In this document: positions 1 to 38,482 of the stretch, one piece after another
How positions within the stretch are numbered: position 1 is the first letter of the stretch
How the letters are laid out: each line of letters opens with the position of its first letter
Virus record (IMG/VR): IMGVR_UViG_3300042882_000264
Span: 1-38,482 of that record
Reading direction: 5' to 3' (one strand)
Source: a virus
DNA length: 38,482 bases
Notes under the pieces: model-generated
Database searches by the model: none
The model's input: the letters and a program-made list of their open reading frames with translations, nothing else
What the model was told of the DNA's origin: nothing
Program-made: the position numbers and the translations under genes

Positions 1-71
1 GGTTTCTCGATAACATGGAGTTCGCCAACAAGTGGCTTCAGATCGACGTTGATGGCGGGGTTGCGGCGTGA
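1..71 (+). CDS. Head closure/head-tail adaptor, 3' end (copy of 38074-38421)
   Basis: This is the last part of the head-closure gene whose full copy lies at 38074-38421; it ends at the TGA at 69-71. It is incomplete only because the circular genome was linearised here. Its stop overlaps the GTG start of the next gene by four bases. Confidence 0.85.
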   Translation, partial: FLDNMEFANKWLQIDVDGGVAA

Positions 72-132
72 CGGATGTCAAGGTCGAGATCAAGGGGCTG
101 AAAGAGGTCAATGCGGCCTTGCAAGCGTATGG
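1..132. repeat. Left copy of the terminal overlap (circular closure)
   Basis: These 132 bases are repeated at 38351-38482 with one difference (G at 127, A at 38477). The first 126 bases are identical. The repeat lies inside two coding genes (end of the head-closure gene, start of the gp10-like gene) and not near the terminase, so it most likely reflects a circular or circularly permuted genome cut open by assembly and not a physical terminal repeat. Confidence 0.9.
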
Positions 133-616
133 GAAAGACCTTGGCAGATCATTGGAACTTGTATTGAACGCGGCTGCTCAGACTGCCTTGAGAGACGTTC
201 AAAAATCAATAGAAAATTCCCCAAAGAGTGGAACCACTTATTACAGAATCCCAGGTGCTAAATATATGACCATTCGTGCTGGTTCAGCAGATGGTCCACC
301 TGTCGCGTTTATTCCAGGCGGAGGGAAAAGAAATCTTTCGTTAACGCATCGGGCATCGGCTGCTGGAGAGCCGCCAGCTAGTGATACAGGCGCACTTGTT
401 ACGTCAATGTATCTTGAAAATCGTGGCAAATACGGACGAGCAATTGGAAGCCGATTGCCATATGCGTACTACCTTGAGTTTGGAACTCTTAGTGGAAAAT
501 TAAAAAAACGTCCCGCTTGGATACCTGCTGTTGAACGAGCCATGCCAAAACTCTTAAAGCAAGTCGAGATTGCAATCGCCAAGGCCAAGGCACGCGCGGA
601 GAAGACAACAAAATGA
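68..616 (+). CDS. HK97 gp10-like head-tail connector/minor tail protein
   Basis: A 182-residue protein with the layout of the HK97 gp10 family: an N-terminal segment with 'IKGLKEVNAAL', a loop-rich centre, 'PYAYYLEFGT' near residue 131, then 'RPAWIPAVERA' and a basic C-terminal helix. Members act at the head-tail joining stage. The GTG start at 68 overlaps the upstream TGA (GTGA), which indicates translational coupling. From about base 150 the DNA becomes clearly AT-richer than the first 130 bases, which suggests a mosaic exchange inside the gene. Family assignment rests on pattern and position between head closure and tail terminator. Confidence 0.8.
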   Translation: MTDVKVEIKGLKEVNAALQAYGKDLGRSLELVLNAAAQTALRDVQKSIENSPKSGTTYYRIPGAKYMTIRAGSADGPPVAFIPGGGKRNLSLTHRASAAGEPPASDTGALVTSMYLENRGKYGRAIGSRLPYAYYLEFGTLSGKLKKRPAWIPAVERAMPKLLKQVEIAIAKAKARAEKTTK

Positions 617-1095
617 AATCTGATGATCTTCAGACGGCGATTTACAATCGGCTTATTGCTGAAACTCAGTTTGACCTTAACTTTATCACCAATGGCGGAA
701 CTATTGTGGTGGAAGAAAGCTTGATCGAGCTTCTCTCTACTGCCTATGACCCGCTTCCGGCCATTTTCACCGATGTCCCCCAGGCGGCTGACAGCGAGTT
801 GGAATCGGCATTCCCGTTCATCACCATCGGGGCTGACACAATCAATCCTTTCGACAGCAAGGATGATCTTGGCGGATCGGCAATCGTGCAGATCGACGTA
901 TGGGACCGCGCCGCATCCATGCTCGATCTCAAGGCGGTGGTAGATCGCGTTGATGTAAAATTGCGCCGCCAGCCGCTTTCCATTGCTGGCGTCACGCATA
1001 TCACCACCGAACTTGATTCTTGCAATTTCTCGCGCGATCCTGATGGCAAGACCAAGCGCGGCCTCATCTTGTACCGTGTATTGTGGATTGCATAG
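613..1095 (+). CDS. Tail terminator/completion protein (DUF3168-like)
   Basis: A 160-residue protein matching the DUF3168/gp17 tail-completion pattern: N-terminal helix 'LQTAIYNRLIAE', 'PFITIGADT' near residue 70, 'IVQIDVWDR' near 95, and a C-terminal strand with 'SRDPDGKTKRGLILYRVLW'. Proteins of this family cap the tail tube and join it to the head. The start ATG overlaps the upstream TGA (ATGA). Its place before the tail tube gene is the expected one. Confidence 0.82.
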   Translation: MKSDDLQTAIYNRLIAETQFDLNFITNGGTIVVEESLIELLSTAYDPLPAIFTDVPQAADSELESAFPFITIGADTINPFDSKDDLGGSAIVQIDVWDRAASMLDLKAVVDRVDVKLRRQPLSIAGVTHITTELDSCNFSRDPDGKTKRGLILYRVLWIA

Positions 1096-1098
1096 TTT

Positions 1099-1115
1099 CC
1101 GTGATATAATCACGG
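1099..1115. promoter_or_regulatory. Perfect inverted repeat before the tail tube gene
   Basis: CCGTGAT-ATA-ATCACGG is a perfect 7-bp inverted repeat with a 3-base centre, starting four bases after the tail terminator stop and about 20 bases before the tail tube ATG. There is no T-tract, so it is unlikely to be a classic terminator. It may be an mRNA stability hairpin or a protein binding site. Confidence 0.45.
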
Positions 1116-1134
1116 CCAAACAAGAGGGTCTTGC

Positions 1135-1818
1135 ATGGCTATTTCTGGCCGATCAGTTCGCATAAGCCGCAACGGCTCCAACATCGTGGGCGCTCGTGCT
1201 GACAGCGTGACGATCAATAATGAGCCACTCGACATCACGGACAAGGATGATGCTGGTTGGCGCACCATGCTGGGCGATGTTGGCTTTCGCTCCGTCTCTT
1301 GCGAGATAGAAGGCGTGCTGAAGGATACCGTCCTTTTGGCGGATTCCGTAGGCACCGCCACCACGGCGCTTCTCAAGGAGTGCGTTGTCACGATTAGCGG
1401 CATCGGCACCTTGACCGGAGACTTCATGCTCCAGGGTATCCAGATCGGCGCGGAACAAGCTGACGTGGTGACGTTTACCGCGACCCTTGAGAGCGGCGAG
1501 AGCATGACGGCCACCATTGGCCCGTACAACACCGTGCTTCCGGCGATCACCGGCACGCTGGACGAAGGCGATACGCTCACCACCACAAACGGAACATGGC
1601 TGGGCGATGCGACGATCACATTTGCGCGGGCATGGCAGCGCGGTAATGCCGCCGATCCGAACAACCCGTCGTGGGCCAACATCTCTGGCGCAACGGCCTT
1701 GACCTACGTGCTTGCTGCTGCCGATGTCGGGAAATATATCCGATGCCGCGTCACCGCCACCAACGGCGTCGGATCAACCGTCGCCTTCTCCAACATTGTC
1801 GGACCCATTACGACCTAA
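1135..1818 (+). CDS. Major tail tube protein 1, with C-terminal Ig-like domain
   Basis: A 227-residue protein in two parts. Residues 1-125 closely match the next gene product (shared 'GARADS', 'TINNEP', 'KDDAGWR.ML.DVG.RS', 'GEQAD'), a TP901-1-type tail tube fold. Residues from about 128 form an Ig-like domain with 'GTLDEGDTLTTTNGTW', 'ISGATALTYVL', 'DVGKYIRCRVTATN' and a conserved Trp. Ig-like domains on tubes project from the tail surface and often bind sugars weakly (family knowledge). The ATG at 1135 follows an 'AGAGGG' ribosome site. Confidence 0.85.
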   Translation: MAISGRSVRISRNGSNIVGARADSVTINNEPLDITDKDDAGWRTMLGDVGFRSVSCEIEGVLKDTVLLADSVGTATTALLKECVVTISGIGTLTGDFMLQGIQIGAEQADVVTFTATLESGESMTATIGPYNTVLPAITGTLDEGDTLTTTNGTWLGDATITFARAWQRGNAADPNNPSWANISGATALTYVLAAADVGKYIRCRVTATNGVGSTVAFSNIVGPITT

Positions 1819-1833
1819 GAAAGGACTAAAGAC

Positions 1834-2223
1834 ATGGCTGCAATCTCTGGCCGCAAGGTACGCATCAAGCGCGGCTCAACTGCCGTCGCAGGTGCGCGTG
1901 CCGATAGCTTCACGATCAACAACGAGCCGATTGACATCACCGAAAAGGACGATGCCGGTTGGCGCAAGATGCTGGCTGATGTCGGTGTCCGCTCCATCGA
2001 TGCCGAAGTCGAAGGCATCCTTGAGGACACCACCTTCCTGGCGCTGGCAGTCGGCACCGCCTCGGCGCTGCTCGAGGCCTACACCATCGAACTGCTTGGC
2101 CTTGGATCGTTCACCGGCAACTTCTTCCTTGCCAGCTTCGCTGTGACCGGCGAACAGGCAGACGCCACGACCTTCACGGCCTCGATCCAGTCCTCTGGCA
2201 CGATTACGTTCACGGCTTCGTAA
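1834..2223 (+). CDS. Major tail tube protein 2, without Ig domain
   Basis: A 129-residue paralogue of the N-terminal half of the preceding protein, starting 15 bases after it behind a strong 'AAAGGA' site. The two share the same order of motifs along the whole length, so they arose by tandem duplication or by domain gain or loss. The protein ends where the Ig-like domain begins in its partner. Likely it polymerises into the same tube, giving a tail with plain and decorated subunits; which one dominates cannot be read from sequence. Confidence 0.85.
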   Translation: MAAISGRKVRIKRGSTAVAGARADSFTINNEPIDITEKDDAGWRKMLADVGVRSIDAEVEGILEDTTFLALAVGTASALLEAYTIELLGLGSFTGNFFLASFAVTGEQADATTFTASIQSSGTITFTAS

Positions 2224-2225
2224 TC

Positions 2226-2603
2226 ATGGCAATCTTTCGGGAGCTAACAATCAAGTGGAAGGGTGAAGAGTATCGCTTCGTCCCTTCCATGAAGCTAATG
2301 CGATCCATTGAGATGGGCGACATATCCTTCACGGACATCGCCGTTCGCACAAGCCAAGGTCGCCCGCCTGTCAGCCACATCGCTTTCGTTCTTTCTAAGA
2401 TGTTGCAGTCGGCAGGTGCCAAGGTTTCGGACGAACAAGTCTATGAGGAACTTGTAACGGGCGATCAGGAGAGCATCACTTCCTTGATCAGCCTTGTGCT
2501 CACATCGTTCTCTCCGACTGAAGACAAGTCAAAAAATCCAGACGCCCAGACCGAAAGCCAGTCGAAGGCGAGGGCGAAGATCATGGAGAGTATGGAGAAC
2601 TAG
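2226..2603 (+). CDS. Tail assembly chaperone, short form (gpG-like)
   Basis: A 125-residue protein between the tail tube and tape measure genes, the standard place of the lambda gpG-type chaperone. It begins 'MAIFRELTIKWKGEEYRF' and has a helical body ('FVLSKMLQSAGAKVSDEQVYEEL'). Near its 3' end an A-AAA-AAT heptamer sits in the zero frame and the -1 frame is open beyond the zero-frame TAG. The short form should be the main product; a minority would be read into the longer fusion. Confidence 0.8.
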   Translation: MAIFRELTIKWKGEEYRFVPSMKLMRSIEMGDISFTDIAVRTSQGRPPVSHIAFVLSKMLQSAGAKVSDEQVYEELVTGDQESITSLISLVLTSFSPTEDKSKNPDAQTESQSKARAKIMESMEN

Positions 2604-2794
2604 ACTGGAACGGAATGTATTTATGGGCGAGGGAATGGGGAATACAGCCTAGCGAGTTCTGGGAGATGACCATTCCCGAGTGGTGGTTAGAATACGAGTT
2701 GAAGAAGCCGAAAGAGCCAGGCGAAACATACGCCGGGAAACTGACTAGGGCCGATGTAGAGGAATTAAAGGAACTGTTACATGGCTCAAACTAG
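2226..2794 (+). CDS. Tail assembly chaperone, -1 frameshift fusion (gpG-T-like)
   Basis: If ribosomes slip -1 at 2531-2537, the product is about 189 residues: the first 104 of the short form plus about 85 from the -1 frame, ending at the TAG at 2792-2794. The -1 frame extension contains 'WNGMYLWAREWGI', 'PSEFWEMTIPEWW' and a basic-acidic tail, which resembles the T-type chaperone domain (W..W....P..FW.MT..E). The extension overlaps the tape measure start by 14 bases. It has no convincing independent start, which supports frameshifting. Confidence 0.75.
2531..2537 (+). promoter_or_regulatory. Programmed -1 ribosomal frameshift site A-AAA-AAT
   Basis: The heptamer fits the canonical X-XXY-YYZ rule in the correct register: zero-frame codons AAA (2532-2534) and AAT (2535-2537), preceded by A. 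After slippage both tRNAs re-pair with AAA. It lies 64 bases before the zero-frame stop and the -1 frame stays open to 2794. Confidence 0.75.
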
Positions 2795-4925
2795 CGGAAT
2801 TGAAATTGCCATAAGTGGCAATACCACCGGCCTTGATCGAGCACTGGGCAAGGCTGAAAGTTCACTAAGCAGGTTTGCGAAGGGCGCTGCGGCTGGGATC
2901 GCCGGGGCACTTTCCGCTGGTGTGTTTGTCGCGGCTGGGAAGGCGGCAATTGATTTCGCCGATGCCGTGGGCAAATCTGCCCAAAAAGTTGGCTCTACAA
3001 CCAAAGCTTTGTCTGAACTTTCTTATGCGGCGAAACTTTCCGATCTGACATTCACCGATCTTGAAACAGGAATGAGATTCCTGTCCAAGAGCATGGTCAC
3101 GAATGCTGATCTGTTCAATCAACTCGGCGTAGCCATCCAGAATTCTGATGGCTCACTGCGTAGCACGGACCAAGTTCTCATGGACTTGGCGGACCGCTTT
3201 GCGTCAATCCCAGATGGCGCACAAAAGACAGCCCTAGCAATGGAATTGCTGGGACGTTCCGGTGCATCAATGATCCCGATGCTCAACGCCGGATCGGCTG
3301 GCCTTGAGCAAATGAGGCAGCGGGCAATCGATCTTGGGATTTCCATTTCGGAAGACACTGCCAAAAGGGCGGAACAGTTCAACGATACGATCAGCGATCT
3401 TGGAGCTGTAGGCCAAGGGGCAATGATCAAGCTGGCCTCTGCCACGCTTCCTCTAGCACAAGCATTCTTGAACGTATCGGTTGCCGGTGCTGAGGCAATG
3501 GTGAAGCTCGGCGGTACAATTCAAGAGATTGCGCCTTATGCAGCGATTGCTGTTGCTGCAATCGCAGGGTTCTATGCTCCCGCCGTTCTGACCGGATTGG
3601 CAACTACGGCAGGTGGACTGATTGCTATATCCAATGCCATCAAGTCAATCACGCTTGCAATGCTTGCAAATCCGATTGGACTTATAGTCGGTGCGTTGGC
3701 AGGTGCTTCTGTAGCAGCTTTTGTGTTCCGCGATGACATCAAGTCAGCGATTGGCGTTGATGTGGTTGGCATTATAAAAGATTCGGTTAACTTCATCATA
3801 AGATCGTTCGTAAACTTTGGAGCATACCTAGAAAATCTAGGAAACATGGTTGCATCTTCTCTTGTAGGTGTAGTTAACTCTACATTCCGCGCAATCAACA
3901 CAATGGTTAATGGAGCGATCAAATCTCTGAACACAGTAGTCGATTTGGCGAATAGCCTTTCTGATTATACAGGGATGAAATTTGAGCCATTTGATCCTGT
4001 CTCAATATCTGAATATGAAAACAAGTTCGCAGACAATATAAAAAGCATCAATGAACTGATGGCTGATATGGGAGCACGAGCTGGGACTGATTATGTAGGC
4101 TCGTTCTCAACAGCAGTCGGCAATGCCATGCCGAAAATCAAGGAAACTCTTTTCGGCACAGATAGCGGCGGCGGTGGCGCTAACATAAAAACCGAAGAGG
4201 ATAACAAAAACAAGGATATAGTCCCTGGCGTTGCACCATCGCAAGAGGTGGACGCATTCTATATGGCTAGGCTTGAATCGATCCGCGAAGGCTTTAAGTC
4301 TGAGCGGGAAATTCTTGAAGCCGAATATGCCGCAGATATGGAATTGCTTCGCGGGCATTTGACCGGCAAGGATGAACTCGATGCAGAGTTCAAAGAACTA
4401 ATGCGGCAGCGTGCGGAGCAACATTCTGCCGATCTACACAACATTCGATTGATGCAGGTCAAAGATGACCTTACAAGTGTTCAAGATGGTTTTGCATCAC
4501 TTCAAGCGGCAGCTCAAGCGGGCGGGAAAAAATTTCTTAAAGTATCCAAAGCCATGGGGGCAGCACAGGCCATTGTTTCCACAATTGTAGCAGCCGTTGA
4601 CGCAATGAAGGTTGGCCTTACTCCTGCTGACAAGTTTGCTGCTTATGCTCTTGTCTTTGCCAAGGGCATGAGTGCCGTGGCGGCTATCAAGGGCGTCTCC
4701 GAAGGCGGCGGCGGTGGTGGAGGCGGTGGTGGTGGAGGCGGTGGCCGTCGAGGCGGCGGTGGTGGTGCATCCGCAGCCCCGGCAGCGGCATCGCCAACGA
4801 CCACGTTCCAGTTTACAATGATGAATGATCCGATGGGCTTTGGTGAGAAGTTCGCTAGGCAGTTCATCGATCAGCTTAACAGCACGCAGCGCAACGGCGG
4901 CACAATTCGCGGAGTGATAGCCTGA
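2781..4925 (+). CDS. Tail tape measure protein
   Basis: At 714 residues this is the second longest protein. It has an N-terminal tape-measure region ('IAISGNTTGLDRALGKAE', residues 8-25), a helical segment with 'TKALSELSYAAKLSDL', hydrophobic membrane-like stretches around residues 250-315, and a coiled C-terminal part. Near residues 642-662 lies a run of glycines broken by 'RR', then an Ala/Pro linker. At about 0.15 nm per residue, a tail of roughly 105 nm is implied. The middle (about 3750-4250) is AT-richer than its flanks, a sign of mosaic exchange. Confidence 0.9.
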   Translation: MAQTSGIEIAISGNTTGLDRALGKAESSLSRFAKGAAAGIAGALSAGVFVAAGKAAIDFADAVGKSAQKVGSTTKALSELSYAAKLSDLTFTDLETGMRFLSKSMVTNADLFNQLGVAIQNSDGSLRSTDQVLMDLADRFASIPDGAQKTALAMELLGRSGASMIPMLNAGSAGLEQMRQRAIDLGISISEDTAKRAEQFNDTISDLGAVGQGAMIKLASATLPLAQAFLNVSVAGAEAMVKLGGTIQEIAPYAAIAVAAIAGFYAPAVLTGLATTAGGLIAISNAIKSITLAMLANPIGLIVGALAGASVAAFVFRDDIKSAIGVDVVGIIKDSVNFIIRSFVNFGAYLENLGNMVASSLVGVVNSTFRAINTMVNGAIKSLNTVVDLANSLSDYTGMKFEPFDPVSISEYENKFADNIKSINELMADMGARAGTDYVGSFSTAVGNAMPKIKETLFGTDSGGGGANIKTEEDNKNKDIVPGVAPSQEVDAFYMARLESIREGFKSEREILEAEYAADMELLRGHLTGKDELDAEFKELMRQRAEQHSADLHNIRLMQVKDDLTSVQDGFASLQAAAQAGGKKFLKVSKAMGAAQAIVSTIVAAVDAMKVGLTPADKFAAYALVFAKGMSAVAAIKGVSEGGGGGGGGGGGGGGRRGGGGGASAAPAAASPTTTFQFTMMNDPMGFGEKFARQFIDQLNSTQRNGGTIRGVIA

Positions 4926-5545
4926 TGGCCGACATCAAGATCAGCGCACTATCAGCACTGACCGGGGCCAACACGGCCACCGATGATCTCTATGTGGTGG
5001 TGGACACAAGTGTCCCAGAGACCAAGAAGCAGACGCGCGCGGAGTTGTTTCAGAATGTTCCTGCGGCATCGTTTGCAGGGGCCAATGTCTTCAATGATGC
5101 TGGCGCTGACGTAGACCAACGCATTGAGGGCGACACCGATGCCAACCTTGTCTTCGTAGACGCATCCACGGATCGCGTTGGCATCGGCACGGCAACGCCA
5201 ACGGCGAAGCTGCAGGTGAACGGATCGTTTGCCCTTGCTGCTCCAGTGACTGTCACCACAGATTACACGGTCGCGGATGGTGTGACATTCATCATCTCTA
5301 ATCGTGGCTCATCCAACACAATCACACTTCCTGCTGCTGCCACAAACACAGGGCGTATTCTAATCATCACCAATGTCGGTGGCGCTTTTGCAGTTAGCTC
5401 CGCATCAACAAATGTTGTGCCGCGCGGTGGTGTATCAGCCGGATCAGCAATCATTCCGGCAACTGGTGGTGATGGCGCATGGGTAATGCTTGTCTGTGAT
5501 GGTACAAATTGGATTATTGCTGCCGGGGCATTGGGAACATCATGA
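4925..5545 (+). CDS. Putative tail fibre/tail tip protein
   Basis: A 206-residue protein starting on the last base of the tape measure stop (TGATG). The N-terminus 'ADIKISALSALTGANTATDDLYVVVDTS' and the central 'RVGIGTATPTAKLQVNGS' are patterns typical of phage structural and tail fibre proteins. The C-terminal half ('SNTITLPAAATNTGRILIITN') looks like beta-structure. Function as a tip or fibre component is inferred from motif and position; no enzymatic motif is visible. Confidence 0.6.
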   Translation: MADIKISALSALTGANTATDDLYVVVDTSVPETKKQTRAELFQNVPAASFAGANVFNDAGADVDQRIEGDTDANLVFVDASTDRVGIGTATPTAKLQVNGSFALAAPVTVTTDYTVADGVTFIISNRGSSNTITLPAAATNTGRILIITNVGGAFAVSSASTNVVPRGGVSAGSAIIPATGGDGAWVMLVCDGTNWIIAAGALGTS

Positions 5546-6324
5546 CCATAAGCACAGCCGGATATACCGTCTCCACCAATGAACCGCTAAACCATGCCCG
5601 CATCTTGTGGGACATGATGACCGGCACTGTCTCTGGAGATGGAACCAATCCGGCTTATGCTGCCAATGACTACACATCGCAGCGGTGGGAGCTTGCACCA
5701 GGCTCGAATAACTGGACGCTTGTGGCAGCGGCAAACGTATCTATCGATTGCGTCTTCATTGCAGCGCACAACCTATCTGGCAAGATAGTCACGATTTCCA
5801 CGGCGGCAACAGTCGGCGGTGGTCACACCACTCGTGCGACGATCTCGCCAACTGACAACTCGACCATCGCGGTGTTCTTCAATAACGCTGGGGCGCTCTA
5901 CACTGTTCGAGAAGTGCGGGTGAACGTAAACGATGGCACGGACATCGCAGTCGGCATCATCCGCGCGGGCGCTGCATTGCAAATGCCTATTCCGATCTAC
6001 GGAGGGCATAGGCCGCTGAACCTCAACCGCGTCACCGAAGCACAGCAACAGTTCTCCGAGACCGGCCAATGGCTTGGGCGCATCATCAAGAGGCGCGCTG
6101 TCACCACATCTTACGATTGGGAATATCTGACAACGGCTTGGTACGATACCTACTTCGAGCCGTTCGCAAAGACGCTGCCATTGCAGCCATTCTTCATCGC
6201 TGGCAATCCATCGAAGATCACAACCGATGTCGGCTTCGTCTGGACCGACCGAGACGTTGAACCGGTGAACATGGGCATCAAGGCTTATCGCTCTGTCAGT
6301 CTCGGCGTCACGGGATATTACTAA
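5542..6324 (+). CDS. Putative distal tail protein
   Basis: A 260-residue protein in the position of the distal tail gene, between tape measure and tail hub. An upstream in-frame TTG at 5509 exists, but the ATG at 5542 overlaps the previous TGA (ATGA) and is the better start. It is rich in Thr, Ala and beta-strand patterns. The C-terminal half ('RIIKRRAVTTSYDWEYLTTAWYDTYFEPF') is aromatic-rich. I do not recognise a named domain; the role is inferred from order. Confidence 0.55.
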   Translation: MTISTAGYTVSTNEPLNHARILWDMMTGTVSGDGTNPAYAANDYTSQRWELAPGSNNWTLVAAANVSIDCVFIAAHNLSGKIVTISTAATVGGGHTTRATISPTDNSTIAVFFNNAGALYTVREVRVNVNDGTDIAVGIIRAGAALQMPIPIYGGHRPLNLNRVTEAQQQFSETGQWLGRIIKRRAVTTSYDWEYLTTAWYDTYFEPFAKTLPLQPFFIAGNPSKITTDVGFVWTDRDVEPVNMGIKAYRSVSLGVTGYY

Positions 6325-8123
6325 TGACTTTTGCAGCGCGTCCCGTCGAGATTGTCGAGATCATCCAGCCGCTCTGCTCCCGCACGTTCGGCGTCTCGCC
6401 TTGCAATGCAACGGGCGATGCTTGCTGGAACACGGACCGCACCTGCAAGTTCCTATCGGCTCTTGATCTGAGCAAGTCACTGACGCTGCGGTTTGTCAAC
6501 GATGACGTTTACGAGTGGCAAGATAACAACACCAATCTGCTGACCGAGAATGGCAACACGCTCGTCACCGAATCGGGCGATCCGTTCCTGATTGATTACA
6601 TCTACCAGCCCGCACTTGCTATCCCGGCGATGCAAAACTATCAGACGGCTCCGACCGTCCTAAACGTGGCCTCTGGATCGCGCAATAAAAGCCCGCTAGG
6701 CTATCGCGCAGTGAGCAATGTCCGCATCAAGGACTTCCCTTGGAATGACGTAGGCACCGATCCCTACGTTTCCACGAGGGCTTATGATCCGGATCAGATC
6801 GGCAGTTTCTGGAGCAAGTGGCTTGCCCGTAATCCGTATCACATCGGATACACGCTCAACATTTACGAGGGACTGATTGGCCAGCCGCTTTCGGCCATGA
6901 CGCAGCGGGAGTATGTGATCGAGAAGATAGACGCTGGTCGCAATGGCGTTTCGATCACTGCCAAGGACATCCTGCGAAAGATCACGGATACCAACCTGAC
7001 GGCACCGTATCTGAGCCGTGGCGAACTGGCCTCGAACATCACCAACGTGGCAACGGCCATGACCGTGGCTGGCGCAACCTTGAGCGACTATCCTGCGGCT
7101 GGCTATGTCAGGATCAACAGCGAGGTGATCCAATATGCCCAGCGTTATGAAACGACCGGCGGCAACATCTATTTCGATGGGCTGACACGAGGCTTGGCTG
7201 GAACAACGGCAGCGGCTCAAAGTCAGAACGACCGTGTGCAGCGCGTGCTTTATTACAACGCTACGCCATTCCACGAAATCCTCTATGACCTTCTTGTCAA
7301 TTGGGGCGGCATCCCTGCGAAATACATCAACTTCACGGATTGGGCGACGGCAAAGACCACATATCGACCAGACTACAATTTCACGGCATGGATCACCGAT
7401 CCTGACAAGATCGAAGAACTTCTAGCCGAGGTGTGCCTCCAGGCCGTCTCGAATCTATGGTGGGATGAGCGCGTCCAGAAGATTCTCATGGAGCCGGTGA
7501 GGCCGCAGCCGTCTCCTACGCTTTTGACTGATGACGATGCGATTGTTGCTGGCAGCTTCTCAATCGAAGAGAAGCCGGAAGAGCGCGCTTCTCAGACGCA
7601 TGTCTACTACTTGCAACGCACGCCAATTCCAAGCGTGACAGAGAAGAGCAACTATTCCCGCGTCTCGGTCTACATCGATGTTTTGAAACAAGTGCAGTAC
7701 GGCGGCGAACCGCAGATCAGGGAATTGTTCTGCCGGTTCATTAGCACACAGGCAATCGCTAACTCATTGGCACAGACCTATCTTGACCGCTTCTCGGATG
7801 TCCGCAAGGAAATCACCTTTGATCTATCGGCCAAGGATGCCGCGAATATCTGGACCGGATCGGTTGTCCAGATACGGCATTATTTGGATGTCGATTTCAC
7901 AGGTGCGCCGCGCGATGGCGAGTGGCTTATCACCTCGGCAGAGGTAGCCCGCAACGGCCTGACATACCGCTTTACAGCGGAAGACAATGAGAAGGGCGGC
8001 GTTCTCTGGACATGGTTGGATGACAGTGGCGACGATGCCAATGGCGTTGCCCAGCCGTGGCGTTGGCTTGATGATAGTGGTAATGATGGAAGCGGGACTC
8101 CTCAACCGTACAGGTGGCTTTGA
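6324..8123 (+). CDS. Tail hub/central tail tip protein with N-terminal Cys cluster
   Basis: A 599-residue protein. Cys18, Cys27, Cys34 and Cys41 lie in 'CSRTFGVSPCNATGDACWNTDRTC', resembling the Cys-rich region of lambda gpL and gene transfer agent hub proteins that hold an iron-sulfur cluster (family knowledge). The remainder has hub-like beta patterns ('YVIEKIDAGRNGVSITAKDILRK', 'GYVRINSEVIQYA'). The C-terminus has a short tandem repeat around 'WLDDSG.D..G..QPWRWLDDSG'. It probably organises the tail tip and combines hub functions that other phages split among several genes. Confidence 0.7.
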   Translation: MTFAARPVEIVEIIQPLCSRTFGVSPCNATGDACWNTDRTCKFLSALDLSKSLTLRFVNDDVYEWQDNNTNLLTENGNTLVTESGDPFLIDYIYQPALAIPAMQNYQTAPTVLNVASGSRNKSPLGYRAVSNVRIKDFPWNDVGTDPYVSTRAYDPDQIGSFWSKWLARNPYHIGYTLNIYEGLIGQPLSAMTQREYVIEKIDAGRNGVSITAKDILRKITDTNLTAPYLSRGELASNITNVATAMTVAGATLSDYPAAGYVRINSEVIQYAQRYETTGGNIYFDGLTRGLAGTTAAAQSQNDRVQRVLYYNATPFHEILYDLLVNWGGIPAKYINFTDWATAKTTYRPDYNFTAWITDPDKIEELLAEVCLQAVSNLWWDERVQKILMEPVRPQPSPTLLTDDDAIVAGSFSIEEKPEERASQTHVYYLQRTPIPSVTEKSNYSRVSVYIDVLKQVQYGGEPQIRELFCRFISTQAIANSLAQTYLDRFSDVRKEITFDLSAKDAANIWTGSVVQIRHYLDVDFTGAPRDGEWLITSAEVARNGLTYRFTAEDNEKGGVLWTWLDDSGDDANGVAQPWRWLDDSGNDGSGTPQPYRWL

Positions 8124-8746
8124 TGACGACATGGACGAGCATCTCAAACGCAGCAGTGGCCGTCGGCGGCATTCCGTCTAGCACTACCGTGACGGCATTG
8201 CGAGACAACCCCTCGGCTATTGCAGAAGCATCTTCTGGCGCACCTGTGATGGTTTCTGGTTGGCATCCGTATGATAAGGTGACGATTGGCGATGGCAAGA
8301 CTGGGTTGATCTATGATCACGCAGTGACTGGAACAGTCCCTAGTGTTGTGACGCCTGATTTCGTAGATGGCTACGAATACCGCATTTTGGCTTTGGGATT
8401 AAGGCATAACGCTGCCGGGTTTACTGATCGCAGGCTTCAAATGGAGGCATTCAAGCAAACAGATGCAGTATATCGATTGGTCAGACAGTCAGAGGAGGGA
8501 ACTAATACTCAAGACTTTGGCTATCATGCAGAATTTTATTTCCCAAGACTTGAGAGTACTTCTCATTTTGTCATGACAATGAGCTACAGGAATGGCGCAT
8601 TTAGCTCGAATATTGACGCAGATTCAGCCATGCATGACACGCCAGCACAGAAAATATTGCGCGCTCGCATATCGTTCACCGGCGACAGCATAGCTGCCGG
8701 GAAAATCTGGATGTTCCGCCGCCGCGAATATGCTTCACTGCCATAA
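8123..8746 (+). CDS. Putative tail fibre/receptor-binding protein
   Basis: A 207-residue protein whose ATG overlaps the upstream stop (TGATG). A GTG at 8114 is in frame but less likely. The N-terminus has 'TSISNAAVAVGGIPSSTTVTALRDNPSAIAEASSGAPV', a pattern common at the start of phage tail-tip proteins. From about 8380 to 8650 the DNA is AT-richer, so the C-terminal part may have been exchanged as receptor-binding regions often are. Function is inferred from position after the hub. Confidence 0.5.
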   Translation: MTTWTSISNAAVAVGGIPSSTTVTALRDNPSAIAEASSGAPVMVSGWHPYDKVTIGDGKTGLIYDHAVTGTVPSVVTPDFVDGYEYRILALGLRHNAAGFTDRRLQMEAFKQTDAVYRLVRQSEEGTNTQDFGYHAEFYFPRLESTSHFVMTMSYRNGAFSSNIDADSAMHDTPAQKILRARISFTGDSIAAGKIWMFRRREYASLP

Positions 8747-8758
8747 AGGAATAAATCA

Positions 8759-9100
8759 ATGGCAACGCCCATCACCAAAACGATCACATTCAAGCGCGGC
8801 GATACTCTTTCGTTGTCATGCCAGCGTCTGACCGCAGTTCCGGCATCGTTTAGCCTTATCGGTTACACGGTTGCGGCAATGGTGCGGAATGGCGGCTTTT
8901 CGCAATCCTTGACGGTGACAATCAGCGCACCGGCAACTGGCAGCTTCACGCTCTCGCAGACGGCAGCGAATACCGCATTGTGGCCGGTGTCTGATGAAGA
9001 CAACGACAGCATCATGTATTGCGACATACAGTTCACAAGTGGAGGCGTTGAAAGCACCGAAACATTCAAGATAGATGTGCGCGAGGACATCACGACATGA
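8759..9100 (+). CDS. Putative baseplate/tail-tip accessory protein
   Basis: A 113-residue protein behind a good 'AAAGGA' site. It contains 'ITFKRGDTLSLSC' and 'ALWPVSDEDNDSIMYCDIQF...VESTETFKIDVREDIT', a beta-rich layout seen in small proteins near phage tail tips. No catalytic motif is present. It is co-transcribed with the tail genes and overlaps the next gene by four bases (ATGA). Confidence 0.5.
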   Translation: MATPITKTITFKRGDTLSLSCQRLTAVPASFSLIGYTVAAMVRNGGFSQSLTVTISAPATGSFTLSQTAANTALWPVSDEDNDSIMYCDIQFTSGGVESTETFKIDVREDITT

Positions 9101-9306
9101 CTGTTTCGCTAATCGTCAACAATCCGGCTCAGACCATCAGTCTGGACATGAACCAAGAGCAACCTACGCAATCGCTTTCGCTTATCATTGGAAGCGGAAC
9201 GGTCAGCATTGCGCGGCAACCATTGCCTCCGACAGAGATGCTTTTATTTGGAGACAGCGGCTTGGCGATTGACTTCATGCTCAACCAATACGCAGTCAAG
9301 ATATGA
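9097..9306 (+). CDS. Small hypothetical protein
   Basis: A 69-residue protein starting with ATG overlapping the upstream TGA. It shows alternating hydrophobic and polar residues ('QSLSLIIGSGTVSIARQ'), likely beta-strands, and no known motif. The tight coupling with the previous gene suggests a tail-tip role. Confidence 0.5.
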   Translation: MTVSLIVNNPAQTISLDMNQEQPTQSLSLIIGSGTVSIARQPLPPTEMLLFGDSGLAIDFMLNQYAVKI

Positions 9307-9316
9307 ATGGTGTTCC

Positions 9317-9559
9317 ATGATTGACGATCAGACCTTCAAGGTGCTCGGGGCCATCATGCAATGGATCATCGCGCCAGTGTCCGCGTTTGTCTGGGTGATC
9401 TACCGCCAGCAACAGGCGCACGAGACTGCCATCGCCGTCCTGCAAGCGCAGACCGAAACATCGCGTACAGCGCATGATCGAGAGATTAAGGAGATTCGTG
9501 AGACAAGCCGCGCCATCATGGCGAAGCTGGACAGCATCGAAGAGGCATTACGCAAATGA
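9317..9559 (+). CDS. Small membrane protein with coiled coil, lysis cassette
   Basis: An 80-residue protein with one membrane segment (about residues 9-28, 'LGAIMQWIIAPVSAFVWVIY') followed by a long charged coiled coil (30-80). The ATG at 9317 was preferred to upstream in-frame starts, which would read through the preceding gene. Its stop overlaps the endolysin start (ATGA). Such proteins near endolysins can be holin-like or spanin-like; the sequence does not decide which. Confidence 0.6.
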   Translation: MIDDQTFKVLGAIMQWIIAPVSAFVWVIYRQQQAHETAIAVLQAQTETSRTAHDREIKEIRETSRAIMAKLDSIEEALRK

Positions 9560-9978
9560 AGCTCAACAGCGCATCCTTCGCCAAGCTAAAAGGCGTTCAT
9601 CCCGATCTGGTGCGTGTGGTCAATCGATGCGCTGGCGACTGGAAGGACGCAGACACAGGCTTCATCGTCACCTGCGGCGTTCGCACTCTTGAAGAGCAGA
9701 AAATTCTCAAGGCGAAGGGCGCATCAAAGACGTTACGGTCCCGCCACATTCCTTCGGCAAATGGTTTTTCACACGCGGTTGATCTGGCCTGCACGATCAA
9801 GGGCGCGGTGCGCTGGGATTGGCCTTTATACGATAGCCTAGCCAAGCGCATGAAGGCAGCCGCCAAGAAGGAGAAAGTTCCGCTTGAAGCAGGTGCTGAT
9901 TGGAAGACGTTCAAGGACGGCCCGCATTTTCAACTGCCGTGGAAGCAATATCCCGGCACAACAAAAGGAAGTAAGTGA
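9556..9978 (+). CDS. Endolysin, M15 family peptidase
   Basis: A 140-residue zinc peptidase of the L-alanyl-D-glutamate (VanY/M15) type that cuts peptide stems of peptidoglycan. The expected ligands are visible: His64 in 'SRHIP', Asp76 in 'SHAVDLA' and His124 in 'DGPHFQLPW', with 'RWDWPLYD' between them. Length is normal for the family. There is no signal peptide, so it needs a holin for export. The neighbours on both sides are small membrane proteins of a lysis cassette. Confidence 0.93.
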   Translation: MKLNSASFAKLKGVHPDLVRVVNRCAGDWKDADTGFIVTCGVRTLEEQKILKAKGASKTLRSRHIPSANGFSHAVDLACTIKGAVRWDWPLYDSLAKRMKAAAKKEKVPLEAGADWKTFKDGPHFQLPWKQYPGTTKGSK

Positions 9979-10139
9979 TGACAAAAGAAATGGTCTGGGG
10001 CGTTGTTCGCGCCGTTCTCGCGGCTGGTGGCGGCTATGTTGTCGGCACCGGAGTTATTGACTCTACCGCCATGAACGAGATCATCGGCGCACTGGGAGTT
10101 ATCTTCGCCGCTGGTTGGTCTATCTGGGCCAAGAAGTGA
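9978..10139 (+). CDS. Putative holin (Pam3 gp28-like)
   Basis: A 53-residue protein with two hydrophobic segments (about residues 6-24 and 32-50), starting on the last base of the endolysin stop (TGATG). The sequence 'MTKEMVWGVVRAVLAAGGGY' and 'NEIIGALGVIFAAGWSIWAKK' fits a family of small two-span phage holins. It would form the inner membrane lesion that releases the endolysin. Confidence 0.75.
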   Translation: MTKEMVWGVVRAVLAAGGGYVVGTGVIDSTAMNEIIGALGVIFAAGWSIWAKK

Positions 10140-10366
10140 ACTGGATCGAGATTGCCGCCATCGTCGTGCTGTTGATCGGCATTGGCGCTGGCGGCTTTCT
10201 CGTCGCTCAAAGGCCATCCTTTTGGTTCGGCCTTGGCGTTGTTATGTTTAAGGCATCGTTGCCTTTTCTTGCCAAACGGATGCCTCCCGAACAGGAGCAG
10301 GCGTGGCGGGATTGCATCCGCCGTGGCGGCGAGTGGGATCATCATCGGAAGCGGTGCAAGAGGTAA
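10136..10366 (+). CDS. Small membrane protein at the end of the lysis cassette
   Basis: A 76-residue protein with a GTG start overlapping the holin TGA (GTGA). It has hydrophobic segments at about residues 4-26 and 33-50 and a polar, Cys-containing tail ('WRDCIRRGGEWDHHRKRC'). Its last 119 bases overlap the convergent gene 10248-10607 on the other strand. It may aid lysis (holin partner or antiholin); the role is inferred from position. Confidence 0.6.
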   Translation: MNWIEIAAIVVLLIGIGAGGFLVAQRPSFWFGLGVVMFKASLPFLAKRMPPEQEQAWRDCIRRGGEWDHHRKRCKR

Positions 10367-10607
10367 GCCACCGCTCGATCAGCGTGGCGTAGCCCGCGAT
10401 GTCACGCCAATGGTCGGACTCGTGCGGATTACCTGACAGGATGCGGCCAATCTTGCTGGCGATCATCTCCAGCGTCTCGCGCTGCATATCGTCTAGTATT
10501 CTCCATTTCTTGCCACGCCGCATGGCGTCCTTCAGTTCCTGTGCCATCATAGACACTTGATAATAATCGCCGTGAGTCTTCTCGCGTTCGTCTATGATGT
10601 CAGTCAT
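10248..10607 (-). CDS. DUF6378-like early protein
   Basis: A 119-residue protein whose first 80 residues match a conserved phage family: 'ERE KTHGDY', 'QELKDAMR', 'MQRETLEMIASKIGRILSG' and 'HWRDIAGYATLIERW'. Biochemical role is unknown. The start has a clear 'AGGAGA' site. The last 39 residues are Pro, Thr and Arg rich and are encoded in DNA that also codes for the convergent lysis gene, so this tail may be a recent extension. It is the last gene of the leftward arm. Confidence 0.75.
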   Translation of the reverse strand: MTDIIDEREKTHGDYYQVSMMAQELKDAMRRGKKWRILDDMQRETLEMIASKIGRILSGNPHESDHWRDIAGYATLIERWLTSCTASDDDPTRRHGGCNPATPAPVREASVWQEKATMP

Positions 10608-10845
10608 TGTTGTTCTCCTGTGTCAGGGGGAGGATGAGATTATGATCCGGTGGTGTACACCAATCATCTGTACGTTCATGCGCCCCCGGCCACGCTGCCA
10701 GCCCTACGGTGAGAGCGGCGCGGGCTTGCTGTTCATAGGCAGGCCACGTTACGTCAACATCTTCAAGCGGCACGCCATCCTCTATGCAGAGGTAGCGCGC
10801 CACGGCCTCCACCACCTTATCAGGCATCTGTTCAGGCCTGATCAT
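10600..10845 (-). CDS. Small hypothetical early protein
   Basis: An 81-residue protein. The ATG at 10845 overlaps the upstream stop (TGATG) and was preferred to a TTG two codons earlier. 'VVEAVARYLCIEDGVP' and 'TWPAYEQQARAAL' follow a pattern seen in many small phage proteins of Rhizobiales. Function unknown. The end overlaps the next gene by eight bases. Confidence 0.65.
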   Translation of the reverse strand: MIRPEQMPDKVVEAVARYLCIEDGVPLEDVDVTWPAYEQQARAALTVGLAAWPGAHERTDDWCTPPDHNLILPLTQENNND

Positions 10846-11006
10846 CAGCAACTTCCATCACAAGGGCTATGGTTACAAGTTTTGCACTCCACCGGAGAAT
10901 AAGCGCACTGGCGATAAGCAACGCCGTCCACTGTATCCTCATCACAATCAGGACACTTACCATTCGGCTTCTCTTTCGGGTCCCATTCATATTGCGCGCA
11001 ACACAT
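10845..11006 (-). CDS. Small Cys-rich zinc-ribbon-like protein
   Basis: A 53-residue protein beginning 'MCCAQYEWDPKEKPNGKCPDCDED'. Cysteine pairs CPDC and CKTCNHSPC suggest one zinc-binding site or more. The ATG at 11006 overlaps the upstream TGA (TGATG); an eight-codon longer form reads into the preceding gene and is less likely. Function unknown. Confidence 0.7.
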   Translation of the reverse strand: MCCAQYEWDPKEKPNGKCPDCDEDTVDGVAYRQCAYSPVECKTCNHSPCDGSC

Positions 11007-11350
11007 CACAGTCCCTCCCCCTCTTCGCAATCAATGACCACCTTCACACAGGCGATGCGGTCATATGATGAGGCGCGATCTGATTCTTCTTTACTTGGGT
11101 ATCCTGTACACAATCTACCATTGTACACATTCAGCCACACCTCACGCTGGATGCGGGGCTTCACTTCAACGAGGTCGTTTATGGAATATCCATTGCTCCA
11201 GTGGCCTTCTTTTGACCATGCGGTTACAACCCACACGCCGTTCCTTTTAATTGCCCCGTGAACAGAATAGGTGCCACCTACATCAACCGCATAGACACGG
11301 GCTTCGCAGCCATCTGTAGTCTGATACTGCTTACCAAGTTCAATCATCAT
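11006..11350 (-). CDS. Small hypothetical early protein
   Basis: A 114-residue protein starting 'MMIELGKQYQTTDGCEARVYAVDVGGTYSVHGAI', a pattern common in phage accessory genes, with predicted beta-strands and an acidic end. Two adjacent ATGs (11350, 11347) are possible. It overlaps the upstream gene by 11 bases. No known function. Confidence 0.65.
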   Translation of the reverse strand: MMIELGKQYQTTDGCEARVYAVDVGGTYSVHGAIKRNGVWVVTAWSKEGHWSNGYSINDLVEVKPRIQREVWLNVYNGRLCTGYPSKEESDRASSYDRIACVKVVIDCEEGEGL

Positions 11351-11645
11351 CTACCTCCAACGCCTCATCAATAACATCAAGATCTCTTGCCGCGTCATCC
11401 GGCATAAGAGACAACTCGCACGACTGCACCAACACATACTTGCGCGCGACCAGCAGCGCCGCCCGCAGCCGTTCCACATCACGCCTGTATTCCTCAAGGT
11501 CTGTTGCGCTCTGTTCCACCTCGGCGATGAGGCTGGTGATGGTGTCGATGGCGCGTTCAGCGTAAAGAGTATAATCTTCCCACCAGTCGTCATCGTTTGC
11601 AATCGCCCGCGCGACAGCCTCTATCTGCTCTGGAGTGGTGGTCAT
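11340..11645 (-). CDS. Small helical hypothetical protein
   Basis: A 101-residue protein, start at 11645 chosen because the ATG overlaps the previous TGA (ATGA). Starts 'MTTTPEQIEAVARAIAND', then a coiled coil around residues 35-65 ('SLIAEVEQSATDLEEYRRDVERLRAALLVA'). Acidic C-terminus. Function unknown. Confidence 0.65.
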   Translation of the reverse strand: MTTTPEQIEAVARAIANDDDWWEDYTLYAERAIDTITSLIAEVEQSATDLEEYRRDVERLRAALLVARKYVLVQSCELSLMPDDAARDLDVIDEALEVDDD

Positions 11646-11839
11646 GTGCGTGCGTCTTTCTGTTGTTGAACAAACTCCCACTGCGCGTCACTCAGCGGTT
11701 TACCAGCAGCTTCTTTAGTCCTCACAACACACGCCATGCAGCGCACCACGAAGCGGCCAGAACGGCGTTCAAAGTATCCACCACCGACCGCGACATAATT
11801 TCGGCAATCAGCACAACATCCGGCATATTTGTTTCTCAT
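11642..11839 (-). CDS. Small Cys-containing hypothetical protein
   Basis: A 65-residue protein with CADC near residue 9 and CMAC near residue 34, a spacing compatible with a small zinc-binding fold, followed by a charged helix. Starts with ATG overlapping the upstream TGA. Function unknown. Confidence 0.6.
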   Translation of the reverse strand: MRNKYAGCCADCRNYVAVGGGYFERRSGRFVVRCMACVVRTKEAAGKPLSDAQWEFVQQQKDART

Positions 11840-12081
11840 TGCTTGTCTCCTGAGAGTGCGGCGCGGGCTTTGACCTTAAACTTCGGTTTCGCGCTCAGTC
11901 TGCGTTGCATTTCCACGAAAGTATCGGCCACGATCTCCAGACAGTTCAAGGCATTGTGTTCTTCGGAATTGTCTGCCTCTCTCATATCATCAAACAGACA
12001 TCGGCTCTTGAGGACTGAGATGTAAACCGTTGAGAGCTTGAGCATGTGAGCGAATCGGTCGTCATCCATTCCTTCACTCAT
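11836..12081 (-). CDS. Small hypothetical early protein
   Basis: An 81-residue protein beginning 'MSEGMDDDRFAHMLKLSTVY'. A longer open frame upstream reads through the preceding gene, so the ATG at 12081 is preferred. It ends 'ARAALSGDKQ', very like the ending of the next gene upstream ('ATVALSGDKHE'), which points to a shared 3' segment. Function unknown. Confidence 0.6.
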   Translation of the reverse strand: MSEGMDDDRFAHMLKLSTVYISVLKSRCLFDDMREADNSEEHNALNCLEIVADTFVEMQRRLSAKPKFKVKARAALSGDKQ

Positions 12082-12361
12082 GCTTGTCCCCTGAGAGTGC
12101 AACGGTGGCAGGATTGGACGCCATTGCCTGCGCCAGTTCCTGCTGGCTGTATGGGTGACTGCCCGGATATTCCATTCGGTAGTAGGCATTCAATTCCGCC
12201 TCGCACTCACGCAACGCCGCCTTCAGCTTCTCGTTCTCTGCGGTGAGCCGCTTGATCTCGGCCAGCATTTCCTCCGCGCTTTCACGGCTCAACTCAACCG
12301 ATGTTGCATCAGCATCCCGTTCAAGCACGCTGCGAAGTCGAATCCAGATGGGCTTGCTCAC
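12074..12361 (-). CDS. Small coiled-coil hypothetical protein
   Basis: A 95-residue protein with a GTG start overlapping the upstream TGA (GTGA). A coiled coil spans about residues 28-57 ('EEMLAEIKRLTAENEKLKAALRECEAELNAYYRME'). The C-terminus resembles that of the neighbouring 81-residue protein. Function unknown. Confidence 0.6.
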   Translation of the reverse strand: MSKPIWIRLRSVLERDADATSVELSRESAEEMLAEIKRLTAENEKLKAALRECEAELNAYYRMEYPGSHPYSQQELAQAMASNPATVALSGDKHE

Positions 12362-12522
12362 CAATCCCTCCCTGCGGCTATTGCCGCTGCTCTATGTGCC
12401 TCTGCCAACTCCTCTCGAAGCCGCCGGATTCTTCTGTCAGCATCAACCAAGTCTTGCTGCAATTTTCTCACCGTCTCGCCCAATGCGCGATTGACGGTTT
12501 CAAGATCAGGTTCTCTGGTCAT
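12358..12522 (-). CDS. Short coiled-coil protein
   Basis: A 54-residue, highly charged helical protein ('VNRALGETVRKLQQDLVDADRRIRRLREELAEAHRAA'). The ATG at 12522 follows the upstream stop (TGATG); the longer open frame overlaps the lytic transglycosylase gene and was dropped. Function unknown. Confidence 0.55.
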   Translation of the reverse strand: MTREPDLETVNRALGETVRKLQQDLVDADRRIRRLREELAEAHRAAAIAAGRDW

Positions 12523-12914
12523 CAACGCCTCCTCTTCTTTTTGCCGTACAACACAGACACGCCAACCTGGTGGCATCGTTTTGCCAACGCCGCATTGCCT
12601 CGCGCTCCGCGCCAGCACATAGCCAAGTGCTTCATGCCATAATGCGTCTGCGTAGCGCACGAAGCCCGCCGGATGTCGCCACGGTAGCCCATATCCCGCG
12701 CTGTGCCGCGAAGCACCTGCAAGGGGCCGGATGCACTGCTTCGCTTGTTGTGGTTGTGGCATCGAACACCGCTCTCGATCTTTGCCATCTTCAAGGCGAA
12801 CCCGACCGGCACGCCTTGCCGTCTTGCCTCCGATGTAACCAATCGAGTCGCATCCGAAGCATGTGCCAAGACACTTCCAGCCGTCATCGCGGCGATCAAA
12901 ACAAGATACCTCAT
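12522..12914 (-). CDS. Secreted lytic transglycosylase (SLT-like)
   Basis: A 130-residue protein with a signal peptide (about residues 1-20, 'MRYLVLIAAMTAGSVLAHAS'). The SLT core shows the catalytic Glu47 in 'KMAKIESGVRC', 'SSASGPLQVLRGTA' and 'ALAKRCHQVG'. Enzymes of this fold cut the glycan strands of peptidoglycan. It is small for the family. It lies in the early leftward arm and not with the late lysis genes, so it may act in cell wall passage, superinfection exclusion or helper lysis. The ATG at 12914 overlaps the upstream TGA. Confidence 0.82.
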   Translation of the reverse strand: MRYLVLIAAMTAGSVLAHASDATRLVTSEARRQGVPVGFALKMAKIESGVRCHNHNKRSSASGPLQVLRGTARDMGYRGDIRRASCATQTHYGMKHLAMCWRGARGNAALAKRCHQVGVSVLYGKKKRRR

Positions 12915-13126
12915 CACGGCCAGTAAACTCCTATCAGGAAGCCAAGACCGACCATGATTGGGCCGCAGATCAGCCAGTCGATCAGGGAGAGCCGAGGGGC
13001 ACAGCTCTCCCTGACCTGGGTAGACTTGGCATACCGCTGATCAGCAGCGGCCACTGAACCGGACAGCACGCCCGGATCACCATGAAGCCACTGCTCTTGT
13101 GTGGCATCGTATTCATATTTAGCCAT
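12914..13126 (-). CDS. Small membrane protein
   Basis: A 70-residue protein with a strong 'AAGGAGG' ribosome site. The N-terminal half is soluble ('YDATQEQWLHGDPG') and residues about 48-68 ('LIDWLICGPIMVGLGFLIGVY') form a membrane span. It directly precedes the secreted transglycosylase gene (TGATG), so the two may work together at the membrane. Confidence 0.65.
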   Translation of the reverse strand: MAKYEYDATQEQWLHGDPGVLSGSVAAADQRYAKSTQVRESCAPRLSLIDWLICGPIMVGLGFLIGVYWP

Positions 13127-13188
13127 GATGTTCCTCCTTGAAACTATGGCAAGCCTAGACTAGAATTCTCAATCAATCGTTAATGTAA

Positions 13189-13213
13189 GCATCCGGTTTG
13201 CTCCCCCGGATGC
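13189..13213 (-). terminator. Hairpin, possible weak terminator
   Basis: GCATCCGG and CCGGATGC form a perfect 8-bp stem with a 9-base loop in the gap between the VRR-NUC and 70-residue genes. On the minus strand it is followed by TTACATTAACG, a poor U-tract. A second hairpin (stem 13216-13222 with 13243-13249, GGGGCGG/CCGCCCC) encloses the VRR-NUC stop codon. Confidence 0.4.
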
Positions 13214-13225
13214 TAGGGGCGGTGG

Positions 13226-13597
13226 CTATCCTCCTTTAGTCGCCGCCCCGCTCATATTCAACAAAGACAGCAGCTTGTCGCTGGCATCGGTTGCGCCATA
13301 GCCAACAATAACGTGATGGCCGATGCTTTCCAAGTATGAAATCATGCCGTCTTGATCCGATGAAGTGCGCCCGCCTTTCTGGCGTTTCATCTCGATCCAG
13401 ATTCCCCATGCCGGAATAAACAAGTCTGGCACGCCAGGAACAACGCCTTCGGCCTTCAGCTTCTTTGCCGTCGAGATGTTGCGCTTGCCGCCGTTTGGTA
13501 TTGCAAAGATCAATACACGAGGCCACTTGGCGCGGAACCATTGAACGAATCCGGCTTGCTCGTCATGCTCAGAAGGGAGGGAAACCGTTGAACGCAT
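13226..13597 (-). CDS. VRR-NUC domain nuclease
   Basis: A 123-residue nuclease of the VRR-NUC (PD-(D/E)XK-like) family: 'IPNGGKRN', 'AKKLKAEGVVPGVPDLFIP', 'WIEMKRQKGGRTSSDQ' and 'HHVIVGYG' are the standard motifs, with catalytic Asp in GVPDLF and Glu/Lys in IEMK. Phage members are thought to process branched DNA. I chose the ATG at 13597, which has an 'AGAAGG' site; an upstream ATG at 13660 would add a hydrophobic extension that overlaps a small ORF in another frame. Confidence 0.85.
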   Translation of the reverse strand: MRSTVSLPSEHDEQAGFVQWFRAKWPRVLIFAIPNGGKRNISTAKKLKAEGVVPGVPDLFIPAWGIWIEMKRQKGGRTSSDQDGMISYLESIGHHVIVGYGATDASDKLLSLLNMSGAATKGG

Positions 13598-13673
13598 CGC
13601 AGCCTTCTTTCTGGACATCATCAGGTACAACGTCACGCCAATGAGTGCAATATCGAGCATCGTATAGGCTCAT
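13569..13673 (-). CDS. Very small protein, possible gene
   Basis: A 34-residue open frame between helicase and nuclease, 'MSLYDARYCTHWRDVVPDDV...' ending 'CDAFNGFPPF'. Two Cys and one His with a Pro-Pro-Phe ending look like a real small protein and not random sequence. It begins five bases after the helicase stop and overlaps the nuclease start by 29 bases. The ribosome site is weak. Confidence 0.4.
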   Translation of the reverse strand: MSLYDARYCTHWRDVVPDDVQKEGCDAFNGFPPF

Positions 13674-13677
13674 GCAA

Positions 13678-15303
13678 TCAGAACAGCGGCTCTTGAAGTT
13701 CTGCCAACTCTTCGGCGGTGAGCCGCTTTGGCTGGCTATAGTCGAGTTGTACAATGTCGTGGAACTTGTCATTCTGCTTCACCTTTATCCTGCGCGGCTT
13801 GATCCAGTGGTCGCACTCTTGCATGGCGTCTTCAGTGGTCATGGCAGACGCGCCTAGCGATGGAATCCGCTTCTGGTATCGCTCCGCAGCATAGCCTCCG
13901 TGGTCAGGGCATAGCCATTCGGACACTTTGATCAGGCCGCAATAATATGTGACGCGGATGCTGTCCGGCTTGCCTTCCTTGCGCCAGCGGGAATAGCCCA
14001 CATCATTAACGTCAACCCATTCGGCCTGTACCTGTGTGGAGATCATCGCGCCAGAATATGCCTTCGTTCCGTGATTGAACTGCGGAGGCGGGAATTCATG
14101 GCCGCACTCAATGCACACTCTAACGGCGGCATGATTGACAGTCAAACATTCCGGACATTTCTTGACCGGGGCTTGACCGTCTTCGGTGCGGCCTTTGATC
14201 TTCGGCTTGATCTTGTCGATGAAGCCGTGGCGCATCACGTTGTCGCCATAGTCCAGCACCAGGCAGTTCTCTTTCCCCGGCGCAATGCGTGTGCCGCGTC
14301 CGACAATCTGGATGTAAAGGCCAGTGCTTTCGGTGGCTCTTACAATTGCCACAAGATCGACATGCGGGACATTGAATCCGGTAGTCAGCACGTTCACATT
14401 GATCAGGCACTTGCTCTCGCCACGCCGGAACCGCTCGATCTTGTCGGTGCGTGCGCTCATGCCATCGGAACCAGTCACGACATCCGCCTCGATCCCATGC
14501 GTCTCGAACTCGGCGCGGAGCAACTCGGCGTGATTGACGCCGCAAGCGAAGACTAACCACGCTTTTCGCTCCGCACCATAGCGCACGATTTCTGCAACTG
14601 TTTCTGTTACCAATTCCGGGTCTGATGCAGCCTTGGCTAGTTCGCTCTCGATATACTCTCCGCCGCGCTTGCCGACGTTCGATAGGTCGATGGTCTTGAC
14701 GCCGCTCTTGCTAATCACCGGGGCCAGGAATCCCTGCTCCATGAGATCGGCAACCGGAATATCGTATGCAATGCCGTCGAAGATCGCGTTGTCGCCTTCG
14801 TGCAGCCAGCCACTATCGAGCCGGTAGGGCGTGGCCGTAAGACCGACCACCTTAACACCGCGATTGCATATGCGAAGGTCCGAGAGGAACTTGTTGTAGC
14901 GTGTGCCGTAGTTCTTCGGGATCAGGTGCGCCTCGTCCACGATTACCAGATCAGGCGTTGGGACCATCTGATAGGCCTTCTTGTGGATCGACTGAATGCC
15001 CGCAAATGTGATCGGCTTCCGCAGCACCTTCTTCTTGAGGCTGGCGCTATAAAAGCCGACATCTGCCTCGGGATAAAGCGCCAACAACTCACTGGCGTTT
15101 TGCTCAAGCAACTCCTTGACATGCGTCAAGATCAGAACGCGCGTGCCGGGATAACTCATCGCATCCTTGATCAGGTGCGCGATGATCAGGCTCTTGCCAG
15201 AGCCAGTCGGAGCGACGATGATCGGGTTGTCGCCCTTCTTGTCTGACCAATAATTGTATAGACCGTCAATGGCAGCGCGTTGATAGGGGCGAAGTTCAAG
15301 CAT
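13678..15303 (-). CDS. SSL2-like superfamily 2 DNA helicase
   Basis: A 541-residue helicase of the RAD25/SSL2 type. Visible motifs: 'LRPYQRAA' (Q motif, residue 4), Walker A 'APTGSGKS' (31-38), DEAH (123-126), 'TATPYR' (156), 'TTGFNVPHVD' (307) and motif VI 'QIVGRGTRIAPGK' (332-344). A zinc ribbon follows (Cys383, Cys386, Cys397, Cys400). It probably unwinds DNA in replication or recombination, and the adjacent VRR-NUC nuclease suggests a helicase-nuclease pair. The ATG overlaps the upstream transporter stop by eight bases. Confidence 0.92.
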   Translation of the reverse strand: MLELRPYQRAAIDGLYNYWSDKKGDNPIIVAPTGSGKSLIIAHLIKDAMSYPGTRVLILTHVKELLEQNASELLALYPEADVGFYSASLKKKVLRKPITFAGIQSIHKKAYQMVPTPDLVIVDEAHLIPKNYGTRYNKFLSDLRICNRGVKVVGLTATPYRLDSGWLHEGDNAIFDGIAYDIPVADLMEQGFLAPVISKSGVKTIDLSNVGKRGGEYIESELAKAASDPELVTETVAEIVRYGAERKAWLVFACGVNHAELLRAEFETHGIEADVVTGSDGMSARTDKIERFRRGESKCLINVNVLTTGFNVPHVDLVAIVRATESTGLYIQIVGRGTRIAPGKENCLVLDYGDNVMRHGFIDKIKPKIKGRTEDGQAPVKKCPECLTVNHAAVRVCIECGHEFPPPQFNHGTKAYSGAMISTQVQAEWVDVNDVGYSRWRKEGKPDSIRVTYYCGLIKVSEWLCPDHGGYAAERYQKRIPSLGASAMTTEDAMQECDHWIKPRRIKVKQNDKFHDIVQLDYSQPKRLTAEELAELQEPLF

Positions 15304-15814
15304 TGATTTTGCGATTATAAATCATCAAGAAGATTGCAGCGATCACAGTCATCCAAAGCTTGCCGACCAGCTGGCCCGCGATGAAGTCCAGAGAGCCAAA
15401 AGCCACCCACAGGAACACGGTCGAATCGACAGCAGCTCCCACAACACCCGACGCCAGCACGGCTAAGCTTAGATTGCGCTTCCGAAGCGGGGTGTAGACA
15501 GATAGGTCCATCAGTTCCGCAATGGCAAAAGCCGTGGCACTGGCGATGACAAGCGCAGGCGGGGCCACCAGGATTGACAGGATCACACCGAATGCAATTG
15601 CGGTTAATGCCCAGCGTATACCAAGTACCTGCTGGACTGCATCTCTTAAAACGAGGGCAGCGCCAATCATAAGCACACCAGATGGTGCCATCAATCCAAA
15701 ACCGACCGGGATCAGGCACGGCCCATCAGGGACGCAAACGGTGCCAGCGTTGCTGATCAGCCAGTTGGCGGCAGGTATGGTTGCAAGATATGCAGTAAAA
15801 GCCAGAATCTTCAT
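15296..15814 (-). CDS. yhhQ: VUT/YhhQ-family transporter (7-deazaguanine precursor uptake)
   Basis: A 172-residue, strongly hydrophobic protein with about five or six membrane spans. 'GALVLRDAVQQVLG', 'AFAIAELMDLSVYTPLRKR' and 'GAAVDSTVFLWVAFG' fit the VUT (DUF165) family, whose YhhQ member imports preQ0/preQ1 (family knowledge). The ATG at 15814 overlaps the stop of the upstream DpdA-like gene by four bases, and this start drops a 12-residue extension that would run into that gene. The tight coupling supports joint action: uptake of the modified base, then its insertion into DNA. Confidence 0.82.
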   Translation of the reverse strand: MKILAFTAYLATIPAANWLISNAGTVCVPDGPCLIPVGFGLMAPSGVLMIGAALVLRDAVQQVLGIRWALTAIAFGVILSILVAPPALVIASATAFAIAELMDLSVYTPLRKRNLSLAVLASGVVGAAVDSTVFLWVAFGSLDFIAGQLVGKLWMTVIAAIFLMIYNRKINA

Positions 15815-16491
15815 GCTATCAGTTCCATTTGTTGATGTGTTAAAGTCCATTTAGCAGGGCATTGCACGGCATCAATGACACGCGCCATTGCTTCTGGACA
15901 CGAGTTTGTGTCCTTATAGTTTCGAGCCACATTCACACTGTCAACACTAGCAAAAGGCCATCTTTTGCCAGTCACAGCCATGCCGCGCAGCATATGAATC
16001 CAAGGAATTGAACCGCGTTTCGACAATTGATTAAATGCCTCATCAGTCCTTCGGCACCAACTATCGGAGCCAACTTGCCAGAATGCTCCCGAGGAGCCGA
16101 AACACACGCGCGAAAAACGCTGGGCGAAGTTCAGAAGCACATCAATCGGTTCCGCCATATGCCAAACAGGCGCTCCGAATGAAGCAGGAAAGGGCCATTC
16201 ATCCACAAGCCTTGCGTTGGCATCTACATCGCCGTCGATTACGTCAGGGATGACAGCCCAGTGTGGATGACCAAGGCGCGGCTCAAGCCACTTGTAGAAC
16301 GCAGTCCAGTTCACGACCTTGCCTTTTGTGTACAGGCTGAATGCGCCATTGTCCCACATCACTGACTGGCCGATGCGAAGGCATATATCAGCATCTGCCG
16401 GATGCGCGAATGAAACGCAAAACGACTTTCCTGCCATCTTCCAGAGTTGGTCGCGCGGCGTCAAAGGCGTTCCGTGATAGTGAATTGTCAC
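15811..16491 (-). CDS. dpdA: DpdA-like DNA-guanine transglycosylase
   Basis: A 226-residue protein with tRNA-guanine transglycosylase-like motifs in order: 'MWDNGAFS' (Asp47, matching the TGT substrate Asp), 'IPDVIDGD' (83-88), 'VCFGSSGAFW' (129-138), 'IHMLRGM' (165-171) and 'SVDSVNVARN' (182-191, Asp184 matching the TGT nucleophile before a 'xxxARN' motif). Short phage members of this family exchange guanine in DNA for a 7-deazaguanine base. It is shorter than tRNA enzymes and lacks an evident tRNA-binding region. The match is my own motif alignment, not a database result. The stop overlaps the transporter start (ATGA). Confidence 0.78.
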   Translation of the reverse strand: MTIHYHGTPLTPRDQLWKMAGKSFCVSFAHPADADICLRIGQSVMWDNGAFSLYTKGKVVNWTAFYKWLEPRLGHPHWAVIPDVIDGDVDANARLVDEWPFPASFGAPVWHMAEPIDVLLNFAQRFSRVCFGSSGAFWQVGSDSWCRRTDEAFNQLSKRGSIPWIHMLRGMAVTGKRWPFASVDSVNVARNYKDTNSCPEAMARVIDAVQCPAKWTLTHQQMELIA

Positions 16492-17411
16492 TTGAACTCC
16501 CTGCCCTTGTTCCGCACAATCTCGCCGTCTTCGTTGATGTAGTCGATCCAGTCCTCTCCGCTATCATGCACGGGCAGTTTCACCAGCGCCGGATTGTAGA
16601 TGTGATCACCGCAGCCGCTGCGCTGGTCGATCTCATCGAGTGCCTTCTTGTGCCTGGCGCAGGACCAACCTTCAGCCTCTGCCGTGGAGAAGGCGCATGT
16701 GCGGCAGTTCAGTTCCGCTGCACCGTCTCCGTGGCAGATCGAATGATAAGGGCAGAACTTGCATTCAAACCATGCCGGATCGTTACTGATGCCAAGCGGT
16801 GGCCGTTCGGTCGATATGATCGTTCTGGCCTTCTCGATAAGCCCCTCTGCAAAGGCATGATCGACCTTCAACCGCTCGGCATAAATCTCATCGGTGTTCT
16901 TGTTGACAGAAATGAACAGGCAGCGATCTAGCCCGCTCAAGTGCATTCCGATCTGGCACTGTGCATAATAGATCGGCTTTGCCTTCTCGACGCCGAGATT
17001 ACACAGCACCTTGAAATACTTCTCGCTCATGGTCTTCACTTCGAGCGTGTGGACCTTGGTGCTTTCCGGCAAGCCTTCAACAACTCCGTCCAGGCTCAAC
17101 GCGAAATGCCCGCCAACTGCCGTATATCGGAACTGCTGGCCTGTTGCCGGATCGCGATCCCAGACCGTGCAACCGGCGGCGCGCAGGTTCTGGATCACCC
17201 GCCCTTCCTCGCGTTCTCCAGTCTCGAAGAGACGCAAGATGCGGCCTTCGTGCTTCTCGGTATGAGTCCACCGGAATTGATACCAAAGCGCGCGAGCACA
17301 AGTGTTGCCGATCTGCGACCCGCCAAGATGCGGCCTGTGTGCGTTGCGGCGGTTGTCTTCGTATCGCTGATAGATCGCCTTTACGATTGGCGATGTCATG
17401 TCGAGTTTCAT
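16488..17411 (-). CDS. Cas4-like Fe-S exonuclease (PD-(D/E)XK)
   Basis: A 307-residue nuclease with the RecB/Cas4 pattern: 'GGSQIGNTCARALWY' (Cys38), 'ALSLDGV' (Asp108), 'TLEVKT' (Glu124, Lys126), 'YYAQCQIGM' (Gln151), then Cys217, Cys220 and Cys226 in 'CKFCPYHSIC'. One early and three late cysteines are the Cas4/AddB 4Fe-4S arrangement. Cys236, Cys239 and Cys250 are extra and may bind zinc. It probably supplies 5' end resection for phage recombination with the DUF669 and RecA-like proteins. The stop overlaps the dpdA-like start. Confidence 0.85.
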   Translation of the reverse strand: MKLDMTSPIVKAIYQRYEDNRRNAHRPHLGGSQIGNTCARALWYQFRWTHTEKHEGRILRLFETGEREEGRVIQNLRAAGCTVWDRDPATGQQFRYTAVGGHFALSLDGVVEGLPESTKVHTLEVKTMSEKYFKVLCNLGVEKAKPIYYAQCQIGMHLSGLDRCLFISVNKNTDEIYAERLKVDHAFAEGLIEKARTIISTERPPLGISNDPAWFECKFCPYHSICHGDGAAELNCRTCAFSTAEAEGWSCARHKKALDEIDQRSGCGDHIYNPALVKLPVHDSGEDWIDYINEDGEIVRNKGREFK

Positions 17412-17413
17412 TC

Positions 17414-17878
17414 CTATTCTCTCCCTGTCACGCTCTCAACCAACCTTCGCTCGTAGCCCATCAACAGGCAAATGGTTTTGACTGGTGTGGCTTTATCATG
17501 CAGCCACTTGACGATCTTCATCCGCCTAATCGTGACTTCCTTGGTCATGTTTGCATCTTGCTGGGCAATGACCCGCTTGTAATAGTCGCTCGTGGCTGTG
17601 TCGCTTGCGCCAAAGTTCCTGGCAATGTCTTTCCATGACCGGCCCTTGATCCGCAGTTTCTCCATTCGCTGAAAGTCTTCCATCGACCAATCGCGGCGAA
17701 CGATTTGCGCCTTGGGCCGATCTTCCTCGCCGTCCGTCCATGTGTAGCGTTTGAACTGCGGGATGAAGTCAACAGCAACATCATTCCAGACGATCCGGCC
17801 TTCGACATCAAAGCTCCAGAAGTTGCCGTCCAGCTGCTGCTTCATCAGGCGTTCGATTGCATAGGTGTCGGTGGTCAT
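17414..17878 (-). CDS. HTH DNA-binding protein
   Basis: A 154-residue protein with a Myb/homeodomain-like segment ('WSMEDFQRMEKLRIKGRSWKDIARNFG', about 64-90) and a second helix-turn-helix-like segment near the C-terminus ('VKWLHDKATPVKTICLLMGY'). It may regulate the early arm. Start ATG overlaps the upstream stop (ATGA); only two bases separate it from the nuclease gene. Confidence 0.6.
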   Translation of the reverse strand: MTTDTYAIERLMKQQLDGNFWSFDVEGRIVWNDVAVDFIPQFKRYTWTDGEEDRPKAQIVRRDWSMEDFQRMEKLRIKGRSWKDIARNFGASDTATSDYYKRVIAQQDANMTKEVTIRRMKIVKWLHDKATPVKTICLLMGYERRLVESVTGRE

Positions 17879-18507
17879 GATTCGTAAAAACCATTTGCAA
17901 TTTTGATGTGTCTCCTGTCCAATTCCTCTTTTTTATTAGTGTTTATCTGAAGTATAATCTTTTTTAGGCTCATAGGGGTTGTCTTTCCCGATTCTGTGTT
18001 GCCTTTTCCATTTTGTTCTGGCCTCAACAAATGGATATACAAGGTCTCCCAGACATCTAATTGATCTGGATGACACTCAATAATCGCGACATTCTCAAAA
18101 GATTTTTTCTTGTCATGAAAATGCGATGCAACCCTGGCCGGTACATTTACCGATTGCCCAACATAAACAACTTTTTTCTCTTTTATCAAAAAGTAGATTC
18201 CGCACAGAGGCTTAAACGGTATAGATGCTGCAATTATTTCAAACTCGTTATGGATCGTAATATCCGTCAAGCATGCGTCTTCAAATATTGTTTTTGTTTG
18301 TGGAAGTAGCTGTTTGATATTTGCTTCGAGTTCATCTTTTTGTTTTTTTAAACGTACAATCGATCTTGACAATTCATCGAACTCAGAGAGCTGTTGGCTC
18401 CGACGCTTCATCTCAATCTGTTTATTTAGAAATCGTGTATGCGCCATTTTTTCAAGCCTAGCCTTTTTTTTGGCCGGGTCTTTCCAGTAATCTCTAATAT
18501 GATCCAT
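17875..18507 (-). CDS. GIY-YIG nuclease, probable recent insertion
   Basis: A 210-residue protein with a helical N-terminus (coiled coil about 12-70) and a C-terminal GIY-YIG domain: 'GIYF' (103), 'VVYVGQS' (113-119), catalytic Arg125 and Glu154 in 'DVWETLYIHLLRPEQN'. The coding DNA is markedly AT-rich against its neighbours (many AAA, TTT and ATT codons), a sign of lateral gain. It may be a free-standing homing-type or accessory nuclease. The ATG at 18507 was chosen because the longer frame overlaps the DUF669 gene. Confidence 0.85.
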   Translation of the reverse strand: MDHIRDYWKDPAKKKARLEKMAHTRFLNKQIEMKRRSQQLSEFDELSRSIVRLKKQKDELEANIKQLLPQTKTIFEDACLTDITIHNEFEIIAASIPFKPLCGIYFLIKEKKVVYVGQSVNVPARVASHFHDKKKSFENVAIIECHPDQLDVWETLYIHLLRPEQNGKGNTESGKTTPMSLKKIILQINTNKKEELDRRHIKIANGFYES

Positions 18508-18531
18508 GCTGCACAATCTTCCCTCGTAATA

Positions 18532-18555
18532 GGGGCGACCCGTGAGAGCCGCCCC
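18532..18555. other. Hairpin between DUF669 and GIY-YIG genes
   Basis: GGGGCG and CGCCCC pair around a 12-base loop, located just after the DUF669 stop and before the GIY-YIG start on the minus strand. No U-tract follows. It could mark the edge of the inserted nuclease gene or lower its expression. Confidence 0.4.
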
Positions 18556-18563
18556 GTTTCTCC

Positions 18564-19016
18564 TTACTTCTTCTTCCAGGGTGGCGTTGCTGCTGCCGCA
18601 GGTGCCGCAGCCGGTGCTCCACCTTCGCACGGTTCATATCCGGCAATCTCATTCGATGCCTGATAATTGCCCTCTGCGGGCTTCACCTTGACCGTGATCA
18701 TGAGCGGCTTGTCGTGGAGGTCGGAACTCTCGTTCGGCATCATCACACCAACCGACCGGCAGATGGCCGAGAGCGTGCGCTGGGCAATCTCCTCCGCCGT
18801 CTTGTTCGGGTTGTTGAGATTGAGCCGGTCCATCAGGCTAACGCCTTGGTGCGGCCCCTCGATGATCTGGCAGGTCAGCACCAGCATCGAGCCGGTCTGT
18901 GCTTTGGTGGGGCGCTCCTCCGACTTCGTGATCACGGCCTTGTACTTGCCAGCCGGGATCGTTTCGCGCGGCGCACTCGGCTCCACGACATTCGCATCAA
19001 ATCCATTCAGTCTCAT
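18564..19016 (-). CDS. DUF669 family single-strand DNA-binding-like protein
   Basis: A 150-residue protein matching DUF669: 'IPAGKYKAVITKSEERPTKAQTGSMLVLT', 'IIEGPHQGVSLMDRLNLNNPN', 'ICRSVGV' and 'NEIAGYEPCE'. Family members sit in phage recombination operons and are predicted to bind single-stranded DNA. The tail is Ala/Pro-rich and ends 'PPWKKK', unlike the acidic tips of cellular SSB. A 'GGAGAAG' site precedes the ATG. Confidence 0.8.
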   Translation of the reverse strand: MRLNGFDANVVEPSAPRETIPAGKYKAVITKSEERPTKAQTGSMLVLTCQIIEGPHQGVSLMDRLNLNNPNKTAEEIAQRTLSAICRSVGVMMPNESSDLHDKPLMITVKVKPAEGNYQASNEIAGYEPCEGGAPAAAPAAAATPPWKKK

Positions 19017-19025
19017 TCTCTTCTC

Positions 19026-19781
19026 CTACTTTGCTACAAAGGCTTCGAAAGGGTTGCCGCTCTCGAAGGTGAACGGCAGTGGCTGGGTGATGTTGAAACG
19101 GTTCTTGGTGACGCTCGAGGCTTGCGGGAAGCAGATGATTTCCCGGTCGCCTGTGCTGATCGCCCGCTTCTTGTCGCCATCACCTCGAACGTAGGTCTTG
19201 AGCCGGATCAGGCCCACCAGGTCCACGTTGTCGGTGTAATGTGGCAATGACTTCTTGTGCATCCGCACCGTGTATCTGGCAAACGGATCGAAGTCTGGCA
19301 GATCAAGCGTCTCGGTGTCAGCGTGGCCGATGAAGACAACGTTCATGCCGCGTTCGTAGGCCAAAGCCCCAGCCCATTCCCGCACTTGCCGGTGCTTCTC
19401 GGCAGCGGTGTTGTAGCCCGCTCCGTAACCGCCACCGGCTTGGTTGATTGACTTCGCCTTGGGATCGGCTGCGACGATCTCATGCTCGATGAGCGTGGCA
19501 AGTTGCGTGATGCTATCAATCACGACCGTCTTGAAGTCGTGCTCCTGCGTTGCCAGTGCTTCAATCTGATCAAGCACTTCCTGGCTCGAAGAGACCAACG
19601 GAAAAAGCATCACTTCATCGTTGCCAGCAAGGGATGCCGTGCCGTCCTCGGTGCGGATGAACACCGGCCTCGGGAACATCGCAGCCAGCGTGCTCTTGCC
19701 CATTCCGCCTTCACCAAAGAAGGTGGCGATGATGGGCCGTTGCCCTTTCGGGCGCTCTAGTTTCTTCAGATCAATTGCCAT
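19026..19781 (-). CDS. RecA-like ATPase (AAA_24, Sak4-like recombinase)
   Basis: A 251-residue protein with Walker A 'GEGGMGKST' (about 23-31) and Walker B 'KTVVIDSITQL' (about 84-94), plus 'NVVFIGHAD'. This is the short phage RecA-like core used in single-strand annealing. With the DUF669 protein and Cas4-like exonuclease it forms a recombination module. It overlaps the upstream gene by 11 bases. Confidence 0.85.
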   Translation of the reverse strand: MAIDLKKLERPKGQRPIIATFFGEGGMGKSTLAAMFPRPVFIRTEDGTASLAGNDEVMLFPLVSSSQEVLDQIEALATQEHDFKTVVIDSITQLATLIEHEIVAADPKAKSINQAGGGYGAGYNTAAEKHRQVREWAGALAYERGMNVVFIGHADTETLDLPDFDPFARYTVRMHKKSLPHYTDNVDLVGLIRLKTYVRGDGDKKRAISTGDREIICFPQASSVTKNRFNITQPLPFTFESGNPFEAFVAK

Positions 19782-19947
19782 TCGTCTCGGCCTCCTTCAT
19801 TCCGAGTAGTTTCATCGCGTCCCGTATATTCTCAATCGCAAGATCGATCTCACGGTTGCGATTGATGCTGCCCCTAGCTTGCATGATGCGGTCGCGTGCG
19901 TTTTGCAACGCATCAGCAACAGAGTACAAGTCCAATGCCGGGATCAT
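19771..19947 (-). CDS. Small hypothetical protein
   Basis: A 58-residue, helical protein ('ALDLYSVADALQNARDRIMQARGSI'). The ATG at 19947 overlaps the upstream stop (ATGA). Longer forms overlap the DUF-type gene upstream and were dropped. Function unknown. Confidence 0.6.
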   Translation of the reverse strand: MIPALDLYSVADALQNARDRIMQARGSINRNREIDLAIENIRDAMKLLGMKEAETNGN

Positions 19948-20324
19948 TCCGCCACCACCTTGACGCCGATCTTTCCCGGCGTTGCCGTGATTGCCTTGGC
20001 AGCGATGGACCAGAGATCGGGCCGCTCCTTGAGAAGCCACTTGCATCCGGCATCGTCCACCTCGATCTTGACCTTGATCGGCCAAGCCTCGGCGGGCATG
20101 TCGTGCTTGACGGTCTCCCAAATTGCTAGATCGATCTTGCGATAGATCGGCTGGGTGAGCGTCACCTTATACGGATCGACCTTGTGCGTGATCGCGCCTT
20201 CGGTCTTGGCATCCAGTGCTTCAGTGATGTCTTGCTCGATCTTCCGACGCGCCTCGATGGCTTCGTCTTCGCGGCGTTTGGCTTCAAGCCAGGCCCCGCA
20301 CAGCCCTGTAATATTGCTGCTCAT
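19944..20324 (-). CDS. Hypothetical early protein, first gene of the leftward arm
   Basis: A 126-residue protein. The ATG at 20324 has an 'AAAGGAG' site. Coiled coil at about residues 12-40 ('WLEAKRREDEAIEARRKIEQDITEAL'), then mixed strands and 'GKIGVKVVAE' at the end. Many recombination-competent phages carry such a protein next to the RecA-like gene. Function unknown. Confidence 0.7.
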   Translation of the reverse strand: MSSNITGLCGAWLEAKRREDEAIEARRKIEQDITEALDAKTEGAITHKVDPYKVTLTQPIYRKIDLAIWETVKHDMPAEAWPIKVKIEVDDAGCKWLLKERPDLWSIAAKAITATPGKIGVKVVAE

Positions 20325-20417
20325 GGCAACTCCTTTTCTCTCAACGGAATGGCTTATTGCATATTTCTGAAATGCGTGCAATAGAAAAAATTGCAATCAT
20401 CAAACAGGAGACTGACC
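20325..20417. promoter_or_regulatory. Divergent early control region
   Basis: This gap separates the leftward arm (start 20324) from the rightward arm (start 20418), so both arm promoters must lie here or overlap the starts. It is AT-rich and contains ATTGCA...TGCAAT arms (20356-20382) and a further TTGCAAT at 20391. I could not fix -35 and -10 boxes with confidence. Confidence 0.6.
20357..20372. promoter_or_regulatory. Operator-like site 1 (degenerate)
   Basis: TTGCA-TATTTC-TGAAA resembles the two perfect copies at 23317 and 23341 (TTGCA-N6-TGCAA). The left arm and the TTTCTG core match; the right arm is imperfect. It lies between the two divergent arms and could bind the small HTH protein. 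Confidence 0.5.
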
Positions 20418-20588
20418 ATGCTATCCATCGAAGAGATTCGTGCCCGCCTTACCGGGGCTGACATTCCCGAAATCGTCAAGGCCACCGGCCTTTCCTACAA
20501 CACGATCAAAGCGATTCGGGATGGCGCTCCCGGCGCTCGATACGAGACCATCAAGCTGCTGACGGAGTTTTTTGAAGGCCGCACATAA
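20418..20588 (+). CDS. Small HTH regulator (XRE/Cro-like)
   Basis: A 56-residue protein that is almost entirely one helix-turn-helix: 'IPEIVKATGLSYNTIKAIRDGA' followed by 'TIKLLTEFFEG'. The ATG at 20418 follows 'CAGGAG'; a longer frame starting with TTG is less likely. It is the first gene of the rightward arm, directly next to the control region, so it probably acts on the operator-like sites. It abuts the replication gene with no gap. Confidence 0.72.
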   Translation: MLSIEEIRARLTGADIPEIVKATGLSYNTIKAIRDGAPGARYETIKLLTEFFEGRT

Positions 20589-22919
20589 ATGACCATCACC
20601 GCGAGCATCAAGCAATACACCGAACTCGGCTGGTATCTCGTCCCGATCCCGGCAGGGCAGAAGGGGCCGACCAGCTATGCATGGAACCAGAAAGACAAGG
20701 CACTCACCGGACAAGGTGCCATCGACTTCTACTCCAAGAATCCGACTTGGAATGTCGGTCTCATCCATCAATGGACCGGCACCTGCGCCATTGACATCGA
20801 TCACATGGAATGGACGCGAATCATCTTCGATGGGCTGGGGCTAGACCTTGACGCCTTGATGGCGTCAACTGCCAGAATCCGTGGGCGTGAGGGCCGAGGC
20901 AAATTGATCTTCCGCGCCCATCGGGATGACCTATCCCGGCACTCCATCGCGTGGCCGAACAAGGATGGCCGTGGCAACACGACTGTCTTCGAGCTTCGCG
21001 GTGGGCCGGTGCAAGATGTTCTGCCGCCGTCGATCCATCCTGACACGATGCAGCCCTATGTGTGGGAGGGCTTGCCGTTCGATCAGATTCCGATCCTGCC
21101 GAAGCAACTTCAAGTCATGTGGGACGAATGGGACAAGTTGCGCCCGCAAATGATGGACCTATGCCCGTGGAAGATCAGGCCCGAGTATCAGGCCCCGGTT
21201 CGGGTTCGCGCACCTAATCCCGGCACATCGGTGATCGATGCCTATAATGCGGCGCACAATATCGGTGAGTTGCTGGTCAAGTATGGCTACAAGCGCACCG
21301 CACCGAATCGGTATCTAAGCCCGAACAGCGGGACCAAGCTGGCCGGTTGCAATGTGTTCGACAATAACACGGCATTCAGCCATCACGGCTCCGATCCGTT
21401 CGGCAACGAACACGCCTTCGATTGCTTCGAGCTTTACCTCCAGTTCGAGCATGGCGGAAATATGAGTGCGGCGATCAAGAACGCAGCCGCCTTCCTCAAC
21501 ATCACGACCGATCCGAGCCATGAGTGGACGCCCCAGAAGCAAGCCGAGACTGACCACGGCAAGGCAGCAACTCCCGGCGTGCTGCCATCCAAACGCACCA
21601 CCAGCGTCACGCCAGACAATCCGCTGGCATCTATCCCGGCGCACCTGCTTTCGATCCCTGGCGTGCTGCAAGACGTTGTGCGGTACTATGAAACGACCGC
21701 CATCAAGACGCAGCCGCAGTTTGCCGTGCAAGCCGCGATAGCCCTTGGTGCCGTTGCAATGGGGCGGCGATGGACAACCAGCCAGCGCAACTTTAGCAAT
21801 TTGTATCTGCTCAATATTGGCGAGACTGGTTGCGGCAAGGAACACGCCAAGACTGTGATTGAGGCCATGCTTGATGCCGCCCAGCTAGGGCACCTGCTAG
21901 GGCCAGCCGGTTACACATCCGCCAGCGGCGTCTTCTCTGCGCTCATCTCCCGGCCTATTCACGTTTCCGTGATCGATGAGTTAGGCCGAACGCTCAAGAG
22001 CGCCGCGAATCGATCGATGCAGCATAAAGCCGACTCCTTGACCGCCATCATGGAATGCTTTGGGCGGCAGGATGGCGTCTTGCGGCCACAAGGATATGCC
22101 ACCATCGGCCTGACCAAGGAACAGGCAGAGGCATTCGAGAAAGTCATCAGAAGGCCGTCCTTGACGCTCCTAGGCATGTCTACGCCATCAGAGTTCTACG
22201 GGGCCATCTCAGGCGGTGACATCGCATCTGGCCTCTTGAACCGCTTCCTGATCGTCAAGTCTGAGATCGGGGTTCAAATGAGCCAGGAGCGGCGGATCGT
22301 GCCAATTGGCGACCGCATCATTGGATGGCTCCAAGAACAGGCACAGGCGCACTCTGGGGCGGGAAACCTTACCGGCACCAATACCTATGACATGCCGCCT
22401 GATCCCGTCGAGGTGCCCTTTACAAGGCCGGCAATGGACATCCTGCGGGACTACGAAGCCGAACTGGTCGGAGCGATCAAGGGCGAGAACGAAACCGGCC
22501 TCGAGGCGATGTACAACCGCAGCCGCGAGATCGCCATGCGGATCAGCCTGATTGTCGCTAGGTCATTGGGCGAGACCGAGATCGGACCTGAGCCTATGCA
22601 GTGGGCGATTGATTATGTCAGGTTCTACAACCGGCGCGCCATCGCCATGTTCCGTGACAACATGGCCGAGAGCAGCCATCAAGCGATCTGCAAGGCCGTC
22701 ATTGCCAAGCTTAGGGCTTCCGGTCTCAAGGGGCTGACGGAGGCAGAACTAGGAAACCGCATCTCTGCGTTCGATGCCTTGACGCTTCGGGACCGGGGCC
22801 AGGTGATGGACAAGCTGGTTGCCGACTACGGCATCCAATGCCGCCACACGAACAAGGGCCAGCGTGGAAGGCCTCGCATGGCGTGGTTCATCCCGGCACC
22901 GGAGGCCACGGAAGATTGA
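20589..22919 (+). CDS. Bifunctional primase-polymerase/helicase replication protein
   Basis: At 776 residues the largest protein. The N-terminal primase-polymerase domain (about 1-180) has 'CAIDIDHM' (Asp69, Asp71), 'FELRGG' (Glu135) and 'PPSIHP' (His150). A central ATPase/helicase-like domain (DUF3987-like) has Walker A 'GETGCGKEH' (about 410) and Walker B 'SVIDELGR' (about 460). The C-terminus is basic and resembles a small DNA-binding tail. It probably starts and drives phage DNA replication alone. It begins immediately after the HTH gene's stop. Confidence 0.88.
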   Translation: MTITASIKQYTELGWYLVPIPAGQKGPTSYAWNQKDKALTGQGAIDFYSKNPTWNVGLIHQWTGTCAIDIDHMEWTRIIFDGLGLDLDALMASTARIRGREGRGKLIFRAHRDDLSRHSIAWPNKDGRGNTTVFELRGGPVQDVLPPSIHPDTMQPYVWEGLPFDQIPILPKQLQVMWDEWDKLRPQMMDLCPWKIRPEYQAPVRVRAPNPGTSVIDAYNAAHNIGELLVKYGYKRTAPNRYLSPNSGTKLAGCNVFDNNTAFSHHGSDPFGNEHAFDCFELYLQFEHGGNMSAAIKNAAAFLNITTDPSHEWTPQKQAETDHGKAATPGVLPSKRTTSVTPDNPLASIPAHLLSIPGVLQDVVRYYETTAIKTQPQFAVQAAIALGAVAMGRRWTTSQRNFSNLYLLNIGETGCGKEHAKTVIEAMLDAAQLGHLLGPAGYTSASGVFSALISRPIHVSVIDELGRTLKSAANRSMQHKADSLTAIMECFGRQDGVLRPQGYATIGLTKEQAEAFEKVIRRPSLTLLGMSTPSEFYGAISGGDIASGLLNRFLIVKSEIGVQMSQERRIVPIGDRIIGWLQEQAQAHSGAGNLTGTNTYDMPPDPVEVPFTRPAMDILRDYEAELVGAIKGENETGLEAMYNRSREIAMRISLIVARSLGETEIGPEPMQWAIDYVRFYNRRAIAMFRDNMAESSHQAICKAVIAKLRASGLKGLTEAELGNRISAFDALTLRDRGQVMDKLVADYGIQCRHTNKGQRGRPRMAWFIPAPEATED

Positions 22920-22943
22920 CCTAGGGACATGCGCTAGTGGCTG

Positions 22944-22972
22944 GGCCTCGGAGCGATCCGGGGCCTTTTTTT
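22944..22972 (+). terminator. Rho-independent terminator after the replication gene
   Basis: GGCCTCGG and CCGGGGCC form an 8-bp stem (one G-T pair) with a 6-base loop, followed by seven T. It lies 25 bases after the replication gene stop and ends the first rightward unit. Confidence 0.88.
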
Positions 22973-23316
22973 ATTTAAGGGGTCTTATTCGAGGGTGGGG
23001 CGTCACCCGTAAATGGATCGTGCAAGTGCTTGATGTTGCTAGTGTTGTATATATATAGAGAGAATTATACTATTTATATATATTACAGTACCACCACCCC
23101 ACCACCCACCACCAGCCACCCGTCCGGGTCTCCCCTTCCGCCTTCACCCATAAATCATTTAATTGCCTTTAATGCAGCGATTTGCCTAAGCCATTGAAAG
23201 CACAAGCCAATATGCCATTCTTTGGCGTTTTTGGTGCTCACGGCTATATAGGCCGTTAATTAAAAGCCTAGCAATTTCAAAGGCTTAGGATTAGCATTTA
23301 TCGGGATGGCGCTTTC

Positions 23317-23332
23317 TTGCACTTTTCTGCAA
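23317..23332. promoter_or_regulatory. Operator-like palindrome 2
   Basis: TTGCA-CTTTTC-TGCAA, a 16-bp inverted repeat 24 bases before the next copy. About 90 bases upstream of the 58-residue gene. Confidence 0.55.
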
Positions 23333-23340
23333 CATAACGC

Positions 23341-23356
23341 TTGCAAGTTTCTGCAA
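23341..23356. promoter_or_regulatory. Operator-like palindrome 3
   Basis: TTGCA-AGTTTC-TGCAA, the second perfect copy, in the same orientation as the first and sharing the TTTC(TG) core. The 24-bp repeat distance places both on roughly similar faces of the helix. Confidence 0.55.
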
Positions 23357-23423
23357 GGTGTGGAATAAGGGGACATCAACAGCGCAGGGCAATCCCGCCA
23401 CTGCACAGCCCAAGGAGGGCCAC

Positions 23424-23600
23424 ATGCTTCTCGCTTCTTCCTCTTCCTACCGCATCCTCGCAGACCGCGCCGATGGTTCGGTTCTCGAATGCTTCACATG
23501 GCGCAAGTCGCCAGAGGCTGGCATCGAACGCGCCAAGCGCGATGCGGTGGCCTTCGGGTTCGCTGGCCTCACCAACTTCCGCGCCGAGCTGGTTGCCTAA
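23424..23600 (+). CDS. Small hypothetical protein
   Basis: A 58-residue protein behind a strong 'AAGGAGG' site. 'SSYRILADRADGSVLECFTWRKSPEAGIERAKRDAVAFGF' suggests a small mixed fold. First gene after the gene-free region. Function unknown. An alternate longer start at 23358 lacks a ribosome site and overlaps an operator-like site's flank. Confidence 0.7.
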   Translation: MLLASSSSYRILADRADGSVLECFTWRKSPEAGIERAKRDAVAFGFAGLTNFRAELVA

Positions 23601-23603
23601 CCG

Positions 23604-23620
23604 AGGGGCCTAGCGCCCCT
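23604..23620. other. Small intergenic hairpin
   Basis: AGGGGC-CTAGC-GCCCCT, a perfect 6-bp stem between two small genes. No T-tract follows, so termination is unlikely; it may limit readthrough or protect mRNA. Confidence 0.35.
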
Positions 23621-23647
23621 CACCTACCTACCCAACAGGAGCCACCA

Positions 23648-23956
23648 ATGACCGATACCGAATTCACCAATCTGGTCAGCACAGCCATCTGGACCGCACA
23701 GAACGCACACGCAGCAGCCCTTGCCGTTCACGCCCTGTGCGTGGCAAAGGCCAAGGCCGAAGGCATGAAGCCTGACATCGAGGTCGCCATCCATAGCCCC
23801 GGTCAGCCACGCCATCACTCCCAGACCGATTGCTGGGGCGTATGCTTCGAAGCTGGCCCTTACGAGTGGGCAATTGACGCCTCGATCCACTCTCCACTGA
23901 ACCGCGTCATCGCCGAACCCTACTACGGCTTCGATCTGAGCTTCTACAATGCCTAA
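23648..23956 (+). CDS. Hypothetical protein
   Basis: A 102-residue protein with a 'CAGGAG' site. Helical N-terminus ('FTNLVSTAIWTAQNAHAAALAVHALCVAKAKAEGM') and an aromatic C-terminus. No motif recognised. It overlaps the next small gene by eight bases. Confidence 0.7.
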   Translation: MTDTEFTNLVSTAIWTAQNAHAAALAVHALCVAKAKAEGMKPDIEVAIHSPGQPRHHSQTDCWGVCFEAGPYEWAIDASIHSPLNRVIAEPYYGFDLSFYNA

Positions 23957-24038
23957 GCCCACAGGACGCCCGCCCAAGTATCCGTGGCGCACCGTCGAAG
24001 TGAGAGATGCTACCGATGAAGGAGACGAATGGCCATGA
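23949..24038 (+). CDS. Very small basic protein with AT-hook-like start
   Basis: A 29-residue open frame, 'MPKPTGRPPKYPWRTVEV...', ending 'DEWP'. 'GRPPKYP' resembles an AT-hook. It overlaps genes on both sides by eight to ten bases, as in translationally coupled operons. It could be a real DNA-binding microprotein or a chance frame. Confidence 0.4.
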   Translation: MPKPTGRPPKYPWRTVEVRDATDEGDEWP

Positions 24039-24283
24039 CATGGACCCCTATCGCCAAAGGCGACCGCAAGCCCGAAGGATGTGTCCTCGTAACCTGTACC
24101 TACACAACAAGCAAATTCGAGCTTGCCATGTTCGGCGGCCCGATCAAAACTTCCCACCGCATACGCATAGGCCGATGGGACAAAACGAGCCAGAGATGGC
24201 GCGATGATGGACCCCGAGGCGAGAAGCTCAATAACGTCACCGCATGGATGCCACTGCCACCCCCCTATGAGGCCACCACATGA
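24029..24283 (+). CDS. DUF551-like protein
   Basis: An 84-residue protein with 'TWTPIAKGDRKPEGCVLVTCTYTTS', 'RIGRWDK' and 'NNVTAWMPLPPPYE', the DUF551 pattern found in many phages. Function unknown. Start has 'AAGGAG' five bases upstream and the stop overlaps the next gene (ATGA). Confidence 0.75.
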   Translation: MAMTWTPIAKGDRKPEGCVLVTCTYTTSKFELAMFGGPIKTSHRIRIGRWDKTSQRWRDDGPRGEKLNNVTAWMPLPPPYEATT

Positions 24284-24840
24284 CCGACTTCGCCGTCAAA
24301 GTCACCGTTCGCAATGCCAGACTCATTCGTGCCATCAAAGCCGCAGGGTTCGCCACACAAGCCGATCTCGCCCGCTTCATGGGCAAGTCTCCGCAACACA
24401 TCAACGCGATTATAAATTTCCGCGAAAAGCCCATCGCCAACGGCGACTGGTCAGAACTCGCAATGGACATCTCATCCGCGCTCCGCACCGAGCCGGAAGA
24501 CCTCTGGCCGCACCACATGCGAGACCTCAACGTTGCCCGGAACAGCGCCGAGGCCGACATATCAGCCGAGCAACTCGCCCAGATCGCCGCACCATCGAGC
24601 CTGGAAGTGGACAAGCCGCTCCTCGCCAAGCTGGTCGCTGCCATCACTCACCCAAAGCGCCGCGCCATGATCGAAGCCCGCTTCGGCCTCACCGGCGAAC
24701 CGGAACAGACGCTCGAGGACATCGCCAAGGACTTCCGCGTCACCCGCGAACGCATCCGGCAGAACGAATTGAAGGCCTTCCGCGAGATGAGGGAAAAGGC
24801 TAGACGCATGGGCATTGAAGTGCCAAAGCATCCATATTGA
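24280..24840 (+). CDS. XRE plus sigma-70 region 4 fusion regulator
   Basis: A 186-residue protein with two DNA-binding parts. Residues about 11-75 hold a helix-turn-helix ('TQADLARFMGKSPQHINAIIN'). Residues about 118-172 match sigma-70 region 4 closely: 'MIEARFGLTGE', 'TLEDIAKDFRVTRERIRQNELKAFREMR'. There is no region 2, so it cannot be a full sigma factor. It may guide host RNA polymerase to late promoters or act as an activator. A strong terminator follows. Confidence 0.8.
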   Translation: MTDFAVKVTVRNARLIRAIKAAGFATQADLARFMGKSPQHINAIINFREKPIANGDWSELAMDISSALRTEPEDLWPHHMRDLNVARNSAEADISAEQLAQIAAPSSLEVDKPLLAKLVAAITHPKRRAMIEARFGLTGEPEQTLEDIAKDFRVTRERIRQNELKAFREMREKARRMGIEVPKHPY

Positions 24841-24884
24841 TACTGATCCCCCTGCGGTTTCTCCTCCCTGCCGCAGCAACTCAG

Positions 24885-24911
24885 CCCCGCCCTTGTGGCG
24901 GGGTTTTTTTT
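24885..24911 (+). terminator. Strong rho-independent terminator
   Basis: CCCCGCC-CTTGT-GGCGGGG forms a perfect 7-bp GC stem, followed by eight T. It separates the regulator unit from the HNH-terminase unit, so the latter needs its own promoter just downstream (AT-rich bases 24911-24921). Confidence 0.93.
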
Positions 24912-24928
24912 GCTCTATATTGCGCCGC

Positions 24929-25438
24929 ATGACGATAACGCTGTTCGCTCCGTATGAAGTTCCGCAGCCCGAAAGGATAAGGGTTGAATGCGAACACGTT
25001 CATCTGGAGTTTCGTCAATACAAGTTTTCAGACGATACAATTCGGTACCTTTACGAGTGCCAAGATTGCGGCAGCAAACGCCACCCAATGCTGGGATTGC
25101 GCCGAGCCATGCTAGAATGGGGAAAGACAAAAGAGGAATGCCAAAACGCAATTGATGTTGATCTGACTGTAAACACAGAAGAAATAGATAGGAAACGAGA
25201 CCAAACTCGCGATGTGAACAAGGAAGCAAGAAAATACTGGTACCAATGTTATCTGTTGTCTGAACAGTGGAAGACAAGACGGAGTGCCGTTATGGCGCGA
25301 GACAATCATATGTGCCAATACTGCGGAGGCGAAGCCACGGAAGTGCATCATTTGACTTATGAAAACATAGGAAATGAGCCGCTTGAAGAATTGATTGCCA
25401 TATGTAGGATGTGCCACGAGGATCAGCACTCAAAATGA
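24929..25438 (+). CDS. HNH endonuclease
   Basis: A 169-residue protein with a C-terminal HNH domain: 'RRSAVMARDNHMCQYCGG' (Cys129, Cys132), 'EVHHLTYENIGNEPLEEL' (His140, His141) and 'AICRMCHEDQH' (Cys159, Cys162, His163). An N-terminal 'CQDCGSKRHP' may bind zinc. Coding DNA is AT-rich, suggesting gain from elsewhere. HNH proteins near terminases can help packaging; here three genes lie between, so a homing role is equally possible. The ATG at 24929 starts just after the terminator. Confidence 0.87.
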   Translation: MTITLFAPYEVPQPERIRVECEHVHLEFRQYKFSDDTIRYLYECQDCGSKRHPMLGLRRAMLEWGKTKEECQNAIDVDLTVNTEEIDRKRDQTRDVNKEARKYWYQCYLLSEQWKTRRSAVMARDNHMCQYCGGEATEVHHLTYENIGNEPLEELIAICRMCHEDQHSK

Positions 25439-25632
25439 CACCCGACGAACTCATCCAATGGCGCACCTCGGTTGCCCTATCAAAGCGCAAGGCAGCAGAG
25501 GCCCTTGGCCTCGCACGCAACACGTTCCGAGCATACGAAACCGGCAAGCAGCCGATTCCGCGATACATCGAACTTGCCGTTAGGGCAGTTCAGAAAACCG
25601 ACAATAAAAAGGACAGCAATGCTGACCTATAA
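25435..25632 (+). CDS. Small XRE-type HTH protein
   Basis: A 65-residue protein with 'MTPDELIQWRTSVALSKRKAAEALGLARNTFRAYETGKQPIPRYIELAVRAV', a clear XRE fold. ATG overlaps the HNH stop (ATGA) and the end overlaps the methyltransferase by 14 bases. It may regulate the methyltransferase, like the C proteins of restriction-modification systems, but no restriction gene is seen. Confidence 0.8.
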   Translation: MTPDELIQWRTSVALSKRKAAEALGLARNTFRAYETGKQPIPRYIELAVRAVQKTDNKKDSNADL

Positions 25633-26938
25633 GCTTATTCCAACCGCCGACCTCATCCCGTACGCCCGCAACAGCCGGACGCACTCCGAGGCGCAGGTCA
25701 CCAAGATTGCGTCCTCGATCAAGGAGTTCGGGTTCATCAATCCGGTGGTGACGGACGGCAAGAACGGCATCGTGGCGGGCCACGGGCGCGTCCTGGCGGC
25801 AAGCAAGCTGGGACTGAAGGAAGTGCCGTGCGTTGAAGCAAGCCACCTCACGGAGGCCCAGAAGCGCGCGTATGTCATTGCCGACAACCGGATGGCGCTC
25901 GATGCCGGATGGGACATTGATCTGCTGAAAGTCGAACTCGGCGACTTGCAGGGCATGGACTTCGACCTAGCCCTTACCGGCTTCGATCCCGGCGAACTTG
26001 AGAACTTCCTAGCCGAGAAGACCGAGGGCCTGACTGATCCAGACGCGGTGCCGGAAACGCCAGCCAATCCGGTGACGGTGCTGGGTGATGTCTGGGTGCT
26101 GGGCAAGCACCGGCTGATGTGTGGCGACAGCACCAGCCAATCATCTTTTGATACGCTCATGGCTGGTCTTCGTGCTGACATCATATTCACAGACCCACCG
26201 TATGGAATGAGCTATGGTGGGGGTCGCGCTTCTGGCAGCACAAAAAAAGGCGCTTTAGTAAAAGCCCACGGCATGATTCTGAACGATGACCTGCAGGGAG
26301 ATAGCTTGATTGAGTTGGTGCGAGATGCACTCGCAACATCAATTGCTGCGACCAAAAACGGTGCTCCGCTTTATGCATGTTTTACATGGCGAACTTACGC
26401 TGAGTTTGAAGCTGCCTTGGAGCAATTAGGAAGAGAGGTTAAGGCATGCATCGTTTGGGACAAAAAAAGTATTGGTCTTGGAAATTCGCACTATAGACCG
26501 CAGCATGAATTCATCTTTTACTGCGGAGGACAATGGCATGGCGACAAATCGCAATCTGATGTGTGGAGTTTGTCACGCGGAGCAACGGGTGCTTATGTTC
26601 ATCCGACACAGAAGCCGGTCGAACTTATTGAGCGCGCCCTTAACAACAGCAGCAAATCTGGCGATGTTGTCATAGATTGCTTCGGTGGCAGCGGCTCCAC
26701 TCTGATCGCATGCGAAAAAACAGCCCGCGAATCCCGCCTAATGGAACTCGACCCAAAGTATTGCGATGTCATCGTGAAACGCTGGCAGGAATTCACCGGC
26801 CACAAGGCAACGCTTGAATCCACCGGCCAGACATTCGAGGATGTCGCTTCCAACCGCTACGATTGGAAGAAGGACAGCGCCGCATCATATGACGTTGCCA
26901 TAGCCGAAAAACGCAAGGAACTCGAGGCCTCGACATGA
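25619..26938 (+). CDS. ParB-like plus DNA methyltransferase fusion
   Basis: A 439-residue protein. Residues 1-110 are ParB/Srx-like ('RNSRTHSEAQVTKIASSIKEFG', 'GHGRVLAASKLG', 'AYVIADNRMAL'). The methyltransferase has 'DPPYGM' (191-196) then 'FGGSGSTL' (about 355), the beta-class order, acting on N6-adenine or N4-cytosine. Target unknown. Bases about 26140-26720 are AT-richer than the ends, covering the catalytic and recognition part, which points to an internal swap. The ATG at 25619 was chosen; an upstream frame overlaps the HTH gene. Confidence 0.9.
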   Translation: MLTYKLIPTADLIPYARNSRTHSEAQVTKIASSIKEFGFINPVVTDGKNGIVAGHGRVLAASKLGLKEVPCVEASHLTEAQKRAYVIADNRMALDAGWDIDLLKVELGDLQGMDFDLALTGFDPGELENFLAEKTEGLTDPDAVPETPANPVTVLGDVWVLGKHRLMCGDSTSQSSFDTLMAGLRADIIFTDPPYGMSYGGGRASGSTKKGALVKAHGMILNDDLQGDSLIELVRDALATSIAATKNGAPLYACFTWRTYAEFEAALEQLGREVKACIVWDKKSIGLGNSHYRPQHEFIFYCGGQWHGDKSQSDVWSLSRGATGAYVHPTQKPVELIERALNNSSKSGDVVIDCFGGSGSTLIACEKTARESRLMELDPKYCDVIVKRWQEFTGHKATLESTGQTFEDVASNRYDWKKDSAASYDVAIAEKRKELEAST

Positions 26939-27318
26939 CCGAAGAAACCAAAGGCAAGCTAGGCCGCAAGCCTCATGCACCGACAGACGCGCAGCGCCAG
27001 CTGGTCTCGCTCCACGCAACGGTCGGCACCACGCACGAGAGCATTGCCGAAATCCTTGGCATCCACAAGGAGACGCTTTATAAGTATTATTCAGCCGAAC
27101 TTAAGCAGGCACGCGACAAGGCCAACGCAACCATCGGCGGTGCGCTCTTCAACAAGGCCAAGGCTGGCGATACAACCGCCATGATCTTCTGGCTCAAGAC
27201 GCGCGCACGCTGGCGCGAAACCGTAGACATCTCGAACGAGGATGGATCGCTGAAGCCGGAACCAGTCGCAGCCGCCGTCCTTGCTGCGCTCAACAAGATT
27301 TACGATGACGCCGAGTGA
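26935..27318 (+). CDS. terS: Putative small terminase subunit
   Basis: A 127-residue protein beside the large terminase. 'HAPTDAQRQLVSLHATVGTTHESIAEILGIHKETLYKYY' is an HTH region, and 'FNKAKAGDTTAMIFWLKTRARWRE' is typical of small terminase-like phage proteins. It would bind the packaging site. ATG overlaps the upstream stop (ATGA). Assignment is by pattern and position. Confidence 0.72.
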   Translation: MTEETKGKLGRKPHAPTDAQRQLVSLHATVGTTHESIAEILGIHKETLYKYYSAELKQARDKANATIGGALFNKAKAGDTTAMIFWLKTRARWRETVDISNEDGSLKPEPVAAAVLAALNKIYDDAE

Positions 27319-28690
27319 GCATCGAGCCGCCAACCATCAACGGCTCTACAAGTTCGCCCGCACGATCTACCGCGCCCGCACCAACCAAGAGATGCTGCCG
27401 AACAGGCATCAGCGAGAAATCTGCCGTAGCCTTGAGCAGGTCTTCGCCCACCGCATCAAGCGGCTCATCATCAACGTGCCGCCTCGATCCGGCAAGACCG
27501 AGATCGCCGTCAAGGCATTCATCGCCTGGACCATCGGCCTCGTGCCTGATGCCGAATTCATCCACGCCAGCTATTCCAAGCGACTCGCCACATCCAACGC
27601 ATACGACATCCGCGCCATGATGCAGCACGAGACCTATCGATCGATCTTCCCGTGGGTCTCCCTTCAAGACGATAGCAAGGCCAAGGATGAGTTCCGCACA
27701 TCACACGGCGGCATCGTCTACGCAACCGGCGCAGAAGGAACCATCACAGGCTACGGCGCTGGCAAGATGCGAGACGGCTTCGGCGGTGCGATCATCATCG
27801 ATGACCCGCACAAGGCCGGTGAGGCAACCTCGCCCATCATGCGCCAGAACGTGATCGACTGGTATCAGACCACGATACAGTCGCGCCTCAACAAGACCGA
27901 CACGCCGATCATCGTCATCATGCAACGGCTGCACGAAGAAGACCTTTCCGGCTGGTTGCTGAACGGCGGCTCTGGCGAGAAGTGGGATAGCCTTGTCATC
28001 CCTGCCCGTGATCCCGATGGATCATCGTTCTGGCCTGAGCAATTCCCACCCGAGATGCTCGACCGCCTCGAGCAATCCAGTCCCTACGTCTTCGCTGGTC
28101 AATACATGCAACGCCCCTCACCCATCGGCGGCGGCATCTTCAAGGACGAATGGTGGCGCTTCTATGAGGCCATGCCGCCGCTCAAGTGGCGCGCAATCTA
28201 TGCCGACACCGCGCAAAAGACAAAGGAGCAGAATGACTATTCCGTCTTCCAATGCTGGGGCCAAACGCAAACCGGACAGATCGTGCTGCTTGATATGGCA
28301 CGCGGCAAGTGGGAGGCTCCGGAACTGGAAACGATTGCTCGGGCATTCTGGAAAAAGCATTTGGCAGCATCGGACAAGGGGCCGCTTCGAGCCTTCAAAG
28401 TCGAAGACAAGGTGAGTGGCACCGGCCTGATCCAGAAGCTGAAACGTGAGGGCATTCCGATCATTCCGATCCAGCGCAATACCGACAAAGTGACACGCGC
28501 ATTCGATGCCGCGCCTTACGTTCAATCGGGCAATGTCTACATCATGTCCAATATTGATCACCTGGCCGATTTCATGTCCGAGGCGTCCGTCTTTCCTAAC
28601 GGCACGCATGATGATATGATAGACGCCGCAATGAGTGCAATTTCCGATATGACCGCGCCGCAGTCTGCTCCTGCGGTTCGCGCCTTGTGA
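27305..28690 (+). CDS. terL: Large terminase subunit
   Basis: A 461-residue packaging motor. Walker A 'PPRSGKTE' (59-66), Walker B 'AIIIDDPHK' (162-170), and a C-terminal nuclease domain with 'IYADTAQK', 'VEDKVSG' and 'HDDMIDA' (acidic metal-binding residues). It drives DNA into the prohead and cuts it. The ATG at 27305 lies inside the previous gene's end (14 bases overlap), a common arrangement. Confidence 0.95.
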   Translation: MTPSEHRAANHQRLYKFARTIYRARTNQEMLPNRHQREICRSLEQVFAHRIKRLIINVPPRSGKTEIAVKAFIAWTIGLVPDAEFIHASYSKRLATSNAYDIRAMMQHETYRSIFPWVSLQDDSKAKDEFRTSHGGIVYATGAEGTITGYGAGKMRDGFGGAIIIDDPHKAGEATSPIMRQNVIDWYQTTIQSRLNKTDTPIIVIMQRLHEEDLSGWLLNGGSGEKWDSLVIPARDPDGSSFWPEQFPPEMLDRLEQSSPYVFAGQYMQRPSPIGGGIFKDEWWRFYEAMPPLKWRAIYADTAQKTKEQNDYSVFQCWGQTQTGQIVLLDMARGKWEAPELETIARAFWKKHLAASDKGPLRAFKVEDKVSGTGLIQKLKREGIPIIPIQRNTDKVTRAFDAAPYVQSGNVYIMSNIDHLADFMSEASVFPNGTHDDMIDAAMSAISDMTAPQSAPAVRAL

Positions 28691-28698
28691 GGTTCTAG

Positions 28699-30171
28699 AT
28701 GGGACTTTTTGACCGTTTCCGCCGCCCGCAAGAGCGCAAGGAATCCGCTGCCGCCAAGCTGATGGTGATCAATCCCGGCCAAGCCGTATGGTCGCCACGC
28801 AATTACGAATCCTTCGCCAAGGAAGCCTATGGCAAGAACGTGGTGGCATATCAGGCCATCAACCGGATCGCTGATGCCATCGCATCCGTCAATCTTGGCG
28901 TCTACCGTGGCGATACGGAACTGGTCGACCATCCCCTGATCACCCTGCTCGAGCGCCCGAATCCACTTCAGTCATATTCCGATTACGTTCGCGCCAAGGT
29001 GTCGTTCCTGATGATCGCGGGCAACGGCTACGAAGAGCGATTCATGGTGGGCCGCGAGGTCAAGGAACTATACCAGCTTCGCCCCGACCGCATGAAGATT
29101 GTTCCGTCATCCAACGGCATCCCGTCTGCATACGAGTACACGCTCGGGCAGAACAAAGTGCGATGGGAGATGGACCCGCGCACGCTCGAATGCGATGTGC
29201 GGCACTTGAAGCTGTTCAACCCGTTAAACGATTGGTACGGCATGAGTCCAATCGAGGCAGGTTCCTATGCCATCGACCAGAACAACGAAGCCATGAACTG
29301 GATGCAAGCCTTGCTCCAGAACTCGGCGCGTCCTTCTGGTGCGTTGACCGTCAAAGATTCCGGCACGCTTTCCGACGAGAACTTCAACCGCCTCAAGGCG
29401 CAGATCGAAGAGCAATATTCTGGCTCTTCCAATGCCGGTCGCCCGATGCTGCTCGAAGGTGGCCTTGACTGGCAGCAGATGGGCCTCTCACCGACAGACA
29501 TGGGCATCATCGAAGCCAAGTTCTCCTCGGCCCGTGACGTTGCCTTGGCCTTCGGCGTGCCGCCGCAGCTTCTCGGCATTCCTGGCGATAACACCTATTC
29601 CAACTATGCCGAGGCCCGTCTGGCCTTTTGGGAAGACACGGCACTCCCGCTGCTTCAGATGATCGTAAACGATTGGAACGCATGGCTCGGCTCGATCTAC
29701 GGTGTCGAGATCAAGCCTGACATCGACAGCATTCCGGCCATTGCCGAGAAGCGGCTTTCGATGTGGCAAATGGCTGATCAGTCACAAGACCTCACCATCA
29801 ACGAACGCCGCGCCTTGAAGGGCTATGGTCCGACTGATGGCGGTGACACCTTGTTCGTGGCGTCTAGCCAGATTCCGCTTTCACTTGCCGAGGGCGACAT
29901 CACCGGAGAGACTGACATGGCAGTGACCGGCACCACGAGCGTACAGGAAACGGCGCTCAACGGCGCACAGATCGCATCGATGGTGCAGATCGTTCAGTCA
30001 GTTGCCGATGGCATGTTGCCAGCCGAGAGTGCAATTCAGATGATGCTGGTTGCGTTCCCCGGTATGGACGAAACAGAGGCCCGTTCGATCATCACGCCAG
30101 CGGCATCATTCGAGCCGCGCCTCACCGAGACAGACATCAAGGCACTGGCCTATGGCTCGAAGGCTGGTTGA
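28699..30171 (+). CDS. Portal protein (HK97 type)
   Basis: A 490-residue protein with HK97 portal motifs: 'NVVAYQAINRIADAIASV', 'HPLITLLERPNP', 'GNGYEERF', 'YQLRPDRMKIV', 'GMSPIEAG', 'EAKFSSARDVALAFGVPPQLLGIPGDNTYSNYAEARLAFWED'. It forms the ring through which DNA enters and to which the tail attaches. Normal length. It starts eight bases after the terminase stop. Confidence 0.95.
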   Translation: MGLFDRFRRPQERKESAAAKLMVINPGQAVWSPRNYESFAKEAYGKNVVAYQAINRIADAIASVNLGVYRGDTELVDHPLITLLERPNPLQSYSDYVRAKVSFLMIAGNGYEERFMVGREVKELYQLRPDRMKIVPSSNGIPSAYEYTLGQNKVRWEMDPRTLECDVRHLKLFNPLNDWYGMSPIEAGSYAIDQNNEAMNWMQALLQNSARPSGALTVKDSGTLSDENFNRLKAQIEEQYSGSSNAGRPMLLEGGLDWQQMGLSPTDMGIIEAKFSSARDVALAFGVPPQLLGIPGDNTYSNYAEARLAFWEDTALPLLQMIVNDWNAWLGSIYGVEIKPDIDSIPAIAEKRLSMWQMADQSQDLTINERRALKGYGPTDGGDTLFVASSQIPLSLAEGDITGETDMAVTGTTSVQETALNGAQIASMVQIVQSVADGMLPAESAIQMMLVAFPGMDETEARSIITPAASFEPRLTETDIKALAYGSKAG

Positions 30172-30937
30172 TTCAAACACGCGCCGCGAGGTGCGCCGTC
30201 AAGGCGCATTGCTCGACAGGCTGACGGTTCAATTCCGTGGCCGTCTTCAGCGCGAGATCGCAACCGCCATGCGTGAGATGGTCGAGCATTGGGAGCAGAC
30301 CGGCAACGTCACCTTGCCGCGCGACTTCCGTGATCGCATCGAGGCGACTTATCGCCAGATGGCAATTGCCTCGATCACCACGTTCGGCTCCCGCATCATG
30401 GAGCAAGCCAAGGCGCGAGGGTTGAAGTTTGAGACCAAGGAAAGCTTTGCCCAGATCATGACGCGCAGGGCATTGCGCTTTATTGAGCAAGAGGCGATCC
30501 GCCGCCGCATCACAGAGGTGACGGAAACAACCCGCGACCAAATCATTAGGGCAGTTCGGAAAGGCTACGAGGATGGCTTGGGCCAACGCGGCACCGCATC
30601 CTACATCCTCGATCTGGTGCCGCAGATTTCGTCCTACAGGGCTGAGATGATCGCCCGCACCGAGACGCACGGCGCTGCCAACTATGGTTCACAGGAGGCC
30701 GCAAAGCAGACTGGCTTGCCCTTGGCCCGCGAATGGCTGGCCGCTGCCGATGACCGCACCAGAGAGACGCACCGCGAGGCGAACGGTCAGGTTGTCGGAA
30801 TGGATGATACTTTCCGCGTGGGCGATTCTGATCTAGCCTTTCCGGGCGATCCTTCCGGCCCCGGCGATGAGGTTATCAACTGCCGTTGCGCTGTTGGTTA
30901 CATCGTAGACGAAGCCGCCCTTGAGGCCATGTTGTGA
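30152..30937 (+). CDS. Minor head protein, Mu gpF/SPP1 gp7-like
   Basis: A 261-residue protein overlapping the portal gene by 20 bases. The C-terminal gpF-like domain is clear: 'EMIARTETHGAANYGSQEAAKQTG', 'EWLAAADDRTRETHREANGQVV', and 'DEVINCRCAVGYIV'. It is a minor component of the head that attends the portal. The N-terminal half is helical. The ATG at 30152 was chosen as earlier starts read through the portal. Confidence 0.9.
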   Translation: MARRLVDSNTRREVRRQGALLDRLTVQFRGRLQREIATAMREMVEHWEQTGNVTLPRDFRDRIEATYRQMAIASITTFGSRIMEQAKARGLKFETKESFAQIMTRRALRFIEQEAIRRRITEVTETTRDQIIRAVRKGYEDGLGQRGTASYILDLVPQISSYRAEMIARTETHGAANYGSQEAAKQTGLPLAREWLAAADDRTRETHREANGQVVGMDDTFRVGDSDLAFPGDPSGPGDEVINCRCAVGYIVDEAALEAML

Positions 30938-30966
30938 TTTCAATCAACCAATGATATATTCCCCTC

Positions 30967-32109
30967 ATGCCTAGTCCCGGCCCGACTGAAAGCGAAGACG
31001 AATTTCTCTCCCGTTGCATGAGCGACGAGGAGGCGATGTCTGATTTTCCCGATGAAGATCAGCGTTATGCCGTCTGCATTTCCAAGTGGGAAGGCAAGGC
31101 CGATGGGTTCTCACCCAACGAGGCAATGGCACGAGAAGCCACGCGCGGCCTTGATTGGCGTGATGAGTACAACCGTGGCGGCACCGAGATCGGCGTTGCC
31201 CGCGCGCGCGACATCAAGAACCGCCGCAACCTTTCGCTCGATACCGTCAAGCGCATGGTCTCATACTTCGCCCGCCATGAGGTGGACAAGCAAGGCCAAG
31301 GATTCTCCCCCGGCGAGGATGGCTATCCGTCCGCTGGTCGCATCGCATGGGCCTTGTGGGGCGGTGATCCCGGCAAGTCATGGGCCAACGCAATAGTTCG
31401 CAGAGAAGAGGGCGACAAGTTCATGTCCGAACCGATCCAGCATAAGAACGTATCCCTGACGCTCAAGCGCGAACCGGATCAAGATGGCGTCTTCGAGGGC
31501 TATGCCTCCGTCTTCGGCGTTGTCGATCAGGGAATGGATGTGGTCGAACGCGGCGCATTTCGCAAATCGCTCGGCTCTCGTAAAGTCAAGATGCTATGGC
31601 AGCACGATATGAGCCAGCCCATCGGCGTCTGGGACGACATCTACGAGGACGAGCGTGGCCTGTTTGTCCGTGGCCGTCTACTCAAGGAAGTAGAAAAAGG
31701 CCGCGAGGCAATGGCGCTTCTCCGCGCCGGGGCCATCGATTCCATGTCTATCGGCTATCGCACGATGGAAGCCATCCCGGAAGGCGATGGCCGTGTGCGC
31801 AAGCTGATGGAAGTGGACCTATTCGAGATCAGCCTTGTGACGTTCCCGATGCTGCCGGATGCAAAGGTCACGAACGTCAAGTCGATCACCACCGAAAGAG
31901 ATTTCGAGCGTTTCCTGCGTGATGCAGGATACTCCCGCAAAGAGGCCGTGGCTCTCACTCTCCACGGATTCAAAGCCCTACAGAGACAGCGGGACGCTGG
32001 CGATGAAGAGGCCGTAATCGAGGGCGTTGATGCCCTTTTACAGTCACTGTCAAAGCTAAAGGAATCCCTGCATGTCAGAGGAAATCAAGAAGGCAGTCGG
32101 CGCGGTTGA
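30967..32109 (+). CDS. Prohead protease with N-terminal extra domain
   Basis: A 380-residue protein. Residues about 160-320 are an HK97-type serine protease: 'FEGYASVFGVVDQGMDVVERGAF', 'MLWQHDMSQPIGVW' (His213), 'GAIDSMSIGYR' (Ser261), 'LFEISLVTFPMLPDA'. It cuts off the capsid delta domain. Residues 1-150 add a different domain ('RARDIKNRRNLSLDTVKRMVSYFARHE', 'PSAGRIAWALWGGDPGKSW') seen in other phage head proteins. An internal ATG at 31423 could make a protease-only form. Overlaps the capsid gene by 38 bases. Confidence 0.9.
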   Translation: MPSPGPTESEDEFLSRCMSDEEAMSDFPDEDQRYAVCISKWEGKADGFSPNEAMAREATRGLDWRDEYNRGGTEIGVARARDIKNRRNLSLDTVKRMVSYFARHEVDKQGQGFSPGEDGYPSAGRIAWALWGGDPGKSWANAIVRREEGDKFMSEPIQHKNVSLTLKREPDQDGVFEGYASVFGVVDQGMDVVERGAFRKSLGSRKVKMLWQHDMSQPIGVWDDIYEDERGLFVRGRLLKEVEKGREAMALLRAGAIDSMSIGYRTMEAIPEGDGRVRKLMEVDLFEISLVTFPMLPDAKVTNVKSITTERDFERFLRDAGYSRKEAVALTLHGFKALQRQRDAGDEEAVIEGVDALLQSLSKLKESLHVRGNQEGSRRG

Positions 32110-33367
32110 CGCGCTGCACGCCGGATTCGAAGAGTTCAAGAAGGCCAACGACGAACGCCTTGCCCAGATCGAAAAGAAGGGCAGCGCCGATGTCGTGACC
32201 GAGGCCAAGCTTCAGAAGATCGAAGCCGATCTTGAGAAGGCTCAGAAGATCGCTGACGAAGCCGTTCTGGCTTCCAAGCGTCAGTCGCGCATCGTCACCG
32301 ACGAGCGTGGCGAAGTGGTCGATCTCGACCGCAAGGCCCAGGAGTGGGCCTCCATGAACGCACGCCGCCGTGGCGCTGTTGCTGGTTCCTTCGGCGCTGC
32401 CGACATGGACGGTTACAAGGCCGCGTTCGACACCTTCCTCCGCAAGGGCGAAGAAGTCATGGGACCGGACGAGCGCAAGGCTCTCTCGGTTGGCACCGAT
32501 CCCGATGGCGGCTATGTGGTCAATCCCGACCTCTCTGGCCGTATCGTGATGAAGGTCTTCGAGACAAGCCCGATGCGTGCATACGCCTCGATCCAGGTCA
32601 TCTCTTCGGATGCCCTCGAAGGCCTGTTCGATCTCAACGAAGCCTCTTCGGGCTGGGTTGGCGAAACGGACAGCCGTGGCGAGACCAACACGCCGCAGCT
32701 TGGCAAGTGGCGCATTCCTGCGCACGAACTCTATGCGAAGCCCAAGGCTACGCAGAAGCTGCTCGATGACGCCTCGATCAACATGGAAGCATGGCTTGCC
32801 TCCAAGGTTTCCGAGAAGTTCGCCCGTGACGAAGCCAACGCTTTCGTTGTCGGCAACGGCGTCAACAAGCCCCGTGGCTTCCTGACCTATTCGTCTGGCA
32901 CCACGCTTCCCGGCACCATCGAGCGTTTCGATACCGGTGTGAATGGCGCATTCGCTGCCACTCCCAACGGTGGCGATGTTCTCATCAACGCGCTCTATGG
33001 CCTCAAGCAGCAGTACCGCGCCAACTCAACTTGGTTTATGAATCGCGCCACGCTCAAGCTGACGCGCAAGCTCAAGGACACGGATGGCGCTTATCTGTGG
33101 TCTCCCGGCATCGCTGCCGGTCAGCCCGCTTCGCTGCTCGGCTATCCGGTCGCGTCCTTCGAGGACATGCCTGATCCGGCCACGGATTCGCTCTCCATCG
33201 CTGTTGGCGATATGCGCGAAGCCTATCAGATCGTGGACCGCCTCGGCATCCGCACTCTGCGCGATCCCTACTCTGCCAAGCCCTACGTGGAGTTCTATAC
33301 CACGAAGCGCGTTGGCGGTGATGTCGTGAACTTCGAGGCTCTCAAGCTGATCGAGTTCACTGCCTAA
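32072..33367 (+). CDS. Major capsid protein (HK97 fold)
   Basis: A 431-residue protein with a helical, charged N-terminal delta domain (about 1-110), a linker, and the HK97 core beginning near 'LSVGTDPDGGYVVNPDL' (138-154). Core patterns: 'FDLNEASSGWVGET', 'ARDEANAFVVGNG', 'YSAKPYVEFYTTKRVGG'. The delta domain is likely removed by the adjacent protease; the exact cut site cannot be set. An 'AAAGGA' site precedes the ATG inside the protease gene. Confidence 0.95.
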   Translation: MSEEIKKAVGAVDALHAGFEEFKKANDERLAQIEKKGSADVVTEAKLQKIEADLEKAQKIADEAVLASKRQSRIVTDERGEVVDLDRKAQEWASMNARRRGAVAGSFGAADMDGYKAAFDTFLRKGEEVMGPDERKALSVGTDPDGGYVVNPDLSGRIVMKVFETSPMRAYASIQVISSDALEGLFDLNEASSGWVGETDSRGETNTPQLGKWRIPAHELYAKPKATQKLLDDASINMEAWLASKVSEKFARDEANAFVVGNGVNKPRGFLTYSSGTTLPGTIERFDTGVNGAFAATPNGGDVLINALYGLKQQYRANSTWFMNRATLKLTRKLKDTDGAYLWSPGIAAGQPASLLGYPVASFEDMPDPATDSLSIAVGDMREAYQIVDRLGIRTLRDPYSAKPYVEFYTTKRVGGDVVNFEALKLIEFTA

Positions 33368-33376
33368 ATCACTAAC

Positions 33377-33402
33377 GCGGGGCGGCAATAACGCCGCTCC
33401 GC
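33377..33402 (+). other. 10-bp GC-rich hairpin after the capsid gene
   Basis: GCGGGGCGGC-AATAAC-GCCGCTCCGC pairs over ten bases with one G-T pair. No T-tract follows, so it is more likely an mRNA-stabilising or attenuating hairpin than a full terminator. It may keep capsid mRNA abundant. Confidence 0.55.
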
Positions 33403-33430
33403 AACCACGCCGATAAGAAGGATTCTTGAG

Positions 33431-33874
33431 ATGCGTGATATGCTTTCTAACAAGCAGGTTGTCTTGCTTGGCACCGTGACCCTCTCTGGCACCACGCCGG
33501 GAGCCACTTCCTGGGTTGACACCCGTGGCTTCGATGCCGTCACCCTGATGCTTGCTACCGACACCGTGACTGACGCTGGCGCTGCCGCTGGCTTCACCTT
33601 CACGGTTCAGCATTCCGACACGACTGCGGCGGCTGACGCTGCGGCTATCGTCGCGGCTGATTCGGTCAATGGCACGATTGCTCTGTCTGTCACCGCCGAT
33701 GGCGATGACAACAAGATCATCGGCGGCATTGGCTACAAGGGCAGCAAGCGTTATGTTCGCATGAACGGCGTTGGCACCACCGGCACCGATGCGACCGTCA
33801 AGGTCTACGGCATCCTCAATGTGCCGCATCGCGCTGCCACCACGTTCGTCGGCAGCAACGTGGCCGCTACCTAA
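33431..33874 (+). CDS. Putative head decoration protein
   Basis: A 147-residue beta-rich protein ('GTVTLSGTTPGATSWVDTRGFDAVTLML', 'YVRMNGVGTTGTDATVKVYGIL'). It sits directly after the capsid gene behind an 'AAGAAGG' site, a common place for capsid cement proteins. Pattern and position support a virion role; no named family is certain. Confidence 0.55.
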   Translation: MRDMLSNKQVVLLGTVTLSGTTPGATSWVDTRGFDAVTLMLATDTVTDAGAAAGFTFTVQHSDTTAAADAAAIVAADSVNGTIALSVTADGDDNKIIGGIGYKGSKRYVRMNGVGTTGTDATVKVYGILNVPHRAATTFVGSNVAAT

Positions 33875-33887
33875 ACTTGATTAAGGG

Positions 33888-33915
33888 GCGGCTCCTTTAA
33901 TGGGGCCGCTTCTCT
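33888..33915 (+). terminator. Probable terminator after the decoration-like gene
   Basis: GCGGCTCC-TTTAAT-GGGGCCGC forms an 8-bp stem (one G-T pair) followed by a T-rich TTCTCT stretch. A promoter for the next unit may lie in 33916-33974 but no clear boxes were found. Confidence 0.6.
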
Positions 33916-33974
33916 CATCGTAAAATCTGCAATTGATTTGTTCACAATGATCGCGCCGTAAGGATGCAGGGCTG

Positions 33975-36035
33975 ATGCCGACGACAACTGGTTTTGCGAC
34001 TGAGTTTATCACCTTCTCGCGCGGCTCTCTTGCCACCGTGACGGACAGCAACGGCTACATCAAGTGGGCACCGCATAATCTGCTGCCAGCGAGTGAGCAG
34101 CTTGATGCGAGTAGCTGGACGAAGAGCAGCGCCACGGTGACTGCGAACTCAATTGCCGCACCGGATGGCACGACTACCGCAGACACTATTGCGGCGTCAG
34201 GTGCGAACGGAACAACACTCCAGTCTTATTCCGCCATCGCCGTTTCGTATGTTTTTGGTGTGTGGCTGCGCCGCAAGACAGGGACGGGCACCATTGAGAT
34301 CGCAGCCGACAACGGCACCTACACGGCAGTGACCATCACCTCGGACTGGGCGCTTTACACCGTGACCCAGACGCCTGCCGCTGGCTCCAAGTCCGCAGGC
34401 ATCCGCATTGTCACTAGCGGCGATGAAGTCTACGCATGGGGCGCACACCTCTACCGCTCCGACCTCGGCGGGATGCAAGCCAACGCCTCCGCGTATCCGA
34501 TGTACAACCCCAGCACGCCGAAGAACCTGTTGGGGTTTACCGAACTCCTGACCACCGGATGGACCAACACCGACACCACAGACAGCCAAGTTGCAGAAGC
34601 AGCACCCAACGGCTCCGCAAACTCCATTGAAGTCACGGCTACGGCTGGCAATGGAACGCTGCTGGCGTCTTTAAGCCTTCTTGCCAGCCCTTACACATTC
34701 TCTATCTGGCTCAAGCGCAAGACGGGAACGGGCACGGTAGAGATCACCGTTGACGGCACCACCTACGTCACAGCCGCAGTCACCTCCGACTGGCAGCGGT
34801 TCTCAACAACGCTCACGCCAGCATCCGGCACCAAGACCCCCGGCATCCGGCTTGTGACATCCGGTGACGCGGTTTATGCTTGGGGCGCGCAACTCTCCGA
34901 CAGCGCGAGCCTTGACCCGTATGTCGGCTCTTACGGTGCCGCGCCATCTGCCGCTGCCGCCTATGGTCCCCGCCTTGACTACGATCCGTCAACGTTGGCG
35001 GCAAAGGGGCTGCTGGTGGAGGAGCAGCGGACGAATTTGCAGCCTCTCTCTGATGCGTTTGATAATGCAGGGACTTGGGGCCGCATAAGCGTCAATCCAC
35101 CCTCCGCAAATATTATATTGTCTCCTAGCGGCACGATAACTGGCGATATTTTCACGGAAGACAGCACGACCAATTTTCATGGCCTACAAAGCAATCTAAC
35201 CCTTACCGCAGCAGCACACACATATTCGGTCTATGTAAAGCAAGCGTTTGGAACGCGGAATGTGCAGTTGCGTGAAGGTGTTAACACTGGAGCATACGCA
35301 ACCTTTAATGTAACAAACGGAACAGTTATTGGCTCTAGTGCAGGTGGTGTTGGAACCATCACACCTGCTGGAAACGGGTGGTATCGTTGCGTAATGACGT
35401 TTACTGCCGTAGCGGGGTCAAACTCGTTTCAGATTATGCTCTCTACTGGAACAGGGTTTATTTCTTATGCAGGCGATGGAACGTCCGGCGTTGCTGTATG
35501 GGGCGCGCAAGTAGAAGCCAAAGCCTTCGCCACCTCCTACATCCCCACGGCTGCTGCATCCGTCACCCGCAACGCCGATCTGGCGTTCGTGGCAACGAGC
35601 CAGTTTCCGTATAGCGCGACGGAGGGGAGTATCGTTGCCAATGTCACGCCGCTCAACGTGGCCGCAGCCAGACGCGCGTTGCAGATTGACGACGGCACAG
35701 AGAATGAACGCTATACGCTGTCCACCAATAGCACACCAAATGGCCTGTTCACGGTAATCGACGGCGGATCGTCTCAGGCTGCGATTGCCACCGGAACGCC
35801 AGCGGCCAATACGAACATCAAACTGGCGGCGCGGTACAAGGTCAATGACTTCGCCCTGTCGGTGAACGGCGGCGCTGCATCAACGGACACCAGCGGCACG
35901 CTTCCGACAGCCAATCTGCTCATGCGGCTTGGCAGCGGTACATCATCCACTGAACCGCTCAACGGCCACATCCGCCAGATCACGTACATTCCGCGTGCTT
36001 TGACCAATGCGGAACTCATCGCAAGGAGCACATAA
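33975..36035 (+). CDS. Large virion adhesin-like protein with jelly-roll repeats
   Basis: A 686-residue protein with two clear tandem modules (about 35-165 and 185-315) sharing 'WLRRKTGTGTIEI' and 'SGDEVYAWGAHLY' forms, a third, diverged module (about 350-520), and a C-terminal LamG/concanavalin-like domain ('GLFTVIDGGSSQ', 'GHIRQITYIPRALTNAEL'). Such folds bind sugars. It lies among head genes, so it may decorate the head or connector. Bases about 35040-35500 are AT-richer, so the third module may have been exchanged. Confidence 0.7.
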   Translation: MPTTTGFATEFITFSRGSLATVTDSNGYIKWAPHNLLPASEQLDASSWTKSSATVTANSIAAPDGTTTADTIAASGANGTTLQSYSAIAVSYVFGVWLRRKTGTGTIEIAADNGTYTAVTITSDWALYTVTQTPAAGSKSAGIRIVTSGDEVYAWGAHLYRSDLGGMQANASAYPMYNPSTPKNLLGFTELLTTGWTNTDTTDSQVAEAAPNGSANSIEVTATAGNGTLLASLSLLASPYTFSIWLKRKTGTGTVEITVDGTTYVTAAVTSDWQRFSTTLTPASGTKTPGIRLVTSGDAVYAWGAQLSDSASLDPYVGSYGAAPSAAAAYGPRLDYDPSTLAAKGLLVEEQRTNLQPLSDAFDNAGTWGRISVNPPSANIILSPSGTITGDIFTEDSTTNFHGLQSNLTLTAAAHTYSVYVKQAFGTRNVQLREGVNTGAYATFNVTNGTVIGSSAGGVGTITPAGNGWYRCVMTFTAVAGSNSFQIMLSTGTGFISYAGDGTSGVAVWGAQVEAKAFATSYIPTAAASVTRNADLAFVATSQFPYSATEGSIVANVTPLNVAAARRALQIDDGTENERYTLSTNSTPNGLFTVIDGGSSQAAIATGTPAANTNIKLAARYKVNDFALSVNGGAASTDTSGTLPTANLLMRLGSGTSSTEPLNGHIRQITYIPRALTNAELIARST

Positions 36036-36442
36036 TGGGCAATGACCTGATGTACCGCGCCACCGACAAGGCCACATGGGACGCATGGGCTGCTATCGTG
36101 AGCCTTACCTATGATGATCGCCCCAACGGCTGCTACATTGACGAAATCGGCCCCGTGGTTGTCACTCCGGCTGTTGTTGGCCCCGATGGCACGATCATCA
36201 CGCCCGCAGTTATGGATAACCGCTACCATGTCAACGTGCGCCTGATCCAAATCGCAGGTCCTCTTCCTGACCCGCTGCCAGAAGACTACGTGCCTCAGGG
36301 CCACGATCCTGCTGTGCTGGCCCAAGGTGGCCCCGGCGTTGAATGGCTTGACCCAACAACTGTTGAGCATCCGTGCCGCATTTGGGCTGGCGGGATGAAT
36401 TACTACATGCCAATTGCATCGGAGCAATCAAATGAAGGTTAA
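36035..36442 (+). CDS. Hypothetical protein, head region
   Basis: A 135-residue protein starting on the last base of the previous stop (TAATG). 'DKATWDAWAAIVSLTYDD' and 'GVEWLDPTTVEHPCRIWAGG' look structured but match no family I know. It may chaperone or attach the adhesin before it. Overlaps the next gene by 11 bases. Confidence 0.6.
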   Translation: MGNDLMYRATDKATWDAWAAIVSLTYDDRPNGCYIDEIGPVVVTPAVVGPDGTIITPAVMDNRYHVNVRLIQIAGPLPDPLPEDYVPQGHDPAVLAQGGPGVEWLDPTTVEHPCRIWAGGMNYYMPIASEQSNEG

Positions 36443-36626
36443 ACTTATCCGCCAGTTCTCTTGTGCGCCAGAAGGCCACACGGTTGTGCGATTCGATGCT
36501 GGATCAATCCTAGAAGGCAACCTTGCCATCTTGGCGATGGAGGAAGGTGCTGCTATTGAAGTGGCAGAGATGCCGCCGCTCGAAACCAAGATCGAGACGC
36601 CAAAGAAGAAAGCCAGGAAAGGTTAA
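36432..36626 (+). CDS. Small hypothetical protein
   Basis: A 64-residue protein ('MKVKLIRQFSCAPEGHTVVRFDAGSILEG') ending in a basic tail ('ETPKKKARKG'). ATG at 36432 overlaps the previous gene. Similar short proteins with 'F..G..LEG.LA..A...GAA' occur next to connector genes in phages. Role unknown. Confidence 0.6.
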   Translation: MKVKLIRQFSCAPEGHTVVRFDAGSILEGNLAILAMEEGAAIEVAEMPPLETKIETPKKKARKG

Positions 36627-36629
36627 TCC

Positions 36630-37310
36630 ATGAGCCTTCGCGCCGCCGTTCCGCTTTATCAGTTCCGGGGTTCGGTTCTTACGTCCGCCCCTGCATCCGA
36701 GCCGGTGACGGCTGCGGAACTCCGCACGCATCTCAGGACTGATTCGACGGAACTTCCTGACGCTGAAGCTAATACGCTCATCACGGATGCTCGAACCGAG
36801 ATCGAGAACATGACCGGCCTTGCGTTCATCACGCAGTCGTGGCGGCTTTCGCTTGATCGCTGGCCCGCTGGTGGCGAGGCGTGGTGGGATGGCGTGCGTG
36901 AGATGTCGATCACAGAACTGGCACGCACCAGCACCATTCAAAGCCTTGTTATCCCGCGATGGCCTCTTCAATCGATCACATCGGTCACTGTCTACGATGA
37001 AGGCAGCAATGCAACGGCAGTCACGGTTGCCAACGTCTTCGACATTGACATCTACCAGACGCCTGGAAGGTTGACACTCAAGCGAGGCCAGACTTGGCCG
37101 GTTGCTCTGCGAGCAAATAACGCCATCCAGATCATCTATGTGTCTGGATTCGCCAATGCGGCAGCAGTGCCGTCTCCAATGAAACGTGCCGTCAAGCAGC
37201 TTGCGGCTTTCCTCTATAGCAACCGTGGCGATGACTGCGATGCAAGTGATGCCTATGACGCATCAGGCGCTTCTGTAATCATGGCGCAATATAAGGCCAT
37301 GAAGATATGA
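36630..37310 (+). CDS. Head-tail connector (HK97 gp6-like)
   Basis: A 226-residue protein with the gp6 connector layout: 'PVTAAELRTHLRTDSTELPDAEANTLITDARTEIENMTGLAFITQSWRLSLDRWP', 'IPRWPLQSITSVTVYDEG' and 'PSPMKRAVKQLAAFLYSNRGD'. It forms a ring below the portal. It directly follows the small gene by three bases and overlaps the next (ATGA). Confidence 0.9.
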   Translation: MSLRAAVPLYQFRGSVLTSAPASEPVTAAELRTHLRTDSTELPDAEANTLITDARTEIENMTGLAFITQSWRLSLDRWPAGGEAWWDGVREMSITELARTSTIQSLVIPRWPLQSITSVTVYDEGSNATAVTVANVFDIDIYQTPGRLTLKRGQTWPVALRANNAIQIIYVSGFANAAAVPSPMKRAVKQLAAFLYSNRGDDCDASDAYDASGASVIMAQYKAMKI

Positions 37311-38077
37311 CCTATCCAAGCAGTCTCGACATTGCGCGCGGGCTGGCTTCGGGTTGTCGGTCGTTCAACAAGTTCGGACGCAATATTGCCATCGGCTCCA
37401 ACTTTACGCCTGTTACACGTTCCGGCTTCTATCGCACGCCCCAAGCGAATGCGACGGTTAATCTCCGCATCAAGGCAGGTGGCAATGCCAACGACACGGC
37501 CAACGGTTCCGGCGGCAGAGAGGTCACGCTCGTAGGGATCGATGCCAATGGCAACCAGCAAGTCGAGGCGCTTGCCACTGCTGGGGCTTCAGCGAGTGCG
37601 GCCACGACCACATCATTCATCCGGTTGCTCGATGCCTACGTCTCAAAGTCTGGAACCTATGCGACTCAATCCGCCGGATCACATGCCTCTACAATCGTGA
37701 TTGAGAGGTCTACAGGCGGCGAGGATTGGGCAACCATTGCGGATGGCGCACTAGGCCGTGGCAAGACTGAGATGGCGGTTTACACAACGCCGCGTGACAG
37801 GAGCGCAGCACTTCGCAACGTGACCATCTCAAGCGATGCTGATAAGAAGGCGAATATCGTCCTGTACAAACGCGAGAATATCCTTGAGACGGCGGCACCA
37901 TATACCTCGCTGCTGCTCGTCACCGAGTATCCGCAAAGTGCCGGACTGTTTGACGTTGTTTTCGATCCGCCGCTCTACTTCCCGCCGCTGTGCGACTTTG
38001 GCTTCCTTGCCAACGTATCGGCCAGCACCGTTGACGTTTCCGTGAATATGGACATCGTGGAGTTCACTACCCGATGA
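37307..38077 (+). CDS. Hypothetical virion protein
   Basis: A 256-residue beta-rich protein ('TPQANATVNLRIKAGGNANDTANGSG', 'GAFLANVSASTVDVSVNMDIV'-like end). It lies inside the head-tail joining operon and overlaps both neighbours by four bases. No known domain; it may be a head or collar decoration. Confidence 0.6.
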   Translation: MTYPSSLDIARGLASGCRSFNKFGRNIAIGSNFTPVTRSGFYRTPQANATVNLRIKAGGNANDTANGSGGREVTLVGIDANGNQQVEALATAGASASAATTTSFIRLLDAYVSKSGTYATQSAGSHASTIVIERSTGGEDWATIADGALGRGKTEMAVYTTPRDRSAALRNVTISSDADKKANIVLYKRENILETAAPYTSLLLVTEYPQSAGLFDVVFDPPLYFPPLCDFGFLANVSASTVDVSVNMDIVEFTTR

Positions 38078-38421
38078 TTAAATGTTGCGACATGAATTCC
38101 GGCAAGCTGAAAGAGCCGGTGACGTTCCAGCGCCGCACCTTGACCAGCGACGGAGCAGGAGGCCAGACGGAATCCTGGGCCACCGTTTCCGGCGCACCGA
38201 CCCGCGCCTATGTGGCTCCGGTTGGCGGATCGGAGCGATTTGCCCATGACCGCACCGAGGCAACCGTTCGGTTGCGTCTTGTCGTGCGCTACACTTCTGC
38301 GTTGCTGGATTCAGACCGCGTGCAGATTAGGAACAAGGTCCACAACATCCGGTTTCTCGATAACATGGAGTTCGCCAACAAGTGGCTTCAGATCGACGTT
38401 GATGGCGGGGTTGCGGCGTGA
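38074..38421 (+). CDS. Head closure/head-tail adaptor (SPP1 gp16/HK97 gp9-like)
   Basis: A 115-residue protein with the adaptor pattern: 'KLKEPVTFQRRTLTSDGAGGQTESWATVSGAPTRAYVAPVGGSERF', 'RLRLVVRYTSALLDSDRVQIRNKVHNIRFLDN'. It closes the head and receives the tail. The ATG at 38074 overlaps the upstream stop; a second ATG at 38092 is possible. This is the full copy of the gene cut at the window start. Confidence 0.88.
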   Translation: MIKCCDMNSGKLKEPVTFQRRTLTSDGAGGQTESWATVSGAPTRAYVAPVGGSERFAHDRTEATVRLRLVVRYTSALLDSDRVQIRNKVHNIRFLDNMEFANKWLQIDVDGGVAA

Positions 38422-38482
38422 CGGATGTCAAGGTCGAGATCAAGGGGCTGAAAGAGGTCAATGCGGCCTTGCAAGCATATGG
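38351..38482. repeat. Right copy of the terminal overlap
   Basis: Matches 1-132 except A at 38477 (G at 127). It includes the end of the head-closure gene and the start of the gp10-like gene (GTG at 38418). Confidence 0.9.
38418..38482 (+). CDS. gp10-like gene, 5' end (copy of 68-616)
   Basis: The first 65 bases of the gp10-like gene appear again here and run off the window. The complete gene is at 68-616. The single mismatch (GCG to GCA) is synonymous for alanine's neighbour codon position only if read as GCG/GCA in frame. Confidence 0.8.
   Translation, partial: MTDVKVEIKGLKEVNAALQAY

Follow-up and report, generated by a model that had tools for sequence, protein, structure and literature searches.

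A two-gene phage cassette that probably couples import of a 7-deazaguanine base to its insertion in DNA

Phages that carry dpdA without any gene for preQ0 synthesis are an already known class, the DpdA-only phages (group 3) defined by Hutinet et al. in 2019, who proposed host preQ0 or uptake as the source of the precursor and noted YhhQ homologues with no correlation with any phage group (PMC6884629). Two such phages without preQ0 genes, Salmonella phage 7-11 (PMC6884629) and Pantoea phage MED16 (PMC8306585), contain dADG in their virion DNA at approximately 0.02% and 0.13% of the Gs, respectively, and the MED16 DNA is still cut by most of the enzymes tried (PMC8306585). Mycobacterium phage Orion, which has DpdA alone and whose host makes no preQ0, shows no modification, while deletion of dpdA in phage CAjan results in the loss of DNA modification (PMC6884629). 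Salvage of preQ0 by phages has been proposed within larger pathways in the Vid5 (PMC6266253) and EC151 (PMC8310023) papers, and preQ0 salvage has also been proposed for the bacterial dpd islands, about 9% of which carry YhhQ (PMC11888242). Note that the canonical role of the VUT/COG1738 transporters is the salvage of queuosine precursors (PMC11130926).

Here we analysed IMG/VR virus record IMGVR_UViG_3300042882_000264, positions 1 to 38,482, and we refer to this whole stretch of 38,482 nucleotides as the window. Both open reading frames of the original prediction, one for a DpdA-like enzyme and one for a YhhQ-like transporter, are present where they had been placed (Table 1), and chance is ruled out for both (phrog_887, E 2e-39; Vut_1, E 1e-10; phrog_4899, E 1e-39). 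The longest frame of the VUT gene starts at 15850 and encodes 184 residues, but its likely start is Met13 (ATG, 15814-15812), where several homologues also begin; with this start, the four-base overlap proposed for the two genes holds, and dpdA and VUT are likely to be translationally coupled through it. The VUT gene in turn overlaps the helicase gene by 8 bases. Along the minus strand, the gene for a single-strand-binding protein is followed by two small genes and then by the Cas4-domain exonuclease, dpdA, VUT, helicase and resolvase-like genes; these tight junctions, together with the gene order, therefore make the dpdA-VUT cassette part of a recombination operon. In Roseobacter phage CRP-901 (L157:4209-6005), the position upstream of the helicase that dpdA-VUT has in the window is occupied by an HNH endonuclease gene together with one small gene. 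This position may therefore serve to carry cargo genes.

Table 1. Features of the cassette and its neighbours in the window; the 9g residue numbers were counted along the profile alignment
Feature	Position	Strand	Evidence
Cas4-domain exonuclease, upstream neighbour	16488..17411	-	phrog_1990, E 8e-94; order conserved in relatives
GTGA overlap, upstream exonuclease stop / dpdA start	16488..16491	-	sequence
dpdA-like gene, base-exchange (TGT/DpdA-type) enzyme, 226 aa, GTG start	15811..16491	-	phrog_887, E 2.2e-39
Asp47 codon (MWDNGAFS), equivalent to 9g DpdA Asp72 (LDSGAF)	16351..16353	-	profile alignment
His111 codon, equivalent to 9g His141	16159..16161	-	profile alignment
His166 codon, equivalent to 9g DpdA His196	15994..15996	-	profile alignment
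Asp184 codon (ASVDSVNVARN), equivalent to 9g Asp215 (SCDS)	15940..15942	-	profile alignment
ATGA overlap, dpdA stop / VUT start	15811..15814	-	sequence; conserved Met of homologues
VUT/COG1738-family transporter gene, 172 aa from likely ATG at 15814	15296..15814	-	Vut_1; phrog_4899, E 1e-39
DNA helicase, downstream neighbour	13678..15303	-	phrog_16, E 3e-104; order conserved in relatives

The genome, of about 38.35 kb, is essentially complete, as had been claimed, because positions 1-132 are repeated at 38351-38482 (131/132 bases). IMG/VR classes the record as linear; it was probably the single mismatch in the repeat that put this complete genome with a circular map in that class. The genes identified are those of a siphophage, with terminase, portal, capsid and tail genes as well as replication genes, and the module continues across the ends of the record, from head closure at the end to neck at the start. 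A near-identity DNA search of phage records gave no match to the window. The host is likely an alphaproteobacterium, because the DpdA-family relatives found inside bacterial genomes are mostly from Rhizobiales and the CRP-901 helicase shares 64% identity with that of the window, despite a terminase whose closest relatives are from gammaproteobacterial phages. Elsewhere in the window, the gene at 25472-26938 joins a ParB-like domain to a DNA methyltransferase (phrog_498/620) and is possibly a second one for DNA modification.

The comparison of family profiles confirmed the assignment of the enzyme to the phage DpdAs. The profile of the window family matched that of the 9g, EC151 and 83AMN DpdAs (hhalign 99.6%, E 1.9e-23), so that the window enzyme is, at the level of sequence profiles, securely a distant relative of the phage 9g DpdA. 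Moreover, it shares phrog_887 with the DpdAs of 9g, 7-11 and MED16; the latter two are its closest tested relatives, with 32% identity (E 1e-21) to that of 7-11. The aspartates originally singled out, D47 and D184, as well as H111 and H166, show no variation in 34 homologues, whose identity goes as low as about 45%. Note that the 9g residue equivalent to H166, His196, is kept in DpdA, while DpdA2 is without it (PMC6884629). The window enzyme matched none of the Pfam families, none of the 34 homologues hit TGT (PF01702) or DpdA (PF23859) at E<=10, and neither of these two families was matched by the 9g DpdA itself. A direct HMM-HMM comparison of the family with the TGTs of the host bacteria found nothing, and a PDB sequence-profile search with the family returned no matches. 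The predicted structure is a barrel-like alpha/beta protein (pLDDT 84), for which the top Foldseek matches were TIM barrels (TrpA, ribulose-phosphate epimerase; E>=0.003), with TGT absent from the top 50. The putative link of the family to TGT thus comes from the 9g DpdA profile and from a published HHpred result for the MED16 DpdA (PMC8306585). Two variants were observed among the relatives: in two prophage loci (L098 and L101) DpdA is split over two frames, and in L025:9998-12126 two different DpdA paralogues adjoin, with no VUT.

The partner is a predicted six-helix membrane protein that passed the Pfam Vut_1 cut-off (42.4 bits against 27.2) but remained below those of the YhhQ equivalog PRK11212 (24 bits against 252) and of TIGR00697 (37.8 bits against 50.95). 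Thus, the description of it as YhhQ-like is right for the VUT/COG1738 type but, by curated score, not supported if read as YhhQ orthology. In a 70-row tree, where several long branches meet and where canonical means a full-length Vut_1 match with no dpd context, a 98/91 branch separates all the VUTs linked to DNA-modification genes, in phages and islands, from ten YhhQ-like VUTs of bacteria. With moderate confidence, this suggests a DNA-modification-linked VUT branch distinct from the canonical bacterial VUTs. Because the YhhQ cut-offs failed and the branch is separate, we infer the substrate from gene context alone. A PDB sequence-profile search with the VUT family gave no matches, and Foldseek of the model gave weak matches to ECF S-components and other membrane proteins (E>=0.27). 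The closest cellular VUTs, from Ensifer, Devosia, Microvirga, Bosea and Metarhizobium, each lie beside queC, and the nearest of all to the phage protein are those of a Devosia locus with VUT, queC, DndB-like and TGT-like genes (L137:3441-8269) and of an Ensifer locus with VUT, queE-queD-queC, DndB-like and TGT-like genes (L138:4705-9373). These loci look like bacterial Dpd-type islands.

The absence of synthesis genes from the window was upheld: QueC, PTPS/QueD, GTP cyclohydrolase I, QueF and Radical_SAM (QueE) gave zero Pfam matches over its whole length at E<=10, with working controls. With dpdA present, and folE, queD, queE, queC, queF and amidotransferase genes absent (in a search that did not extend to ArcS), the phage belongs to group 3 of Hutinet 2019, and in this there is no novelty. 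Some relatives without VUT carry QueD or QueE-QueD instead (L005, L024/L076, L032, L033, L040, L041, L087 and L098). Among the de-replicated loci of the DpdA tree, 42 had VUT, 8 had QueD/QueE and 0 had both (Fisher p 0.0017, ignoring kinship), and the QueD/QueE label needs at least 5 changes on the tree. In two of these loci (L032:9106-10669 and L033:2373-3936), a queE-queD-dpdA cassette sits between the same exonuclease and helicase, giving the order ssb-exo-queE-queD-dpdA-helicase-hjr where the window group has ssb-exo-dpdA-VUT-helicase-hjr. Of the genomic evidence, this replacement within one operon slot speaks most strongly for VUT as a supplier of a 7-deazaguanine precursor. QueC was absent from all the VUT-less virus records with QueD/QueE that were searched, and therefore the completion of preQ0 would be left to the host. 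A strict exclusion between VUT and synthesis genes as a general rule was rejected, since EC151, 83AMN, RHEph04 and Erebus have both, with a 9g-type DpdA.

The pair is recurrent. A VUT gene lies within 1 kb of dpdA in 54 of the 98 family loci (a count that includes near-copies), always on the same strand (54/54) and downstream in 48, which makes it by far the commonest neighbour of dpdA; reciprocally, dpdA adjoined VUT in each of the 16 loci that the VUT query, used by itself, picked out in IMG/VR. Pair loci were found in Ensifer, Agrobacterium, Devosia, Microvirga and Rhizobium genomes, in an Ideonella locus, in an actinobacterial MAG and in phages with two other DpdA types. The annotated phages with the pair or its equivalent include Rhizobium phages RHph_N3_2 and RHph_X2_30, Pam5, Escherichia phage Opt-719, Tbat1_6, Sinorhizobium phage phiLM21, StevieRay, Aoka and ReqiPine5. 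Of these, RHph_N3_2 has a DpdA of the window family, and M. smegmatis, on which StevieRay grows, reportedly has no preQ0/Q genes. In phiLM21 (L061:4123-5474), a VUT 67% identical to that of the window adjoins a PF23859 DpdA, a case of partner exchange, and in StevieRay (Mycobacterium), Aoka (Arthrobacter) and ReqiPine5 (Rhodococcus) the partner is phrog_15826, annotated as DpdA-like in two of the three. One VUT branch is thus paired with three DpdA types, namely the window family, PF23859 and phrog_15826. The possibility that the link merely reflects close relatives of one phage was rejected in view of this wide spread of hosts and DpdA types. As side observations, Mycobacterium phage Arib1 (L068:4980-5312), unlike its relative StevieRay, has a short VUT of 110 aa, and none of the genes in its 5-kb flanks is annotated as DpdA, which looks like a joint loss of the pair; and Pseudanabaena phage Pam5 (L002) is recorded as a cyanophage but encodes a cell-cycle regulator of the GcrA type, and its dpdA/VUT pair resembles those of alphaproteobacteria, so its host assignment may deserve a check.

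Taken as a whole, the genomic evidence makes it probable that the cassette works by import and insertion. During infection, VUT would be located in the inner membrane of the host and import a 7-deazaguanine as the free base, with preQ0 as the most likely candidate and preQ1 or the amide ADG as possible ones, raising the amount of free precursor in the infected cell. The coupled DpdA would then swap guanine for the imported base at certain sites of the phage DNA, by a transglycosylase mechanism with an aspartate nucleophile as in TGT. The modified base would mark the phage genome and could shield it against guanine-reading nucleases; by analogy with CAjan, protection of this phage from restriction is plausible. 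What counts against import and insertion is that the DpdA-only relatives that have been measured show trace dADG and little protection. The YhhQ cut-offs that VUT does not reach, the Foldseek result without TGT, and the QueC and TGT genes of most prophage hosts (see below) also speak against it. A shortage of precursor would account for these traces, and for the lack of modification in Orion. A further idea, which we put forward tentatively and hold to be unlikely, is that phages and Dpd islands share a VUT branch that evolved specially for DNA modification and that brings in not preQ0 but a different base, such as ADG or some further 7-deazapurine, which the short DpdA inserts directly; if so, DpdA-only phages would show only traces since the right precursor is missing.

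Rather improbable, in our judgement, is that DpdA uses host-made preQ0 on the phage DNA while VUT is a bystander or a transporter of something else, such as another purine or a vitamin. In about 44 of the 98 family loci, VUT is missing from the 1 kb around dpdA, VUT scores below the YhhQ cut-offs, and 7-11 and MED16 are modified, though weakly, with DpdA alone. Moreover, the hosts of the prophage relatives encode QueC in about 24 of 27 cases and TGT in all 27, so that import may not be needed there. Against this stand the position of VUT as the commonest neighbour, paired with three DpdA types, the genes for preQ0 synthesis that stand in its place within the same operon, and the queC and dpdA-like genes that adjoin the closest cellular VUTs. 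The hosts themselves offer a suggestive tie between the VUT form and the lack of QueC: 3 of 11 hosts with the VUT pair had no strong QueC match, compared to 0 of 16 others (Fisher p 0.056), and these three (G041, G053 and G055, with loci L074, L093 and L095) all have TGT and the VUT-form cassette.

That the pair instead boosts queuosine-type modification of the host tRNA during infection is very unlikely. The TGT ancestry, the PHROGs name of phrog_887 (queuine tRNA-ribosyltransferase) and the queuosine-precursor salvage by canonical VUTs (PMC11130926) would fit, but dADG occurs in the virion DNA of the relatives, DNA modification is lost on dpdA deletion in CAjan (PMC6884629), dpdA sits in a recombination operon and the enzyme has no Pfam TGT match; we therefore favour DNA as the target. 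Least credible of all is that the enzyme is in decay, or modifies so weakly that it has little effect. The traces in 7-11 and MED16, the split DpdAs and the apparent joint loss in Arib1 would suit this, but the window copy is intact with all its conserved residues and has three close relatives at 98-99% identity, with others intact at about 80%.

If import and insertion is the correct reading, a hypermodified genome would be reached with just one transporter and one base-exchange enzyme, about as few components as any known route needs, and the source of the precursor would be explained for many phages without synthesis genes. The identity of the phage DNA would then depend on free bases from the environment or from neighbours, and the pair would offer a simple two-gene tool for putting modified guanines in DNA. 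With VUT and QueE-QueD exchanged within one operon, nature provides a clean comparison of import and synthesis.

Finally, the original prediction stands as regards the DpdA, the type of the transporter, the absence of synthesis genes and salvage and insertion as the best reading, but YhhQ orthology is not supported, and phages without synthesis genes are a known class. As in the window, 7-11 and MED16 have a phrog_887 DpdA and no preQ0 synthesis genes (PMC6884629, PMC8306585); they have no VUT, whereas the window couples the transporter to dpdA, and the pairing is strong in this DpdA family even though YhhQ was uncorrelated with phage groups in Hutinet 2019. Enterobacter phage EC151 (PMC8310023) and Pantoea phage Vid5 (PMC6266253) also combine DpdA with a VUT-family preQ0 transporter, but, unlike the window, they add preQ0 synthesis genes (all four in EC151) and have a 9g-type DpdA (307 aa in EC151); the EC151 VUT is on a different branch from that of the window, in a tree without Vid5. 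Bacterial Dpd islands likewise have VUT near DpdA, but with DpdB/C, often restriction genes and queC/D/E, and a large DpdA of about 430-455 aa. Closest in layout are StevieRay (gp53-gp54), Aoka (gp38-gp40), phiLM21 (gp25-gp26) and Opt-719, where VUT and a DpdA-like gene adjoin or nearly so, with no synthesis genes seen in the flanks examined. Their DpdA subfamily differs from that of the window (phrog_15826 in StevieRay and Aoka, PF23859/phrog_1279 in phiLM21), except in Opt-719, where it is the same, and in the searchable papers, which did not include a 2024 MMBR review, the pair of these four phages is not discussed as a system. Because the pair recurs in many unrelated phages, the cassette represents a known disguise in compact form and not a new type of system. 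The idea of import and insertion is not new either: DpdA-only phages and uptake are in Hutinet 2019, and several isolates show the pair. What is added here is the recurrent, tightly coupled two-gene form, the interchange with QueE/QueD in one slot and the distinct VUT branch.
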